A DNA stretch of 64,000 nt from an uncultured Alphaproteobacteria bacterium (GTDB taxonomy: Bacteria > Pseudomonadota > Alphaproteobacteria > Micropepsales > Micropepsaceae): contig CADEFU010000004.1 of NCBI GenBank assembly GCA_902826695.1, positions 186,001 through 250,000 of the forward strand, read 5' to 3'. Every line of letters starts with the position of its first letter. The first letter of the stretch is position 1. Both the position numbers and the translations under genes were made by a program. The notes under the pieces were generated by a model. That model saw only the letters and a program-made list of their open reading frames with translations, had not been told where the DNA came from and made no database searches. Shown here piece by piece: positions 1 through 64,000 of the stretch.

Positions 1-1044
1 CTTCACCTCGCGCGAAATGGCGGCGAGGCTCTTGGCCTCCGCTTGAAACACGATCGGCGTGATTAGGCCGAAATCGAGCGCGACGGCAACGCCGATGTCC
101 GCATGCTTGTGGCGAAGCAGTGCGGTCTCCGTCCACGACGCGTTGACGCCCGGCACACGAATAAGGGCGAGAGCCGCCGCCTTGACGATGAAGTCGTTGA
201 CCGAAAGCTTGTAGACCCCCGCGCCTTCCGTCGGCGCCTTCTCGTTCATCTGCTTGCGCACGTCGAGCAGCGTGTCGATGTTGCAATCGACCTTCAGATA
301 GAAGTGCGGAAGGTCGCGCTTGGCCGTGGTGAGGCGCTTGGCAATCGTCTTGCGCATCGAGTCGTGCGGCAGCTCTTCGTAAGAGTCCTTCGGATAGAAC
401 AGCCGCGCATCCGGCATCGACGAAGGCACGGGCGCTTCGCCCGGACGCGGCGCGGCAACGGGCGTAGGCCGTGCCGCTGGCGGACGCGCCGCAGACACCC
501 CACCCTTCAGCGCCGCTTCAACATCAGCCTTCACAACGCGACCGTGCGGGCCCGAACCTTGGATTACTGTCAGTTCCACGCCGCCTTGCGCCGCGACGCG
601 CCGCGCCAGCGGCGAAGCGAACACACGCGCGCCCGGCACCGTCGGCGGCATCGGCCCCATGCCGGAGGCGGCCGCCGGAACAACCTTCGGCGCAGGCGCC
701 GGCGCGGGCGTCGCAACCGGCGCAGGTTTCGCGTCTTTCTTGGGCGCGGGTGCCGCTGCAGCCGGCGCACCGCCTGGCTTCGGCCCCGCAACGTACTTCT
801 CGCTCTCGTCCCGCAGCTGCGCGATGACCGTGTTGACCTTCACGCCCTCAGCACCTTCGGCCACGAGCAAGTCGGCCACGATCCCCTCGTCGACCGCCTC
901 AACCTCCATCGTCGCCTTGTCGGTCTCGATCTCGGCGATCACGTCGCCCGATTTCACCTTGTCGCCGATCTTGACGTGCCACTTCGCAAGCTTGCCCTCT
1001 TCCATCGTGGGCGACAGCGCAGGCATGAGAATGGGGGTTGTCAC
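1..1044 (-). CDS. pdhC: Pyruvate dehydrogenase E2, dihydrolipoyl acetyltransferase (3' end outside window)
   Basis: This is the acetyltransferase core of the pyruvate dehydrogenase complex, which moves the acetyl group from E1 to CoA. It starts at a GTG five bases after the E1-beta stop. Residues 1-80 form one lipoyl domain with the lipoylated lysine at K43 (ETDKATM). An Ala/Pro-rich linker follows, then an E3/E1 peripheral-subunit-binding domain ([13 protein letters not shown]), a second linker and the first part of the catalytic domain. The 348 codons seen run off the left edge, so the HxxxD active-site motif is not in view. It closes the visible part of the operon pdhA to pdhC. A family-level name is secure; only the C-terminus is missing. 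Confidence 0.96.
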
Positions 1045-1049
1045 GCCGA

Positions 1050-2411
1050 TCAGCTCCGGTACAGCACGGCCTTCGCCGCCGCGATCACTTCGTCCACGCT
1101 GGGCAGCGCGAGCTTTTCCAGGTTTGCCGCATACGGCATCGGCACGTCCTTGCCCGTGACGCGCGCGGGCGGCGCGTCGAGATAGTCGAACGCCTGCTCC
1201 ATCACCTGTGTCGCGATCTCTGAGGCGATGCCGCAGATCGGCCAGCCTTCCTCAACCGTCACGACGCGGTTCGTCTTCTTCACGGACTCGACGACCGTTG
1301 CGGTGTCCAGCGGCCGCAGCGAACGCAGGTCGATGATCTCGGCCTCGATGCCTTCTTTCGCCAGCGCCTCAGCCGCCTGCAGCACGAGCCCGACCGTGAT
1401 CGAATAGGCGACCAGCGTCACATGGCTGCCCTCGCGCACGACGCGCGCCTTGCCGATGGGCAGCACGAAGTCGTCGATCTTCGGCACATCGAACGAACGA
1501 CCGTAGACGATCTCGTTCTCAAGGAAGATCACCGGATTGGGATCGCGGATTGCCGCCTTCAGCAGGCCCTTCGCGTCCGCCGCGAAATACGGCGCCACAA
1601 CTTTCAAGCCCGGCACATGCGCGTACCACGAACCGTAGCTCTGGCTGTGCTGAGCCGCCACGCGCGCCGCCGCGCCGTTCGGCCCGCGAAACACGATGGG
1701 ACAGCCCATCTGCCCGCCGGACATGTAAAGCGTCTTGCCGGCCGAGTTGATGATCTGATCGATCGCCTGCATCGCGAAGTTCCAAGTCATGAACTCGACG
1801 ATCGGCCTTAAGCCCCCGAACGCCGCACCGACGCCTAACCCTGCAAAGCCCTGCTCGGTGATCGGCGTGTCGATCACGCGCCGCGGTCCGAACTCGTCCA
1901 GCAAGCCTTGGCTGATCTTATAGGCGCCTTGATACTGCCCGACCTCCTCGCCCATCAGAAACACGTTCGGGTCGCGCCGCATCTCCTCGGCCATCGCCTC
2001 GCGAAGCGCCTCGCGTACAGTCATCGTGACCATCGGTGTACCGGCAGCGACAGTTGGATCGCTCGCAACGGTCGCCGCAGCGGGTTGAACGGCGGCTGCT
2101 GCTTTCGGCGCAGCCTTCGCGACCGGCGCCACGGCGGCTGTTCCGCCATTCGACTTCACCTTCGGCTCGTCCTCGCCCTGCAGTACGGCGATCGGCACGT
2201 TGACCTTGACGCCCTCCGCACCTTCCTCGACCAGCAGCTGCGCGACCACGCCTTCGTCAACGGCCTCCACTTCCATCGTCGCCTTGTCGGTCTCGATCTC
2301 CGCGATCACGTCGCCCGACGCTACTTTGTCGCCCACCTTGATGTGCCACTTGGCAAGCTTGCCCTCCTCCATCGTCGGAGAAAGCGCGGGCATTAGAATT
2401 TCGGTGGGCAT
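1050..2411 (-). CDS. pdhB: Pyruvate dehydrogenase E1 component, beta subunit, with N-terminal lipoyl domain
   Basis: The beta subunit of the thiamine-diphosphate-dependent decarboxylase pairs with PdhA to convert pyruvate to an acetyl-lipoyl intermediate. The 453-residue protein is longer than a plain E1-beta (about 330) because residues 1-80 are a full lipoyl domain with lysine K43 in ETDKATM. An Ala/Pro linker follows, then the transketolase-type pyrimidine-binding domain ([25 protein letters not shown]) and the C-terminal transketolase domain. A lipoyl-bearing E1-beta is known from alphaproteobacteria. The lipoyl segment is nearly identical to that of the neighbouring E2. It lies 18 bases after the MAPEG gene and 5 before pdhC. 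Confidence 0.96.
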
Positions 2412-2429
2412 GTCGCGGGTTTCGTCCGG

Positions 2430-2828
2430 TTAGGCGCCAATGCGAAACACGGCGAGGAAGATCATGATCGTGCCAACGATGCCGATGGCCCAGAAGAGCG
2501 GGCGAACGTACGGCAGGCCGGCGAGATAGACGACCGCGTGCGCGATGCGCGAGTAGAAGAACAACTGCGCTCCCCACACCGTCATCGTGTTCGATATGTC
2601 GAGTTGCGCCGCGATCAGCACAAGCGGGGCGAACAGGATAAGACCCTCGCGATGATTGTCGACGCAGCGCTTGGTGCGCGCCTGCCAAACGGAAGGCGGC
2701 CCGAGATCATCCCGCGCATTCGCCATTTTCAAGAGTCCTTGCGCCTGTGTTCCAGCCGACGCTTGGATCAACACCAGCACAAACAACAGCGCCACACTCA
2801 GCGCCAGCATCGTCAGTTCGATAGACAT
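2430..2828 (-). CDS. MAPEG family membrane protein
   Basis: A 132-residue integral membrane protein of the MAPEG family (membrane-associated proteins in eicosanoid and glutathione metabolism). Four hydrophobic segments are visible at roughly 5-25, 60-80, 85-105 and 110-130. Between the first two is the family-type sequence NHREGLILFAPLVL, and a basic/aromatic stretch, RIAHAVVYLAGLPYVRPL, follows the third. Bacterial members are usually of unknown substrate; some have glutathione transferase or peroxidase activity. It sits inside the pdh operon, 27 bases after the CARDB-like gene, so it is probably co-transcribed with pyruvate dehydrogenase although no functional link is obvious. A second, different MAPEG gene lies at 8940. 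Confidence 0.88.
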   Translation of the reverse strand: MSIELTMLALSVALLFVLVLIQASAGTQAQGLLKMANARDDLGPPSVWQARTKRCVDNHREGLILFAPLVLIAAQLDISNTMTVWGAQLFFYSRIAHAVVYLAGLPYVRPLFWAIGIVGTIMIFLAVFRIGA

Positions 2829-2855
2829 CAGCCCTTATCCCTTCGTCGTATATTT

Positions 2856-3320
2856 CTATGGAACGCCCATCACGGTACCGCCGCTATTGTCAGCCTCGTT
2901 CGTCTCCGCGACGGTATTCGCTGCATCCGCCGTGACCGTGAACTCGTAGTTGCCCGACCGCCAGGCAAGGCTTCCCCAGAAGGCGATCTTGTGATTGTAG
3001 ACATGCCCCGGCGAAAGCCCGGGAACCGACACGGTCAGCTTATTGGCAAACGCGGGGTCCTCGTAGGGCGCCGAGTCTGCGGGCGACGGCTCAGCACAGT
3101 TCGTACTGCACTCGACCGTCACCTTGAACGGCCCCGCCGCCACCGTCCCGGTGTTACGGACGGAGATCGTGCCCTTCGCCATGCGCGACGCGATCGGGAC
3201 CAGGTTCGGTCCCTTCGCCATCAACACAGGCGCTGGCGCCGGCGGCTTTGCGGCAAGCGGTGGCGCGGCCAGCGCAAACAAGGCGCCAACGGCAGCGAGT
3301 GTCGAAGGTCTAAGGTGCAT
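2856..3320 (-). CDS. Secreted CARDB-like protein
   Basis: A 154-residue predicted exported protein. I chose the ATG at 3320 because AAGGAGGAG stands directly upstream; the longer reading from 3347 would translate that ribosome-binding site. Residues 1-25 are a signal peptide ending near PPLAAKPP. The rest resembles a single CARDB-type beta-sandwich (cell-adhesion-related domain): GPNLVPIASRMAKG, SVRNTGTVAAGPFKVTV, and the closing signature NEADNSGG typical of these repeats. It has a Cys pair in VECSTNCAEP. Its ligand is unknown. It lies between pdhA and the MAPEG gene on the same strand, with short gaps on both sides. The 38376 protein has a similar size and closing motif but is only weakly alike. 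Confidence 0.72.
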   Translation of the reverse strand: MHLRPSTLAAVGALFALAAPPLAAKPPAPAPVLMAKGPNLVPIASRMAKGTISVRNTGTVAAGPFKVTVECSTNCAEPSPADSAPYEDPAFANKLTVSVPGLSPGHVYNHKIAFWGSLAWRSGNYEFTVTADAANTVAETNEADNSGGTVMGVP

Positions 3321-3343
3321 GGCTCCTCCTTCCCCCTCGCATC

Positions 3344-4351
3344 TCAATGAATCACGTCGGTCCAGAGCTCCGACGGATCGGGCTCCGGAGACGTTTGCGC
3401 AAACTCGGCCGCATGATTGACGACGACCCGGATTTCCTTGTCGATCTCTTTCAGCGCTTCTTCGCTCGAAAACTTTCCGTCCAGCAGCAACTTGCGCACG
3501 TGGTCGATTGGGTCCGACGTCTCGCGCACATGATCCACTTCTTCGCGTGTCCGATACTTCGCCGGATCCGACATCGAATGCCCGCGATAACGGTACGTCT
3601 TCATCTCCAGGATAAAGGGCCCCTTACCGTCGCGGCACCACTTCACCGCACGATCACCAGCCTCCTTCACCGCCAGCACGTCCATCCCGTCGACTTCCTC
3701 GCCCGGAATGTTGAATGACGCGCCGCGCTTGAACAGATGCGTTTCCGCGCTCGACCGCGCAATCGCTGTGCCCATCGCGTATTGATTGTTCTCGATCACA
3801 TAAACGACGGGCAGCTTCCACAGCTCCGCCATATTGAAGCTCTCGTACACCTGTCCTTGGTTGGCAGCCCCGTCGCCGAAATAGGTCAGGCATACGCGAT
3901 CGTTGCCTTTGTACTTGTTCGAAAACGCAAGGCCGGTGCCCAGTGGAATCTGCGCGCCAACAATCCCGTGACCGCCGAAGAAATTCTTTTCCCGGCTAAA
4001 CATGTGCATGGACCCGCCCTTGCCCCGCGAGTAGCCGCCGCTTCTCCCGGTCAGCTCCGCCATTACACCCGCAGGGTCCATCCCGCAGGCGAGCATATGG
4101 CCGTGGTCGCGATAGGCGGTGATGACCTGGTCGCCCTCGCCGATCGCCGCTTGCATCCCGACAACGACGGCTTCCTGACCGATGTAGAGATGGCAAAAAC
4201 CGCCGATCAGTCCCATGCCGTAAAGCTGTCCCGCCTTCTCCTCGAAACGCCGGATCAGCAGCATCTCGCGGTAGTATTGGAGCAACTCGTCCTTGCTGGT
4301 CTTCGGCTTTGCGGGCGCGCCAGCCCGCGCGGCCGTCTCGGCTTTCGCCAT
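3344..4351 (-). CDS. pdhA: Pyruvate dehydrogenase E1 component, alpha subunit
   Basis: The alpha subunit of the pyruvate decarboxylase part of the complex binds thiamine diphosphate. The 335-residue length is normal. The thiamine-binding motif GDGAANQGQVYESFNMA with the closing ENN is present, as is the phosphorylation-loop-like sequence YRYRGHSMSDP and the substrate-side RDHGHMLACGMDP. The N-terminus has an Ala/Lys-rich tail of about 20 residues. A GGAAC element precedes the ATG. Upstream is ftsB, with an 86-base gap, as in many alphaproteobacteria; downstream are the CARDB-like and MAPEG genes before pdhB and pdhC. Confidence 0.97.
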   Translation of the reverse strand: MAKAETAARAGAPAKPKTSKDELLQYYREMLLIRRFEEKAGQLYGMGLIGGFCHLYIGQEAVVVGMQAAIGEGDQVITAYRDHGHMLACGMDPAGVMAELTGRSGGYSRGKGGSMHMFSREKNFFGGHGIVGAQIPLGTGLAFSNKYKGNDRVCLTYFGDGAANQGQVYESFNMAELWKLPVVYVIENNQYAMGTAIARSSAETHLFKRGASFNIPGEEVDGMDVLAVKEAGDRAVKWCRDGKGPFILEMKTYRYRGHSMSDPAKYRTREEVDHVRETSDPIDHVRKLLLDGKFSSEEALKEIDKEIRVVVNHAAEFAQTSPEPDPSELWTDVIH

Positions 4352-4437
4352 GCGGTCGTTCCTGATGTCTCAAGGCGTTCCTGTACCGTCCGCCAGGTGG
4401 GCGCGCAAGGCGCGAGCCCGTGCTGCGCTGCAACAGC

Positions 4438-4761
4438 CTACTTTTTGTCCTTCAAGATCACGACTTCATCCGGCTGGCTGAGCCCCAGCCGCGCCCGCGC
4501 CTGCTCCTCCAAGAGGTCCGGATCAACGCTCTCAGGGCGAAGCAACCGCACACGATGCTCAAGCGCCGCGCGTTCAGCTCGGACGCGGTCAAGCTCACCC
4601 TGCTTCAGCGAGATCTCTTGCTGCAGCCGCACCCAATTGACGAGGCCATGCTTCCCATAGATCGCAAAGTAGCCGAAATAGACGACGAGCGCGAAGATCA
4701 CGAGCGTGAACCCCAACCCGCGCCTCGAGCGTGGCGCCGCAACTGCTGCTTGTTCGTCCAT
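4438..4761 (-). CDS. ftsB: FtsB/DivIC-type septum formation initiator
   Basis: A small bitopic cell-division protein expected to form the FtsQ-FtsL-FtsB complex that activates septal peptidoglycan synthesis. The 107 residues contain a short cytoplasmic basic N-terminus, one membrane segment at about 17-35 (FTLVIFALVVYFGYFAIYG), and a periplasmic coiled coil at 42-75 (LQQEISLKQGELDRVRAERA). A C-terminal LGLSQPDEVVIL follows, the usual end of the family. It lies between the eno-oxygenase pair and pdhA, a conserved setting. A CtrA-like double TTAA site lies 47-60 bases upstream of the start. Confidence 0.9.
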   Translation of the reverse strand: MDEQAAVAAPRSRRGLGFTLVIFALVVYFGYFAIYGKHGLVNWVRLQQEISLKQGELDRVRAERAALEHRVRLLRPESVDPDLLEEQARARLGLSQPDEVVILKDKK

Positions 4762-4807
4762 CCCTGAATCGAAACATATCGGATTCCGCCGGGCAAGCGG
4801 AATTGAG

Positions 4808-4821
4808 TTAAGCGGAATTAA
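4808..4821. promoter_or_regulatory. CtrA-like site upstream of ftsB
   Basis: Two TTAA tetramers at 4808-4811 and 4818-4821 are separated by six bases, and the second continues as TTAACC. The full CtrA site of alphaproteobacteria is TTAA-N7-TTAA, so spacing here is one base short. It lies in the only non-coding gap (4762-4828) between ftsB and the oxygenase gene, where an ftsB promoter would sit. The palindromic AT-rich look in a GC-rich genome is what caught attention; binding is inferred. Confidence 0.35.
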
Positions 4822-4828
4822 CCGACGC

Positions 4829-6114
4829 TCAGTACACGAACGCCCGTTCGCGGAACCACTTCGACAAAAGCCATTTCTGACCGCTCGTCACCGCAAGGCC
4901 CGCGTGCAGCGTCGTTCGATCGGGTTCGCCAGTCGCCGCGTTGCAGTTGTGGAACAACACCGCATCGCCTACGTCGCCTTTGATCTTGTGCCCTGCCTCG
5001 CTGAAATCCGTCTCGCCACCGTCATAGTCGGCGTTGAGATAGACCAGTAGCGTGCGAATGCGCTGTCCGCCGCGATCAGCCCTTGCGACACCCGATGGGA
5101 AAAAATCGAAGTGCGCGCGATACTCCTCACCAGGCTTGTACATCAAGATGTTCATCATCTCGCCGTTCTGCACCGGCAAGCCAGCGGCCTTCGCCAGCCG
5201 CAGATTGAGTGCGTGCAGAACAAGGTCCTGATTTTCCGGCCACAGCACCGCGACACTGTTTGTACGCAGCGCGCTTGCCGCGCCACGGGTTGCCGAGCGA
5301 TCGACGACCTGCGCCGGCGCAAGCAATCGCGCCGAGATGCCGATCACATATGCGCATTCTTCATCGCTGAGCAGCTTCTCGAAACGACGGATGTACGGCG
5401 TCTCGCTGACGAAACCCGCCACCGGAACATCCAATCCCGGCGGCTCAGTCAGTAACGCGGCAATCGCATCCCAATCAGGGCCATTCTCAAGCAGCTTTGG
5501 CGCAGCACCAACCGGCCCCGTCACGCCGGCGACCAATGGTGCGAGAGGGTGTCCAATGGCCTTCAATCCCTCGCGCCACAGTGCAAACTCACGCTCGCCC
5601 GCGAGAGACCGTCCCAACCGCCGATGCCGTTGCAATATCGCGTACCCGGCAAGCCCGTCGCCGGCGAGGCCGGCCCGAACAAGCAAGTCCTCGGCCTGCG
5701 CCGACCCCGGCGCCGCCATTTCGACAAGACGCGCAAGCTGACGCAAGCACGTCAGGTCTCCGTCTTTCGCCACGGCAATGACATGCGCGATCGCAGCGGG
5801 CCAATCGGGATCACCGAACGCGCCTGTCGCTGCCAGCGTTGCATAGAGGCGTCGCGCGCTCTTGCCGCCAAGCGCCATCGCGCGCTCCAACCGCTGGCGC
5901 GCCATCTGCGGCTGGCGCGGCCGTTCGAGCCCTTGCATATCCTGAACGGCGAGAACCGCGAGCGCCTCGGGGTGCCCGTTGCGCCCCGCTTCTTCCAGCC
6001 AAGATGATCCGACGAGCCGGTTCCCGGCGCGATCGAGCGCGACGGCAAGAGCGAACTGCGCTTCGACATCGCCGGCGCGTGCGCGGGTTTCCAGCTCGCG
6101 CAGTTCGGCCGACA

Positions 6115-6115
<1 letters not shown>
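4829..6115 (-). CDS. 2-oxoglutarate/Fe(II) prolyl-4-hydroxylase-type oxygenase with Sel1/TPR-like N-terminus
   Basis: A 428-residue protein. The first 220 residues are helical repeats resembling Sel1/TPR units (ARAGDVEAQFALAVALDRAG, GRNGHPEALAVLAVQDM). The last 190 are a P4Hc-type double-stranded beta-helix. Iron ligands are visible as H335 and D337 (YRAHFDFF) and H404 (TTLHAG), with the 2-oxoglutarate-binding lysine K414 (GQKWLLSKW). Such enzymes hydroxylate proline or related residues; the substrate here is unknown. The ATG at 6115 shares its A with the eno stop (TAATG), so it should be translated by coupling to enolase. Longer upstream starts would lie wholly inside eno. It is not a usual member of this operon, which makes the coupling worth testing. 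Confidence 0.86.
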
Positions 6116-7386
<1,271 letters not shown>

Positions 7387-7398
7387 TCAAAAGCTAAC

Positions 7399-7426
7399 GC
7401 GGCGCACCTCATAGCGAATGCGCCGC
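7399..7426 (-). terminator. Stem-loop between the transporter gene and eno
   Basis: The 8-base arms GCGGCGCA (7399-7406) and TGCGCCGC (7419-7426) are perfect complements around a 12-base loop. On the minus strand the hairpin follows the transporter stop by about 20 bases and is followed by GTTAGCTTTTG. The T-tract is weak, so it may be a terminator for the transporter gene or a processing or stability hairpin ahead of eno. Confidence 0.5.
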
Positions 7427-7445
7427 GCGAGCGAAAGACCGCCAT

Positions 7446-8840
7446 TTAGCCGCTGGTGGCCAGTTTCACGAACCCGAGGTTCACAACGAACAGAATGAAA
7501 ATCACAATCGGCACCACGACGCCGAGCAGGAATTGCAGAACCCGCCATGCCGGCCCGTCCGCGATTCCCAACTCTTCAAGCACAGCCTGCTTCGACATGA
7601 CCCAGCCGACGAACAGGCCCAAGAAGATGCCGCCGAGCGGCAGCATGATGTTCGAGGTCATGTAGTCGATCACGTCGAAGAACGTCTTGTTCTCGAACGC
7701 TGACACCGACGACAGCGGGAACCACGCGCTCCAATTGTTGAACGATAGCACGGTCCCGATGCCGATCCCCCAGCACACGAGCGCGCTACCGTATGCGGCG
7801 GTGCCGCGGCTGATCCCGAACCGCTCCGTCGCCCACGCGACCACGAGCTCCAGCAGCGAGATTGCCGACGCGAGGGCCGAAATCACCAGCAGGAAGAAGA
7901 ATGCGGCGCCGACGAATGCCCCGCCCGGCATCTGTCCGAAGGCGATCGGCAGCGTCGTGAACATGAGGCCGGCACCTTCGCCCGGATTCAAATTGTAGGC
8001 GAAGACAAGCGGGAAGATAGCGAACGCCGCGAGGAACGATGCGAACGTATCCGCGGCAATGGTCCAGATTGCCGCTTCGCCCAGCCTGATGTCTCGCGGC
8101 GCGTAGGCTGCGTAGGTGATCATCGCGCCAATACCGGTGCCGATCGAGAAGAAGCCCAACCCCACCGCGCTCAACGCGACCGCGGGCGTCAACTTCTCCC
8201 AGTCCGGCTTAAAGAAGAACTCGGCTGCTTTCGTCATGTCCGCCGTCATGAATGCATAGCCGACGAGGCCCATCAGGATCAGGAACATCAGCGGCATTAA
8301 GAGCGTCACTGCACGCTCGATCCCCTCGCTCACGCCGCGCGCGACGACGCTCGCGGTTAGCGCCATGAACACCGCGTGATGGAACGTCAGACCGACCGGA
8401 TCGGCCAACATTTTCGCGAACAGCGCCCCGACATCCTCGGGCGACTTGCCGGAGAAAGCGTTGCTCAACGCTTGCGGCACATAGGCGACAGTCCATCCAC
8501 CAATGACCGAATAGAAGCTCAGGATCAAAAACCCGGTCAGCACACCCCAGCCGCCGACGATGCCCCACGCGCGCGTCGCGCCGCTTTCGCTCGCCACTTT
8601 GGCTAAGCTTCCGACCGCGCTCTTGCCGCCGCGCCGCCCGATGACGAACTCGCCGATCATCAGGGGTAGGATCAAAATCACAAGGCCTACGAGATAGGCG
8701 AACAGAAACGCGCTACCGCCGTTCGCCCCGACCATGTAGGGGAATTTCCAGATGCTCCCGAGGCCGACGGCCGACCCCACCGTCGCCATTAAGAAAGCGA
8801 ATCGCCCCGACCAGGCTTGCGTCTGCGGCTGTGCGGACAT
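7446..8840 (-). CDS. Sodium-dependent transporter of the NSS (SNF) family
   Basis: A 464-residue inner-membrane Na+-coupled symporter of the neurotransmitter:sodium symporter family, the bacterial LeuT relatives that carry amino acids or similar small organic molecules. The start at 8840 gives the family N-terminus WSGRFAFLMATVGSAVGLG followed by IWKFPYMVGANGGSAFL. That unwound helix 1 forms the Na+ and substrate site. About 11-12 hydrophobic helices follow to residue 460 (FLLGVVVPIVIFILFVVNLGF). Longer upstream readings are low-complexity basic sequence and are rejected. The substrate cannot be told from sequence. It is the first minus-strand gene upstream of eno and is divergent from the MAPEG gene at 8940. 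Confidence 0.92.
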   Translation of the reverse strand: MSAQPQTQAWSGRFAFLMATVGSAVGLGSIWKFPYMVGANGGSAFLFAYLVGLVILILPLMIGEFVIGRRGGKSAVGSLAKVASESGATRAWGIVGGWGVLTGFLILSFYSVIGGWTVAYVPQALSNAFSGKSPEDVGALFAKMLADPVGLTFHHAVFMALTASVVARGVSEGIERAVTLLMPLMFLILMGLVGYAFMTADMTKAAEFFFKPDWEKLTPAVALSAVGLGFFSIGTGIGAMITYAAYAPRDIRLGEAAIWTIAADTFASFLAAFAIFPLVFAYNLNPGEGAGLMFTTLPIAFGQMPGGAFVGAAFFFLLVISALASAISLLELVVAWATERFGISRGTAAYGSALVCWGIGIGTVLSFNNWSAWFPLSSVSAFENKTFFDVIDYMTSNIMLPLGGIFLGLFVGWVMSKQAVLEELGIADGPAWRVLQFLLGVVVPIVIFILFVVNLGFVKLATSG

Positions 8841-8939
8841 GTTTTCCCTGCATTTGTGTTCCCGGACCTTTAGCCTAACGCCCATTGAGTCGCCAAACCA
8901 GGCGCGGGCCTGCGCTGGCGGCACAGGGGAGAACCGCAT

Positions 8940-9338
8940 ATGTCGCCTTGGATCGTTCTTGTCACGATTGCAGCGCTGCTGCTCTATTTTTATATGGGCC
9001 TTCAAGTGGGAGGCGCGCGCCAGAAGTACGGCGTGAAGGCGCCCGCCACGACCGGCAACCCGGACTTCGAGCGCGTGTTCCGCGTCCACATGAACACACT
9101 CGAATGGCTGCCGATCTTCCTGCCGTCCCTTTGGATATGCGCCGGCTATTGGAACCCCACCTTCGTTGCCGTTGTCGGACTCATCTGGATCACCGGCCGT
9201 GTCATGTACATGGAGGGTTACAAGCGAGCCGCCGACCAACGCTCGATGGGCTTCTTGGTTCAAGCACTTGCGACGCTTGCTCTCCTCATCGGCAGCGTCG
9301 TAGGCGCCGTCATGGCGTTGTTGCCTGCTGCAACGTAG
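8940..9338 (+). CDS. MAPEG family membrane protein (second copy)
   Basis: A 132-residue four-helix membrane protein of the MAPEG family. Landmarks are the N-terminal helix WIVLVTIAALLLYFYMGLQV, then ARQKYGVKAP, the signature FERVFRVHMNTLEWLPIF with the conserved Arg-Val-His-Asn-Thr-Glu pattern, and GRVMYMEGYKRAADQRSMG. This copy is closer to the microsomal glutathione transferase-like type than the one at 2430, with which it shares only the family fold. It is divergent from the NSS transporter with a 99-base gap that could hold both promoters, and lies 79 bases before kdsA. Confidence 0.9.
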   Translation: MSPWIVLVTIAALLLYFYMGLQVGGARQKYGVKAPATTGNPDFERVFRVHMNTLEWLPIFLPSLWICAGYWNPTFVAVVGLIWITGRVMYMEGYKRAADQRSMGFLVQALATLALLIGSVVGAVMALLPAAT

Positions 9339-9417
9339 TAAACGCGCCAATTTGCTGCTCTAGCCTTGGCCGGGGCGCGTGGTGTACCCATGCGCCCCTC
9401 ATTGCCGGGAGAGCAGA

Positions 9418-11960
<2,543 letters not shown>

Positions 11961-11999
11961 TCACGCGACCGCGAGGCCGTAAACGCTAGCGGAAAATCG

Positions 12000-12443
12000 C
12001 TAGGGCGTACCGCCGCTCGGCTGCGCAGGTGCCGGTTGAGGCGTCGCAGGCGCAGCGGGAACGGGAATCGCAGGGGGATTCGACGGCGCCGCGGGAGCTG
12101 GTTCGCTGCCCGGAGCCGGCGCGGGAATCGGCGCACCCGGCAATGTCGTCAGTGGCGCGGGGCCACCTGCAGCCCCAGGCGTAAGAGGCGCGCCGGACCG
12201 CGTCGCCTTGGCGATGAGCGCGAGCGCAATCGACGTCGTAATGAAAATCGCAGCCAAGATCGCCGTCGTGCGTGACAACGCATTCGCTGCGCCGCGGCCC
12301 GACATCAAGCCGCCGACACCACCGCCTGAGCCGAGTCCAAGGCCCCCGCCCTCCGAACGCTGCAACAAGATCACGCCGATCATCGCCACGCAGACGACGA
12401 TCTGGATAGTCAACAGCACCGGAAACAAAGCGGCCATGGTCAC
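12000..12443 (-). CDS. secG: Preprotein translocase subunit SecG
   Basis: A small membrane subunit of the SecYEG protein channel. Two helices, at about 5-25 (LFPVLLTIQIVVCVAMIGVI) and 55-75, flank the conserved QRSEGGGLGLGSGG and the turn ANALSRTTAILA. The C-terminal 65 residues are an Ala/Pro-rich low-complexity tail common in alphaproteobacterial SecG. The start is either GTG at 12443, about six bases after AGAGAA, or ATG at 12437; they differ by two residues. It is divergent from mepA and lies upstream of pyrG. Confidence 0.93.
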   Translation of the reverse strand: MTMAALFPVLLTIQIVVCVAMIGVILLQRSEGGGLGLGSGGGVGGLMSGRGAANALSRTTAILAAIFITTSIALALIAKATRSGAPLTPGAAGGPAPLTTLPGAPIPAPAPGSEPAPAAPSNPPAIPVPAAPATPQPAPAQPSGGTP

Positions 12444-12534
12444 AGGTTCTCTTCAAAGAGGGCGCGCGAGCCCTTGGAAGTCGCGGGTTTTAGCCGAAGC
12501 CCCCGCCCAAGACCATCCCTCGCTTCTGCGGCAA

Positions 12535-12564
12535 ATGGTGGGTAAAGCGCCGTTTTACAACCAT
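12535..12564. promoter_or_regulatory. Interrupted 10-bp inverted repeat between secG and mepA
   Basis: Arms ATGGT (12535-12539) plus GTAAA (12542-12546) pair with TTTAC (12554-12558) plus ACCAT (12560-12564), around a seven-base loop with a small internal bulge. It is central in the 192-base divergent region 12444-12635. With no T-tract on either side it is more likely an operator or leader hairpin than a terminator. Confidence 0.3.
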
Positions 12565-12635
12565 GCTCGTCTAGCTTCCGCCACGATGCGGGCGGATATT
12601 GCCTGAGGTCAGGATTCGCTCAGGTACCCCTATCT

Positions 12636-13565
12636 ATGCCTCTCGTTGTCCGCCTGTTGCTCGTGTCTCTCGTGATTGCCGCGGCAGCCTGCGAAAGCAA
12701 ACCGCCGCAAACCGCAACCGCCGTCACGCCAGGCACACCGACAAGCTCTCCGCCATCAGTCTCGCCCGATGCGCCTGCTGCCAAACAGTTCGCCGCTGCC
12801 AGCTCTGCGTCTATCGGGACCCCGAAGGTCTTCGGCTCCTACACACGCGGCTGCGTTGCCGGCGCCATCCAACTTCCGCTCGATGGAGCACATTGGCAGG
12901 TCGCCAATCCTGCCCGCAACCGCGCGTGGGGCCACCCGGGCCTGATCGCGGTCGTGCAGAGCATCGCCACCAAAGTGGCCCAAGACGGACACAACGGCAT
13001 TATCATCGGCGACCTCGCGCAGCCCCGTGGCGGCCCGATGCCCACAGGCCACGCCTCGCACCAAGTCGGCCTCGACGCCGACATCTGGCTCCACACCATG
13101 CCCGCCGGCAAGCACACGACGCGCGAGCTCGACGCCTACAACGCACCACCGCTCGTCGATTTTGCAACGCTGCGCGTCACCAGCGGCTTTGGCGACGCAC
13201 AGTATTCGATGCTGAAACACGCCGCACAGTCGCCGGGCGTCGAGCGCATCTTCATCTCCCCACCGATTAAACGCGCGATGTGCGAACGCACCACCAGCGG
13301 CGATCGCTCGTGGCTCCGCAAAATACGCCCATGGACCGGCCACGCCGCCCACATGCACGTCCGCCTCGCGTGCCCAGCCGACAGCGAGGACTGCAAGGCG
13401 CAGGACGAGCCGCCGGAAGGCGATGGCTGCGGCGCCGAACTGCAATCGTGGTTCGACGATCGGTCTTGGATGAAGCCGAAGCCGGGCACCTACGTGCCCA
13501 GCGTGCCGATGACACTCCGGGCGCTCCCTGCCGCCTGCATGAGCGTCCTCACCGACCGCGGTTAG
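12636..13565 (+). CDS. mepA: Penicillin-insensitive murein endopeptidase, predicted lipoprotein
   Basis: A zinc LAS-type peptidase that cuts D-Ala-meso-DAP crosslinks in peptidoglycan. The zinc ligands are visible in ASHQVGLDADIWL (His and Asp) and GHAAHMHVRLACP (His). The 309-residue length is close to E. coli MepA (274) plus an N-terminal insert. The first residues (VVRLLLVSLVIAAAAC) end in a lipobox with Cys19, so unlike classical soluble periplasmic MepA it may be lipid-anchored, with a Pro/Ser/Thr-rich linker to residue 55. It is divergent from secG and ends 13 bases before the convergent actP. Confidence 0.9.
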   Translation: MPLVVRLLLVSLVIAAAACESKPPQTATAVTPGTPTSSPPSVSPDAPAAKQFAAASSASIGTPKVFGSYTRGCVAGAIQLPLDGAHWQVANPARNRAWGHPGLIAVVQSIATKVAQDGHNGIIIGDLAQPRGGPMPTGHASHQVGLDADIWLHTMPAGKHTTRELDAYNAPPLVDFATLRVTSGFGDAQYSMLKHAAQSPGVERIFISPPIKRAMCERTTSGDRSWLRKIRPWTGHAAHMHVRLACPADSEDCKAQDEPPEGDGCGAELQSWFDDRSWMKPKPGTYVPSVPMTLRALPAACMSVLTDRG

Positions 13566-13578
13566 GGCACCGCCAGCT

Positions 13579-15126
13579 TTACTCCACGCCCATGATCATC
13601 CGGCGCTCCTTGGCGTCGTAAGCGGCGCGCGCCGAATCCTCAGGCGCCAGAAGCGAAACCAGAATACCAACCGCGAACCCCAGCGGGATGGTCACGATCG
13701 CCGGATTCTTAAGCGGAAAGATCGCGCTCTCCCCGCCCATCAGATCGATCATGATCGTGGGCGAGACCGCAATCAGCGCCAAGCTGGCCAGCGTCCCCGT
13801 CACGATCGATGCGACGGCGCCGCCCGTCGTAAAGCCGCGCCAAAAAATTGAAAGTACGAGCGCCGGAAAGTTTCCTGAGGCGGCAACCGCAAACGCAAGC
13901 CCCACCATGAACGCCACGTTCTGACCTTTGAATACAATGCCAAGCAGTATCGCGACGATGCCTAGAACGACGGTCGCGCCACGGGCGACCATCAGTTGCT
14001 CATCGCGCGGCGCATCACCCTTGCGATAAACCGACACCCAAAGATCATGACTGAGCGCGGCCGCACCGGAAAGCGTCAGCCCCGCGACCACGGCAAGGAT
14101 CGTCGCAAACGCCACCGCCGCGATGAAGCCCAGAAGTCCCGTGCCACCCAGCACCTCCGCAATCAACGGCGCTGCCATGTTGCCGCCCTTGTCGACCGCC
14201 AAGATCGCCTCGCGCCCGACCAGCACCATGGCGCCGAAGCCCAAGATGAATGTCATCAGATAGAACACACCGATGAGGCCGGTCGCCCAAAACACGGACT
14301 GCCGCGCGGCCTTCGCATCAGGCACGGTGTAGAAACGCATGAGGATGTGCGGCAGCCCTGCCGTTCCAAACATCAGGGCGAGACCAAGCGAGATCGCGTC
14401 CCACGGATTGGCGACTTGCTTGCCCGGCGCCAGCACCTCCTCGCCGTACATCTCCGCAGCCTTCGAAAACAGCAGCGACGGATCGAAAGAAAACTGTGCG
14501 AGCGTCAGCACGCAGAGCAACGCCGCCCCGCCAAGCAACAAGACCGCCTTCACGATCTGCACCCACGTCGTGGCGATCATGCCCCCGAACAGCACATAGG
14601 CGAGCATCACCACCCCAACGGAAACGACCGCCACCTCGTAGGAGACGCCGAACATCAACTTGATGAGATTGCCCGCCCCCACCATCTGCGCGATGAGGTA
14701 GAACGCAACAACGGCCAACGTGCCGATCGCCGCCGCAATGCGCACCGGCGTCTGTTTCAACCGGAAACTCACGACATCGGCGAAGGTGTACTTGCCCAAG
14801 TTGCGCAAAGGCTCGGCGATCAAGAACAGCACAACCGGCCAGCCCACGAGCCAACCCGTTGAGTAGATCAAGCCGTCGAACCCCGACAGCGAAACCAGCC
14901 CCGCGATCCCCAAAAAGCTCGCCGCACTCATATAATCTCCGGCGAGCGCAAACCCGTTTTGCCGGCCGCTGATTGATCGGCCGGCCGCGAAGTACTCCTC
15001 CGTGGTCTTCGTCTTCCGCGCCGCCCAATAGGTAATGCCAAGCGTCGCCGCGATGAACGCGAGGAAGAACAGAATGGCCGTCGTGTTCGGCTCGCCAAGG
15101 CTCGTCGCGGGTATCGTCTCGTTCAT
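13579..15126 (-). CDS. actP: Cation/acetate symporter ActP (SSS family)
   Basis: A 515-residue sodium:solute symporter likely importing acetate or another short monocarboxylate. It has about 13 hydrophobic helices and the family sequence TTEEYFAAGRSISGRQNGFA followed by LAGDYMSAASFLGIAGLVSL, a signature of ActP-type carriers. Its ATG overlaps the stop of the DUF485 gene (ATGA), the usual yjcH-actP arrangement. No acs gene is in view, so the acetate assignment rests on family resemblance and the DUF485 partner. Confidence 0.92.
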   Translation of the reverse strand: MNETIPATSLGEPNTTAILFFLAFIAATLGITYWAARKTKTTEEYFAAGRSISGRQNGFALAGDYMSAASFLGIAGLVSLSGFDGLIYSTGWLVGWPVVLFLIAEPLRNLGKYTFADVVSFRLKQTPVRIAAAIGTLAVVAFYLIAQMVGAGNLIKLMFGVSYEVAVVSVGVVMLAYVLFGGMIATTWVQIVKAVLLLGGAALLCVLTLAQFSFDPSLLFSKAAEMYGEEVLAPGKQVANPWDAISLGLALMFGTAGLPHILMRFYTVPDAKAARQSVFWATGLIGVFYLMTFILGFGAMVLVGREAILAVDKGGNMAAPLIAEVLGGTGLLGFIAAVAFATILAVVAGLTLSGAAALSHDLWVSVYRKGDAPRDEQLMVARGATVVLGIVAILLGIVFKGQNVAFMVGLAFAVAASGNFPALVLSIFWRGFTTGGAVASIVTGTLASLALIAVSPTIMIDLMGGESAIFPLKNPAIVTIPLGFAVGILVSLLAPEDSARAAYDAKERRMIMGVE

Positions 15127-15398
15127 CCGCGAGCCTTCTCGTTAATAGACTTAAGGCTCGAATCGAAGTGTCGGTTCGCCCACGCGACATAGACCCAAGT
15201 CGTGATCCAAGCCCCCACGATCACCACTGCGCCCGCAAGAATACCCACGCTCACGCCGGGAATGATCTGCACCGCAATCGCTTCCTTCGCGAACGCAACA
15301 GCAAGGATGAAACCGAAATAGAGCACGAATACAACGGCTGAAAGACCGATCGCGACCCGCCACCGTGCGTGTGCCAAGGCGCGGATATCGTCGCTCAT
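15123..15398 (-). CDS. DUF485 membrane protein, partner of ActP
   Basis: A 91-residue protein with two membrane helices at about 18-38 (IGLSAVVFVLYFGFILAVAF) and 50-75 (ISVGILAG-type helix ending TTWVYVAWANRHFDSSL). The sequence matches the YjcH/DUF485 family, which almost always precedes actP. The start at 15398 was chosen over longer readings because those extend into composition typical of antisense kdgK. The four-base overlap with actP indicates coupling. The role is thought to be assisting the symporter. Confidence 0.9.
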   Translation of the reverse strand: MSDDIRALAHARWRVAIGLSAVVFVLYFGFILAVAFAKEAIAVQIIPGVSVGILAGAVVIVGAWITTWVYVAWANRHFDSSLKSINEKARG

Positions 15399-15521
15399 TC
15401 GTAACCCTCCAGCCGCTTCGAACTCAGGCACATTGTCGTAGTATCTCGCGTTAGACAACCGTATCGCCGAACGCGCGTGGCCCATGCTAACCATTGAATG
15501 CACACCAACGGGAGATAGCGG

Positions 15522-16517
15522 GTGACCAAACGCATCGTTTGCTTCGGCGAGATACTGCTTCGCCTCGCCCCGCCTGGCCGCGAACTCCTGTTGCAGTCGG
15601 CGGACCTGCGCGCGACCTTTGCCGGCGCCGAAGCCAACGTCGCCGTCGCCCTCGCCGCCTTCGGTCACGACGCCCAGATACTTACGGTCGTGCCCGACAA
15701 CCCGCTCGGCCAAGCCGCCGTTGCCGAACTGCGCCGACATGGCGTCAACACACGCGCGATCAAAACCGGTCAAGGCCGCCTCGGCTTATTTTTCTATACC
15801 CCGGGCGCTGTTAGACGCCCGTCGGAGGTCCTCTACGACCGCACCGGTTCCGCCTTCGCAGGCAGCCCCGAACTCTGCGCAACGCCGGCAGCACTCGACG
15901 GCGCCGCGTGGTTCCACGTATCGGGTGTCACGCCCGCGCTCAACCGCAACTGCGCCAACGCCGCCATAGCGATGGCGCGTGCTGCACGCGAGCGCGGCAT
16001 CGGCGTCTCATTCGACGGCAACTACCGTTCGAAGCTGTGGGAGCCATGGCGCACGGAAGCCCCGGCAATCCTACGCCAGCTGTTTGAAACAGCCGACATC
16101 ATCTTCGGCGACGAGCGCGACATTGCCTTGGTGCTTGGCAAATCGTTCGATAGCATCGACACAGCCGCACCCGCGGCCTTCGCCGCGTTTGCGAACCTGA
16201 AGCGCATCGCCTACACCACCCGCGCCCAACACGCGGTAGAGCACATGAACTACGGCGCTCAACTGCGCACACGTAGCGCCGTTCACACGGTCGCGCCGGT
16301 CGAGCTTTCCGGCATCGTCGATCGCGTCGGAACCGGCGACGCATTCGCCGCCGGTGTCATTCACGGCCTGCTCACCAACATGGCGGACGAAGAAGCGTTG
16401 AAGTTCGGGCATGCCGCCGCGTGCCTGAAGCATTCGATCCTCGGCGACTACTTCCCGCTTGGCGCCGATGCCGTGCACGCAGCGATGAGCACGGCATCGC
16501 TCGATGTGAAGCGCTAG
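15522..16517 (+). CDS. kdgK: PfkB-family sugar kinase, probably 2-keto-3-deoxygluconate kinase
   Basis: A ribokinase-fold enzyme of 331 residues that starts at GTG 15522, seven bases after GGGAG. It has the PfkB N-terminal glycine pattern (FAGAEANVAVALAAFGHDA), the mid-domain VSFDGNYRSKLW of the KDG kinase subgroup (usually DPNxRxKLW), and the catalytic signature GIVDRVGTGDAFAAGVIHG with the base Asp. The expected reaction is ATP-dependent phosphorylation of 2-keto-3-deoxygluconate to feed the Entner-Doudoroff aldolase. No other sugar-acid genes lie nearby, so a different ketose substrate is possible. Its stop overlaps the DUF3297 stop by four bases (CTAG). Confidence 0.82.
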   Translation: MTKRIVCFGEILLRLAPPGRELLLQSADLRATFAGAEANVAVALAAFGHDAQILTVVPDNPLGQAAVAELRRHGVNTRAIKTGQGRLGLFFYTPGAVRRPSEVLYDRTGSAFAGSPELCATPAALDGAAWFHVSGVTPALNRNCANAAIAMARAARERGIGVSFDGNYRSKLWEPWRTEAPAILRQLFETADIIFGDERDIALVLGKSFDSIDTAAPAAFAAFANLKRIAYTTRAQHAVEHMNYGAQLRTRSAVHTVAPVELSGIVDRVGTGDAFAAGVIHGLLTNMADEEALKFGHAAACLKHSILGDYFPLGADAVHAAMSTASLDVKR

Positions 16518-16762
16518 CTTGGCTCCGGCTCCTTGAAGTAGGGCACGACCACGCCCTTGAGCTTGATCGTCATGGGATTGCCCTTGCGGTCGCGCGCATT
16601 GCCTGCGGCAAGGCGAACCCAGCCTTCGCTGACGCAATACTCTTCGACGTTGGTCTTCTCCGTGCCGTTGAACTTGATGCCCACACCACGCGCGAGAAGC
16701 TCCTCGTTGTAGTACGGACTGCCTGGCGTGGCAGAAAGCCGGTCGGGCGGTGTGTCGGTCAT
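16514..16762 (-). CDS. DUF3297 family protein
   Basis: An 82-residue soluble protein. The start at 16762 follows AAGG by nine bases and gives the family N-terminus MTDTPPDRLSATPGSPYYNE. Further conserved parts are GVGIKFNGTEKTNVEEYCVS and GWVRLAAGNARDRKGNPM. No function is known for the family, which is widespread in proteobacteria as a small cytosolic protein. It sits between convergent kdgK and divergent hpnN, 112 bases from the hpnN start. Confidence 0.9.
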   Translation of the reverse strand: MTDTPPDRLSATPGSPYYNEELLARGVGIKFNGTEKTNVEEYCVSEGWVRLAAGNARDRKGNPMTIKLKGVVVPYFKEPEPS

Positions 16763-16874
16763 GGCAGTCATCCTTAACGTTTCCCGCTCTATAGCCGCAC
16801 CGGCGTTGACTTTGAAGCACCCCCTCGGGCGTACTGACCACAGGGGACTCAAAATCAGGGGCGCACCAAGGCCG

Positions 16875-19460
16875 ATGCTGGCATCCATGCTCGCCATGTG
16901 CGCACGCGCCTGCGTCCGTTTGGCACCGCTCGTCGCACTGGCGGCGGTCGCAGCCGCGGCATTCAGCCTCTACTTCGCCGCCACCCACTTCGCCATCAAC
17001 ACCGACACGACCAAGCTGGTGTCGCCCGAAGTCCCCTGGCGCAAGCAGGAAGCCGCATTCAAAGAGATCTTTCCGCAGCCCGCGAACATGATCCTGATCG
17101 TGATCGACGGCACCACGCCCGAGCGCGCGCAGCAGGCGGCAAAGTCGCTGACCGCGGAACTTGAGAAACATCCCAACCTCATCCACGCTCTAAGGCAGCC
17201 CGGCGGCGGCCCGTTCTTTGAGCGTAACGGTCTGCTCTATCTGCCGCTCGAACAGACGCAATCGGCGACCGAACAAATCATCGCCGCTCAGCCGTTCTTA
17301 GGTGCCCTCGCCGCCGACCCCAGCCTGCGCGGCGTGATGGACTCGCTCTCGACGGCTCTGTTGGGCGTCGAACGCGGCGCGATCACGCTCGACCGGCTTG
17401 AGCGCCCAATCGGCGAGTTCGATTCCGCACTGAAGACATACTTCGACGCCAAATCCGCGCATCTCTCCTGGCGCAAGATGATGATGGAGGGCGAGCCTGA
17501 TCTACGCGAAACCCGCCGCGTCATCGAAGCACTGGTCGCGCTCAACTTCGGGACACTCAAACCCGGCGCGAAACCGACAGCGCTGATCCGCGAAACCGCA
17601 CGTACGTTGGGCCTCACGCCGGAAAACGGTATCACGCTGCGCCTGACGGGCCCTGTGCCCATCTTCGACGAAGAATTCGCGACCTTGACCGAGAACGCGG
17701 TCTTGATCGCTAGCGCCACGGTCGGGGTGATCGTCCTGATGCTCTGGTTCGCACTGCACTCGCTGCGTCTGATCGTCTGTGTCCTCGCCACCATCTTGAC
17801 CGGCCTCATCATTACCACCGCTCTTGGCCTCCACCTGGTCGGTGCATTCAACATCATGTCGGTCGCCTTCGTCGCTCTCTTCGTGGGCCTGGGCGTCGAC
17901 TTTGGCATCCAGTTCGGCGTCCGCTACCGCGCCGAGCGTCACGACCGAGGCGACCTCGCCACGGCCATTGTCGAAGCCGCCCGCGCCATCGGCCCTTCGC
18001 TGACCTTGGCAGCGCTCGCAGTTGCCGCCGGCTTCTTCGGCTTCCTGCCGACGAGTTACCGGGGCGTCGCCGAACTCGGTCTCATCGCCGGCGCCGGCAT
18101 GCTGATCACCTACCTCTTGAGCCTGACGCTGCTCCCTGCGCTCATCAAACTGATAGCGCCCGCCGGGGAAGCAAAAGAAGCAGGCTTTGCCTCTCTAGGC
18201 TGGCTCGACCACGTTCTCCTGCGCGCGCCCGGCTTCTTCGCGCTGGTGGCCGTCGTTCTTGGTGCGGCCGCCGTCACCCTGCTGCCAAGTCTCGCCTTCG
18301 ACTTCAACCTCCTCAATTTGCGCTCGCGCAGCGCCGAATCGATCTCGACCCTGCTCGACCTCGCGCACGATCCGGACCGCTCACCCAACGCGATGGACGC
18401 CCTCGCCAACACCCGCGAAGACGCGGCAGCGTTGGCCGCGCGGCTCCGCCCGCTCGCGGACGTCGCCAAGGTCGTCACCATCGACGATCTGATCCCAAGG
18501 GACCAAGACGCCAAGCTCGCGCTCATTGCCGACGCCAATCTGCTGCTCGACCTCTCGCTCAATCCCGTCATCACCAAACCGGCGCCGACTGACGCTGAGA
18601 CAGTCTCAGCGATCGCTGCGACCATTGTCGCCTTGCGCAAAGCGGCAGAGACGGCACCCGACAAACCGAAAGCACGCGCCCTCTCGCTCGCCGCCTCCCT
18701 CGACCGCCTCGCCGCCGCCGATGAGGCCAAGCGCGCAGAGGTCGCAAAGATAATGACGGCAGGCCTCGACACGCTTCTGGGCAATGTCCGCAGCCTCCTT
18801 ACCGCCGAGCCCGTAACGCTCGAGACCCTGCCCAAAGACATCGCTCGCGACTTCATCGCGCCGTCGGGCCAAGTGCGCGTCCGCATCTATCCGAAGGGCG
18901 ACCCGACCGACAACGCCGTTCTCCAGCGCTTCGTCGCCGAAGTGAAGTCGGTCGCGCCGGAAGCAGTCGGCGTACCGCTGTCGCTCTCGGAGTCCGGCCG
19001 CACCATCACCGGTGCTTTCACAGATGCCGGAGTCTACTCGTTCCTCGTCATCGCACTGATCCTCGCCGCTGCACTGGGCAATGTCAGAGACGTCCTGCTC
19101 GCGCTTATCCCACTTGTCCTTGCCGGCGCCCTGACGCTGGCGACCTGCGTCGCCATCGGGATGAAACTGAACTACGCCAACATCATCGCCTTGCCGTTGT
19201 TGTTTGGGATCGGCGTTGCCTTCGACATCTACTTCGTTATGGCTTGGCGGGCCGGCAACCGCGAACTCCTGCGCTCGCCACTCACCAGGGCCGTGATGTT
19301 CAGCGCCGGCGCGACCGCCTCGGGCTTTGGCGCACTTTGGTTCTCGAGCCACCCCGGCACTTCCTCGATGGGCGCCCTTCTGATGATCTCGCTGCTCTGG
19401 ATCCTCGTCGTTGTGCTCTTCGTCCTGCCGCCACTCCTAAAACTCGCCGACAGGCGCTAG
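16875..19460 (+). CDS. hpnN: Hopanoid transporter HpnN (MMPL/RND family)
   Basis: An 861-residue RND/MMPL-type inner-membrane transporter. The N-terminal helix is at 14-35, and a periplasmic domain (INTDTTKLVSPEVPWRKQE) follows. Then come a membrane bundle around residues 270-430 with the sterol-sensing-type FVGLGVDFGIQFGVRYRAE, a second periplasmic domain, and a second bundle with PLLFGIGVAFDIYFVMAWR. In Rhodopseudomonas and Burkholderia HpnN moves hopanoids to the outer membrane. The start at 16875 follows AAGG. The gene meets hpnM tail-to-tail with a four-base overlap. No hopanoid cyclase or other hpn genes are in the window. Confidence 0.88.
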   Translation: MLASMLAMCARACVRLAPLVALAAVAAAAFSLYFAATHFAINTDTTKLVSPEVPWRKQEAAFKEIFPQPANMILIVIDGTTPERAQQAAKSLTAELEKHPNLIHALRQPGGGPFFERNGLLYLPLEQTQSATEQIIAAQPFLGALAADPSLRGVMDSLSTALLGVERGAITLDRLERPIGEFDSALKTYFDAKSAHLSWRKMMMEGEPDLRETRRVIEALVALNFGTLKPGAKPTALIRETARTLGLTPENGITLRLTGPVPIFDEEFATLTENAVLIASATVGVIVLMLWFALHSLRLIVCVLATILTGLIITTALGLHLVGAFNIMSVAFVALFVGLGVDFGIQFGVRYRAERHDRGDLATAIVEAARAIGPSLTLAALAVAAGFFGFLPTSYRGVAELGLIAGAGMLITYLLSLTLLPALIKLIAPAGEAKEAGFASLGWLDHVLLRAPGFFALVAVVLGAAAVTLLPSLAFDFNLLNLRSRSAESISTLLDLAHDPDRSPNAMDALANTREDAAALAARLRPLADVAKVVTIDDLIPRDQDAKLALIADANLLLDLSLNPVITKPAPTDAETVSAIAATIVALRKAAETAPDKPKARALSLAASLDRLAAADEAKRAEVAKIMTAGLDTLLGNVRSLLTAEPVTLETLPKDIARDFIAPSGQVRVRIYPKGDPTDNAVLQRFVAEVKSVAPEAVGVPLSLSESGRTITGAFTDAGVYSFLVIALILAAALGNVRDVLLALIPLVLAGALTLATCVAIGMKLNYANIIALPLLFGIGVAFDIYFVMAWRAGNRELLRSPLTRAVMFSAGATASGFGALWFSSHPGTSSMGALLMISLLWILVVVLFVLPPLLKLADRR

Positions 19461-20059
19461 TTGCCCTTCATCAGCTTGTCGCTGATCTCATCCAGCTTCT
19501 TGACCAACGCCGGCGCACCGCCGCTCGCCACGGTCGACGCGAAATCCGCCCGTCGCGTGGCAAGCTGGCTGACGAACTCGTAGATCACGTCGATGACGCG
19601 CCACGAGCCGCCGCTTTCCCGCATGCGATAGACGAGATTCACCGGCTTCTCGCCTACGGGGACAACTTGGGCCTTCACCAGCCGATCCGGCGCGCGGTTC
19701 TCGGCCGTCGGCTCAGTCACGAACTTCTGCCCCTTGAACGCATTGAAGTTACGCGCATAGCTCGCAATCGTCATACGCCGGAACGCGGCGATCAGCGATG
19801 CCTGTTCTTGGGCGCTCATCTTCGCCCATGGCGGGCCGACAGTGAACTTCGTCATGGTCGCCAGATCGAACAGCCCGTCGACGTCCGCTTCGAGCTTCTT
19901 GTATCGCCCCTCGACACCCAGCTTCGGTCCGTCTTTCATGGCCGCGAGCAGCGCGTCATGAAATTTGTCGATCCGCGCCACCGCCGGATCGGCATCGGCG
20001 ACCGCCACCGCGGACAGAAGAACGCTCACCAAAAGCGCAACAAACACTTTCACCGTCAT
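19457..20059 (-). CDS. hpnM: HpnM-type MlaC-family periplasmic protein
   Basis: A 200-residue exported protein with a signal peptide at 1-22 (VFVALLVSVLLSAVAVADA). The body belongs to the MlaC/Ttg2D (toluene tolerance) fold: GVEGRYKKLEADVDGLFDLA, TVGPPWAKMSAQEQASLIAAF, and VIDVIYEFVSQLATRRADFA with the family's closing Ser-Gln. MlaC carries lipids across the periplasm. The HpnM subgroup occurs with hopanoid genes, and pairing with hpnN supports that name. It is transcribed toward hpnN, not with it, and follows the 20100 gene by 40 bases. Confidence 0.82.
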   Translation of the reverse strand: MTVKVFVALLVSVLLSAVAVADADPAVARIDKFHDALLAAMKDGPKLGVEGRYKKLEADVDGLFDLATMTKFTVGPPWAKMSAQEQASLIAAFRRMTIASYARNFNAFKGQKFVTEPTAENRAPDRLVKAQVVPVGEKPVNLVYRMRESGGSWRVIDVIYEFVSQLATRRADFASTVASGGAPALVKKLDEISDKLMKGN

Positions 20060-20099
20060 TCTCGCTCACCTCTGCGGCATTCGCCGCAACACGGGCCCT

Positions 20100-20579
20100 T
20101 CAAGGATAAACCAGCTTCGCCTGCATCTTGCGGATGTTCGCGCCGTGAAAACGTCCGGTGGCGTTCACCGCAGTCATCATCTTCTTCGCGTCAAAATACG
20201 TCGTCCCCGCGTACACCGCCAAAAACCCGTACTTCTCGTCCACGCTCGTATAGGCGATGTTCTCCTCGATATCCTCACCGCAATAGAACCGCGTCGAGAA
20301 CACCTTATGCCGGGGAAAAAGCGCCTGCACCTTCAAGCGCTCCGCCTCCGTCACGCTGCAGCGCGCTACAGTTTTCAGAATAACCGCATAGAAGGGCTCA
20401 GACAGATACGCCGCCCGGGCAATTCCATCCGTCGGCTTCTCGAAGCAGAGTTCGTAGGGCTTTGCGGCGTCGCACACGGCAGCAGGATCCGGCCGCACAC
20501 GCCCGAGCGTATCGGCCGACGCAACGCCCGCCAACGCCAGAGCGACCGCCGCGCTCAACCTTATGGATACTCTAGTCAT
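20100..20579 (-). CDS. Secreted protein of unknown function
   Basis: A 159-residue exported protein I do not recognise. It has a signal peptide at 1-22 (LSAAVALALAGVASA) and four Cys residues in AAVCDAAKPYELCFEKP, VARCSVTEAER and FYCGEDIEENI, which could form two disulfides. The remainder is mixed alpha/beta without internal repeats. The ATG at 20579 lies eight bases inside the end of recQ, so it is probably translated from the recQ transcript. hpnM follows after 40 bases on the same strand. Confidence 0.7.
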   Translation of the reverse strand: MTRVSIRLSAAVALALAGVASADTLGRVRPDPAAVCDAAKPYELCFEKPTDGIARAAYLSEPFYAVILKTVARCSVTEAERLKVQALFPRHKVFSTRFYCGEDIEENIAYTSVDEKYGFLAVYAGTTYFDAKKMMTAVNATGRFHGANIRKMQAKLVYP

Positions 20580-22437
20580 CGCCAGGCACCTCGCCTGCGA
20601 TGATAGCAGACGCCTCCGCCTGATGCCGCGCGATCGCGGCCAGAAAAACCCCGGAAAATGCCTTGAGTTTCGCGGCCCCAACCCCATGCACCTCGGCGAA
20701 TTCGTCAGGGGTCTGCGGTTTTCGCGCCGCCATGTCGATGAGCGACTTGTCAGAGAAGATCACGTAGGCCGCCACGTGGCGCTGCTTGGCGAGCCTGAGC
20801 CTGAGTTGTTTCAGCGTATCGAGCAGCGTTGTCTCGGCGTCCGTCAAAACACCAGCGGCAGCGGCAGCTTTCGTCTTCCGCTCCGACCGGCGAGGCTGCA
20901 CGGCTGGGCGGTGCCGGAACTGCGCTTCGCCGCGCAGCACGGCCCTACCCTGTTCGGCGATTTGAAGTCCACCGTAGCCGGCAATGTCGAGCGTCAAGAA
21001 ATTCGCAGCAACGAGCTGCCGGATCAGCTGCTGCCATTCCTCTCGCTTCAAGTGCTTTCCCGATCCATACGCGCCAAGCTTGTCGTGCCCCAGACGCTGA
21101 ACGCGCTCGTTCTGCGCTCCCATCAACACGTCAACGATGTGCACCGCGCCGAAGCGCGAACCCGTCGCGCGGATCGCCTCGATCGCAAGCTTTGCGTCGG
21201 CGGTCGCGTCGACGACTTCGCCCGGTGCCAGGCACGCGTCGCAGTTCCCGCAAGGCGCGGCCTTCTCGCCGAAGTAGCCAAGCAAGATCTGCCGCCGGCA
21301 CGAAGACGCCTCGCAATAGCCGATCAGCGCACCCAGGCGCTGGTGTTCCCGCCGCTTGCGATCCTCGCCCGCGTCTTCCTGATCGATGAACATGCGCCGC
21401 ATGCGGATGTCCGAGAGTCCGAACAACATGTGCGCCTCGGCCTTTGCGCCGTCGCGGCCCGCGCGTCCGAATTCCTGATAGTACGCCTCGACGCTGCCGG
21501 GCAGGTCAGCGTGCACCACAAAGCGCACGTCGGGCTTGTCGATGCCCATGCCGAACGCGATCGTCGCCGCCATCACGAGGCCGGGCTCCGTCATGAAAGC
21601 ATTCTGGTTCGCTTCCCGCGTGTCCTTATCCATCCCCGCGTGATAGGCGAGCGCCTTGATACCGCTTTCGGTGAGCAGCTCGGCCGCCTCCTCGGTACGT
21701 TTGCGCGACAAGCAATAGACGATCCCGCTCTGTCCCCGCCGCGCCTCGACATAAGACAGCACTTGCCGCTTCCACTCCCGCTTCGGTTCCACGGTGAGCG
21801 AGATGTTCGGCCGGTCGAACCCGAGCACGAACGTCTCGACATTGTCACCGAACAGTTGCCGCGCGATGTCGGCCCGCGTGAGTTCGTCGGCCGTCGCGGT
21901 CAGAGCCGCAATCGGAATATCGGGAAAGATCTCGCCCAATTGTTTCAGCGCTTCATACTCCGGCCGGAACGCGGGGCCCCATTGCGAGATGCAATGCGCC
22001 TCGTCGATTGCGATCAGCCGCACATCGAGCTTGGTGAGCGCGCCCAGCATCCGCTCCGTCATCAACCGCTCCGGCGCCATGTAGAGCAGGCGCGTCTTTC
22101 CGGCGGCCGCGCGCTGCCAAGCCTCGACGTTCTCCTCGCGCGTCTGGGACGAGTTGATCGCGTCGGCCGCAACGCCGGCGAGCCTCAGCGCCTGCACCTG
22201 GTCCGTCATCAAGGCGACCAGCGGCGAGACCACGACGGTAAGCCCGCCCATGACCAGTGCCGGCACCTGAAAGCAGAGTGACTTCCCCGAGCCCGTTGGC
22301 ATCACGGCAAGCACATTGCGCCCCTTAAGGAGCGCATCGATGACCAGCTCCTGGCCCGGCCGGAACCGGTCGTAGCCGAACACGTCCTTCAGGACCTGCC
22401 GCTTCGGCTCAAGCTCGGCGATTGCGGCAAGACTCAT
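20572..22437 (-). CDS. recQ: ATP-dependent DNA helicase RecQ
   Basis: A 3'-5' DNA helicase in recombination and replication-fork repair. From the ATG at 22437, nine bases after GGAGG, it has 621 residues; an in-frame ATG at 22503 would add 22. It shows the Walker A motif MPTGSGKSLCFQ, the DEAH box with IDEAHCISQWG, and helicase C motifs (GRAGRDG). The zinc-binding module ends in CGNCDACL, followed by the winged-helix RQC region and a C-terminal HRDC domain (LRLRLAKQRHVAAYVIFSD). A SOS-type promoter lies about 190 bases upstream. The downstream secreted-protein gene overlaps its end by eight bases. Confidence 0.97.
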   Translation of the reverse strand: MSLAAIAELEPKRQVLKDVFGYDRFRPGQELVIDALLKGRNVLAVMPTGSGKSLCFQVPALVMGGLTVVVSPLVALMTDQVQALRLAGVAADAINSSQTREENVEAWQRAAAGKTRLLYMAPERLMTERMLGALTKLDVRLIAIDEAHCISQWGPAFRPEYEALKQLGEIFPDIPIAALTATADELTRADIARQLFGDNVETFVLGFDRPNISLTVEPKREWKRQVLSYVEARRGQSGIVYCLSRKRTEEAAELLTESGIKALAYHAGMDKDTREANQNAFMTEPGLVMAATIAFGMGIDKPDVRFVVHADLPGSVEAYYQEFGRAGRDGAKAEAHMLFGLSDIRMRRMFIDQEDAGEDRKRREHQRLGALIGYCEASSCRRQILLGYFGEKAAPCGNCDACLAPGEVVDATADAKLAIEAIRATGSRFGAVHIVDVLMGAQNERVQRLGHDKLGAYGSGKHLKREEWQQLIRQLVAANFLTLDIAGYGGLQIAEQGRAVLRGEAQFRHRPAVQPRRSERKTKAAAAAGVLTDAETTLLDTLKQLRLRLAKQRHVAAYVIFSDKSLIDMAARKPQTPDEFAEVHGVGAAKLKAFSGVFLAAIARHQAEASAIIAGEVPGDD

Positions 22438-22630
22438 CGAAGGCGCCCTCCGGACCGGCGCATCAGGGGGGATACCGGTCGGAATCTGAGCGAACAACCC
22501 CATGTACCCTGAACTTAGGTGGAGAAACCGCCAGAAATGCGGGCCAAATCCCGTTTGCCCCTACCCCCGATACCCGTGGGCACCGCATGTACCTCTGGGA
22601 TCGTAGAAAAGTCAGTTTCTGCAGCGACTC

Positions 22631-22659
22631 AGTGTAGAACAAAAGACGAACAAGTGCAA
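22631..22659 (-). promoter_or_regulatory. Candidate SOS-controlled promoter reading toward recQ
   Basis: On the minus strand, TTGCAC (22659-22654) and TACACT (22636-22631) are exactly 17 bases apart, and that spacer is mostly a LexA-type direct repeat. The predicted start of transcription is near 22624, giving a leader of about 120-190 bases before recQ. The hexamers are only partial matches (3 and 4 of 6), so the case rests on the spacing together with the LexA box. Confidence 0.5.
22637..22651. promoter_or_regulatory. LexA (SOS) box, GAAC-N7-GAAC
   Basis: GAAC at 22637-22640 and GAAC at 22648-22651 are seven bases apart (GTTC-N7-GTTC on the other strand, with a T-rich spacer). This is the direct-repeat LexA site described for alphaproteobacteria. 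It is the only such site I noticed, although I could not scan every base computationally. Confidence 0.6.
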
Positions 22660-22669
22660 GAAGCACTTG
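22651..22669. repeat. Perfect 7-bp inverted repeat beside the LexA box
   Basis: CAAGTGC (22651-22657) and GCACTTG (22663-22669) flank a five-base loop. It touches the last base of the LexA box and covers the -35 element of the minus-strand promoter, so it may be a second operator or a leader hairpin for the plus-strand transcript. Confidence 0.4.
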
Positions 22670-22671
22670 GC

Positions 22672-22699
22672 TTGCAGTACCCCATGCGAAAGACACAAT
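22672..22699 (+). promoter_or_regulatory. Candidate promoter for the 22743 gene
   Basis: TTGCAG (22672-22677) and CACAAT (22694-22699) are 16 bases apart, each 4 of 6 to consensus. The predicted start lies near 22706, giving a short leader before the ATG at 22743. It is divergent from the recQ promoter. Confidence 0.35.
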
Positions 22700-22742
22700 C
22701 GCAGCCCAAGCTCGGGCCGCTCCGAAATCGCTTCGAGGTCCA

Positions 22743-23390
22743 ATGCCCATACGCACCTTGGCGCTCATTCTCTTGCTTACGCTCGGCACCGCGTCGGCCG
22801 ACGACTGGCCGTCGCCACAAACGCGGGAAGTCTTCAGCGCATCGCGCGACCACTTCGTACGGATCGTACCCGGCACCAGTTGGGGCGATCTGCGCGGCTT
22901 CCAGGGTGCGAGCCGGGGTGCGTATGCGACCGCCGAGTTCTTTCGGCGCGACAGCGACGGCGGCTACCGCTCGACCGCGCGCACCACACTGCTCAACCCC
23001 GTCGCGCCCGTGGAGTTCATGGTCGCGAACGACGGCCGCCTCGTCACGCTCGATAACTGGCACAACAGAGGCTACGGCACCGCCGTCGCCATCTACGGCG
23101 CGGATGGCAAGCTGGTGAAAGCTTACACGCTCGCCGACATTTTCAGCGCGGAAGAGATTCAAGCCTTCCCGCACAGCGTCTCATCGATCGACTGGCACGA
23201 CGGCCCCGCCTACATCAACAAGGACGAGAAGACGTTCTATTTGATGATCAAGAGCGGCGATGACCTCGTCATCGGCCTCGAAAGCGGCAACTTCGCCTAC
23301 TGCCGCACACGCGGGGCATCGTATCTGTGCCGCGACGGCAATGACGCAAGCCGATGGGGTGCGTACGGCGAGATGGCGCCAACGCGGTAA
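22743..23390 (+). CDS. Secreted protein of unknown function
   Basis: A 215-residue exported protein I do not recognise. The signal peptide is at 1-19 (LALILLLTLGTASADDW), and GAGG precedes the ATG by five bases. The body has a repetitive beta-rich look, with blocks such as FMVANDGRLVTLDNWHNRGY, VAIYGADGKLVKAYTLAD and TFYLMIKSGDDLVIGLESG, reminiscent of beta-propeller blades but too short for a full propeller. Two Cys near the C-terminus (FAYCRTRGASYLCRDG) could form a disulfide. It is divergent from recQ across a region with a LexA-type box. Whether it is DNA-damage-regulated is open. Confidence 0.7.
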   Translation: MPIRTLALILLLTLGTASADDWPSPQTREVFSASRDHFVRIVPGTSWGDLRGFQGASRGAYATAEFFRRDSDGGYRSTARTTLLNPVAPVEFMVANDGRLVTLDNWHNRGYGTAVAIYGADGKLVKAYTLADIFSAEEIQAFPHSVSSIDWHDGPAYINKDEKTFYLMIKSGDDLVIGLESGNFAYCRTRGASYLCRDGNDASRWGAYGEMAPTR

Positions 23391-23482
23391 GTGCCGAATC
23401 TCGGAAATCCGCTCTCCGCGGTACAGACTTTACTTCCGCTTTGATGATCCATCGCCGTCAACCCAACCTAATCCTCGTTTGG

Positions 23483-24697
23483 CTAGCGTGAGGCAGTGTG
23501 GCGCTCGCTCGCGAGTAACGCCCGCGCCGCGGCTACCGCCGTCGCAAACGTCGCCTGCAGCAGGTACCCGCCCGTCGGCGCCTCCCAATCGAGCATTTCG
23601 CCGACCGCATAGACGTTCGGCATCGCCTTGAGCATCAAGTTTTCGTCGACCGCATCTAGCGCGACGCCACCGGCGGTTGAGATCGCGCGGTCGATCGGCG
23701 CTGTGCCGGTGAGCGTGATTGGGGCGCCCTTGATGTGCCGCGCAAGTGTGGGCGCATCCAAACTCAAATCCTTCCCGTGCGTCTCGCGCAGCAAATTCAC
23801 CGCCACTGGCGCGAGCGCGAGTGTTTTGCGCAAGAAGTTCGCCACCGTTTCGCTTCCGCGCGGCCGCGCAAGCTTTGCCAGCACGTCGGCATGACTCAGA
23901 TCCGGGCGCAAATCGACCATCAACGTCGCGTGACCCGTGTGGTCGAGCGCACTGCGCAACGCCGACGACAGCGCATAGACCGCGCCGCCTTCGATACCCG
24001 CGCGCGTGATGAGCGCCTCACCCCGCACGGTCTCGCCATGGAACGAGAGCGCGATGTTCTTGAGTGGCGTACCTTCGAAGCGGTCGCGAAACGTCTCGCT
24101 CCACGCGGCTGTGAAGCCGCAATTGGCGGGCCTAAGCGGCGTGACTGCGACGCCGCGCGCACGCAGGACATCCACCCACGTGCCCGTCGACCCCAACTTC
24201 GGCCAGCTGGCGCCGCCGAGCGCAAGGATCGTTGCGTCGGCCGTCACGTGCACGGTCTCGCCGCTCTGCGCAAACAGCAAACGGCCGTGCTCGTCCCAAC
24301 CATGCCACTCATGCCGCGGCTTGATCACGACGCCTTGGCGTTCAAGCCGCGTCAGCCAAGCGCGCAACAACGGCGATGCCTTCATCGCCTTCGGGAAGAC
24401 GCGTCCGCTCGTGCCGACGAATGTCGGCTGGCCAAGGCCCTCGGCCCACGCGATGAGCGCGCTCGGCGCGAAGGCCTCTAAGATTGGCTTTAAACGCGGC
24501 GCGGCCGCGCCGTAGCGGGCCACGAACCGCTCGAACGGCTCGGAATGTGTGAGGTTCAGCCCGCCGCGTCCGGCGATCAACAGCTTGCGTGCCACCGACG
24601 GCATGCGGTCGTACACAGTTACGTCCGCGCCCGCCGCGCTCAGCACCTCTGCCGCCATCAGGCCTCCCGGGCCCGCCCCAATGATGGCGACCTTCAT
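23483..24697 (-). CDS. FAD/NAD(P)-binding flavoprotein of the HI0933/BaiN group (TIGR03862-like)
   Basis: A 404-residue Rossmann-fold flavoprotein. The dinucleotide-binding N-terminus VAIIGAGPGGLMAAEVLSAAG begins at residue 3. The HI0933-family signature RKLLIAGRGGLNLTHSEP follows, then WPKLGSTGTWVDVLRARGV, and the C-terminal VYAVGEMLDWEAPTGGYLLQ that closes the FAD site. Members are uncharacterised oxidoreductases; BaiN relatives reduce steroid-like bile-acid intermediates, but that does not transfer here. It lies three bases after the thioesterase gene and is probably co-transcribed with it. Confidence 0.85.
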   Translation of the reverse strand: MKVAIIGAGPGGLMAAEVLSAAGADVTVYDRMPSVARKLLIAGRGGLNLTHSEPFERFVARYGAAAPRLKPILEAFAPSALIAWAEGLGQPTFVGTSGRVFPKAMKASPLLRAWLTRLERQGVVIKPRHEWHGWDEHGRLLFAQSGETVHVTADATILALGGASWPKLGSTGTWVDVLRARGVAVTPLRPANCGFTAAWSETFRDRFEGTPLKNIALSFHGETVRGEALITRAGIEGGAVYALSSALRSALDHTGHATLMVDLRPDLSHADVLAKLARPRGSETVANFLRKTLALAPVAVNLLRETHGKDLSLDAPTLARHIKGAPITLTGTAPIDRAISTAGGVALDAVDENLMLKAMPNVYAVGEMLDWEAPTGGYLLQATFATAVAAARALLASERHTASR

Positions 24698-24700
24698 CCG

Positions 24701-25510
24701 CTACTCTTTGTACCAGACGACCTGCGTGCTCGTCGCCAGAAGTCGCCCGTCTTTGCCCCACAGGTGCGCGATCTGATCGGCGAACCCGTCGGCAAAGAGG
24801 TGCGCATCAGCGGTGCAGAGCATCGGGTGCGTGCCTTGGGCGCGCATCGCCTCCTCGTTCCCGTGGAAGAACGTCGTCAGTGTGATCGTGCCGGTCGGCA
24901 CGAACTTCCCGCGCGCCAAGAACGCGCGGATGATGAACGCGTCGCTCATGCTCGCGAGCGAAAGATAGTCGAGCGGCCGCTCCGGCCGATCCCGCATCCA
25001 TAACTGCGAGCGCGCGGAGCGGATGTCACCGTCCTCGCGTGGTGTCATGAAGTCCGGTTCACCTTCCGCAAAGCGCATCTCGTACTGGCTTGTCCAACCG
25101 CCGGGCTTGAAGCCCGAGAACACCGGCACTTGCTCCGGCGGGAGCATCTTCGGCATCTCCGCGGGATGATGCGACCACACAGCACGCCGATGCCCGCAGA
25201 CGACGCTCGCCGTCGCCGCAACGGTTTCGCCCTGGCGAAGCTCAACGTTCCAGTGCTGCGTGGACTTGCCGGTGCGCTTCTCCGCAACCGCGATCTCAAA
25301 AGTCCCGTCGTTGATCGCCGCGCAGTAATTTACGGTCAGCGCGACCGGCACGCCCTGCCGTCGCGGATCGTCGAGGACCGCGCGCAACAGCACGGCTGCG
25401 GTGAAGCCGCCGAAGGTGCCGTTGAAGTTTGAGTAGTATGTGCTCGCTCGCCCCGCGAGCCGATCGGCGCTGAGGCGTTCGAGTGTCGTGTCTTTGTCGA
25501 GCGGATGCAT
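24701..25510 (-). CDS. Acyl-CoA thioesterase-like protein (double hotdog)
   Basis: A 269-residue protein of the TesB-like 4HBT_3 thioesterase group. The N-terminal hotdog has STYYSNFNGTFGGFTAAVLL and VNYCAAINDGTFEIAVAE; the C-terminal one has PLDYLSLASMSDAFIIRAF and THPMLCTADAHLFADGFAD. Such enzymes cleave acyl-CoA esters; chain length cannot be read from sequence. The start at 25510 (MHPLDKDTTLERL) is preferred over a longer reading of basic, antisense-like sequence. It is 37 bases downstream of the sortase gene and three upstream of the flavoprotein gene. Confidence 0.8.
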   Translation of the reverse strand: MHPLDKDTTLERLSADRLAGRASTYYSNFNGTFGGFTAAVLLRAVLDDPRRQGVPVALTVNYCAAINDGTFEIAVAEKRTGKSTQHWNVELRQGETVAATASVVCGHRRAVWSHHPAEMPKMLPPEQVPVFSGFKPGGWTSQYEMRFAEGEPDFMTPREDGDIRSARSQLWMRDRPERPLDYLSLASMSDAFIIRAFLARGKFVPTGTITLTTFFHGNEEAMRAQGTHPMLCTADAHLFADGFADQIAHLWGKDGRLLATSTQVVWYKE

Positions 25511-25547
25511 GGGCGCGCGAATAAGCACGGATCGCGCGCTCTGTCGA

Positions 25548-26315
25548 TTACTTCGCCTCCGCGAAGACGACGTAACGTAACGGCCCGCGCTCGACCGCGT
25601 CGAAAGGATAGCAGGTGACAAGCGCGAGTCGCTGGGTCTTTGCCTTTGTCGCGATGCCCGATGCGCCCGCATGCACGATGGTCGAGCCGGTCATGCGGTA
25701 GCGCACTGTCTTGCGCTCCGGCGTTTCGATCACGATCTCGTCGCCAACCTTCAGGTGCTTGATGAAGCTGAAATGCGTATCGCGGTGCCCGCCGATCACG
25801 CTTACCCCGGCCGCACCCGGCTTCGGCGACGCCGCCACATGCGCAGGCCCGAACGCCATCGCCTCGCCTCCTGCTTCTTGCAGCACGATCGCGGTCTCGT
25901 TCAGCGTTGGAAACGAGATCCGTGCGAGAGGCCACGTATCCGCCCAGCTCCAAGCCTTCGTCGGCTTGCCGGTCGCAAGCGTCGTCTCCCAAGCGCGATC
26001 GAGCAACACCTGCGCGAGCACGGCCTTGGCTTGGATAAGCAATGCGTGACCGAGAAAATAGCAGCCGACCAAGATCATCGCCGCCGCGAGGATCTTTGTG
26101 GCGTACGCACCCAGTCGATCAAGCTTGAAAGTACGTGAAACGCCAGGCAGGCCAAGCCGCTCTGCCTGCTCGGCGAAGCCTCCTCGCGCGAAGCGCGCAA
26201 CGCTGGCGCTTCGCGCCGCCGAAGCGCCATACCAGCTGGCGTGCATGGCTTGGCGTGCTTGGCGTTCCAATCTGTCTTCGTCTTCCATCTGCAGTATTTC
26301 GGCGGGCGCTAGCAT
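25548..26315 (-). CDS. Class GN sortase
   Basis: A sortase transpeptidase of the Gram-negative class GN (TIGR03784-like), expected to cut a C-terminal sorting signal of one dedicated partner at the inner membrane. The 255 residues comprise an unusual 70-residue, charged N-terminal cytoplasmic part, a membrane helix at about 73-92, and an outward-facing sortase domain. The catalytic triad is visible as H177 (GGHRDTHF), C235 (LVTCYPF) and R247 (GPLRYVV). The VIT/VWA gene directly upstream encodes its likely only substrate. The spacing of 62 bases holds a strong hairpin, and GGGAG precedes the start. Confidence 0.92.
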   Translation of the reverse strand: MLAPAEILQMEDEDRLERQARQAMHASWYGASAARSASVARFARGGFAEQAERLGLPGVSRTFKLDRLGAYATKILAAAMILVGCYFLGHALLIQAKAVLAQVLLDRAWETTLATGKPTKAWSWADTWPLARISFPTLNETAIVLQEAGGEAMAFGPAHVAASPKPGAAGVSVIGGHRDTHFSFIKHLKVGDEIVIETPERKTVRYRMTGSTIVHAGASGIATKAKTQRLALVTCYPFDAVERGPLRYVVFAEAK

Positions 26316-26336
26316 CGTCGTTCTCCCGTTGGTGGT

Positions 26337-26368
26337 CCCCTCCCCCGCTTGGTAGAGCGAAGGAGGGG
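26337..26368 (-). promoter_or_regulatory. Stem-loop between the sortase substrate and sortase genes
   Basis: CCCCTCC (26337-26343) pairs with GGAGGGG (26362-26368). After a 2x2 mismatch, CGCT (26346-26349) pairs with AGCG (26356-26359) around a six-base loop. It starts nine bases past the substrate stop and ends about 20 before the sortase start. No T-tract follows, so it is more likely a partial terminator or an mRNA-stability element tuning the enzyme-to-substrate ratio. Confidence 0.45.
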
Positions 26369-26377
26369 TAATGGTGC

Positions 26378-28609
26378 TCAGGCCTTCTGTTTGCGTGGCG
26401 TGAGGAGGAGCATCACGCCCGAGGAGAGGAACAGAAGGCCGATCACCAACTTCAGCACGGTGCCCGCGTCGCCCTGGGGAAGCGCTACGCCGTCGCCGTC
26501 CTTCGCGGTCACGGCCTTGTCGGAGCCTGCGAGCTTCTTGAGCAGTTCCTGATCGACCGACGCCTTGATCAGCGGGTTCGACGGGTCTTCACCGAAGACT
26601 TTCTCGAAGTTCCAACCGTGCGGCAGGTTCGTCGGCATCTCATGGCTGCTGAGCATTTCCCCGACCGGACGGCTCGGCGTCACGTCGACCGCAACAAGGC
26701 TCGTCAACCGCGACACCAGATGATGGTCGAGCGCCACCTTCAGCACCGCCACATCGATGTCGCCCTCGTTCGCGCCTTTGTAGCGCGTCGACTCGATCGA
26801 CGTGATCTTCGAGCGCGCCCACAACTTCGACACGCCCGAACCTTCGACGGCCGTCGCAAGATCGAGGGTCGTTGCCCACGGCGTCGTGCCCATGCGGCCG
26901 GTGATGTTCACCTTGCCCGACTGCGAGCCCGTCACCGCGGTCAGCACCACCGGCTCACCCGCATAGAGATCCGGTATCGGGTTCGGCGAGGTCTCAAGCT
27001 TCACGCCGTCGGCCACGCGCAAGTCCGTCATCACGGGCGTTTCGAGCTTGTTGAAGAGCTCGGCCATCCGCGCGACGACTTCCGACTCCGACCCGATATG
27101 CGTGAACGTCCCGCGGCCCTGTGCCGCGATGTGCTCCATCAGGTAAGAGTTCGGCGCCGAACCGATGCCGACCGTGAACAGACGCGAACGGCCCAGCGAC
27201 TTGCCGATTTCCTGCAACACCTGGTCTTCGTTGCCCACGGCGCCGTCGGTCAGGAAGATCACCTGCCGCAAGCGCGAAGCGTCTGTCGGCGTCAGATCGG
27301 AAAGCGCGGCCTGGAGTGCAGCGTAAATCTCGGTGCCGCCGTTCGCGTCAAGCCCGCTGACGAAGTTCGCCGCAACCTTCAGGTTCGTCTCGTTTGCCGG
27401 AACGGCCGACTTGAAGAGCACGTCGAACGTGTCGTCGAAACGAATGACGTTGAACTTGTCTTCCGGCTTCAGCTTCGTCAGCCCGAGCAGCAACGCTGCC
27501 TTCGCCTGCCGCATGGATTCGCCGGCCATCGAGCCGGAATTGTCGATCACGAAGATCGCTTCGCGCGGCTGACGCACCTTCGCGGTGCTTGCCGGGGGAA
27601 CGATCATCGCGAGGTAGTAGTTGTCCGCCCCGATCGTCTCACGGAACAACGTTGCCTGCGGCATCGCGTTCGCCGCAACTTTCCAGTTCAAGACGAAGTC
27701 GCGATCGGCCGGCACGTTTCCGTCGATCGTGACCGTCGCCGACTGCGCATCCGGACGCTCGATCTTCGCCTGATGGAACTGGCTCTCAACCACCGCCAAC
27801 GATACGCCAGACTTCAACTTCACGCTCAGCGACACCGGATTGATCTTCCCGAATTTCGGGTGGATCACCGGCGGCGTGATCTTGTGCGCGTCTTTCACGA
27901 CAGTCGGCGTCGCGACGATCACGCTCTCGTCCGTGTAGGCGACCAGAAGCGGTTCGCCGCTCGGCGCGATGTAACGCGGGCCCACGACGAGCGGCACGCG
28001 CAGCTGGAACTTGTCGCCGTCGAGCTTGACGGCTTCCTGATATTCGAACTGCACCACGACCGTTTCGCGTGGCCCGATATTCGCGACAGAGTTCGTGAAC
28101 ATGTTCGGCCGCTGCTGTTCGATCAGCGTCGCCTTGTAGCCCTCGGCCGCCGCCTTTTCGTAAATCTGGCGCGCCTCGACGCGCTCCTTGACCTTGCCTT
28201 CCAGGAACTTGTCGCCAACCTGCATCTTCAGCGTGTCGACCGCTGCGTTCTGGGGCAGTGGGTAAACGTAGATGCCTTCGACCCATTTGTCGGACGGGTT
28301 TTCGAAGCGTTGGGTGATGACGGCCCGCGCAGTCGGCCCGGTGACGGTGATGGAGACATCGGTCTTGAGGCGCGGCGCCTCCAAGAACTTGCCGCCTTCG
28401 GTCGTCTTCAGAAGCAGCGCACCGGTGTGCATGTCGTCGGGGGTGACGAGCACGGCCGGTTCCGGCTGAACTTGCGGCGCCGGTTGCGCGAAACTGGCGG
28501 GTCCAACCGCGATGGTGGTTAAGGTAGCCGCGCTTGCGATCAAGCTTGCGCGCAACAAAACGCCCGGCGAGCCCCAAGGCCCCCCGCGCGAGAGCAGATA
28601 CGGTTTCAT
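26378..28609 (-). CDS. VIT and von Willebrand A domain protein, class GN sortase substrate
   Basis: A 743-residue surface or periplasmic protein of the 'marine proteobacterial sortase target' family (TIGR03788-like). From the ATG at 28609, preceded by GAGGG, it has a long signal sequence to about residue 40. A VIT domain (LKTDVSITVTGPTARAVITQ, KWVEGIYVYPLP) follows, then a VWA domain with the MIDAS motif VIDNSGSMAG. At the C-terminus are a spacer, a membrane helix and a basic tail (TPRKQKA). The expected LPxT-type signal is replaced by LPQGD at 710-714 before the helix. The sortase follows on the same transcript. An AraC regulator lies 149 bases upstream. Confidence 0.92.
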   Translation of the reverse strand: MKPYLLSRGGPWGSPGVLLRASLIASAATLTTIAVGPASFAQPAPQVQPEPAVLVTPDDMHTGALLLKTTEGGKFLEAPRLKTDVSITVTGPTARAVITQRFENPSDKWVEGIYVYPLPQNAAVDTLKMQVGDKFLEGKVKERVEARQIYEKAAAEGYKATLIEQQRPNMFTNSVANIGPRETVVVQFEYQEAVKLDGDKFQLRVPLVVGPRYIAPSGEPLLVAYTDESVIVATPTVVKDAHKITPPVIHPKFGKINPVSLSVKLKSGVSLAVVESQFHQAKIERPDAQSATVTIDGNVPADRDFVLNWKVAANAMPQATLFRETIGADNYYLAMIVPPASTAKVRQPREAIFVIDNSGSMAGESMRQAKAALLLGLTKLKPEDKFNVIRFDDTFDVLFKSAVPANETNLKVAANFVSGLDANGGTEIYAALQAALSDLTPTDASRLRQVIFLTDGAVGNEDQVLQEIGKSLGRSRLFTVGIGSAPNSYLMEHIAAQGRGTFTHIGSESEVVARMAELFNKLETPVMTDLRVADGVKLETSPNPIPDLYAGEPVVLTAVTGSQSGKVNITGRMGTTPWATTLDLATAVEGSGVSKLWARSKITSIESTRYKGANEGDIDVAVLKVALDHHLVSRLTSLVAVDVTPSRPVGEMLSSHEMPTNLPHGWNFEKVFGEDPSNPLIKASVDQELLKKLAGSDKAVTAKDGDGVALPQGDAGTVLKLVIGLLFLSSGVMLLLTPRKQKA

Positions 28610-28758
28610 GGTGAAATCCCTCAAGCTGGCGGGTGGTCCAACTCCCGCCTGCGAAGATGAGAAGTGCGCGCCGATAACGTCGCGATTACGCTGCGATTTT
28701 GACGTTGTTGCAGCGATTGCGGCTTATGCGTGGCGCGCTGCGGCACCCATCACTTGCG

Positions 28759-29574
28759 CTACGCGTTTGTCGTATTTGCGTGAGCCTTCCGGTACGCATC
28801 CGGCGTCATGTTCATGAAGCGCTTGAACGTCCGCGAGAAGTGGCTCTGATCGGCAAAACCATAGGCAAGCGCGATGTCCGAGAGCGGCTTCTCCCCCCGC
28901 CGCAATTCCTCGCCCGCCCGCGCCACCAGACGCGCGCGGGCATACTCGCCGACCGTCACGCCCACGTGCTGCCGAAACGCCCGCATCAGATGCGCCGGAT
29001 GCCGGCCCGCAAGCGCCGCAAGTGCGTCGACGTCGGGTTCCAGTGCCCCAGTTCGATCCAATTCCGCCTTCACAACCCCAAGCCATGCCGGTTCGGCTGT
29101 GACATTCCCCGGCGGCTCGGCCAGCATCTCCCGGACAGCGGCCTCAATCTCCCCGCGCGCGCCATGCGCCGTGCGTGCGACCGCCTCCGTCATCCGCCCC
29201 CGCAGGACCAAGCTTTTGCCCAACTGGGGGAAGTAGGCTGGCAGGATCCGAGGCAGATCGTCGGCTTCGAACTCGAACACGACGCTGCGCGAACCCTCCG
29301 CGCCCATCGACGTCGAATGCGTCGTGCCGCGTGGATAGAGCGCGACATCCCCCGCGAGGAGCTCGATCTCCGACCCGCCATCGGCATCGACCATCGACCC
29401 GGAAAGCACCCCGATGAGGTGCGCTCGTTCGTGCGTGTGCGCCGGGATCTGGCAGAACGGCGCGTGCTCGAACTCCCACACCCGCAAAGACTCCACGGTT
29501 CGCTGCAAAACCGCCCGGCCGTAATACTCGCCAAACCTAATTTTCCAGCATTTCACGCGATGGTGTCCTTGCAC
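28759..29574 (-). CDS. AraC-family transcriptional regulator
   Basis: A 271-residue regulator with an N-terminal cupin-like sensing half (PAHTHERAHLIGVLSGSMVD, ELLAGDVALYPRGTTHSTSM) and a C-terminal double helix-turn-helix. The AraC signature is IALAYGFADQSHFSRTFKR followed by TPDAYRKAH. The start is a GTG at 29574 with no clear ribosome-binding site; the next in-frame GTG, at 29556, is also possible. It is divergent from the protease gene at 29629 and sits upstream of the sortase substrate gene on the same strand, so it may control either. The inducer is unknown. Confidence 0.9.
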   Translation of the reverse strand: MQGHHRVKCWKIRFGEYYGRAVLQRTVESLRVWEFEHAPFCQIPAHTHERAHLIGVLSGSMVDADGGSEIELLAGDVALYPRGTTHSTSMGAEGSRSVVFEFEADDLPRILPAYFPQLGKSLVLRGRMTEAVARTAHGARGEIEAAVREMLAEPPGNVTAEPAWLGVVKAELDRTGALEPDVDALAALAGRHPAHLMRAFRQHVGVTVGEYARARLVARAGEELRRGEKPLSDIALAYGFADQSHFSRTFKRFMNMTPDAYRKAHANTTNA

Positions 29575-29628
29575 GCAATTGTGGTTCTAGATCGCAACCC
29601 GCACATCGCCGAGGTTGCCAGCCAGATT

Positions 29629-30849
29629 ATGGCGCATTTCCCGGACCAGCGCGTGCAACGCTACAAGATTTTGTTTTTGGCGCTCTTGGTTATCGCCGTC
29701 GCGCGCCCGGCCCAAACTGCGGCCATCGACCTGGCAGGCGGCAAACCTGCCACGATCCCGTTCACCCTGATCGACAACCGCATCTTCGTCCCTGTCTCAA
29801 TCAACGGCCAGGGGCCCTTCCAGTTCATCTTCGACACCGGCGGCGCCAACATCTTGGACCCGGCCGTCGCGAAGGAACTTGGCCTCAAACTCGATCCCGA
29901 CGGCGAAGCCTGGGGTGCGGGCGCCAACCGCCAGCAGGCCTGGCGCACGGACGTCAGCAGCGCCGACCTCTTCGGCGTTACGATTCGCGATCACGAATTC
30001 CGCGTGATCTCGCTCGAAGCGATCCGCAAGGCCATCGGCTTCCGCCGCCTCGACGGCCTCGTTGGGCGCGAGCTGTTCGAGCGCTTCGTCGTCGAGATCG
30101 ACTATGGAGGCCAAACGCTGACCTTCAGCGAACCCAAAACCTGGAGCCCGCCGGGCACACTAGGCAAGCCCAGCACGCTCGGCTTCTACGAAGGTATCCC
30201 GACGCTTCCCGCCGTCGTGGATGGCCTACAAGGCAACTTCATCATCGACACAGGCGACCGCTCGTCGCTGACGCTGTTCGGCCCGTTCGTGGATCGTCAC
30301 GACCTCCGCGCAAGACGCACCAAGAAAGTACAAGCCGTGACGGGTTGGGGCGTTGGCGGCCCGATCCCCGCCGACGTCGTCCGCGCGCAAACCTTTGCCT
30401 TCGCCGGGTACGACCTCACCGGCATCGTCACCCGCATGCCGCTGCTCAAGACCGGCGGCTTTGCAAGCGCCGACGTCGCCGGCAGCATCGGCACCGGCGT
30501 GCTCAAGCGCTTCCGCGCAACCTTTGATTACGCTCGCAAGCACCTGTATCTGACGCCCGGTGCAAACTACGCCGTCCCCGATCCAGCCGACCGCAGCGGT
30601 CTCTGGCTGTCGCTGGACGCGGCGGGGATTAAAGTGATGTCCGTCGTTGCGGGCAGCCCTGCGGCGGAGAGCGGCCTGCGCGTAGACGACATCGTCACCG
30701 CGGTAGACGGCAAGCCTGCAGCGCAACTTTTCCTGGTCGACTTGCGCGAACGACTGAAGACGGCCCCGCCGGGCACACAAGTGCGCCTCACGGTGAAAGC
30801 GGCAGCAAACATGCGCGACGTGACGATCACGTTGCGAGATCTGATTTGA
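29629..30849 (+). CDS. Exported retropepsin-like aspartyl protease with PDZ domain
   Basis: A 406-residue exported protein. The start at 29629 gives a basic N-terminus and signal helix (ILFLALLVIAVARPAQT). Two retroviral-type aspartic half-domains follow, with catalytic-type aspartates D69 (FIFDTGGAN) and D207 (FIIDTGDRS), so one chain may fold as a full pepsin-like enzyme. The C-terminal 90 residues are a PDZ domain (VMSVVAGSPAAESGLRVDDI). An in-frame ATG at 29560 would add 23 residues ahead of the signal. The next gene also has a PDZ domain and starts 11 bases on, indicating one operon. The target protein is unknown. Confidence 0.85.
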   Translation: MAHFPDQRVQRYKILFLALLVIAVARPAQTAAIDLAGGKPATIPFTLIDNRIFVPVSINGQGPFQFIFDTGGANILDPAVAKELGLKLDPDGEAWGAGANRQQAWRTDVSSADLFGVTIRDHEFRVISLEAIRKAIGFRRLDGLVGRELFERFVVEIDYGGQTLTFSEPKTWSPPGTLGKPSTLGFYEGIPTLPAVVDGLQGNFIIDTGDRSSLTLFGPFVDRHDLRARRTKKVQAVTGWGVGGPIPADVVRAQTFAFAGYDLTGIVTRMPLLKTGGFASADVAGSIGTGVLKRFRATFDYARKHLYLTPGANYAVPDPADRSGLWLSLDAAGIKVMSVVAGSPAAESGLRVDDIVTAVDGKPAAQLFLVDLRERLKTAPPGTQVRLTVKAAANMRDVTITLRDLI

Positions 30850-30860
30850 GGGTAAAAGTC

Positions 30861-32198
30861 ATGCGTACGCTATTGAAGCACGTCCTGCTGCTCGCACTGA
30901 TGCTGACCGCATCGGCTACCGCACAAGCTGTCGACCTGCCCCGCCGCCCAGCGTTCGGCATCGCAATGTCCAACAACATGCCGCCGGACGTCCGCGCCGC
31001 GCAAAAACTCGGACCCAACGAAGGCGTCCTGATCGTCGCCGTTCAACCGGGCCTTTCCGGCGCCAACGCGGGCCTCAACAAAGGCGACATCGTCGTTGCT
31101 TTGGATGGGAAGCCGATGTCGTCCTCAGCCGAGGTCATCGCCTTCCTCCGCACCAAGCGCCCGGGCGACGAACTCAAGATCGACTACGTCCGCAACGCCG
31201 CGCGCGCCACGACAACCGCAACGCTCGTCCCCACGCCGCTCGAAACCTCTGCCGACATTGACGTGATCTACGACGCCGTCGCCTCGGGCAGCAGCATCCG
31301 CCGCACCGTCATCACCAAGCCGAAAGGCGGCGGGCGGCACCCTGCCGTTCTGCTTGTCGGCGGCATCGGCTGCTACCCGATCGACAACCCGGGAAGCGAG
31401 AACGAAGGTTACCGCCCGCTCATCACCTCACTCACGCGCCAGGGCTTCGTCACCATCCGCGTCGAGAAAAGCGGCATCGGCGACAGCACCGGCACGCCCT
31501 GCAGCGACGTCAACTTGGATACCGAAGTCGAAGGCTACACAGCAGGCCTGCGCGCTCTGAAAAAGCTCTCCTACGTCGATGCCAAGCGCACGTTCATCGT
31601 CGGCCACAGCATAGGCGGCGTCGTGGGCCCGCTCGTTGCCGCGCAAGAACCGGTGCGCGGCCTCTTCGTTCTCGAGACCGTAGGCCTCACCTGGTACGAA
31701 TACGAACTCATCAACACCCGCCGGCAGCTCAAGCTCGGCGGAGCGCAACCGGCCGAAATCGGCGCGGCGATGCTCGTGAAGCAATGGTGCTCGCACCGCA
31801 TGCTGATCGATCGCGCCCCGCGCGCCGAGATCTTGAAGGCGAAACCGGAATGCGCGGAGTTCATGAGCTATCCGGCTTCGGACGCCTACCTCCAGCAAAT
31901 CGCCGCGCAGAACAACGCCGGCCTTTGGGCGGCCCTCAAAGGGGTCGACGTGGCCGTCCTTTATGGCGCGGCCGACTTCGTCACGGGCGTCGAGGAAAGC
32001 AAGGCGCTGGTCGACGCGGCGAACGCTGCTCGCGCGGGTTCGGCCATCTACATCGAAATCCCGGACATGGACCACTTTCTGCTGCAGTCGCCTGATCAGG
32101 CTACGGCTTTCCGGCGCCTCCAATCCGGCGGCCAAGCCCCGTTCCACCCCAAACTCGGGCAGATCATCGGCGACTGGCTGAAAAGCAAATCAAACTAG
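30861..32198 (+). CDS. Exported PDZ plus alpha/beta-hydrolase protein
   Basis: A 445-residue predicted periplasmic protein. The ATG at 30861 lies nine bases after GAGGG. Residues 1-23 are a signal peptide. Residues 35-120 form a PDZ domain (VLIVAVQPGLSGANAGLNKG), and 145-440 an alpha/beta hydrolase with the nucleophile elbow GHSIGG (S250). Likely acid and base lie further on, with the His in IPDMDHFLLQ. Fusion of PDZ to this hydrolase type is uncommon; it may be an esterase or an exopeptidase-like enzyme held on a partner's C-terminus. It is operonic with the aspartyl protease. A 9-bp hairpin follows its stop. Confidence 0.8.
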   Translation: MRTLLKHVLLLALMLTASATAQAVDLPRRPAFGIAMSNNMPPDVRAAQKLGPNEGVLIVAVQPGLSGANAGLNKGDIVVALDGKPMSSSAEVIAFLRTKRPGDELKIDYVRNAARATTTATLVPTPLETSADIDVIYDAVASGSSIRRTVITKPKGGGRHPAVLLVGGIGCYPIDNPGSENEGYRPLITSLTRQGFVTIRVEKSGIGDSTGTPCSDVNLDTEVEGYTAGLRALKKLSYVDAKRTFIVGHSIGGVVGPLVAAQEPVRGLFVLETVGLTWYEYELINTRRQLKLGGAQPAEIGAAMLVKQWCSHRMLIDRAPRAEILKAKPECAEFMSYPASDAYLQQIAAQNNAGLWAALKGVDVAVLYGAADFVTGVEESKALVDAANAARAGSAIYIEIPDMDHFLLQSPDQATAFRRLQSGGQAPFHPKLGQIIGDWLKSKSN

Positions 32199-32204
32199 CA
32201 CTGT

Positions 32205-32240
32205 GGCAGTCCGGAACTTGATCTTGGGCTTCGGACTGCC
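32205..32240 (+). terminator. Stem-loop after the PDZ-hydrolase gene
   Basis: GGCAGTCCG (32205-32213) and CGGACTGCC (32232-32240) form a perfect nine-base stem with an 18-base loop, starting seven bases after the stop codon. TAACTTT follows, a weak T-tract, so termination may be partly factor-dependent. The rest of the gap to rsgA (32241-32437) holds only the small reading frame at 32281. Confidence 0.5.
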
Positions 32241-32280
32241 TAACTTTCCCGCGTCGCAACCACCAGCCAGGGAGAAGCAT

Positions 32281-32334
32281 ATGACCATTGCCGTTGTTTC
32301 ACCGCGGGCTGGCCGCGCCTTGGCGCTCGTCTAA
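32281..32334 (+). CDS. Possible 17-residue small ORF upstream of rsgA
   Basis: An ATG seven bases after AGGGAG opens a reading frame of 17 codons (MTIAVVSPRAGRALALV) ending in TAA. The ribosome-binding site is better than that of rsgA itself. The frame lies between a transcription stop signal and rsgA, so it could be a leader peptide. No similarity is recognised and chance is a real alternative. Confidence 0.2.
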   Translation: MTIAVVSPRAGRALALV

Positions 32335-32437
32335 GCGACACCATCAACGTCCAGCTCTGCCTCGTCTCGCGCCCGCTTGGGCGTGAGCGCTTGCATTCAC
32401 GCGGCGGCCGCCGCCGCAAAAGCTGGACGACATTGCA

Positions 32438-33496
32438 GTGACAAACTCAGAACAACTGACTCTAAGGGACTACGGCTGGAACACGCACTTTCAGGCGCAA
32501 CTTTCGGCCGACGAACTGTCGACAACAATCCCCGTGCGCGTCCTCGCCGTGCACCGCGACGCCCTTGAAGTCGCGGGACACGCGTACGCCGGCCGCGTGG
32601 CGCCCCTCGACGCCGACGACGATGAAGCGGTCGCCACCGTCGGCGACTGGTTGTTGCTCGACGAAGGCACGCGCCGCCCTGTCCGTGTCTTGACGCGCCG
32701 AAGCGTTTTCAAGCGCAAGAGCGCCGGCACTGGGCGCCGGATACAGCTGATCGCCGCGAACGTCGATACGCTGTTCCTCGTGACCTCTGCGAACCAGGAC
32801 TTCAATATCGCACGCCTGGAGCGCTATCTGGCGCTTGCCGCCGAAGCGGAAGCGACGCCGATCGTCGTGATCACCAAGGCTGACCTCGCGTCGGACGTAT
32901 CCGACTACGTCGACGAGGCGCGAAAGCTCATGGCGGGCTTGGTGGTCGAAGCCTTCGACGCGCGCAGCGCGGTGGCGATCAAGAGTCTGAAGCCGTGGTT
33001 CGCACCGGGTCAAACACTCGCGCTTGTCGGTTCCTCCGGCGTCGGAAAGTCCACAATCGTGAATACGCTCGCGGGCGACGAACTGCAGGAGACACGCGGG
33101 ATACGCGAAGACGACGCCCGCGGCCGGCACACCACCACGGGACGCTCGCTTCATCGTCTGGCGAACGGCGCTTGGCTGATGGACACTCCCGGCATGCGCG
33201 AGTTGCAGATCGTGGATGTCGCGGGCGGCCTCGGTGAAGTCTTCGCCGACATCGCTGAGATTGCGGCTTCCTGTCGATTCAGCGACTGCACCCATGAGAA
33301 CGAGCCGGGTTGTGCGATACAGGCTGCCATCGAGAGCGGCCAACTCGACGCGGACCGTCTCAAACGCTACGCGAAGCTCCAGCGCGAAGAAGCCCGAAAC
33401 TCCGAGAACATCGCGCACGCGCATGCCCGCAGCCAACGGTTCGGCCGGATGCAAAAGCGAAAGTACGCCGAGAAGCTCAAATACCGGGGCTGGTGA
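32438..33496 (+). CDS. rsgA: Small ribosomal subunit biogenesis GTPase RsgA
   Basis: A circularly permuted GTPase that checks late 30S maturation. The 352 residues start at a GTG with a poor ribosome-binding site. An OB-fold is followed by G4 (VVITKADLA), G1 (LVGSSGVGKSTIVN) and G3 (LMDTPGMREL) in the permuted order. The zinc knuckle CRFSDCTHENEPGC lies near residue 275, and a basic C-terminal helix (RMQKRKYAEKLKYRGW) ends the protein. Family assignment is firm; the exact start is not. Confidence 0.95.
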   Translation: MTNSEQLTLRDYGWNTHFQAQLSADELSTTIPVRVLAVHRDALEVAGHAYAGRVAPLDADDDEAVATVGDWLLLDEGTRRPVRVLTRRSVFKRKSAGTGRRIQLIAANVDTLFLVTSANQDFNIARLERYLALAAEAEATPIVVITKADLASDVSDYVDEARKLMAGLVVEAFDARSAVAIKSLKPWFAPGQTLALVGSSGVGKSTIVNTLAGDELQETRGIREDDARGRHTTTGRSLHRLANGAWLMDTPGMRELQIVDVAGGLGEVFADIAEIAASCRFSDCTHENEPGCAIQAAIESGQLDADRLKRYAKLQREEARNSENIAHAHARSQRFGRMQKRKYAEKLKYRGW

Positions 33497-33540
33497 CACC
33501 TTGCGTACGCCACCGCCCTCGCTCAGGATGCTCCATCACG

Positions 33541-33990
33541 ATGGAGCGCGCTTTGAGAATTGCTGCCGCACTGCTTGCCCTTGCACTCGCCGCGTGCACG
33601 GACAAACCGTTCATGGGCACCTGGACGATAGGACGCGCCGATCCCGCGCCGTGGGTCGAAGCCGGCTTTGTCCCGGACGAGGCGGCGACCGCGCTCTATG
33701 TCGGTCAAACGGTCACATTCGCGCCGGACCAAATCGAAGCGCCTGGCCTGTTGGCCTGCACGAATCCGAATTACGCCTTTGTCGACGTTCCGGCCGCCGG
33801 TCTCTTCCAAGGCGGCCTCGGCGATGACGCGGCGACGGCCGTTACGCGCGCAAAGACGCTCGGCTTCGGTGCCAACGTGGCGACGATCAAGACCGCGTGC
33901 GAACACGACATCGCCTTTCACATGCGCGACGCGGACCACGCGGCCTTCGCTCTCGACAACATGATCTACTGGCTTAAGCGGTTCCGTTGA
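33541..33990 (+). CDS. Predicted lipoprotein of unknown function
   Basis: A 149-residue protein with a lipoprotein signal (LRIAAALLALALAAC, Cys19). The mature part starts near TDKPFMGTWTIGRADPAPW. It has two more Cys (GLLACTNPNY and IKTACEHDIAF) and an Asp/Ala-rich C-terminus ending in a short basic helix. The TWTIGRADPAPWV opening is reminiscent of small lipocalin-like outer-membrane lipoproteins, but I do not assign a family. It follows rsgA by 44 bases and ends four bases before the convergent DUF3089 gene. Confidence 0.65.
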   Translation: MERALRIAAALLALALAACTDKPFMGTWTIGRADPAPWVEAGFVPDEAATALYVGQTVTFAPDQIEAPGLLACTNPNYAFVDVPAAGLFQGGLGDDAATAVTRAKTLGFGANVATIKTACEHDIAFHMRDADHAAFALDNMIYWLKRFR

Positions 33991-33994
33991 CGGC

Positions 33995-35161
33995 CTACTT
34001 CTCCGGCGCGGGTCCATCCGTCAGCGCGCGCTGCAGATAGGCGCCGACCCGCTCCGCCACGTTCTTGCGGATGTCCATGTGGAACAGCGGATAGTCGAGC
34101 CCGTGATAATTCTCGCCGATCGCAAGTTGCCCCAGCGGGTTGTCCGACTGGTCCGAAGCCCACAAGATCCCGCCTTTGCATTCGGCCGCGGTTAGCTTCG
34201 GCAGCGGCGCACCCAAGGGCTCGAACACAACGCCCTGTGGTGCATCATCGCCCCACAGCTTCGCGGAGAACTTCCCGCTTGGCGGCACGCCTCCCTGATG
34301 AAGCTCGGCTGGCGCGCGCCCGCCATCCCGCCGCCAATTTAGCGGGTTCACGCAAACCAGGTCGCTCATCTCCGGCGGCACCGTCGCACCATCGACCAAC
34401 GTCGCCCAATGAACGATGCAGCCGGTCTCCGTCGGACCGTCGCACACCTTGACCGACTTCAGAGCGTTGACGTCCGCGTTCTTGACCTGCCCGCCGATGA
34501 TGTAGGCAGCGATCATGCTTGGTTGAAGGCTGGTCCCGTCGATCTTGTCCTGAATTAAGCGCAGCGCATGCCACGTGCCCTGACTGTGGCTCGCGATGAT
34601 GAACGGGCGCCCCTTGTTTTCGTTCGCGATGTAATGCTCAAACGCACGCAAGACGTCGGCATAGGCGAAATCCATCGTCTTCTGCGCGATATCGTCCGAC
34701 GCCGACCACCATCGAAATATCGAAGCCTCCCGGTACCGCGGCGCGTAAACATTGCAACAGCCGTTATAGGCGCTCGCCTGGTTCGCCAGCATCCATTGCG
34801 TGTTCTCCTCCGTCCGGCTGTTCGGATTCAGCGGCGAATTCCAATCGGTCCCATTCAGATACCCTGTCGGGTGAATAAAGAAGACATCGACCGCACGCCG
34901 GCCCTCCGGTTGAGCAACTCCCTGCGGCACGAACGCAGCGGGGCTCTCCCGCCCCGGCCGCGCTGCCCACGACGAGGCTTGCGCGTAGTCCGGCGCCGGC
35001 GCTTTGCGCGCGAGATCCCACCCATGCGTCGGACCCCATAGCCAGCCGATCACTGTCAACGTGTTCCCGCTGAACACGATGGCCGCCCCAACCACGCCCA
35101 AGAGCAGCACGACCAGAAGCAGGTACTTGAGAAGACGAAGCAAGGGACACCTCCGGCGCAT
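33995..35161 (-). CDS. DUF3089 alpha/beta-hydrolase-like protein, membrane-anchored
   Basis: A 388-residue protein of the DUF3089 family, uncharacterised lipase/esterase-like hydrolases. An N-terminal membrane helix (LLKYLLLVVLLLGVVGAAIV) is followed by DVFFIHPTGYLNGTDWNSP, the family opening, then VYAPRYREASIF and the nucleophile elbow IASHSQGTWHA (GxSxG-like with Ala). A Cys-containing loop (VCDGPTETGCIVHW) lies later. The ATG at 35161 lacks a good ribosome-binding site; a TTG at 35143 follows GGAGG by six bases and may be the true start, removing six residues. It is divergent from the alkylsulfatase gene. Confidence 0.85.
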   Translation of the reverse strand: MRRRCPLLRLLKYLLLVVLLLGVVGAAIVFSGNTLTVIGWLWGPTHGWDLARKAPAPDYAQASSWAARPGRESPAAFVPQGVAQPEGRRAVDVFFIHPTGYLNGTDWNSPLNPNSRTEENTQWMLANQASAYNGCCNVYAPRYREASIFRWWSASDDIAQKTMDFAYADVLRAFEHYIANENKGRPFIIASHSQGTWHALRLIQDKIDGTSLQPSMIAAYIIGGQVKNADVNALKSVKVCDGPTETGCIVHWATLVDGATVPPEMSDLVCVNPLNWRRDGGRAPAELHQGGVPPSGKFSAKLWGDDAPQGVVFEPLGAPLPKLTAAECKGGILWASDQSDNPLGQLAIGENYHGLDYPLFHMDIRKNVAERVGAYLQRALTDGPAPEK

Positions 35162-35293
35162 CGGTTCGCGCGCGCTCCGATCAAACAGTCAACAACCGCT
35201 CCGCGCCAGGGCCGATCCGTCGCAGGACCCCAATTGCCGTGGGTCCCGCCTCTCGGCTAGCCTGCAAGCGACCGCCATCCCAGAGGAATCTCC

Positions 35294-37357
35294 ATGAACG
35301 CCGTCGTGAACAATCCGATCGTCCAACGCATCCTCACCAGCCGCTTCCTTCGCGGCCTGGCCATAGGCGTCGGCGCAACCGCGTTCGTCCTGATCGGCTT
35401 CGCCTACCTGTTCCGCGGCGTTCTGCCGATGCTGCTCGGTGCGCCCGCGCCGAGCATCCCGAAGGATGTTGTCGCCGAGGCAACGACGTCCACCAAAGAG
35501 GTCCGGGAGAAAATGCTGAAGGACCTGCCCTTCTCGAACACGCAGGACTTCGACTTCGCAGCCCGCGGTTTCATCGCCACGCGCGAAAATCCGAAGATCA
35601 CAGATGAAGCAGGCAAGCTCGTCTACGATCTCGCGTCTTACGACTTTCTCAAGAGCGATGCGCCGGAAAGCGCCAACCCGAGCCTCTGGCGCCAAGCACA
35701 ACTTCTTACGAAGCACGGCCTCTACAAGGTCGCCGAACACATCTATCAAGTGCGCGGCTTCGATGTCTCGACCGTGTCCTTCATTGTCACCGACACGGGC
35801 TACATCGTCGTTGACCCCCTAACTACCGTCGAAGTCGCCAAAGCCGCACTCGACCTCGTCAAGAAGCACGTCGGCGATAAGCCCGTCATCGCGGTCGTCT
35901 ACTCGCACAGCCATGCCGACCATTTCGGCGGCGTGGGCGGCGTAACAACCGAGGAACACGTGAAAGCCGGGCGCGTGAAAATCATCGCCCCCGAAGGCTT
36001 CATGGAACACTCGATCTCCGAAAACGTGATTGCCGGCCCCGCCATGACGCGCCGCGCCCGCTTCCAATTCGGCACCACCCTGCCCCGTGGCATCGAAGGC
36101 GAAATGACCTCAGGGCTCGGCCCAGGGGTTTCCAACGGGTCGATCTCCCTGATCGCGCCGACGGACATCATAGCCAAGACCGGCACGGAAATGACGATCG
36201 GCGGCGTCAAACTGGTGTTCCAGGTCACGCCGGGCACCGAAGCGCCGGCCGAGATGAACTTCCATCTGCCGCAAATGCGCGCGTTGTTCATGGCGGAGAA
36301 CGCGAACGCCACCATGCACAATCTTCTGCCCGCGCGCGGCGCGTTGGTCCGCAACGCGAAAGACTGGGCCGACTACCTGACGCAGTCACTGCGTCTCTAC
36401 GCCGATCAGAGCGACGTGATGTTTGCGGCCCATGGCATCCCGCGCTTCGGCACGGAAGTCGTCAAAGACTTCCTGACCAAACACCGCGACGCCTACAAAT
36501 ATCTGCATGACCAAACCGTGCGTCTGATGAACAACGGTCTGACGGGTGTCGAGATTGCCGAGCAGCTTCAGCTTCCCGATGTTCTCGCGCGCGAGTGGTA
36601 CAATCGCGGTTACTACGGCACGATGAGCCACAATTCCAAAGCCGTCTACCAGCGCTATATGGGCTGGTATGACGCGAACCCCACCTCGCTGCACGCGCTT
36701 CCGCCGGTCGCGGCCGGCACCCACTACATCGAAGCGATGGGCGGCGCCGATGCGGTCATTGCGAAAGCTGAAACGGCCATAAAAGCCGGCGAATACCGCT
36801 GGGCGGCCATGCTGCTCAACCACGTCGTCTTTGCCGATGGCGCAAACGCGAAGGCGAAGAACATGCTCGCCGATGTTTACACCCAACTCGGCTATCGCGC
36901 CGAAGCCGGCACCTGGCGCAACATCTATCTAACGGGCGCACAGGAACTTCGACACGGTGTCGTCGATGCGGGAATTCAGCGCTTTAGCGCGGCGCTGGTC
37001 CGGGCCACACCCACGACGATGATGCTCGACTTCGCGGCCGTCCGCTTCAACGCCGAACGCGCCGTCGGCAAAGCCTTCAAGATCAACCTCGTCCTGTCCG
37101 ACGTAAACGAGAAGCATCTGATCACCGTCGCCAACGGCGTGATGATCCACGAAGAGGGCATCGCCGACGACAAGGCCGATGCGACGGCGACGATGAAGCG
37201 CTCCGACCTCTTGGAGACCCTGCTCGCGGGCGTACCCCTTGCGGTCAAAACCACGACGGGCGCGATCAAGGTGACCGGCACCACGACCAACGCTTACGCC
37301 GATCTCGTCGCGCTGATCGACCCGGTACAACCGAACTTCAATATCGTGACGCCGTAG
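35294..37357 (+). CDS. Alkyl/aryl-sulfatase of the SdsA1/BDS1 type, membrane-anchored
   Basis: A 687-residue metallo-beta-lactamase-fold sulfatase that would release alcohols from sulfate esters such as alkyl sulfate surfactants. The zinc-binding motif is YSHSHADHFGGVGG; further family parts are GFMEHSISENVIAGPAMTRR, TPGTEAPAEMNFHLPQMR and AMGGADAVIAKA at the start of the dimerisation domain. A C-terminal SCP2-like domain follows from about 560. Instead of a plain signal peptide, residues 18-48 are a hydrophobic helix (LAIGVGATAFVLIGFAYLF) after a 17-residue tail, so it may remain membrane-bound. GAGGAA precedes the ATG. yjbR and pcp follow closely. Confidence 0.92.
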   Translation: MNAVVNNPIVQRILTSRFLRGLAIGVGATAFVLIGFAYLFRGVLPMLLGAPAPSIPKDVVAEATTSTKEVREKMLKDLPFSNTQDFDFAARGFIATRENPKITDEAGKLVYDLASYDFLKSDAPESANPSLWRQAQLLTKHGLYKVAEHIYQVRGFDVSTVSFIVTDTGYIVVDPLTTVEVAKAALDLVKKHVGDKPVIAVVYSHSHADHFGGVGGVTTEEHVKAGRVKIIAPEGFMEHSISENVIAGPAMTRRARFQFGTTLPRGIEGEMTSGLGPGVSNGSISLIAPTDIIAKTGTEMTIGGVKLVFQVTPGTEAPAEMNFHLPQMRALFMAENANATMHNLLPARGALVRNAKDWADYLTQSLRLYADQSDVMFAAHGIPRFGTEVVKDFLTKHRDAYKYLHDQTVRLMNNGLTGVEIAEQLQLPDVLAREWYNRGYYGTMSHNSKAVYQRYMGWYDANPTSLHALPPVAAGTHYIEAMGGADAVIAKAETAIKAGEYRWAAMLLNHVVFADGANAKAKNMLADVYTQLGYRAEAGTWRNIYLTGAQELRHGVVDAGIQRFSAALVRATPTTMMLDFAAVRFNAERAVGKAFKINLVLSDVNEKHLITVANGVMIHEEGIADDKADATATMKRSDLLETLLAGVPLAVKTTTGAIKVTGTTTNAYADLVALIDPVQPNFNIVTP

Positions 37358-37358
37358 C

Positions 37359-37694
37359 ATGGTGACAGTCGCGGCGTTTCGAAAGCTTGCCATGGCCGTC
37401 GATGGCGCCGTCGAAGCACCGCACTTCGACCTCACGTCGTTCCGGCTCAACGGCAAGATATTTGCCACGCTCTCGGAAAAGGAGGCGCGCGCGATGATCA
37501 AGCTCACGCCGGAGCAACAGGAGATGCTGACCGCCGCCGAACCCGGCGTCTTTCAACGAATCCCCAATGCGTGGGGCGACAAGGGCGCAACCTGGATGCA
37601 CCTAAAGCAAGCTGACGCGAAAACGGCACAAAGCGCGCTTCAGCTTGGCGTCGGCAATCTTGCGAAACCGAAGCGCACGAGAAAACCTTTGTGA
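37359..37694 (+). CDS. MmcQ/YjbR family protein
   Basis: A 111-residue protein of the YjbR fold, a CyaY-like alpha/beta DNA-binding-type fold of unknown role. Landmarks are FRKLAMAVDGAVEAPHFD, FRLNGKIFATLSEKEARAMI and the closing IPNAWGDKGATWMHLKQAD. It starts one base after the alkylsulfatase stop, so it is translated from the same mRNA. The basic end (AKPKRTRKPL) would fit nucleic-acid contact. Confidence 0.88.
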   Translation: MVTVAAFRKLAMAVDGAVEAPHFDLTSFRLNGKIFATLSEKEARAMIKLTPEQQEMLTAAEPGVFQRIPNAWGDKGATWMHLKQADAKTAQSALQLGVGNLAKPKRTRKPL

Positions 37695-37713
37695 CGATGA
37701 CCAAGAGCGTCGA

Positions 37714-38379
37714 ATGACAGTTCACATTTTGGCGACCGGATTCTCCGTGTTCCCTGGCGCGCCTGAAAACCCCACCGCTTGGGCCATGGCCGAGCTTGCC
37801 CGCATCGGATGGCAGCCGCACGGCGCCCGCCTGTCGATGCGCACCATGCCGGTGCGCTTCGATCTGTGGGAACGCGACTACGCCCCTCTCGTAACGGCGC
37901 TCAACCCCGACGCCGTCATTGCCTTCGGCCTCAGCGCCAAGGCAAAGGGCGTCACGCTTGAATCGACCGCCCGCAACGCGGTCGCGACGGATCGGCCCGA
38001 TCATACCGGCGCCTGTGCCCAAGGCGTTTGCGTCGTCGATGATGGAACGCCCGCCGTCCCCAGTGCCCTCCCACTCATCGAAATTGAGCGCACCCTGCAC
38101 GAAGGCGGCATACCCGTTAGCCATTCCGACGACGCCGGAGACTATGTCTGCAACCTTGTTTTTTACCGTCTGATGACGCTCGCTCGCACAGGCGGTCCGA
38201 AAATCGCGGGTTTCATCCACGTCCCCTATCTGGACACGCAGGTGGCGCGCCTCGCCGCCGCCGGGCATAGTGTCCCGCACGCCTCCACCTTGACCGAGGC
38301 CCAACTGCTGTCTGCCGTAAAGATCACCGTGAACGCCTGCGCAAGCGCTCTCCACCAAAGCTCAAGGATCGTCGCATGA
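37714..38379 (+). CDS. pcp: Pyroglutamyl-peptidase I (C15 family)
   Basis: A cysteine peptidase that removes N-terminal pyroglutamate from peptides. The 221 residues start with ILATGFSVFPGAPENPT, the family's GF-x-PF-like opening. The catalytic Cys lies in DAGDYVCNLVFY and the His in FIHVPYLD. A longer in-frame upstream start would overlap yjbR and is not needed. It overlaps the next gene by four bases (ATGA). Confidence 0.9.
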   Translation: MTVHILATGFSVFPGAPENPTAWAMAELARIGWQPHGARLSMRTMPVRFDLWERDYAPLVTALNPDAVIAFGLSAKAKGVTLESTARNAVATDRPDHTGACAQGVCVVDDGTPAVPSALPLIEIERTLHEGGIPVSHSDDAGDYVCNLVFYRLMTLARTGGPKIAGFIHVPYLDTQVARLAAAGHSVPHASTLTEAQLLSAVKITVNACASALHQSSRIVA

Positions 38380-38969
38380 AACGTACTGTCGCCATCGGCC
38401 TCACCCTGGCCTTCACGGCCACCGCACAAGCCGCAGACCTCAAAGTGCCGGTGACGGTGCAGCTCCCGCAGCTTCAGTCACTGGTCTCACCTTGTTCCGA
38501 TCCGGCGGCCGACCGCTTCCTCGAGCTCGACCTCATGCAACGCCCGCCCGCAGGCGCAACGCGCGTCCCACGCATTGGCGGCTGGGTCACCCCCGACGGC
38601 ATCTTTCACTGGCCGTTCGTCATGCGCGTTCGCAACCTTGGCGATCAACCGTTCATCGGCCAAGCAGGACTGCAATCCGTCGTCGTAACCGAAGATGACC
38701 GTCTCTCCGGCGCCAAAGGAAAGGTCGTCTCCAACACCCCGTTCGCTCAAATCGCGGCTCACAGTGGTGTTGCAGCGCGTTTTCTGTTCTCAGCCCCGGC
38801 GGCCGACGTCGAGAAGGGCAAGTTTCACCGGGTCTATACGTTGAAGCTGGACTACAAGAAAATCGACGTAGCGCTCACCGGTGGCCGCACCGGCGACTGC
38901 AACCTGACCAACAACACCTTCACCGTCGAATTCAACGGCAAGACGAAGACCTGGATCACGGTGAAGTGA
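38376..38969 (+). CDS. Secreted protein of unknown function
   Basis: A 197-residue exported protein with a signal peptide at 1-20 (VAIGLTLAFTATAQAADL). It is beta-rich, with FHWPFVMRVRNLGDQPFIGQ and the closing GDCNLTNNTFTVEFNGKT, reminiscent of CARDB-type sandwiches. Two Cys (SPCSDP, GDCNLT) could pair. It is coupled to pcp by an ATGA overlap, which may be operon packing rather than function. It ends three bases before the convergent hydrolase. The 2856 protein is similar in style. Confidence 0.68.
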   Translation: MKRTVAIGLTLAFTATAQAADLKVPVTVQLPQLQSLVSPCSDPAADRFLELDLMQRPPAGATRVPRIGGWVTPDGIFHWPFVMRVRNLGDQPFIGQAGLQSVVVTEDDRLSGAKGKVVSNTPFAQIAAHSGVAARFLFSAPAADVEKGKFHRVYTLKLDYKKIDVALTGGRTGDCNLTNNTFTVEFNGKTKTWITVK

Positions 38970-38972
38970 CGA

Positions 38973-39749
38973 TCAGCTGAGCGTCCCCAATGCCGACACA
39001 AGTTCGTCTGGCTGTTCCAGCGTAACGAGGTGTCCTGCTTTCGGGATAATCGTCAGCTGCGCACCCTTGATCGCCTTCTTGAACGCCTCGCCGTAAGCTG
39101 GCGGGATCAGCTTGTCGCTTGCGCCCCAGATCAACAGCGTCTTGGCGCTGATGCGATAGAGCCTTTCTGCAAGACCACGCTCGGGGATCGGGAACAAAAT
39201 CTTTCCCGCCGTACCCATCTGGCGGGCATTCATGACCAAGAAGGCCTTTAGCCACTCGGGATCGTTCAGCGCAACGCCCGCGGTCATCAGCTTCGTGCCC
39301 ATCTCCACATCGTGAAAGAGATAGGGCGGCATTTCGTAAGGCAGCATCGCAAACAGATCGGGGATCGGGTGGGCTTCAAGCCACAACCCCGCTGACGCGA
39401 TCAGCGCCAACCGAGAAAAATCGTTCGGCGCGAGAGCTGCCATCTCCGCGGCGATCATCCCGCCCATCGAATGCCCGACAAGTATCGGGTCCTGGACGCC
39501 CAGGGCCGCCACGACGTCGAGCGAATGCAGCGTGAAGTCCAACATGTCGCGAAGCGCCGGCGTCTCCTGGCTATCGCCGTAGCCTGGCAGCAGCGGCGCA
39601 TAGACGTGGTACTTGGCCGCGAGTTTGTGGAGGATTGGTTCGCCCGGCAGAATGCCGCCGGCACCGTGCAGAAACACGAGCGGCGCGCCGCTGCCCCCTT
39701 CGTAGTAGCGAACCGGCACGCGATGCGTTTGGATGGTCCTGAGCTCCAT
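38973..39749 (-). CDS. Alpha/beta hydrolase
   Basis: A 258-residue alpha/beta hydrolase. The ATG at 39749 follows GGAGG by five bases. The oxyanion region is VFLHGAGGILPGEP, the nucleophile elbow is VGHSMGGMIAAEM, and the acid/base end is LIWGASDKLIPPAYG then IPKAGHLVTLEQPDE. It is typical of carbon-carbon or ester hydrolases in degradation clusters. It is the last gene of the minus-strand group with the LLM monooxygenase (11-base gap), P450 and acyl-CoA dehydrogenases, which suggests a late ring- or ester-opening step. Confidence 0.88.
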   Translation of the reverse strand: MELRTIQTHRVPVRYYEGGSGAPLVFLHGAGGILPGEPILHKLAAKYHVYAPLLPGYGDSQETPALRDMLDFTLHSLDVVAALGVQDPILVGHSMGGMIAAEMAALAPNDFSRLALIASAGLWLEAHPIPDLFAMLPYEMPPYLFHDVEMGTKLMTAGVALNDPEWLKAFLVMNARQMGTAGKILFPIPERGLAERLYRISAKTLLIWGASDKLIPPAYGEAFKKAIKGAQLTIIPKAGHLVTLEQPDELVSALGTLS

Positions 39750-39760
39750 CGCTACCTCCC

Positions 39761-41023
39761 TCACGCGCGCGCCAAACGAACGGCATCGGCGTCCGAAGGC
39801 AAGCGGCCGGCGCTCACTTGCCCCTTCATCGGCTTACACCAGAACCGATCATCGCCGTCGCACTCCGGAAACACGTTTCGAAGTTTCGGCATCACTTTCT
39901 CGGCGAATAGCTTCGTCGAGTACATCGCCTTCTCGCGCGGCATATCGCCGATGTGCATCAGGCAAAAGACGTTCCCGACGCGAAGCCCCTTGATCATTTC
40001 CTCCATACGCTGACGCACGGTCTCGGGACTCCCGGCGATGACATGCCCGCCTTCGGTCAAGTCCTTCCACGTCAAGCTCGAGTACCCGTCGATCGGTGGC
40101 GCGTACTGCGAGAGGGCACCGGTCTGGATCGTCTTGATCGTGCGATAGCCCGGTGCATCCGCAAAGCCCGGATAGACGTGCAGACAGCGGTTGTAGAAAT
40201 AGCTGACATGCTTCGCGTAGAGCCGCTCGGCCTCCGCGTCCGTGTCGGCGACGCAGATCGTCTGCGCAAATCCCGCGCGATAAGGCGACGAGTCGGCCGC
40301 ATTCCGCTGCGCGAGGCGATCCCAGTAGCCCTGCAGCAGCGCCTTACCGCGAATGTAGCCGGAGAAACTCAAATACGAATACGAGTACGTATTGTCGATG
40401 CAGAAGTCGTAGGTCTCAACCGACCCGCCACCCGGAATATGGATCGGCGGGTTTGGCTTCTGAACGGGCCGCGGCCAGATATTGACATGGCGCAGTTTGC
40501 TGTAGCGCCCGTTCCACGCGAACGGATCGGGTTCGCGCCAGGCCTTGATGATGAGATCGTGCGCCTCTTGATACTTCTCGCGTGTCAGCGCCGGAATCTG
40601 CCCGTAGCAGTAGTTCGTATCCATCGACGTGCCGACCGGAAAACCCGCGACAAGCCTGCCACCCGATATGCAGTCGAGCATCGCGAACTCTTCCGCGACC
40701 CGTACCGGCGGATTGTAGAGCGCGATCGAGTTGCCGAGCACGACGAGCGCCACATCCTTCGTCCGGCGTGCGAGCCCCGCCGCAATGATGTTCGGCGACG
40801 GCATGATGCCGTATCCGTTCTGGTGGTGCTCGTTGACCCCGATTCCGTCGAACCCAAGCGTGCCCGCATACTCGAGCAAGTCCATGTAGGTATTGTAGAC
40901 CTCATGGCTTTTCTCGGCGTCGAACAGGCGCGAATCTATATCCACCCAGACCGACCGATGCTTCTCGCGAAAGTCATCCGGCAAATGCGGCCACGGCATC
41001 AGGTTGAACCAGGTGAACTTCAT
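39761..41023 (-). CDS. LLM-class flavin-dependent monooxygenase
   Basis: A 420-residue luciferase-like TIM-barrel oxygenase using reduced flavin and O2. Family parts include GFDGIGVNEHHQNGYGIMPS, RRTKDVALVVLGNSIALYNP, VAEEFAMLDCISGGRLVAGF and the flavin-phosphate region VIAGSPETVRQRMEEMI. Such enzymes often do Baeyer-Villiger or alkane-type oxygenation. GGGAGG precedes the start. It lies between the P450 and hydrolase genes, so a joint pathway is likely; a separate flavin reductase is not in view. Confidence 0.9.
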   Translation of the reverse strand: MKFTWFNLMPWPHLPDDFREKHRSVWVDIDSRLFDAEKSHEVYNTYMDLLEYAGTLGFDGIGVNEHHQNGYGIMPSPNIIAAGLARRTKDVALVVLGNSIALYNPPVRVAEEFAMLDCISGGRLVAGFPVGTSMDTNYCYGQIPALTREKYQEAHDLIIKAWREPDPFAWNGRYSKLRHVNIWPRPVQKPNPPIHIPGGGSVETYDFCIDNTYSYSYLSFSGYIRGKALLQGYWDRLAQRNAADSSPYRAGFAQTICVADTDAEAERLYAKHVSYFYNRCLHVYPGFADAPGYRTIKTIQTGALSQYAPPIDGYSSLTWKDLTEGGHVIAGSPETVRQRMEEMIKGLRVGNVFCLMHIGDMPREKAMYSTKLFAEKVMPKLRNVFPECDGDDRFWCKPMKGQVSAGRLPSDADAVRLARA

Positions 41024-41064
41024 CGCGTTCCTCCCAGGCTTCGTGGCCCGTATGGTGATGACGT

Positions 41065-42360
41065 CTAGTTGATCTTGTATCGCACCGGCATCTTCTTCGG
41101 GCCGTTGACGAAATTGGCCGCCGAGAGCCTAGGTTCGCCGTCGAACTCGATCGACTGAAGGCGCGGGATCAGCTCATCGAACAACGCACGCATCTCCATC
41201 TTGGCGAGATGTTGGCCGATGCAAACATGGGCGCCAAAGCCGAAGGAGAGCAGCTTGTTGGGGCTGCGGTCGACTTTGAAGCTGAACGGCTCGTCGAACA
41301 CTTCCTCGTCCCGGTTGCCGGACGGGTAAAGCAGCATCAGCCAATCGTCTTTCTTGATCGTCTGGCCGCGCAGTTCGTAATCCTGAGTCGCGGAACGCAT
41401 GAAGTGGCGCACCGGCGTGGTCCACCGGATCGCTTCGTCGACGAAGCTCGGCATCAGCGCTGGATTGTCCTTCAGTTTCTTGAACTCGGCCGGGTTATCG
41501 ATCAGGGCCCACAAGCCGCCTGCAGTCGAGGCACTGGTCGTGTCGTGCCCGGCCGCAGCAAGAATGACGTAGTAGGACATGGCGTTGAACGGATCGAGCG
41601 GTTGCCCGTCGATCTTGCCATTCGCGATCACACTGGCCACATCGTCGCGCGGATTGGCGCGGCGGTCTTCGGTGATGGCATTGAAGTACTGGAAGAAGTC
41701 CATGACGACGCCTTGCAGCGACGCGACGGCCTCATCGCTCATGAGCGCGCCGAAGCCGCCGGGCGTTCCGCCCTGACGGCCAAGTTCGGGATCGGTAGCG
41801 CCGAATAGTTCTTGCGTCAGCTTCAGCATGCGCGGCTCGTCGGCCTCCGGCACGCCAAGAATGTCCATGATCACGCGCAGCGGATACCAAACGGCGACAT
41901 CGCCGACGAAGTCGCAACTACCGCCCTTGTCGGCCATACGGTCGACGTAAATCTTGGCAAGCTGCCGCAGGCGCGGCTCAAGCTTGCGCAAGTTCTGCGG
42001 CAAGAACCACGACTGCGTCAGCATGCGGTATTTGATATGATCGGGCGGATCCATCTGGACGAGCGACTTCACGAGGTGCGGCGAGCCGGTGATTTTCATC
42101 ACTTGCTCGGTCGCGGCCTTCGTCGTGAACGTCGTGGACTTGGCGCCATTCAAAAACAGCGCGTTCTGCTTGCTGATGTCGAGAATGTCGGCATGCTTCG
42201 ATACCGCCCAGAACGGCTCGCATCCCTCAACTTCGGCGACCGCGAGCGGATAGTCCGCGCGCAGCTTGGTATAGGCGCCATGGATGCGAGCCGAATCCGC
42301 ATGAGCGAGTGGATCGACAATCGCCACGGCAAGGTCGGTCGGGAGGTGCGGGGCCGCCAT
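41065..42360 (-). CDS. Cytochrome P450
   Basis: A 431-residue soluble bacterial P450. The haem-binding loop is FGFGAHVCIGQHLAKME with the thiolate Cys380. The I-helix oxygen-activation motif is AAGHDTTSA, and the K-helix ExxR lies in VDEAIRWTTPVRHFMR. The overall style resembles the class I steroid/fatty-acid group (CYP125/142-like), but substrate cannot be assigned. No ferredoxin or reductase is adjacent. It follows an acyl-CoA dehydrogenase after three bases. Confidence 0.95.
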   Translation of the reverse strand: MAAPHLPTDLAVAIVDPLAHADSARIHGAYTKLRADYPLAVAEVEGCEPFWAVSKHADILDISKQNALFLNGAKSTTFTTKAATEQVMKITGSPHLVKSLVQMDPPDHIKYRMLTQSWFLPQNLRKLEPRLRQLAKIYVDRMADKGGSCDFVGDVAVWYPLRVIMDILGVPEADEPRMLKLTQELFGATDPELGRQGGTPGGFGALMSDEAVASLQGVVMDFFQYFNAITEDRRANPRDDVASVIANGKIDGQPLDPFNAMSYYVILAAAGHDTTSASTAGGLWALIDNPAEFKKLKDNPALMPSFVDEAIRWTTPVRHFMRSATQDYELRGQTIKKDDWLMLLYPSGNRDEEVFDEPFSFKVDRSPNKLLSFGFGAHVCIGQHLAKMEMRALFDELIPRLQSIEFDGEPRLSAANFVNGPKKMPVRYKIN

Positions 42361-42363
42361 CGA

Positions 42364-43608
42364 TCAGCGACCCGTCGGCAGCTTGTTGTACGGGATGTCC
42401 TTGTCGACACGAATATCCGCCGGCAAGCCAAGCACGCGCTCCGCGATGATGTTCTTCAGGATCTCGTCCGTGCCGCCGGCGATGCGCAGGCCCGGCGCCC
42501 ACATGAACGACTGCTGGAACGCGCCCATGAGCGGCGAGTCTTCGCCAACCATCACACCACCCATGTCCTCAAGGTCCATGGCAAACGACGACAGGTCCTG
42601 CATCTTGGGCGCCACAACGATCTTCGCGATCGACGCTTCCGGCCCCGGCACCCGGCCTTGGCTGAGCGCCGTCAACGTGCGGTAGGTCGTGTACTTCAAT
42701 CCCTGACCGCGCACGTACCACTCCGCGATCTTCTCGCGAACCGACGCATTCTTGATCGCCTGACCGTCCTCAAGCTCCGTTTCGCGCGCTAAGCCGATCA
42801 GTTCCTTGATGTCGGGACCGCTGCCGCCCTGCCCACCGCCGACCGCCAAGCGCTCGTGCATCAGCGTCGTCAGCGCCACCGACCAGCCGTCGCCCACGTT
42901 GCCGAGACGTTGGCTGTCGGGAATGCGCACATTGTTGAAGAACACTTCGTTGAAGTTCGCCCCGCCCGACATCTGCTTGATCGGGCGCACTTCAACGCCC
43001 GGCGACTTCATCGAGAGATAGAACATCGTCAAACCCTTGTGCTTCGGCACATTCGGGTCGGTGCGGGTGAGCAGGATGCCATAGTCCGAATAGTGGGCGC
43101 CGGAGGTCCAGACTTTCTGGCCGTTGATCACCCAGTCATCGCCGTCCTTCTCCGCGCGGGTCTTCAAACCGGCCACGTCCGAGCCAGCCGACGGTTCCGA
43201 GAACAACTGACACCAGATTTCCTCACCACGCAGCGCCGGCTTCACATAACGCGACGCAACGTCCTTTGAGGCATAGTGCGTCACGGTCGGTATGCACATG
43301 CCAAGGCCGATCTCGAAGAAGCCCGAGGGCACGTCGAACTTGGCTTCTTCTTGGCCATAGATCACCTGCTGCATCGGCGTGCCGCCAAGCCCGCCGTTCT
43401 CCTTCGGCCAGGTGATGCGCGCATAGCCCTTCTCGGCCTTCTTCGCCTGCCAGGCCTTCGCAATCTTCAGTGACTCTTGTTCGTTGCGCTGAAAGCGCGG
43501 GTTCTCGGCGGAGAATCCGAGCGCCGACTTCGGCTTCGCGTTCGCTTCGAGCCAGGCGCGCACTTCCGAGCGGAAGGCGGCTTCTTGCGGGGTATCGTTG
43601 AAATCCAT
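42364..43608 (-). CDS. Acyl-CoA dehydrogenase
   Basis: A 414-residue FAD-dependent acyl-CoA dehydrogenase. It opens with a helical domain (FRSEVRAWLEANAKPK). The beta-domain FAD loop has CQLFSEPSAGSDVAGLKTRA and WVINGQKVWTSGAHYSDYG; the C-terminal helical domain ends RIAGGTDEILKNIIAERVLG. The usual catalytic Glu of the Y-E-G-T segment is Gly here, as in the paired steroid-type enzymes. A second dehydrogenase lies 29 bases upstream, so a heteromeric enzyme is plausible. Confidence 0.93.
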   Translation of the reverse strand: MDFNDTPQEAAFRSEVRAWLEANAKPKSALGFSAENPRFQRNEQESLKIAKAWQAKKAEKGYARITWPKENGGLGGTPMQQVIYGQEEAKFDVPSGFFEIGLGMCIPTVTHYASKDVASRYVKPALRGEEIWCQLFSEPSAGSDVAGLKTRAEKDGDDWVINGQKVWTSGAHYSDYGILLTRTDPNVPKHKGLTMFYLSMKSPGVEVRPIKQMSGGANFNEVFFNNVRIPDSQRLGNVGDGWSVALTTLMHERLAVGGGQGGSGPDIKELIGLARETELEDGQAIKNASVREKIAEWYVRGQGLKYTTYRTLTALSQGRVPGPEASIAKIVVAPKMQDLSSFAMDLEDMGGVMVGEDSPLMGAFQQSFMWAPGLRIAGGTDEILKNIIAERVLGLPADIRVDKDIPYNKLPTGR

Positions 43609-43637
43609 GGGATCTGTCTTTCGATGTGAATGGCTGT

Positions 43638-44765
43638 TTAAGCGACGTTCTTCTTCTCAAGGTGCGTGACCAACCGGTCCTTCCACACCCGAGACGCACC
43701 AAGCGCGAGGCTCAGCGTCTTCGAACGCCGGTAATAGAGGTGGCAGTCGAGCTCCCACGTGAAGCCCATGCCGCCATGCGTTTGAATGTTCTCCTTCGAC
43801 GCGTTGTGGAACGCATCCGTCGCACTGATCCGCGCGCCCGCCGCCGCTTCCGGCAGATCGGCTGCATTGGTCGACAACGCCCAAGCGCCGAAATACGCGT
43901 TTGAGCGTGCAAGTTCGTTCAGCACGTACATGTCGGCGAGCTTGTGCTTGATAGCCTGGAACGATGCGATCGTGCGCCCGAACGCATAGCGGTTCAGCGC
44001 GTAGTCCTTCGCCATGACGAGGCAAGCATCCGCGCCGCCCACCTGCTCGAACGCCATCAGGATCGCCGCACGATCGAGAACACGCTTGGCAAGCTCCCAG
44101 CCGTCGCCGGCTGCACCAAGTTGTTCGGCTGCCGCACCTTTGAACGTAAGCTCCGCCTGGCTGCGCGACGGATCGACCGTCTTCACCGCCCGGCGCGATA
44201 CGCCCGCACCCTTTAGATCCACGATGGCGAGCGACAACGAGCGCTCGCCCGCACCATCGGCACTGCGCGCCAGCACGATCGCGAAGTCCGCAACGTCGCC
44301 GTCCGGAACAGGTGCCTTCGTGCCATCAAGCTTGCCGCCCTTGAACGTCGCCTTCACCGTCTTCGGGCTCGGCGGCTGCGGGCCCTCCGCGATCGCAAAC
44401 GTCCCGATCAACTCACCGGCGGCAAGCTTCGGCAGGTACTTTTTTTTCTGCGCGTCGCTACCGGCAATCAGCAGCGCCTCGGTCGCCAGATAGACCGACG
44501 ACGAAAATGGAACCGGCGCTACCGCCCTGCCCAACTCCTCCGCAACCACGCAGAGTTCGAGATGACCCAGGCCCAATCCGCCGAACTCTTCCGGGATCGC
44601 CGTGCCGAGCCAGCCCATCTCGGCGATCTGCTTCCACAGCGCCTTGTCGTAGGGCTCATCGCTTTCGAGGATCCTGCGCACGACTTTCGTCGAGCACTTT
44701 TCGGTCAGGAACTTGCGTGCCTGATCCTTCAGCATTTTTTGGTCGTCGGAGAAATCGAAGTTCAT
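43638..44765 (-). CDS. Acyl-CoA dehydrogenase, probable partner subunit
   Basis: A 375-residue acyl-CoA dehydrogenase-fold protein. Its N-terminal domain has FDFSDDQKMLKDQARKFL and GWLGTAIPEEFGGLGLGHLE; the beta-domain is reduced (FAIAEGPQPP). The C-terminal domain has QTHGGMGFTWELDCHLYYRR. It diverges from the first dehydrogenase and lacks the standard YEG catalytic Glu segment. Adjacent non-identical pairs like this form alpha2beta2 enzymes in mycobacterial cholesterol breakdown, which is a precedent rather than proof here. MarR lies 41 bases upstream. Confidence 0.9.
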   Translation of the reverse strand: MNFDFSDDQKMLKDQARKFLTEKCSTKVVRRILESDEPYDKALWKQIAEMGWLGTAIPEEFGGLGLGHLELCVVAEELGRAVAPVPFSSSVYLATEALLIAGSDAQKKKYLPKLAAGELIGTFAIAEGPQPPSPKTVKATFKGGKLDGTKAPVPDGDVADFAIVLARSADGAGERSLSLAIVDLKGAGVSRRAVKTVDPSRSQAELTFKGAAAEQLGAAGDGWELAKRVLDRAAILMAFEQVGGADACLVMAKDYALNRYAFGRTIASFQAIKHKLADMYVLNELARSNAYFGAWALSTNAADLPEAAAGARISATDAFHNASKENIQTHGGMGFTWELDCHLYYRRSKTLSLALGASRVWKDRLVTHLEKKNVA

Positions 44766-44806
44766 GCGCGGGCCCTCAAAGTTGAAACCTTGGGGCGGCG
44801 CTGGCG

Positions 44807-45346
44807 CTATTCGTCGTCTGCGCCGCCGAGATTGCGCTTCAGCTTCTCAAGCCGCGCAATCAACTCTTTCACCTCACTCTGTCGCATACCTTGTAGGGCG
44901 CGCGCAAACAGAGCCTTCGCAGCTGCGGCGAGCTGCGGGAATGCCTTCTCGATTTTTGCCGTAGCGTAAACCCGCCGCGCACGACGATCATGCGGATCTG
45001 ACTTGCGGACAATCCACCCGCCTTGCTCAAGCCGGTCGAGCGACTTGCCCAGCGGGGCCTTCTCGATCTCGGTCAGTTCGGCGAGTTCCGTCTGCGTCAA
45101 CGGCTCTGACGACCGCTCGATCGTAACAAGCACCCGCCACTGCGACCGCGTGAGCCCAAGCCCCTCGATCCGGCTCTCGAAGTCCTTACCCAGCAACCGG
45201 TGAATATCGTGGAACAACCAGCCGAGCGTCCGCTCGACCTCCATCTCCGCCCGCAACTTTTCATTTTCCATATTGCGCACGGGTTTTTGACCGGCGGCTT
45301 TCCGCGCCGACTTGCTCCGTTCTGCTGGCGAAAATGTCTCACTCAA
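44807..45346 (-). CDS. MarR-family transcriptional regulator
   Basis: A winged-helix regulator. The core from residue 35 (ERTLGWLFHDIHRLLGKDFE) has the recognition region SQWRVLVTIERSSEPLTQTE and the wing RKSDPHDRRARRVYATAK. The TTG start at 45346 gives 179 residues with a 25-residue charged tail; an ATG at 45271 gives 154 and fits the family length better. It is transcribed toward the degradation genes and divergent from the RND pair. MarR proteins usually repress both themselves and a divergent efflux gene until a hydrophobic ligand binds. Confidence 0.92.
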   Translation of the reverse strand: MSETFSPAERSKSARKAAGQKPVRNMENEKLRAEMEVERTLGWLFHDIHRLLGKDFESRIEGLGLTRSQWRVLVTIERSSEPLTQTELAELTEIEKAPLGKSLDRLEQGGWIVRKSDPHDRRARRVYATAKIEKAFPQLAAAAKALFARALQGMRQSEVKELIARLEKLKRNLGGADDE

Positions 45347-45368
45347 AGACGGGTTACCTGCTGTTCAC

Positions 45369-45409
45369 GAATTGGTATCGTAGCATATAGTAATCTCGTA
45401 TACTAATTC
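45369..45409. promoter_or_regulatory. Inverted repeat and -10 element between marR and the RND genes
   Basis: GAATTGGTAT (45369-45378) and ATACTAATTC (45400-45409) are inverted copies with one mismatch. Inside them TAGTA (45388-45392) and TACTA (45401-45405) form a second dyad. A near-consensus plus-strand -10, TATACT, is at 45399-45404. This is the AT-rich centre of the 89-base gap and the natural operator for the MarR protein. Confidence 0.5.
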
Positions 45410-45435
45410 CTGACGTCAATAGGTATCTTCGCGCT

Positions 45436-46593
45436 ATGTCCGCACACCGGCTTCTTGCCGCCGCCGCTATTGCCACGCTTGCCTTGGGCCTCGCAGCCTG
45501 CGGAAAGCCTGCGCAGTCGAAGCAAGCCCCCAAAGAAGTGGTGGTCTCGGCTGTCGCTGTCACCACCACCAAGGTGTCGAAGGCCGACATCTCCGTGCCG
45601 ATAATGGCCACGGGCTCGCTGACGCCGTCGCGTCAAACCGATATCGGTCCGTCGGTCGATGGCATCATCGAAGAAGTCATGGTCGGCGTCGGCAGTCGCG
45701 TGAAAAAAGGCGATCCCCTGTTCCGCACACGCGACATTGAAATCAAACTGCAAGTACAGGAGCTTGAGAAACAAGTCGCTCTCGCGCGCGCTCAACTGCG
45801 CAATGCTCAAGCCGAATACAAGCGCCAGGACTCGCTCAAGGGCGGCGGCTGGGTCAGCCAAGCCCGCATGGACACGACTCGCACAAACACCGATGTCGCT
45901 TCTGCGCAACTCGGTGTGTGGGAAGCGCGGCTTGCGCAGAGCCGGCAGCAACTTAAAGACACGCTCGTACGCGCACCGTACACTGGCGTGATCTCCAAGA
46001 AGGATGTTTACGAAGGCCGCTTCATGGCCTCGCGTTTCGGCGGCGGTGGCATGATGGGCGGGTCAGCCGGCGTCGTACAAATCATGGCGATCGATCCGCT
46101 CGCGGTTATCGTCGTCGCCCCATCCGCACATTTCGAGCAGCTTAAACTCGGCATGAAGGGGCGCATTCACGTTGACGGCATCAAAGAACCGTTCGAGGCC
46201 AAAGTTGCCGTCATCAACTACGGTGTCGACTACAAGGCGCGCAGCGTCGAAGTGCGCTTCGCACTTCCGAACCCGGACTATAAAATCTTGCCCGGTCTGT
46301 ATGCGCGTGTCGAGTTGATGCCGGACGCGCGTTCCGGCCTCGTGGTGGATCGCAGGGCCATCCTCGGCCCCGACGGCTCACGCTACGCTTTTGTCGCCCA
46401 GGGCGGCCGCGCGAAAAAGATCAAAGTCTCAACGCGCGAGATCGACGGCCAACGCATCGAACTGCTAAGCAATGTGCCCGAAGGGACGGAGCTGCTCATG
46501 GGTCCGAACCTCTCGCAGCTCGCCGATGGCGTGCCCGTCAAGATTGATCAGCCACCAGCGCCGCCGAAGGCCCAGACCCAGGCGAAGCTCTAA
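45436..46593 (+). CDS. RND efflux periplasmic adaptor (membrane fusion) lipoprotein
   Basis: A 385-residue membrane fusion protein linking an RND pump to an outer-membrane channel. It has a lipoprotein signal (ATLALGLAAC, Cys22), then a biotinyl-lipoyl half (DGIIEEVMVGVGSRVKKGDP), an alpha-hairpin (VQELEKQVALARAQLRNAQA), the second lipoyl half (DTLVRAPYTGVISKKDVYEG) and a beta-barrel. A Gly/Met-rich loop (GGGGMMGGSAG) is inserted before the barrel. The permease follows after three bases. Confidence 0.93.
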   Translation: MSAHRLLAAAAIATLALGLAACGKPAQSKQAPKEVVVSAVAVTTTKVSKADISVPIMATGSLTPSRQTDIGPSVDGIIEEVMVGVGSRVKKGDPLFRTRDIEIKLQVQELEKQVALARAQLRNAQAEYKRQDSLKGGGWVSQARMDTTRTNTDVASAQLGVWEARLAQSRQQLKDTLVRAPYTGVISKKDVYEGRFMASRFGGGGMMGGSAGVVQIMAIDPLAVIVVAPSAHFEQLKLGMKGRIHVDGIKEPFEAKVAVINYGVDYKARSVEVRFALPNPDYKILPGLYARVELMPDARSGLVVDRRAILGPDGSRYAFVAQGGRAKKIKVSTREIDGQRIELLSNVPEGTELLMGPNLSQLADGVPVKIDQPPAPPKAQTQAKL

Positions 46594-46596
46594 CCG

Positions 46597-49500
46597 ATGT
46601 GGATTTCCGACCTTTCGATCCGCCGGCCCGTTCTGGCCACCATGGTCATTGGCGCTCTGGTCGCTCTTGGCTGGGTATCGCTTCAGCGGATCGGCGTCGA
46701 TCTCTTTCCGCGCGTCGAATTCCCGTATGTAAACGTCATGACCGTGCTCGAGGGTGCAAGCCCCGACGCGATCGAAACCGACGTCACCGACACGATCGAG
46801 GCCCAGGTCAACACGATCTCCGGCATCAAATCGCTCTCCAGCCAAAGCTTTGAGGGCCTCTCGCAGATCATCATCGAGTTCGGCCTGAACGAAAACGCCG
46901 ACGTCAAAGCCCAAGACGTCCGCGACAAGGTGAACCTCGCGATCCGCGACCTGCCGCAAGACGCCGAACAGCCGATCATCCAAAAGATCGACCCGGACGC
47001 GGAGCCGATCCTGTCGGTCATGCTCTCCGGGGACATGCCGACCCGCGACCTCACCGAATTCGCCGACAAGCAGATCAAGGAACGCCTGCAGCGCGTCGCG
47101 GGTGTGGGCCAAGTGACGATCTTGGGCGGCCGCAAACGCCAAGTGCGCATCTGGCTCGATGCCGACAAGATGCGCGCCCTGAACGTGACCGCCGACGATG
47201 TGGTTCAGGCTCTCCGCCGCGAAAACGCCGATATCCCCGGTGGCAACCTCGCCTTGGCCGGCGAACGCGCCGAATTCAGCGTCAAAACCAAAGGCGAAGT
47301 CCAACGAGTCGAGGACTTCAAAGATATCGTGGTCGCCTTCCGCCAGCTTGCGCTCCCAACACTGCTTGGCGACGTGGCCCGCATCGAAGACGGCGCCGAA
47401 GATGAGCGCACGTTTGCCACACTGAACGGCAAGCCCGGCATTTCGCTCGAAGTCCGCCGCCAATCCGGCCAAAACACTGTCGAAGTCGCTAAGGCGGTGA
47501 AGCACGAAATCGAGAACATGCGCGCCCTCGTGCCGGCCGGCGTCAACATGGTGATTGCGCGCGATATCTCGCTCTTCATCGAAGACTCGGTCAACGACGT
47601 CGGCTTCGACATCGTGCTCGGCATCTTCCTCGTCATTGTCATTACGATGGCATTCCTGCTCGACTTTCGCGCGACCATCATCGTTGCGGTCGCCATGCCG
47701 ACGTCGCTGATCGCGACCTTCTTCGCCTTCTATTGGGCGGGTTTCACGCTCAACAATCTGACCTTGATGGCGTTCTCCGTGTCGGTCGGCCTTCTCGTGG
47801 ACGACGCGATCGTTGTCCTCGAAAGCGTCCACCGCAAACTCGAGGAGGGCTTAAGCGCCGCCGAAGCGGCCTCAAAGGGCACAAGTGAAGTTGCCGTCGC
47901 CGTCATGGCCGGCACCTGGGCCGTGGTCGCGGTATTCGTGCCCATCGCCTTCATGGAAGGCGTCGTCGGCCGCTTCTTCTATCAATACGGTCTGGCGATC
48001 GTCTTTTCCGTGCTCGTGTCGCTGTTGGTCTCGCTCACACTAACGCCGGCGCTGTGCTCGAAGTTCCTGAGCAAGCTCCACCTGGGCCCGCTTGCCCGCC
48101 GCGTCGAAGCCTTTCACCACGGCATGGAAACCGCCTACAAGCGCGTGCTCCATTGGTCGCTCAACCATCGCTGGATGGTGCTGGGAATCGGCTTGGCCAC
48201 AATCTTCGGCGGCGTGATGCTGGCCCGCGGCATACCCTTCGACTTTCAATCGAAGACCGATCGTTCGGAATTCCTGGCGACCATCGACCTGCCCTACGGA
48301 ACCGGAATCGCCGACACGAAGGCGGTCGCCGCACGCGTCAGCAAGGCGCTGGAAGGCGCAAACCACGTCAAGACCGTCTTCGCGACCGTCGGCGGCGGCG
48401 GCCAACCGCGCATCAACCGCATCAACCTCTATATCGGCCTCACGCCGAAGCACGAACGTTCGTTTGCCGAAAACCAGTTCGTCATCATGCAGGATGTACG
48501 CAAACTGCTGGCGGCCAAGGTTCCGGAAGCAAAGCACATCGAGGCCGTGGAAGTTCCGTGGATCGGCGGCAACTCGAGCTTCAACACCGCAATAACCTAT
48601 TCGCTGCAGGGAACCTCGCTCGAAGTCTTGCGCGCAAAGGCCGACGCGATCGTTGCGCGCATGCGCGCCGACACCGTGACCTTCACCGACGCCCGCTCGT
48701 CCTACGAAGCCGGTAAGCCCGAAGTGCAAATCCAGGTCGATCGCGGCCGCGCGGCCGACCTCGGCGTCGCGATCCGCCCGCTCGCCACGACTGTGCGCGC
48801 GCTTATCGGCGGCGTTGACGCCGGCACGTACGAGGAGCTCGGCAACCGCTACGACGTCCGCGTCCGCCTCGAAGAGGCCCAACGCAACGACCCGACAAAG
48901 CTCGATCAGATCCAAGTTCGCTCGACGAACGGCAACTTGGTCGACCTCGCAAGCCTTGCCGCATTCAACATCGAAGAAGGTCCGGCCCAAGTCGACCGGC
49001 GCAATCGCGCCCGGACGATCACAATCCTCGCCAACAATCCTCCCGGCGTCGCGCTAGGCACGGCAACCGACAAGCTGCAAAAGATCGTCAACGAAATCGG
49101 CTTGCCGCAGGGCTACCAGGGCACATTCATCGGCCAGGCGGAGCGCATGAAGGAATCCGCGGCCGCCATCGGCTTTGCCTTCGTGCTTGCGCTCGTCGCG
49201 CTCTACATGATCTTGGCAAGCCAGTTCAACAGCTTCTCCCAGCCTGCCATCATCATGCTGACCGCACCGCTGTCGTTCGTCGGCGCATTCGCGGCGCTGT
49301 CGTTCACCGGGATGACGATGACCATGTTCGCCCAAATCGGCATGATCGCCCTGATGGGCCTCGTGATGAAGAACGGCATCTTGCTTGTCGACTACGCCAA
49401 CACCGCGCGCGAAACGCGGGGCCTAGACGCCCGCACGGCCATGGAGGAAGCAGGGCCGCGCCGCATGCGCCCCGTGCTCATGACGCAGCTTGCGACGGTC

Positions 49501-49710
49501 TTCGGCATGATCCCCGTCGCCATCTCGGTAAGCCAGGGCGCGGAGTTCCGAAACGGCATGGGCGTGCTCATGATCGGCGGCATCCTGTCGTCGACCTTGC
49601 TGACGCTTTTTATCGTTCCGGTTGCCTACACGTTAATGGCCGATGCCTATGGCTGGTATGGCCGCGTCACTGCGCGGTTTTTCCGTCCCCGGATCTCGCC
49701 CGCCGAGTGA
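46597..49710 (+). CDS. RND efflux transporter permease (HAE family)
   Basis: A 1037-residue proton-driven inner-membrane drug/hydrophobe exporter. It starts WISDLSIRRPVLATMVIGAL, the usual N-terminal helix. Residues 30-330 and 560-860 are the porter domains. The proton-relay aspartates of helix 4 are in VGLLVDDAIVVLESVHRK. The second membrane half has GMIALMGLVMKNGILLVDYA and GGILSSTLLTLFIVPVAYTL. Together with the adaptor it lacks its own outer-membrane channel gene, so it probably shares a TolC-type protein encoded elsewhere. Confidence 0.95.
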   Translation: MWISDLSIRRPVLATMVIGALVALGWVSLQRIGVDLFPRVEFPYVNVMTVLEGASPDAIETDVTDTIEAQVNTISGIKSLSSQSFEGLSQIIIEFGLNENADVKAQDVRDKVNLAIRDLPQDAEQPIIQKIDPDAEPILSVMLSGDMPTRDLTEFADKQIKERLQRVAGVGQVTILGGRKRQVRIWLDADKMRALNVTADDVVQALRRENADIPGGNLALAGERAEFSVKTKGEVQRVEDFKDIVVAFRQLALPTLLGDVARIEDGAEDERTFATLNGKPGISLEVRRQSGQNTVEVAKAVKHEIENMRALVPAGVNMVIARDISLFIEDSVNDVGFDIVLGIFLVIVITMAFLLDFRATIIVAVAMPTSLIATFFAFYWAGFTLNNLTLMAFSVSVGLLVDDAIVVLESVHRKLEEGLSAAEAASKGTSEVAVAVMAGTWAVVAVFVPIAFMEGVVGRFFYQYGLAIVFSVLVSLLVSLTLTPALCSKFLSKLHLGPLARRVEAFHHGMETAYKRVLHWSLNHRWMVLGIGLATIFGGVMLARGIPFDFQSKTDRSEFLATIDLPYGTGIADTKAVAARVSKALEGANHVKTVFATVGGGGQPRINRINLYIGLTPKHERSFAENQFVIMQDVRKLLAAKVPEAKHIEAVEVPWIGGNSSFNTAITYSLQGTSLEVLRAKADAIVARMRADTVTFTDARSSYEAGKPEVQIQVDRGRAADLGVAIRPLATTVRALIGGVDAGTYEELGNRYDVRVRLEEAQRNDPTKLDQIQVRSTNGNLVDLASLAAFNIEEGPAQVDRRNRARTITILANNPPGVALGTATDKLQKIVNEIGLPQGYQGTFIGQAERMKESAAAIGFAFVLALVALYMILASQFNSFSQPAIIMLTAPLSFVGAFAALSFTGMTMTMFAQIGMIALMGLVMKNGILLVDYANTARETRGLDARTAMEEAGPRRMRPVLMTQLATVFGMIPVAISVSQGAEFRNGMGVLMIGGILSSTLLTLFIVPVAYTLMADAYGWYGRVTARFFRPRISPAE

Positions 49711-49714
49711 TCGC

Positions 49715-49729
49715 TTAACCGCAACTTAA
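49715..49729 (+). promoter_or_regulatory. CtrA-type site (TTAA-N7-TTAA)
   Basis: TTAA at 49715-49718 and TTAA at 49726-49729 are separated by exactly seven bases, and the first continues as TTAACC. This is the full consensus of the cell-cycle regulator CtrA of alphaproteobacteria. It lies 61-75 bases before the ATG of the uncharacterised 49790 gene, a usual distance for a CtrA-activated promoter. A small hairpin (GCGCC, five A, GGCGC at 49763-49777) lies in the leader. Confidence 0.5.
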
Positions 49730-49789
49730 GCCGCTTGCGTCAAGATCGCACTCTGGGTTGAAGCGCCAAAAAGGCGCCAGGGGTCGGTC

Positions 49790-50332
49790 ATGGCGAAAGC
49801 ACAATTCCATAAGAACCAGCGTGTCTACGTGCGCACTGTCGGCACATGGTCGCTGATCGAACGCGTGATGCCCCAATGGGCCAAGGGCTTGGACGAGCCG
49901 CTGCGCATTTTCTATGACGTGGGTCTGGGCCGCGAGTTCTCGGCCGAAGAACTGCAGAGCGAAACCGTACACAATTCTGCCACCACCGCTGGCGCTCCGA
50001 CCGAACAATGGCGCCTGGTCCGCGGTCGCAACAAGTACAAGTCGCCCGAGGAGTGTTCGCACCACCCCTACCCCGGCACCCACCCGCAAGTCATAACCGG
50101 TGAAGCCGAATGGGGCGGCTGGCGCGTCCCCGGCGCCGAATACGATCTCTATCCTGACAAGATCGAACACCAAGCCCGCTTGGTCGTAAACGCACCTAAG
50201 ATGGCCGCAATTCTCCATGCGCTTGTCGATTTCGTGAAGCAGGAACCGGAAAACGTTCCGCACGAAATCCAGCAGCTCTCCAAGGAAGCAAACACACTCC
50301 TGCGTTACATCAACCAGGACAACGCCCAATAG
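49790..50332 (+). CDS. Conserved-looking cytosolic protein of unknown function
   Basis: A 180-residue soluble protein I do not recognise. It has no signal or membrane helix. It begins KAQFHKNQRVYVRTVGTWSL, a small beta-barrel-like opening. A Trp/Arg segment follows (PTEQWRLVRGRNKYKSPEEC), then HHPYPGTHPQVITGEAEWGG, WRVPGAEYDLYPDKIEHQA and a helical C-terminus (ALVDFVKQEPENVPHEIQQL). Dense Trp, His and Pro make it look like a real, constrained protein. It stands alone between an upstream CtrA-type site and a downstream terminator, so it is a single-gene unit possibly under cell-cycle control. Confidence 0.78.
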   Translation: MAKAQFHKNQRVYVRTVGTWSLIERVMPQWAKGLDEPLRIFYDVGLGREFSAEELQSETVHNSATTAGAPTEQWRLVRGRNKYKSPEECSHHPYPGTHPQVITGEAEWGGWRVPGAEYDLYPDKIEHQARLVVNAPKMAAILHALVDFVKQEPENVPHEIQQLSKEANTLLRYINQDNAQ

Positions 50333-50364
50333 GCTGTTGACAGCAGCTTTCGGGAAGGTGCCAG

Positions 50365-50404
50365 TTCGGGCGTCCGCCAATGTGCGCGACGCCCGAATTT
50401 GTTT
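50365..50404 (+). terminator. Intrinsic terminator after the 49790 gene
   Basis: TTCGGGCGT (50365-50373) and ACGCCCGAA (50389-50397) form a perfect nine-base stem with a 15-base loop, followed by TTTGTTT. It begins 33 bases after the stop codon and ends 18 before the next ATG. A consensus -35 TTGACA at 50337-50342 lies upstream of it without a good -10, so the leader of the next gene could contain this hairpin. Confidence 0.6.
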
Positions 50405-50421
50405 CCGCCCGGAGCATGCCC

Positions 50422-51213
50422 ATGTCCAAGACCGAAACTTTCCGCCGCCTCCACGAAAGCGGCTGCTTCGTGATCCCGAACCCATGGGATGTCGGCAGTG
50501 CGATCTACCTCGAAAAGCTCGGCTTCAAAGCGATCGCAAGCTCAAGCGCCGGTTTCGCGTGGAGCCAAGGGCGCACCGACAACAACGTCACACTCGATCA
50601 GCTGCTCGGGCACCTGACCGCGCTCGCCGCGGCGGTGAAGATCCCGGTCAATGCAGACTTTGAAGACGGCCTCGCCGTCGAGCCGGAGGGTGTTGCGACA
50701 AACGTCGCCAAAGCCGCCCGCACAGGCATCGCGGGCCTATCCATTGAAGACTCCACCCGCGGCGGCGGCGAGCCGCTCTACGCATTCGACCTCGCCGTCG
50801 AACGCATCAGGGCCGCGCGCACCGCGATCGACAAATCCGGCACCGGCGTACTCCTCACCGGCCGCTCGGAGGGCTTCATCGCCGGCCGCCCCGACCTCGC
50901 TGAGACCATCAAGCGCCTTCAAGCCTATGCGGCCGCTGGGGCCGATTGCCTGTTCGCGCCGGGCTTGACCAACAAGGATGACATCGCGGCCGTCGTAAAA
51001 GCGGTCGCACCCAAACCCGTGAACTTGATCGGCGGCCCCTGGATCACCGTCAAGGAAATCGCCGATCTCGGGGTCCGCCGGATCAGCGTTGGCGGATCGC
51101 TTGCTCGCGCTGCCTGGCGCGGATTTAGCGCTGCGGCGAAGGAAATCGCAGAACAGGGAACCTTTGGCGGCTTTACCGGCCCCAAACTCGATCTCGACTC
51201 TTTGTTCGGTTAG
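50422..51213 (+). CDS. Isocitrate lyase/PEP mutase superfamily enzyme
   Basis: A 263-residue TIM-barrel enzyme of the ICL/PEPM superfamily, which makes or breaks C-C or P-C bonds next to a carboxylate. The start at 50422 follows GGAG. It opens FRRLHESGCFVIPNPWDVGS; Mg-binding and substrate parts are NADFEDGLAVEPEGV, GLSIEDSTRGGG and LTGRSEGFIAGRPDL. The loop Cys of true isocitrate lyase (KKCGH) is absent, so phosphonopyruvate/oxaloacetate hydrolase or 2-methylisocitrate-like lyase chemistry is possible. No phosphonate genes lie nearby, so function is open. Confidence 0.85.
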   Translation: MSKTETFRRLHESGCFVIPNPWDVGSAIYLEKLGFKAIASSSAGFAWSQGRTDNNVTLDQLLGHLTALAAAVKIPVNADFEDGLAVEPEGVATNVAKAARTGIAGLSIEDSTRGGGEPLYAFDLAVERIRAARTAIDKSGTGVLLTGRSEGFIAGRPDLAETIKRLQAYAAAGADCLFAPGLTNKDDIAAVVKAVAPKPVNLIGGPWITVKEIADLGVRRISVGGSLARAAWRGFSAAAKEIAEQGTFGGFTGPKLDLDSLFG

Positions 51214-51276
51214 CCCCTACCCCCGCGCGGCGCAAATCGCATACAAGGCGGGCTCCAAACCTGATGGGCCCCGCAC

Positions 51277-53910
51277 ATGAAGACCGAGACGCCGATCCCG
51301 ATCCGCCGCCTGGACTACCGTCCCGCGCCCTACCGCGTGGCCCGAACCGAGCTTGAGTTCCACCTCGATGAAACGGCGACACGCGTCTACGCAACGCTGC
51401 ACATCGAGCGCCAAGGCGACGCCGGCGGCGCGCTCGTCCTCGACGGCGAACATCTAAAGCTCCTCAACGTCAAAATCGACGGTCGGCCGCTGCCGAAAGA
51501 AGCCTACGAAGTCGCGGGCGAGACGCTCACGATCAAGAACCCGCCTGCAACGCGCTTCCGCCTCGACACCGCCGTCGAGATCAATCCAAAGGCAAACACC
51601 GCGCTCAGCGGTCTCTACATGTCCGACGGCATGTTCTGCACGCAATGCGAAGCCGAAGGCTTCCGGCGCATCACATACTCGTTGGACCGCCCCGACAACA
51701 TGTCGTCATATCGTGTCCGCATGATCGCGGACCGGGCGCGCTTCCCGGTCCTGCTTTCGAACGGCAACCCCGACGGTTACGCCGCTCTGCCCGGCGGGCG
51801 CCACATGGCCGAATGGGAGGACCCGTTCCCCAAGCCTGCCTACCTCTTCGCGCTTGTCGCGGGCGACCTTGCCCACGTCGAAGACCATTTCGTCACCAAC
51901 AGCGGCCGCCGCGTGAAGCTGGGCATCTACGTAACCCACGGCAACGAGGACAAAGTCGACTTCGCGATGGGCGCGCTCAAGCGCTCAATGAAATGGGACG
52001 AAGACGCATTCGGCCGCGAGTACGACCTCGACGTCTTCAACATCGTGGCCGTCAGCGCCTTCAACTTCGGTGCGATGGAAAACAAGGGCCTCAACATCTT
52101 CAACGACAAGCTGGTCCTTGCCCGCCCAGACACCGCGACCGACACCGACTACGACCTCATCGAAGCCGTTGTCGCCCACGAGTACTTTCACAACTGGTCG
52201 GGCAACCGCGTGACCTGTCGCGACTGGTTCCAGCTTTCGCTCAAGGAAGGCTTTACCGTCTTCCGGGACCAGTCGTTTTCAGCCGACATGCGCTCCGCGG
52301 CCGTGGAACGCATCAGCGACGTGCGCACCTTGCGCATGCGTCAGTTTCAAGAGGATGGAGGCCCCCTCGCCCACCCCGTGCGCCCCGATTCCTATCTGAC
52401 GATCGACAACTTCTACACCGCAACCGTTTACGAGAAGGGTGCCGAGCTCTGTCGCATGGTCCGCACCATCTTGGGTGCGGAGAAATTCCGCAAAGGCAGC
52501 GACCTCTATTTCGCGCGCCACGACGGCACGGCCGCCACCTGCGACGACTTCATCAAAGCGATGGAGGACGCAAGCGGCGTCGACCTAACGCAGTTCAAAC
52601 TCTGGTACTCCCAAGCCGGCACCCCCCATGTCACGGCGAAGGGTAAGTACGACGCCGACACGAAGACCTACGAACTCACGCTGCAGCAGAAGCTCTCCGA
52701 AACACCCGGACAGAGCACCAAGAAGCCGATGCACATCCCCGTGGTGGTCGGCCTCGTCGGTCGCAAGTCCGGTCACGATGTCATCGCGTCCCACGCCGGC
52801 ACCAAGGCGGCAACGCAAGTGCTGAGCCTGTGCGAAGCCAAACAGACCTTCAAACTATCCGGCGTCACCGAGCCGGTCGTCCCCTCCATCGGTCGCGGCT
52901 TCTCCGCCCCTGTTCGCTTCGACGTCAGCATGAGCGGCGAGGACAATGCGTTCTTGATGGCCAAGGACTCCGATCCCTTCAACCGCTGGGAAGCCGGTCA
53001 ACGCCTCGCCACCGACGTCCTCGTCCGCATGACGGCTGAGGTTCGCGATGGCAAGGCGCCGAAAGTCGACCAGCTCTACGTCGATGCTTTCGGCGAACTG
53101 TTGCGCGACGCGCGTAAGGACCCCGCATACACCGCGCTTGCCATCCAACTCCCGACCGAAATGGAACTGGCGCAGGTGATCGACGAAGCCGACCCAGACG
53201 CGATCCATGCCGCCCGCGAGACGCTGCGCAAAGCACTCACCACCGCGCACAAGGGCAGCCTGCGCGACCTCTACCAATCGCTCAACAGCAACGAACCCTA
53301 CTCGCCCGACGCGACCTCAGCCGGCCGCCGTGCGCTGCGCAACATGTGCCTGCGCTATCTCACCGCAGAAGATTCGAAGGAAACGCGCACGCTGGCTTTC
53401 GAACACTTCCGCGCCGCCAACAATATGACCGACACGATCGGCGGGCTTGCCCCCCTGACCGACATGGACGGCGCCGAGCGCGATACCGCGCTCAAACTGT
53501 TCCACGACCAGTGGAAAGCAAACCCCTTGGTCACCGACAAATGGATGTCGTTGCAGGCCATTTCCTGCCGGGCCGACACCCTTACGCGCGTGAAGGCACT
53601 CACGAAACACGCCGCCTTCCAAATCGAAAACCCAAATCGCGTCCGAGCCTTGGTCGGCGCTTTTGTCATGAACAATCAACTTCACTTCCATGCGGCCGAC
53701 GGTTCCGGCTACGCCTTCCTGGCAGACCACGTTGTGACGCTCGACAAAATGAACCCACAGGTCGCCGCGCGCCTGTGCGGTGCCTTCGAAACCTGGCGCC
53801 GCTTCGACGGAAAGCGCCAAAAACTCATGCGCGATCAGCTGAAGCGCATCAACCAAACACCAGGCCTTTCCCGAAACGTTTTGGAGATCACGGAGAAGAC
53901 TCTGGGCTGA
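51277..53910 (+). CDS. pepN: Aminopeptidase N (M1 family)
   Basis: A zinc aminopeptidase of 877 residues matching the Gram-negative PepN type. The exopeptidase motif is VSAFNFGAMENKGLN; the zinc-binding HEYFHNWSGNRVTCRDW starts at H301, with the third ligand Glu in LKEGFTVFRDQ. The C-terminal all-helical domain closes the active site. It degrades peptides in the cytosol. It stands 63 bases after the PEP-mutase-family gene without overlap. Confidence 0.97.
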   Translation: MKTETPIPIRRLDYRPAPYRVARTELEFHLDETATRVYATLHIERQGDAGGALVLDGEHLKLLNVKIDGRPLPKEAYEVAGETLTIKNPPATRFRLDTAVEINPKANTALSGLYMSDGMFCTQCEAEGFRRITYSLDRPDNMSSYRVRMIADRARFPVLLSNGNPDGYAALPGGRHMAEWEDPFPKPAYLFALVAGDLAHVEDHFVTNSGRRVKLGIYVTHGNEDKVDFAMGALKRSMKWDEDAFGREYDLDVFNIVAVSAFNFGAMENKGLNIFNDKLVLARPDTATDTDYDLIEAVVAHEYFHNWSGNRVTCRDWFQLSLKEGFTVFRDQSFSADMRSAAVERISDVRTLRMRQFQEDGGPLAHPVRPDSYLTIDNFYTATVYEKGAELCRMVRTILGAEKFRKGSDLYFARHDGTAATCDDFIKAMEDASGVDLTQFKLWYSQAGTPHVTAKGKYDADTKTYELTLQQKLSETPGQSTKKPMHIPVVVGLVGRKSGHDVIASHAGTKAATQVLSLCEAKQTFKLSGVTEPVVPSIGRGFSAPVRFDVSMSGEDNAFLMAKDSDPFNRWEAGQRLATDVLVRMTAEVRDGKAPKVDQLYVDAFGELLRDARKDPAYTALAIQLPTEMELAQVIDEADPDAIHAARETLRKALTTAHKGSLRDLYQSLNSNEPYSPDATSAGRRALRNMCLRYLTAEDSKETRTLAFEHFRAANNMTDTIGGLAPLTDMDGAERDTALKLFHDQWKANPLVTDKWMSLQAISCRADTLTRVKALTKHAAFQIENPNRVRALVGAFVMNNQLHFHAADGSGYAFLADHVVTLDKMNPQVAARLCGAFETWRRFDGKRQKLMRDQLKRINQTPGLSRNVLEITEKTLG

Positions 53911-53963
53911 GTCCCTTCGGCCACGATTCGCTTCTCACCTGTTGCAGATTGCACCCACCGGGG

Positions 53964-53991
53964 ATGACAAGGCCTGAGGGGCCGACATAAT
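53964..53991 (+). promoter_or_regulatory. Promoter of the PAS histidine kinase gene
   Basis: ATGACA (53964-53969) and CATAAT (53986-53991), each 5 of 6 to consensus, are 16 bases apart. The predicted start of transcription is near 53998. Two GANTC sites in tandem, GATTC at 54006-54010 and GAGTC at 54011-54015, follow at once; GANTC is the target of the CcrM methylase of many alphaproteobacteria. Confidence 0.5.
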
Positions 53992-54028
53992 CGGCTCCCG
54001 ACCCTGATTCGAGTCTGTGCGATCAAAA

Positions 54029-56545
54029 ATGGCAATGGCTACAACAACAGCGATGCGTCCATCGCCGACACGCGCGATGAGTGCGTTGAATGGCTTGGCG
54101 ACACGGCGCCGTACGTCCATTTGGATAGTGCTCGGCACCCTTGCAACTGTTCTCTCGGTGGCGGCTGCGGCCGCAATCCAATTGCGCAAAGATCACGCAA
54201 TCGCCCTTGAGCAGGTGGAACGCGAGTCCCGTTCGTACATTTCTGTCTCCGCCGCTCTGATCGCCAACACTTTGGATCGCACGCAGGTGATGATCCGCCG
54301 CGCGGCAAGATCGGGCGGCACGTATGCTGCCATCGATCCCGCGGTCGTCAACGTGGTGGCCACCGACGCGCTCGGCAACGTCAACTGGGACAAAAACGGG
54401 ACGCCGATCGAACCGCGCCGTCTCAGCGACCTTTCCTTGCTCAACAGGCTCGCCGCCGCACCGGCCAGCGTCCGCTTCATGGCCGGCCCCATCACCGACA
54501 GCGAGTTCGGTAAGAGCCCGATCGCTGTTGCCATGCGCAGCGACACGCTCGCCGGCCAGTTCCTATTCGCCGTGATCGACCCCGCCTACCTGCGCGGAAT
54601 TCTCCAAGGCATCCAAGGCAGCAAAGGCACGAACGTCATCCTCGCGGACGCGCAAGCTCACAAGATCGCAGCCACCAATATCGACGATCTGCTCTACGCA
54701 CATGTCTCGTCCGCCGCACCCGCAACGGCTTCGACAACGCCCACGCTTCGCTACATCTCCGATGGCGCCGCGAACTACCTGACCACGACGCGGCTGATCC
54801 CCGGCTACGACATGCGTATCACTTCGGTCGTGCGCGCCGCCGATGCGCTCTCCGGCTGGTACCAGTCGCTGCCGCTCTATTCGATCATGATCTTCGGTCC
54901 GAGCCTGCTCGGTGCGGCCCTCGCCTGGGCGCTGCTCAATCAAATGGAGCAAACATCGCGCGTCGACAATGTCCTGCGCCGCACCGAAGAACGCTTCGAA
55001 CTCGCTGTCAGCGGCGCGAAATGCGGTATCTGGGATTGGGACCTGTCGAACAAGCGCCTCTACTGGTCCGGCACCATGAACACCCTGCTTGGCCGCGGCA
55101 AACAACCGAAAGTGCTGAGCCTCGAAGAGGTCGAACAACTCGTCCACCCCGACGACCGCCACGTGCTGACCACAATCGAAGCCTCGATCCGTACCGGCGC
55201 CGATAGCTACGACCAGTCCTTCCGCGCCCGCCACGTCGACGGCCACTGGGTTTGGGTCCGCGCGAAGGGCCAACACTACCGCACGCTTCGCGCCGAAGGC
55301 GGGCGTCTTTCGGGGATCGTCCTCGACATCTCCGACCAAAAGCGCGCCGACGCGCGCGTCAACGCAGCCGAACGTGTGCTCGAAGCCGCCTTCGAGAACG
55401 CCGCCGAAGCGTTCGTCCTGTGGGATCGTGATGACCAACTGATCGTCTGCAACAAACGCTTCAAAGAGTTCTACGGCGTAGAAACCGCGCGCCCGGGCGA
55501 GTCCAGGACCGCGATCTTCGGTCGTGCACAAACCCCCGGTCAAAGCGCCGACACGACGACCCAACCTCTTGAAATGTTCGACTCCACTGGCGGCACCGGA
55601 ACGATCGAACTGCAGCGCGCAGGCAGCCGCTGGCTGCTTGTCAGTGAGCGCCGCGCCATCGACGGCGGCAAAATCGCCGTTGCAACCGACATCACCTCGC
55701 TCAAGGCTCACGAGGACGAACTCGAACACTCGCGCGGTCTGTTGGAACAGCAGACGCGCGAGCTGAGCGAACTTGCGACGCGCCTCGAAGCCGAAAAGGA
55801 GCGCGCCGAAGAAGGCAGCCGCTCGAAGTCGGAGTTCTTGGCTAACGTCAGCCATGAGCTTCGCACGCCGCTAAACGCGATCATCGGTTTCTCCGATGTC
55901 ATGCGCAACGAAATGCTGGGCCCACTCTCGCCCCGCTACGCCGAGTACGCCTCCGACATCAATCGCAGCGGCCAACACCTGCTCGACCTCATCAACGACG
56001 TGTTGAGCATGGCCAAGATCGAATCCGGCAAGATCGATCTCGAGTTCGTACCGGTTGAGGCTGCCTCGATCGTCAACGACGCGATCAAGACGATCAAGCC
56101 GCAAGCGGACGAAGCGGGTTTGGAGATCCATCTCAACACACCCGATTTGCCAGCCGTCCGTGCCGACCGGCGCGCGATCAAGCAAGTGCTGCTCCACCTC
56201 TTGTCGAACGCAATCAAGTTCAACACCACAGGCGGTCACATCACGGTCGAAGCGCGCAACGCTCAAGACGGCGTAGCATTCTGGATCCACGACACCGGCA
56301 TCGGCATCGACGACGACGACATCCCACGCATCGTCAAGCCGTTCGAGAAGGTCGAATCCGCGAGCCAGAAGAACAATGGCGGCATGGGCTTGGGCCTAAC
56401 CGTGGCAACGGCGCTCGTCGAGCTACACGGCGGCAAGCTCGTCATCGAAAGCGAACTGGCAATCGGCACAAGCGTCTACTTCACGCTGCCCTACGCGGCC
56501 GAGCAGGTCGTCACAAATACCAGTCATATTCGTGCGGCGGAATAA
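54029..56545 (+). CDS. Membrane PAS-domain sensor histidine kinase (PleC/DivJ-like)
   Basis: An 838-residue sensor kinase. Two membrane helices (near 32-52 and 285-305) flank a periplasmic sensing region of about 230 residues. Two PAS domains follow (AKCGIWDWDLSNKRLYWS and AAEAFVLWDRDDQLIVCNKR). A coiled coil leads to a HisKA domain with the phospho-His at about residue 609 (VSHELRTPLNAIIGFSDVM), then an ATPase domain (NNGGMGLGLTVATALVELHG). The dimerisation segment resembles PleC/DivJ kinases. No response regulator is adjacent. The start is uncertain: GTG at 54017 or ATG at 54029, 54035 or later, none with a clear ribosome-binding site. Confidence 0.9.
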   Translation: MAMATTTAMRPSPTRAMSALNGLATRRRTSIWIVLGTLATVLSVAAAAAIQLRKDHAIALEQVERESRSYISVSAALIANTLDRTQVMIRRAARSGGTYAAIDPAVVNVVATDALGNVNWDKNGTPIEPRRLSDLSLLNRLAAAPASVRFMAGPITDSEFGKSPIAVAMRSDTLAGQFLFAVIDPAYLRGILQGIQGSKGTNVILADAQAHKIAATNIDDLLYAHVSSAAPATASTTPTLRYISDGAANYLTTTRLIPGYDMRITSVVRAADALSGWYQSLPLYSIMIFGPSLLGAALAWALLNQMEQTSRVDNVLRRTEERFELAVSGAKCGIWDWDLSNKRLYWSGTMNTLLGRGKQPKVLSLEEVEQLVHPDDRHVLTTIEASIRTGADSYDQSFRARHVDGHWVWVRAKGQHYRTLRAEGGRLSGIVLDISDQKRADARVNAAERVLEAAFENAAEAFVLWDRDDQLIVCNKRFKEFYGVETARPGESRTAIFGRAQTPGQSADTTTQPLEMFDSTGGTGTIELQRAGSRWLLVSERRAIDGGKIAVATDITSLKAHEDELEHSRGLLEQQTRELSELATRLEAEKERAEEGSRSKSEFLANVSHELRTPLNAIIGFSDVMRNEMLGPLSPRYAEYASDINRSGQHLLDLINDVLSMAKIESGKIDLEFVPVEAASIVNDAIKTIKPQADEAGLEIHLNTPDLPAVRADRRAIKQVLLHLLSNAIKFNTTGGHITVEARNAQDGVAFWIHDTGIGIDDDDIPRIVKPFEKVESASQKNNGGMGLGLTVATALVELHGGKLVIESELAIGTSVYFTLPYAAEQVVTNTSHIRAAE

Positions 56546-57839
56546 AGCTGCGGAACCGCTCAAGCTCCGTACGCTTCGCCGCACAATAGAGATCGACATA
56601 GGCCGGCCCAAAGTACTCCCGCAGAACGGGCCCGTTCTCAAGCGTCAGCAGCGCTGCGTCGATCGCCATCGGCAGAGTCGGATCCACAAATCCTGAGACA
56701 TCGCTGTCCGCAGGCGCTCCCGCGTCCAAGCCTTGCGAAATCCCATAGTGGACACCCGCTAGCATCGCCGCCAGCGCCAAGTACGGATTCGCATCCGCGC
56801 CGGCGATCGCGACATCGATCCGCGGCGCGTCATCACTGCCTTGCACGATGGAGATATTCGCCGTCTTGTTCAGATAGCCCCACCGCTTGTTCCTCGGCAC
56901 GGCATGGCTTCCCGTAAAACGCCGGAACGAATTCACGCTCGGCGCGAACAGAGCGATGGAATCGGCCATAACCGCCTGCAGTCCGGCAACGGCGGAACGC
57001 AACATGTCCCCGCCTTCGGTCGTCGCAAACACACTAACTTCGCCGCGCCGCAGCCCCACCTGGAAGCGCATACCGCTCGCCGCGAGATCGGCAAACGGCC
57101 TTGCCATGAACACGGCGTCTAGCTTGTGCAACCGAGCAACCGCTCTCACGACCTGACGCAAGAAGACGCTGTTGTCCGCCGCCCGCAATGCATCCGCAGC
57201 GGTGTTGAACTCGATCGCGACTTGCCCCGGGGATTGCCCTGCAACAAACGAAAGCGCAGGAAGCCCTTGGGCGGCAGCAGCTTCAACAATGCCGGACTCA
57301 ATCTCGGCCGCAACCGCAGGGCCGAGCATACCCGTCGGCTGCAACAATCCGCTCTTCGCGCGCTCCTGATCAGCGAGGTAGTATTCCACGCGAACCCGCG
57401 CCGCCGGCTCAACGCCTAAATCCGCAAATCGGCCGATCACACGCTTCAGCACGTTGCGCGGCTCGCCGAAGTAAGGCGTGCCCGCAGCATCCCTGAGCGT
57501 CATCAGCACCTGCCCATGAGGACGCTGCGACCAACTCACCTGCGTGATCGTTCCCGCCACCGGCCAAGCTGTTCCCATGGAGTCGTCGAGCTTAGCCCCC
57601 GCCACCTCGCCGCGCGCATCCAGAAAATAGATCGATCCTGGAACTGAAAGACCGCGCGCAAAAAGATCTTCAAGCTCACCTCGTGCGATCCGTTTGCCCC
57701 GCACGTTGCCGCACAAATCGACAAACACGCAGTCCACGTACTGCACAGTGGGATTGTCATTCAAAAATGACGACGACTCGCTCGCGTCCAAACGCGAGGC
57801 GTCGATCTCCTCTAAGAGTGCCCCCTTGTGAACGTTCAT
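56511..57839 (-). CDS. puuA: Glutamine synthetase family protein, probably gamma-glutamylputrescine synthetase
   Basis: An ATP-dependent ligase of the glutamine synthetase fold. The ATG at 57839 gives 442 residues, the usual size. It has YVDCVFVDLCGNVRGKRI at the start, DARGEVAGAKLDDSMGT, the ATP-site region GSHAVPRNKRWGYLNKTANI and the closing ADANPYLALAAMLAGVHYG; it ends in EYDWYL. Full glutamine synthetases keep different catalytic loops, so this is the PuuA-like subgroup that attaches glutamate to putrescine or another amine. It is divergent from the polyamine-type binding-protein region. Its last 35 bases overlap the convergent kinase gene. Confidence 0.82.
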   Translation of the reverse strand: MNVHKGALLEEIDASRLDASESSSFLNDNPTVQYVDCVFVDLCGNVRGKRIARGELEDLFARGLSVPGSIYFLDARGEVAGAKLDDSMGTAWPVAGTITQVSWSQRPHGQVLMTLRDAAGTPYFGEPRNVLKRVIGRFADLGVEPAARVRVEYYLADQERAKSGLLQPTGMLGPAVAAEIESGIVEAAAAQGLPALSFVAGQSPGQVAIEFNTAADALRAADNSVFLRQVVRAVARLHKLDAVFMARPFADLAASGMRFQVGLRRGEVSVFATTEGGDMLRSAVAGLQAVMADSIALFAPSVNSFRRFTGSHAVPRNKRWGYLNKTANISIVQGSDDAPRIDVAIAGADANPYLALAAMLAGVHYGISQGLDAGAPADSDVSGFVDPTLPMAIDAALLTLENGPVLREYFGPAYVDLYCAAKRTELERFRSFIPPHEYDWYL

Positions 57840-58206
57840 CGAAGCGTTCGCGCACCTTGCGAATCGGGACCCCAATCGCACGCCCGACCGTGCACCCGCA
57901 GCATAGGGCCCGACCAAGCCCGCCAGCAACCGGCGATTGTCCGAAAGGCTAACGAATCCGCCAGGTTTTCAGCCGGTTTCTGCGGCAGAACGAACCAGGG
58001 GGTGCGACCGCGCTGCGCTTGTTGAGCACTTGGGAACTGCTACGCTTTCCTTCAGTCGTGCATAGAACGTGCAGTGGGGAATTTGCATTTTCGGCGGCAG
58101 CGCAAGCTGCAGTTTGATGCGAAGGGCCAATTCAGCGTTCTATCGAACGGCACGACATTCAACGGGGAATCATGGCCACCACGACGGCCATAAACGGAGA
58201 GAAAGA
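57840..58206. other. Non-coding divergent region between puuA-like gene and 58207
   Basis: No convincing reading frame is seen in these 367 bases. They should hold the promoters of both flanking genes. I see two short inverted repeats: GCAGC/GCTGC at 58097-58110 and ATGGCC/GGCCAT at 58172-58191. The second lies just ahead of the ribosome-binding site of the 58207 gene and might affect its translation. No clear -35/-10 pair stands out. Confidence 0.5.
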
Positions 58207-58512
58207 ATGAATAGAACTGGTCTGTTTCTCTTTATCGCGGTCGTCATCCTGGCGGTCGCGGCTTACTGGTACTACACGAACAAGATGAAGCCGGCGGACG
58301 CTGGTGCGGAAGGCACGGCAGTCGAAGGCGCGGCGACGACCGACCCGGCAGCCGATCCGGCAGCCGATCCGGCAGCGGCTCCGGCCGACGCGACGGCGGC
58401 CGACCCGGCAGCGGCTCCGGCCGACCCGGCGGCGGCTCCGGCTGACCCGGCAGCGGCTCCGGCCGACCCGGCAGCGGCTCCGGCCGACCCGGCCGCTCCC
58501 CCGGCTCAATAA
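58207..58512 (+). CDS. Small membrane-anchored protein with DPAAAPA repeats
   Basis: A 101-residue protein preceded by GGAGAGAAAGA. Residues 5-22 are a membrane helix (LFLFIAVVILAVAAYWYY), then a short basic turn (TNKMKPADAG) and an Ala/Pro/Asp-only tail of about 70 residues built from DPAADPA and DPAAAPA units. It may be an envelope spacer or may reach through the periplasm. Its first 27 residues resemble the anchor of the next gene's binding protein in order: MNR, helix, tyrosines, then a basic KPA turn. A strong terminator follows. Confidence 0.72.
   Translation: MNRTGLFLFIAVVILAVAAYWYYTNKMKPADAGAEGTAVEGAATTDPAADPAADPAAAPADATAADPAAAPADPAAAPADPAAAPADPAAAPADPAAPPAQ
58402..58485 (+). repeat. 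Tandem 21-bp repeat, four units
   Basis: Four head-to-tail copies of a 21-base unit encode DPAAAPA. Units at 58402, 58444 and 58465 are identical and that at 58423 differs at two positions. Partial units lie on both sides. Such repeats are prone to copy-number change, so protein length may vary between strains. Confidence 0.85.
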
Positions 58513-58534
58513 GCTGGTAGCGACAACAATCCGC

Positions 58535-58564
58535 TTGACGTGATTGGGCATGCGGTCCGCTAAT
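58535..58564 (+). promoter_or_regulatory. Candidate promoter for the binding-protein gene, overlapping the terminator
   Basis: TTGACG (58535-58540) and GCTAAT (58559-58564) are 18 bases apart. The -10 lies in the loop of the upstream terminator, so transcription would begin in its right arm, near 58571. It would let the 58627 gene be expressed apart from the 58207 gene. Confidence 0.3.
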
Positions 58565-58586
58565 TGCGGACCGCATGTTTTTTTTT
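58549..58586 (+). terminator. Intrinsic terminator after 58207 gene
   Basis: CATGCGGTCCGC (58549-58560) and GCGGACCGCATG (58566-58577) form a perfect 12-base stem around a five-base loop and are followed by nine T. This is the strongest terminator in the window. Confidence 0.93.
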
Positions 58587-58626
58587 GCCCGACAGTGAAG
58601 ACCGAAGCCCCAAGGGGAGGAACCTG

Positions 58627-59736
58627 ATGAACAGAAGTCTGATCGCCATCCTTGCAATCGCTCTGCTTGGTGCGGGCGGCTACTACTACTTCACACAAAT
58701 GAACAAGCCGGCGGGCGAGACCACGACCGCCACGCCAACGCCGGATACATCAGAAGGCGAGCCTCTGCTCTTCACATGGGAAAACTGGGCCGACGCACCG
58801 TTCCTGGCTGAGTACAAAGCAAAGTACGGCGTCGACCCGCGCACGGCGATCTGGGCCGACGAAGATGAAGCCTTTGCCAAAATGCGCACGGGTTACAAAC
58901 CCGACGTCATGGCGCCCTGCTCATACGAATTCGGACGCTGGCAAGAAGCTGGCCTCATTCAACCGATCGACACGACGAAGCTGAAGCACTGGAAAGACAT
59001 CCCGGACTATCTGAAGAACATTCCGGGCATGATGAAGTCCGAAACCGAAGCCTGGTTCATTCCGCAATATTGGGCGAACACGTCGGTCACCTACCGCACC
59101 GACCTTGCGCCCGAGTATGTCGGCAAGGAAAGCTGGAAGATCCTCTTCGACCCGAAATACAAGGGCAAGGTCGCCGGCCTCGACGGCGTGGATGACACTG
59201 TTACGCTGATCGCCAAGACCTGGGGCGTCGATGCGTACAACATGACTCCCGAACAGTGGAAATTGGTACAGGACAAGCTGCGCGAGTTCGTGGCGGCTGC
59301 CCGTTTCATTTCCTCCGACGAAACCTCGCTCAGCCAGGGTCTGGCTTCAGGCGAGATCGTTGCTGCGATCACGTGGAACCAAACGCACGCGGCGCTCAAG
59401 CGCGAAGGCAAGCCTGTCGCCTACATGAATCCGCCGGGCGGCATGTTCACGTATGTCTGTGGCTTGGTCTTGCACGCAGAGTCGAAGAACGTGGACAAGG
59501 CCTACGCGCTCATCGACAGCGGCATCGCGCCGGCGGCGATGAAATACCAGCTTGAGCAGCTGAACAACGGCCCGGCCAACATGAGCATCTTTGCAGACTA
59601 CACCGACGATCAGCTCAAAGAGATGGGCTTCATCCGCGACGTGAAGTCATTCCTTGAAGCAGGCACCTTCCAAGCCCGCCTCAAGAACAAGGAAGAAATC
59701 GTCAAATTCTGGACAGAGATTCGCGGCGGCGGCTAA
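58627..59736 (+). CDS. Polyamine-type extracellular solute-binding protein, membrane-anchored
   Basis: A 369-residue periplasmic binding protein of the spermidine/putrescine (PotD/PotF) group. The start at 58627 follows GGGGAGG. Residues 4-20 are a hydrophobic helix without a clear cleavage site, followed by TQMNKPAGETTTATPTPDTS, so the protein may stay tethered. The binding fold has EPLLFTWENWADAPFLAEY, AFAKMRTGYKPDVMAP, WFIPQYWANTSVTYRTDL and LAKTWG-type lobes. No permease or ATPase gene is in the window. The puuA-like gene upstream supports a polyamine ligand. Confidence 0.85.
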   Translation: MNRSLIAILAIALLGAGGYYYFTQMNKPAGETTTATPTPDTSEGEPLLFTWENWADAPFLAEYKAKYGVDPRTAIWADEDEAFAKMRTGYKPDVMAPCSYEFGRWQEAGLIQPIDTTKLKHWKDIPDYLKNIPGMMKSETEAWFIPQYWANTSVTYRTDLAPEYVGKESWKILFDPKYKGKVAGLDGVDDTVTLIAKTWGVDAYNMTPEQWKLVQDKLREFVAAARFISSDETSLSQGLASGEIVAAITWNQTHAALKREGKPVAYMNPPGGMFTYVCGLVLHAESKNVDKAYALIDSGIAPAAMKYQLEQLNNGPANMSIFADYTDDQLKEMGFIRDVKSFLEAGTFQARLKNKEEIVKFWTEIRGGG

Positions 59737-59757
59737 CCGCCCGTTTCTGGCTTGACC

Positions 59758-59791
59758 GAAGGGCGCCGCCGCCAGCGGCGCCCTTCTTTTT
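59758..59791 (+). terminator. Intrinsic terminator after the binding-protein gene
   Basis: GAAGGGCGCCGC (59758-59769) and GCGGCGCCCTTC (59775-59786) form a perfect 12-base stem with a five-base loop, followed by five T. It separates the binding-protein gene from the mtn operon. Confidence 0.92.
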
Positions 59792-59803
59792 GCCTAGAAG
59801 GGG

Positions 59804-59831
59804 ATGACATTCGCCCCCTGCCCCCCATATT
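59804..59831 (+). promoter_or_regulatory. Candidate promoter of the mtnB-mtnD-mtnC operon
   Basis: ATGACA (59804-59809) and CATATT (59826-59831) are 16 bases apart, giving a predicted start near 59838 and an 18-base leader. It has the same -35 and spacing as the kinase promoter at 53964. The leader is too short for any known SAM riboswitch. Confidence 0.4.
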
Positions 59832-59855
59832 TACGCCCCTTGAAAGGGAATGCGG

Positions 59856-60488
59856 ATGAAGAACGCGAACCAAGCGTCATTGGACCTGCCCAGCGATGCG
59901 GTGGATGGCGTGATCGCGCTCGCCCACCACGCAGGCGCCAAAAACTGGATCCCGGCGACGAGCGGCAACTTCTCCGTCCGCATCGACAGCAAAGACTGCG
60001 CCATCACCGCCTCCGGTAGCGACAAAACCAAACTTGCTCACGACGGTGTCATCCGCGCGGCCTTCACCGGCGGCGCCCACCCGCGCCAATCGGCCGAGGC
60101 GCCGCTGCACTATCTCATGTACCGCCTTTCCCCCGCGATCGGCGCCGTCACCCACGTGCACGCGCAGCCGGCTGTGCTCGCCTCGATCGGCCTCGCCCAC
60201 GACAATCGCGTCCGCATCGAAGGTCTCGAACTGCTCAAAGCCTTCGCTGGAACAAAGACGCACGAGACCCACCTCGACGTTCCCGTCTTCGAAAACGACC
60301 AGGACATGGACGCTCTCGCCGAGCGCGTCGAAGCCCGCCTGAAGAAAGATGGCCTCGGCTGGGGTTTTCTGCTCGCAGGCCATGGCATCTACGCCTGGGG
60401 CAAGGACGTTCCGGAAACGCTTCGCCATCTGGACGCGTTCGACTATCTTTTCACCGTGATGCTGAAGCTGAAAGGAATCCCGGCATGA
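59856..60488 (+). CDS. mtnB: Methylthioribulose-1-phosphate dehydratase
   Basis: A class II aldolase-fold zinc enzyme of the methionine salvage pathway; it dehydrates methylthioribulose 1-phosphate. The 210 residues have WIPATSGNFSVRIDSKDCAI, the zinc site VTHVHAQPAVLASI and the C-terminal His in LLAGHGIYAWGKD. The ATG at 59856 lies seven bases after AAGGGA; an ATG at 59850 would overlap that site. It overlaps mtnD by four bases. Confidence 0.92.
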   Translation: MKNANQASLDLPSDAVDGVIALAHHAGAKNWIPATSGNFSVRIDSKDCAITASGSDKTKLAHDGVIRAAFTGGAHPRQSAEAPLHYLMYRLSPAIGAVTHVHAQPAVLASIGLAHDNRVRIEGLELLKAFAGTKTHETHLDVPVFENDQDMDALAERVEARLKKDGLGWGFLLAGHGIYAWGKDVPETLRHLDAFDYLFTVMLKLKGIPA

Positions 60489-61030
60489 CGACGATGACCG
60501 TCTACGACCTGACCAAAGGTAAGGCGCCGCAAGATGCGACGCGCGACGAGCGCGAGATCCGCAAGGCGCTCATTCCCTTCGACGTGCGCTTTGAACGCTG
60601 GGAGGCTACCAAGCAGTTGGCGTCCGGCGCAGGCCAGGACGCGGTGCTCGAAGCCTATGCAAAGGACATCGATCGCTTGAAAAAGATCGGTGGCTACCAA
60701 TCGGTCGACGTCGTGCGCATTCACCCCGAACACCCAGACCGCGAAGCCATGCGCGGAAAGTTCCTGTCCGAGCACACGCACGCCGACGATGAGGTGCGCT
60801 TCTTCGTCGAAGGCGCGGGCGCCTTCTATCTGCGTAACAACGAACACGTGCTGAAAGTTGTCTGCGAAGCGGGCGATCTGCTCTCCGTGCCGGCGCATAC
60901 GCGCCATTGGTTCGACATGGGCCCCAAGCCCTTGTTCGCGGCTATTCGCCTCTTCACCACACCCGACGGCTGGGTCGCATCCTTCACAGGCGACAAGATC
61001 GCCGACACGATCCCGAAACACGAGCCGTGA
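60485..61030 (+). CDS. mtnD: Acireductone dioxygenase
   Basis: A cupin dioxygenase that splits the acireductone of methionine salvage to the keto acid precursor of methionine (with Fe) or, off-pathway, to CO (with Ni). Metal ligands are H97, H99 and E103 (SEHTHADDEVRFFVEG) and H141 (PAHTRHWFDMG). The 181 residues are the normal length. The ATGA overlap with mtnB and GTGA overlap with mtnC show one coupled operon. Confidence 0.95.
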   Translation: MTTMTVYDLTKGKAPQDATRDEREIRKALIPFDVRFERWEATKQLASGAGQDAVLEAYAKDIDRLKKIGGYQSVDVVRIHPEHPDREAMRGKFLSEHTHADDEVRFFVEGAGAFYLRNNEHVLKVVCEAGDLLSVPAHTRHWFDMGPKPLFAAIRLFTTPDGWVASFTGDKIADTIPKHEP

Positions 61031-61719
61031 GGGTCATCCTACTCGATATCGAAGGAACGATCGGGGACATCGCCTTCGTCCGCGATATCCTTTTCCCGTT
61101 CTCCCGCGCGCGTCTCGCTACCACGCTGAGCGACCGTTGGGACGACACTGAGATTGCAGAAGCCGTCGCCGGCGCACGTGAGGCAACCGGCCTTGCCCTG
61201 GAAACGCCGGCCGCTGCGGCCGCTCAGTTCCGGGCCTGGATGGATGAAGACAAGAAGATCACCCCGCTGAAAGCGCTCCAAGGCGTCATCTGGCGCGAAG
61301 GCTACGCCTCAGGCGAACTGAAAGCGCACCTATACCCGGACGCAATCGATGCCATCCGCGCCTGGGCCAAGCGCGGTCTAAGCGTCTACATCTACTCGTC
61401 GGGTTCCATCGAAGCCCAAAAGCTCTATGCCGCTCACAGCGTTGCAGGCGACCTGCGGCCGCTGATCAGCGGCTACTTCGACACCACGACAGGCGCGAAA
61501 GGCGACCCTGACTCTTACGAAAAGATCGCAGCTGCGATCGGTGTCAGCGCCAGCCAGATCGCGTTCTTCTCCGACGCCCCCGCCGAAACCGACGCGGCGC
61601 GCAGCGCTGGCGTGATTGCCTACCGCGTCGATCGCACGAAGCCCGTATCCTTCCGGGGCGAAGCGGGAACGACGCCACTCATCGGCGGCTTTTCGGCAGT
61701 CGTCGACTCTATCTTTTAG
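61027..61719 (+). CDS. mtnC: Enolase-phosphatase E1
   Basis: A HAD-superfamily bifunctional enzyme that enolises and then dephosphorylates the diketo phosphate of methionine salvage. The GTG start at 61027 overlaps the mtnD stop. The HAD motif I is ILLDIEGTIGDIAF with D7 and E9; motif II is YIYSSGSIEAQKLY, and motif IV is IAFFSDAPAETDAA. It has 230 residues. The stop overlaps the convergent 61716 gene by four bases. mtnA and mtnK or mtnN are not in the window. Confidence 0.93.
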   Translation: MRVILLDIEGTIGDIAFVRDILFPFSRARLATTLSDRWDDTEIAEAVAGAREATGLALETPAAAAAQFRAWMDEDKKITPLKALQGVIWREGYASGELKAHLYPDAIDAIRAWAKRGLSVYIYSSGSIEAQKLYAAHSVAGDLRPLISGYFDTTTGAKGDPDSYEKIAAAIGVSASQIAFFSDAPAETDAARSAGVIAYRVDRTKPVSFRGEAGTTPLIGGFSAVVDSIF

Positions 61720-62999
61720 TTGTAGATCCCGATCTTCCCGATCCGCCCGTCGATTTGTTGCACGACGCTATCGAACGTCGGCGAGTCGATCGAGCCATAG
61801 CGCGCCGTGAATTCCGCCTCGCTCAAACCCTCAGGCAGATCGCTCACGCGTGGGAAGAAGTCACCTTCGCGCGCGCCGGTCGCAAGGGCGCTTTGCATAG
61901 CGCGTGCGGAGTCCTCCGAAACGGTCGCAACCTCGGCAAACCGTACACCCGTGCGGTCGGCGGCAATGTCGGCGAAGCTGAACCCGGAAGGCCCGTCCGC
62001 GTCGTTGATTTCCTTCACCTCGCCGATCAGGTTAGAGATCTTGCTTCCTGCCGCCACCTGCAGCCCTGCGGTTGTCGTAAAATGCTGCACCCAGTCATGG
62101 CGGCTCTGCAGCTTCACATGCCCCGGCTTGAAGCCTGTGTTGATGATATCGCTCGTATCGACATCCTTCAGCAGCACCTGAAACCGGCTGTCACCGAAAT
62201 ACATGGCGAGCGCCAAGATCAACGCTCGGTTTTCTTCAACCGGATCGCCAGACTGTGAGCGCTCCTGCGCGACCGAGAACAAAGGTCCCAAATACTCCGC
62301 AAACGAAACCGGTGTCTTCGTCTGTGCCGTGCTGACCTGCGCAATCGTCAAATAGTAGGATCGGATAGCCTCGGCATTATCGAGTTGCATTGCCTTCACG
62401 GTTGCCGCTTGCACGTCCGCGACGAGCCCCTCCGGCGGCTGCACGCCGACGGTGATCATGTCGCCGACGACCTCGACCGACTTCACGCTCGCGTAGATCG
62501 GCTCGCCCTTGCCCTTGCCGATGAACCAATCGAGCAGATAGATGGCAACGGGCCGGATGATCCATCCTGGCACGCTAAGCGATCCCACCGACAAACTGGT
62601 CACGTCCAACTCCTTGTCGGACGGCGCGATGCGGGCTTGCACATTCAGATAGCGCCCCAAGAACGTCTCCGGGATCGGCAGCTGCGCGGTGCCTTGAATC
62701 ACAACATTGCCGTCCTCCGTCAGCACGCGCCCGTGCGCGGCGCCCACGCGCGACAACGCGGCACCCAGCGCCCCGCTGATCTCGCTGTCGCGCACGCTGA
62801 TCGCAGTCGTCTGCCCGGCACCCATATTGCGCGGATCGAAGCGCCTCAAAATCTCGCCGGCACTCGCGCCCTCGAGTGTTTGCTGGTCGGCCTCGGTCAC
62901 CAGCGGCGTCCGCTCGATGGAAATCAGCGGCAAATTGATCGGGCTCAAGCAAATGAGCGAAACAACGAGCCGAATGACATTCTTAAGAACGAAAAACAC
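61716..62999 (-). CDS. Uncharacterised membrane-anchored protein
   Basis: A 427-residue protein with an N-terminal helix (VLKNVIRLVVSLICLSPINL, then PLISIERTPLV), probably uncleaved, and a large periplasmic part. The first 200 residues have the alternating pattern of a lipid-sheet domain (LPIPETFLGRYLNVQARIAP, YASVKSVEVVGDMITVGVQP). The second half is helical, with AVEENRALILALAMYFGDSR-like packing and a region near NLIGEVKEINDADGPSGFSF. I do not recognise the family. It is divergent from the thiamine-diphosphate enzyme gene with a 140-base gap and convergent with mtnC. Confidence 0.75.
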   Translation of the reverse strand: MFFVLKNVIRLVVSLICLSPINLPLISIERTPLVTEADQQTLEGASAGEILRRFDPRNMGAGQTTAISVRDSEISGALGAALSRVGAAHGRVLTEDGNVVIQGTAQLPIPETFLGRYLNVQARIAPSDKELDVTSLSVGSLSVPGWIIRPVAIYLLDWFIGKGKGEPIYASVKSVEVVGDMITVGVQPPEGLVADVQAATVKAMQLDNAEAIRSYYLTIAQVSTAQTKTPVSFAEYLGPLFSVAQERSQSGDPVEENRALILALAMYFGDSRFQVLLKDVDTSDIINTGFKPGHVKLQSRHDWVQHFTTTAGLQVAAGSKISNLIGEVKEINDADGPSGFSFADIAADRTGVRFAEVATVSEDSARAMQSALATGAREGDFFPRVSDLPEGLSEAEFTARYGSIDSPTFDSVVQQIDGRIGKIGIYN

Positions 63000-63139
63000 G
63001 AAGCAGTCCTTTAGCAGTCTTCCGCAACGCTAAGGCCTGCGCCGCGGACACGCCACCAACCGCCAGGGGAGCACCTAGCTGTGGCGCTCAAATCCGCCGT
63101 TCGCTATCGTGCCGCGACAAATATCCCGAGGAGTCTGTC

Positions 63140-64000
63140 ATGAATGCCAGCGAAGCCGTCCTGCGCGAACTTGTGGAACTCGGCGTCGAGGTCTGCTTCG
63201 GCAACCCCGGAACCTCGGAAATGCACCTCGTCGCAAGCTTCGACCGGGTCGGCGGCATGCGCCCGATTCTCGGCCTGTTCGAGGGTGTGTGCACAGGCGC
63301 CGCCGACGGTTACGCGCGAATGGCTGGCAAGCCTGCCGCCACCCTCCTGCACCTGGGACCAGGCCTTGGGAACGGCTTTGCGAACATCCACAACGCAAGG
63401 CGCGGCCAGTCGCGAATGATCAATCTCGTCGGTGACCACGCAACCTATCACCGCAAATACGATGCCCCGCTCCAAAGCGACATCCACGCGATCGCAAAAC
63501 CTATCTCCGATTGGATCGGCGATCCGGTGTCGGGCGACGATGCGGTCGCAAAGACGCGCCAAGCGTTCGAAGTCGCCATGCGTCCGAACGGCGGGCTCGC
63601 GACACTGATCGTGCCCGCCGACGTGGCATGGTCGGAAATGCCGGCAGGCGCCAAATCTGCGCCCGCAAAACGCACTGCAGCGAAACCCGTCGACATGAAG
63701 CTCGTGCGCGACGCGGCAGCCGCCTTACGCTCGGGCGAGCCGTCGGTACTCCTCATCGGCGGCCATGCTGGCCTAGAGCGTCCGCTTGCACTCGCCGCTG
63801 CCATTGCCGAGAAGACGGGTGCAAAGCTCTTTGCCGACACGTTCGTTCCGCGCCTTGCGCGTGGCCGCGGCCGTGCCCGGCCGGACCGCGTCCCATACCT
63901 GGGCGAAATGGCCGTTATGATGATGCAGGGCTTCCGCCACGCCGTGATGGTTGGAACGAAGGCGCCGGTCGCCTTCTTCGCCTATCCGGGAAAGCCATCG
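63140..64000 (+). CDS. Thiamine-diphosphate-dependent enzyme, acetolactate synthase-like (5' part)
   Basis: The first 287 codons of a ThDP enzyme that runs off the right edge. The start follows GAGGAG. The N-terminal pyrimidine-binding domain has VEVCFGNPGTSEMHLVASFD (CFGxPG with the region of the catalytic Glu), GLFEGVCTGAADGYARMAGK and LLHLGPGLGNGFANIHNARR. The central domain begins near AAAALRSGEPSVLLIGG. The subgroup is closer to benzoylformate decarboxylase/acetolactate synthase homologues than to biosynthetic IlvB. The substrate cannot be set without the C-terminal half. Confidence 0.85.
   Translation, partial: MNASEAVLRELVELGVEVCFGNPGTSEMHLVASFDRVGGMRPILGLFEGVCTGAADGYARMAGKPAATLLHLGPGLGNGFANIHNARRGQSRMINLVGDHATYHRKYDAPLQSDIHAIAKPISDWIGDPVSGDDAVAKTRQAFEVAMRPNGGLATLIVPADVAWSEMPAGAKSAPAKRTAAKPVDMKLVRDAAAALRSGEPSVLLIGGHAGLERPLALAAAIAEKTGAKLFADTFVPRLARGRGRARPDRVPYLGEMAVMMMQGFRHAVMVGTKAPVAFFAYPGKPS

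Follow-up and report, generated by a model that had tools for sequence, protein, structure and literature searches.

Glycine in place of threonine at the inferred cleavage position of a class GN sortase target, and a sortase residue that covaries with it

The threonine at P1 is usually taken as a fixed letter of sortase motifs. One comparison of the sortase classes placed the variation between them at P4, P3 and P1' (PMC8361268). In class GN, a sortase (TIGR03784) is encoded next to a dedicated VIT/VWA target (TIGR03788; PMC3237569). The role of these enzymes in Gram-negatives was still called unknown in a 2023 paper (PMC10581121), and no functional study of them was found in the literature searched. 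The closest solved relatives of the enzyme described here, by profile, are class D sortases, the SrtD proteins of B. anthracis (2ln7, E 3e-24) and C. perfringens (4d70), whose motif is LPxTA; LPxTAT, the motif most GN targets carry, is similar to LPxTATN, which is named in NCBIfam. A change of P1 preference, to Ser, has been brought about by laboratory evolution in S. aureus eSrtA(4S-9), which carries nine mutations and is specific for LPXSG (PMC9126251).

How does the present locus compare? It lies in a window of 64,000 nucleotides (contig CADEFU010000004.1, positions 186,001 to 250,000) from an uncultured alphaproteobacterium of the Micropepsaceae. (P1 here denotes the fourth motif letter, the inferred cleavage position, according to the placement of the motif used in this analysis.) Like other class GN systems, it matches both models well above their cut-offs, and its sortase gene lies beside that of a dedicated VIT/VWA target, the arrangement described in PMC3237569. 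What distinguishes it from the usual pair is a P1 Gly where Thr would stand, a continuation of DAGT in place of AT, and Met at sortase residue 153. From class D it is set apart by its Gram-negative host, by the P1 Gly and by its scores against the class D models (78.7 bits against a cut-off of 165 for class_D_sortase, and 82.8 against 140 for SrtD). The P1 preference is apparently changed here as it is in eSrtA(4S-9), but the change is natural and recurrent, leads to Gly, and tracks window residue 153, which by spacing corresponds to L97 of the S. aureus enzyme.

The gene pair and its LPQGD motif

The sortase gene (25548-26315, minus strand, 255 aa) matches TIGR03784 at 204.4 bits (cut-off 158.25) over positions 2-174 of the 174 in the profile, and the target gene (26378-28609, minus strand, 743 aa, with its ATG at 28609) matches TIGR03788 at 752.1 bits (cut-off 551.65) and contains Pfam VIT and VWA domains. 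The two genes adjoin and form the one pair in the genome, where the window sortase is the single Pfam Sortase match. Further substrates were sought with the LPxxDAGT pattern, which occurs at one site in the genome, the window target itself, and the neighbouring genes (a TIGR03862 flavoprotein, a weak thioesterase match, an AraC-type regulator, RecQ and RsgA) suggest no further partner. The initial annotation had described the catalytic residues of the sortase as retained, and all three were found: His177, Cys235 and Arg247 (codons 25785-25787, 25611-25613 and 25575-25577, minus strand) do not vary across the 35 sequences aligned. An AlphaFold2 model of the enzyme, with a mean pLDDT of 87, matches solved sortases of several classes.

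The expected architecture of the target is likewise present, with a signal-like stretch at the N-terminus, a hydrophobic helix near the C-terminus and a basic tail. Its C-terminus, ...DGVALPQGDAGTVLKLVIGLLFLSSGVMLLLTPRKQKA, runs from LPQGDAGT through the hydrophobic stretch to TPRKQKA. That the motif before the helix is LPQGDAGT, where LPxT would be expected, can be read directly from the DNA, in which LPQGD is encoded by CTT CCC CAG GGC GAC (26468-26482, minus strand). Gly, at the inferred P1 codon 26471-26473 (minus strand), stands at motif position 4 in place of the canonical Thr. The pair is a member of the known sortase/target family with a non-canonical motif.

A sequencing error that had turned LPQT into LPQGD was one explanation to be considered, and it is excluded by a sister species (G087), assembled independently, that encodes LPQGDAGT with other synonymous codons (CTG CCG CAA GGC GAT); moreover, going from Thr (ACN) to Gly (GGN) requires two base changes. 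This species is the only other one in the genus with LPQGDAGT, while the seven others with a readable pair have LPQTDAGT. The sortase has Met153 in the two LPQG species and Leu153 in the seven LPQT species, within near-identical surroundings. (The unusual DAGT continuation of the genus was also seen in L301, an LPQTDAGT pair retrieved when another class of Proteobacteria was searched.)

The long, charged N-terminal extension of the sortase had been put forward as a second oddity. It is real, but it is probably an inserted genomic repeat and not a clue to function. A dispersed element with inverted arms of 23 nt (26136-26158 and 26247-26269) forms an in-frame insertion near the sortase start (26136-26269); it encodes about residues 16-60, most of the extension, and has 14 further partial matches elsewhere in the genome. 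An LPQT relative with Leu153, G091, carries a diverged copy (68%) at the same place, and the sister species has a different repeat there (L120, about 7125-7290), with 37 matches in its genome. The start MLAPAE[IF]LQME is common to the three species, and confidence in the AlphaFold2 model is low over the extension, which looks like a tolerated insertion before the membrane helix rather than a functional domain. Since two different dispersed repeats, both in frame, occupy the same site in sister species, the sortase N-terminus would seem to be insertion-tolerant.

Glycine at P1 and sortase residue 153 in Proteobacteria

Is LPQGD an isolated oddity, as it had first appeared? It is not. The P1 letter was read in 212 adjacent sortase/target pairs from Proteobacteria, comprising a first set of 151 distinct pairs, sampled from the class and the phylum and with nine tails corrected by hand, and 61 further pairs. 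Few genomes came from the orders to which two other lineages with Gly belong. P1 is Thr in 172 pairs, Gly in 37, Ser in 2 and Ala in 1 (122, 26, 2 and 1 in the first 151), and typical Gly motifs are LPQGAT, LPQGST, LPKGAT, LPTGAT and LPAGST. Thr and Gly have been exchanged at least 14 times on the sortase tree of the combined set (at least 11 times in the first 151 pairs), which rules out a peculiarity of one genus. Nor is there one alternative motif common to all homologues, as might have been the case; members of the family have now LPxT, now LPxG. What is reported here as new is that Gly at P1 recurs in nature and tracks one sortase residue that, by alignment, would map to the P1 pocket.

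The lone pair with Ala (L116 in genome G006; VLAAGGTSA) allows an equally good reading, LAAGGT, in which P1 is Gly. Its motif, LAAGGTSAN, is degenerate and lacks the usual Pro; it lies next to a Met153 sortase, and its sister is an LPQGATDS pair (L114). Several VIT/VWA homologues without a nearby sortase (L098-L100 and L110-L113) have PEP-type C-terminal sorting signals instead, in line with the signal swapping described for this family (PMC3237569).

In an unguided scan, every sortase column was compared with the P1 letter, at first by independent pairs in the first 151 pairs. The outlier was the column of window residue 153 (codon 25857-25859, minus strand), Met within GGEA-M-AFGPAH. In this set, Leu153 accompanies Thr in 119 of 122 pairs and Met153 accompanies Gly in 21 of 26. 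The association was weaker in the 61 pairs held out but still held, with 6 Met and 5 Leu among Gly pairs and 2 Met and 48 Leu among Thr pairs (Fisher p 2e-4, uncorrected for kinship). For the 209 Thr and Gly pairs together, the counts are 167 Leu and 5 Met with Thr, and 27 Met and 10 Leu with Gly.

Because kinship inflates such counts, dependent and independent trait evolution were compared in a Pagel-type model (own script), with 313 column/residue tests on the same tree. Residue 153, which changed at least 13 times on the tree of the combined set, gave a likelihood ratio (LR) of 39.0 (p 7e-8, 4 degrees of freedom); the runner-up was residue 233 (Val233, codon 25617-25619, minus strand), with 16.7, and all other tests gave 14.6 or less. 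The LR for residue 153 was 63 on a tree built without sortase residues 148-161, and 46 on one built from the substrate body with the C-terminus left off. A stricter independent-pairs test, confined to well-supported branches, had about 6 usable pairs, with 4.3 as expected and 0.04 against; residue 153 was the best of all columns and non-significant after correction. The fitted Thr-to-Gly rates, which are rough, were 0.06 with Leu153 and 10.3 with Met153 on the first of three trees, 0.03 and 2.4 on the second, and 0.03 and 2.0 on the third. Since the rate is far higher with Met153 on all three, these estimates suggest that Met153 precedes or permits the change at P1.

Since Leu153 occurs in ten P1 Gly pairs and Met153 in five P1 Thr pairs, Met153 is neither strictly needed nor sufficient. 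It is not the sole route to P1 Gly, and other solutions exist. One of them could be Ala156, as the position equivalent to window residue 156 is Ala, not Gly, in six of the ten Gly/Leu153 pairs. (Among the pairs with Gly at P1 and Leu153, in which Ala is frequent at this position, are L270, L302, L308, L316, L317 and L141.) A joint rule, Met153 or Ala156, gained almost nothing over Met153 by itself, and positions 148, 156, 160 and 175 of the S1 pocket, considered as main determinants, each fell far below residue 153 in the correlated-evolution scan.

The same exceptions would be expected if the P1 side chain were only weakly read, so that Thr and Gly interchange freely by tolerated drift and Met153 is incidental, and some class A sortases are indeed reported to be promiscuous at P1 in vitro (PMC10763551; PMC11987632). 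However, drift of this kind does not sit well with a P1 that is essentially Thr or Gly only, rather than any of many residues, or with a correlated-evolution signal that, in 313 tests, sets a single pocket residue apart and is reproduced on other trees; it is an unlikely account of the data. Even less can be said for a degenerate motif in a pair that anchors nothing, with the C-terminal helix keeping the protein in the membrane. The usual P1 Thr is absent, as such decay would have it, and the LAAGGT of L116 is more degenerate still, but the sister species keeps the identical motif despite synonymous codon change, the catalytic triad is intact, and in many lineages P1 Gly has arisen along with a corresponding change in the sortase, so that the loss of anchoring is very improbable.

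The P1 pocket and the proposed mechanism

Where in the enzyme does residue 153 lie? In profile alignments to solved sortases (7f87, 7cfj), it aligns with the Leu of the class A LxxGAGTM motif. The S1 pocket of S. pyogenes SrtA (spySrtA) is formed by L113, L118, M125, A140 and V206 (PMC10763551), and the number of the LxxGAGTM Leu, L118, was deduced from spacings rather than from direct alignment: L118 and M125 are seven residues apart, as are window residues 153 and 160, while A140 and V206 precede the catalytic His and Cys, respectively, by two residues, as window residues 175 and 233 do. Window residue 153 would then be equivalent to spySrtA L118 and residue 233 to V206, both of which line the published P1 pocket, an assignment made by sequence alignment across sortase classes. 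By virtue of this alignment and spacing, the top two columns of an unguided scan would both fall in the S1 pocket. The residues that set specificity for the fourth motif letter in S. aureus SrtA are 104, 118 and 182 (PMC9126251), which correspond by spacing to window residues 160, 175 and 233.

This placement also bears on whether the P1 letter marks the scissile bond at all. Cleavage could have shifted elsewhere, for instance to either side of the conserved Thr in AT or AGT. Thr is common two to four residues past P1 in both types of motif (at P2' it is found in 141 of the 172 Thr pairs and 28 of the 37 Gly pairs), and S. pyogenes SrtA cuts alternatively when P1' is Leu (PMC10763551). However, if the Thr/Gly letter is indeed P1, the sortase residue that varies with it should line the S1 pocket, and residue 153 does align with a wall of that pocket; a shifted cleavage site is accordingly given hardly any credence.

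Most likely, to judge from the sequences, the sortase and its target work as a pair, cleavage follows the Gly, and Met153 adapts the pocket to this residue. Among the possibilities raised in the initial annotation, a changed specificity and cleavage after Gly are thus both favored by the recurrence of P1 Gly and its covariation with a residue of the pocket (by alignment), and the possibility that nothing is anchored is disfavored. The locus probably represents a working, dedicated class GN system of one enzyme and one substrate, with LPQG recognition and Met153 replacing Leu in the pocket. What the computation itself shows is the motif, the pairing, the recurrent Thr/Gly switches and the covariation with residue 153. 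In the ancestor of the window species and its sister, P1 would have changed from Thr to Gly and sortase residue 153 from Leu to Met, the longer side chain of which probably occupies the space vacated by the Thr methyl group. The sortase would recognize LPQG with Gly at P1, Cys235 would attack the carbonyl of this Gly, and the Gly-Asp bond would be cut, releasing the C-terminal helix part that starts at DAGT and handing the VIT/VWA protein to some amine acceptor in the envelope. The pocket contact is presumed, as are cleavage after Gly and anchoring, which are both carried over from the family. There is a somewhat better than even chance that this is a natural specificity switch, in which Leu or Met at residue 153 sets the preference for Thr or Gly, Met153 permits the passage from LPxT to LPxG, and naturally orthogonal sortases result.

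In a barely studied Gram-negative class, then, Gly has taken the place of the P1 Thr on many occasions, and motif scans that demand LPxT would overlook the LPxG substrates. With the covarying residue 153, the way in which sortases read P1 can be put to a direct test by one mutation, a matter relevant to protein ligation tools. Nature, it seems, has tuned the specificity of a sortase by a single residue.
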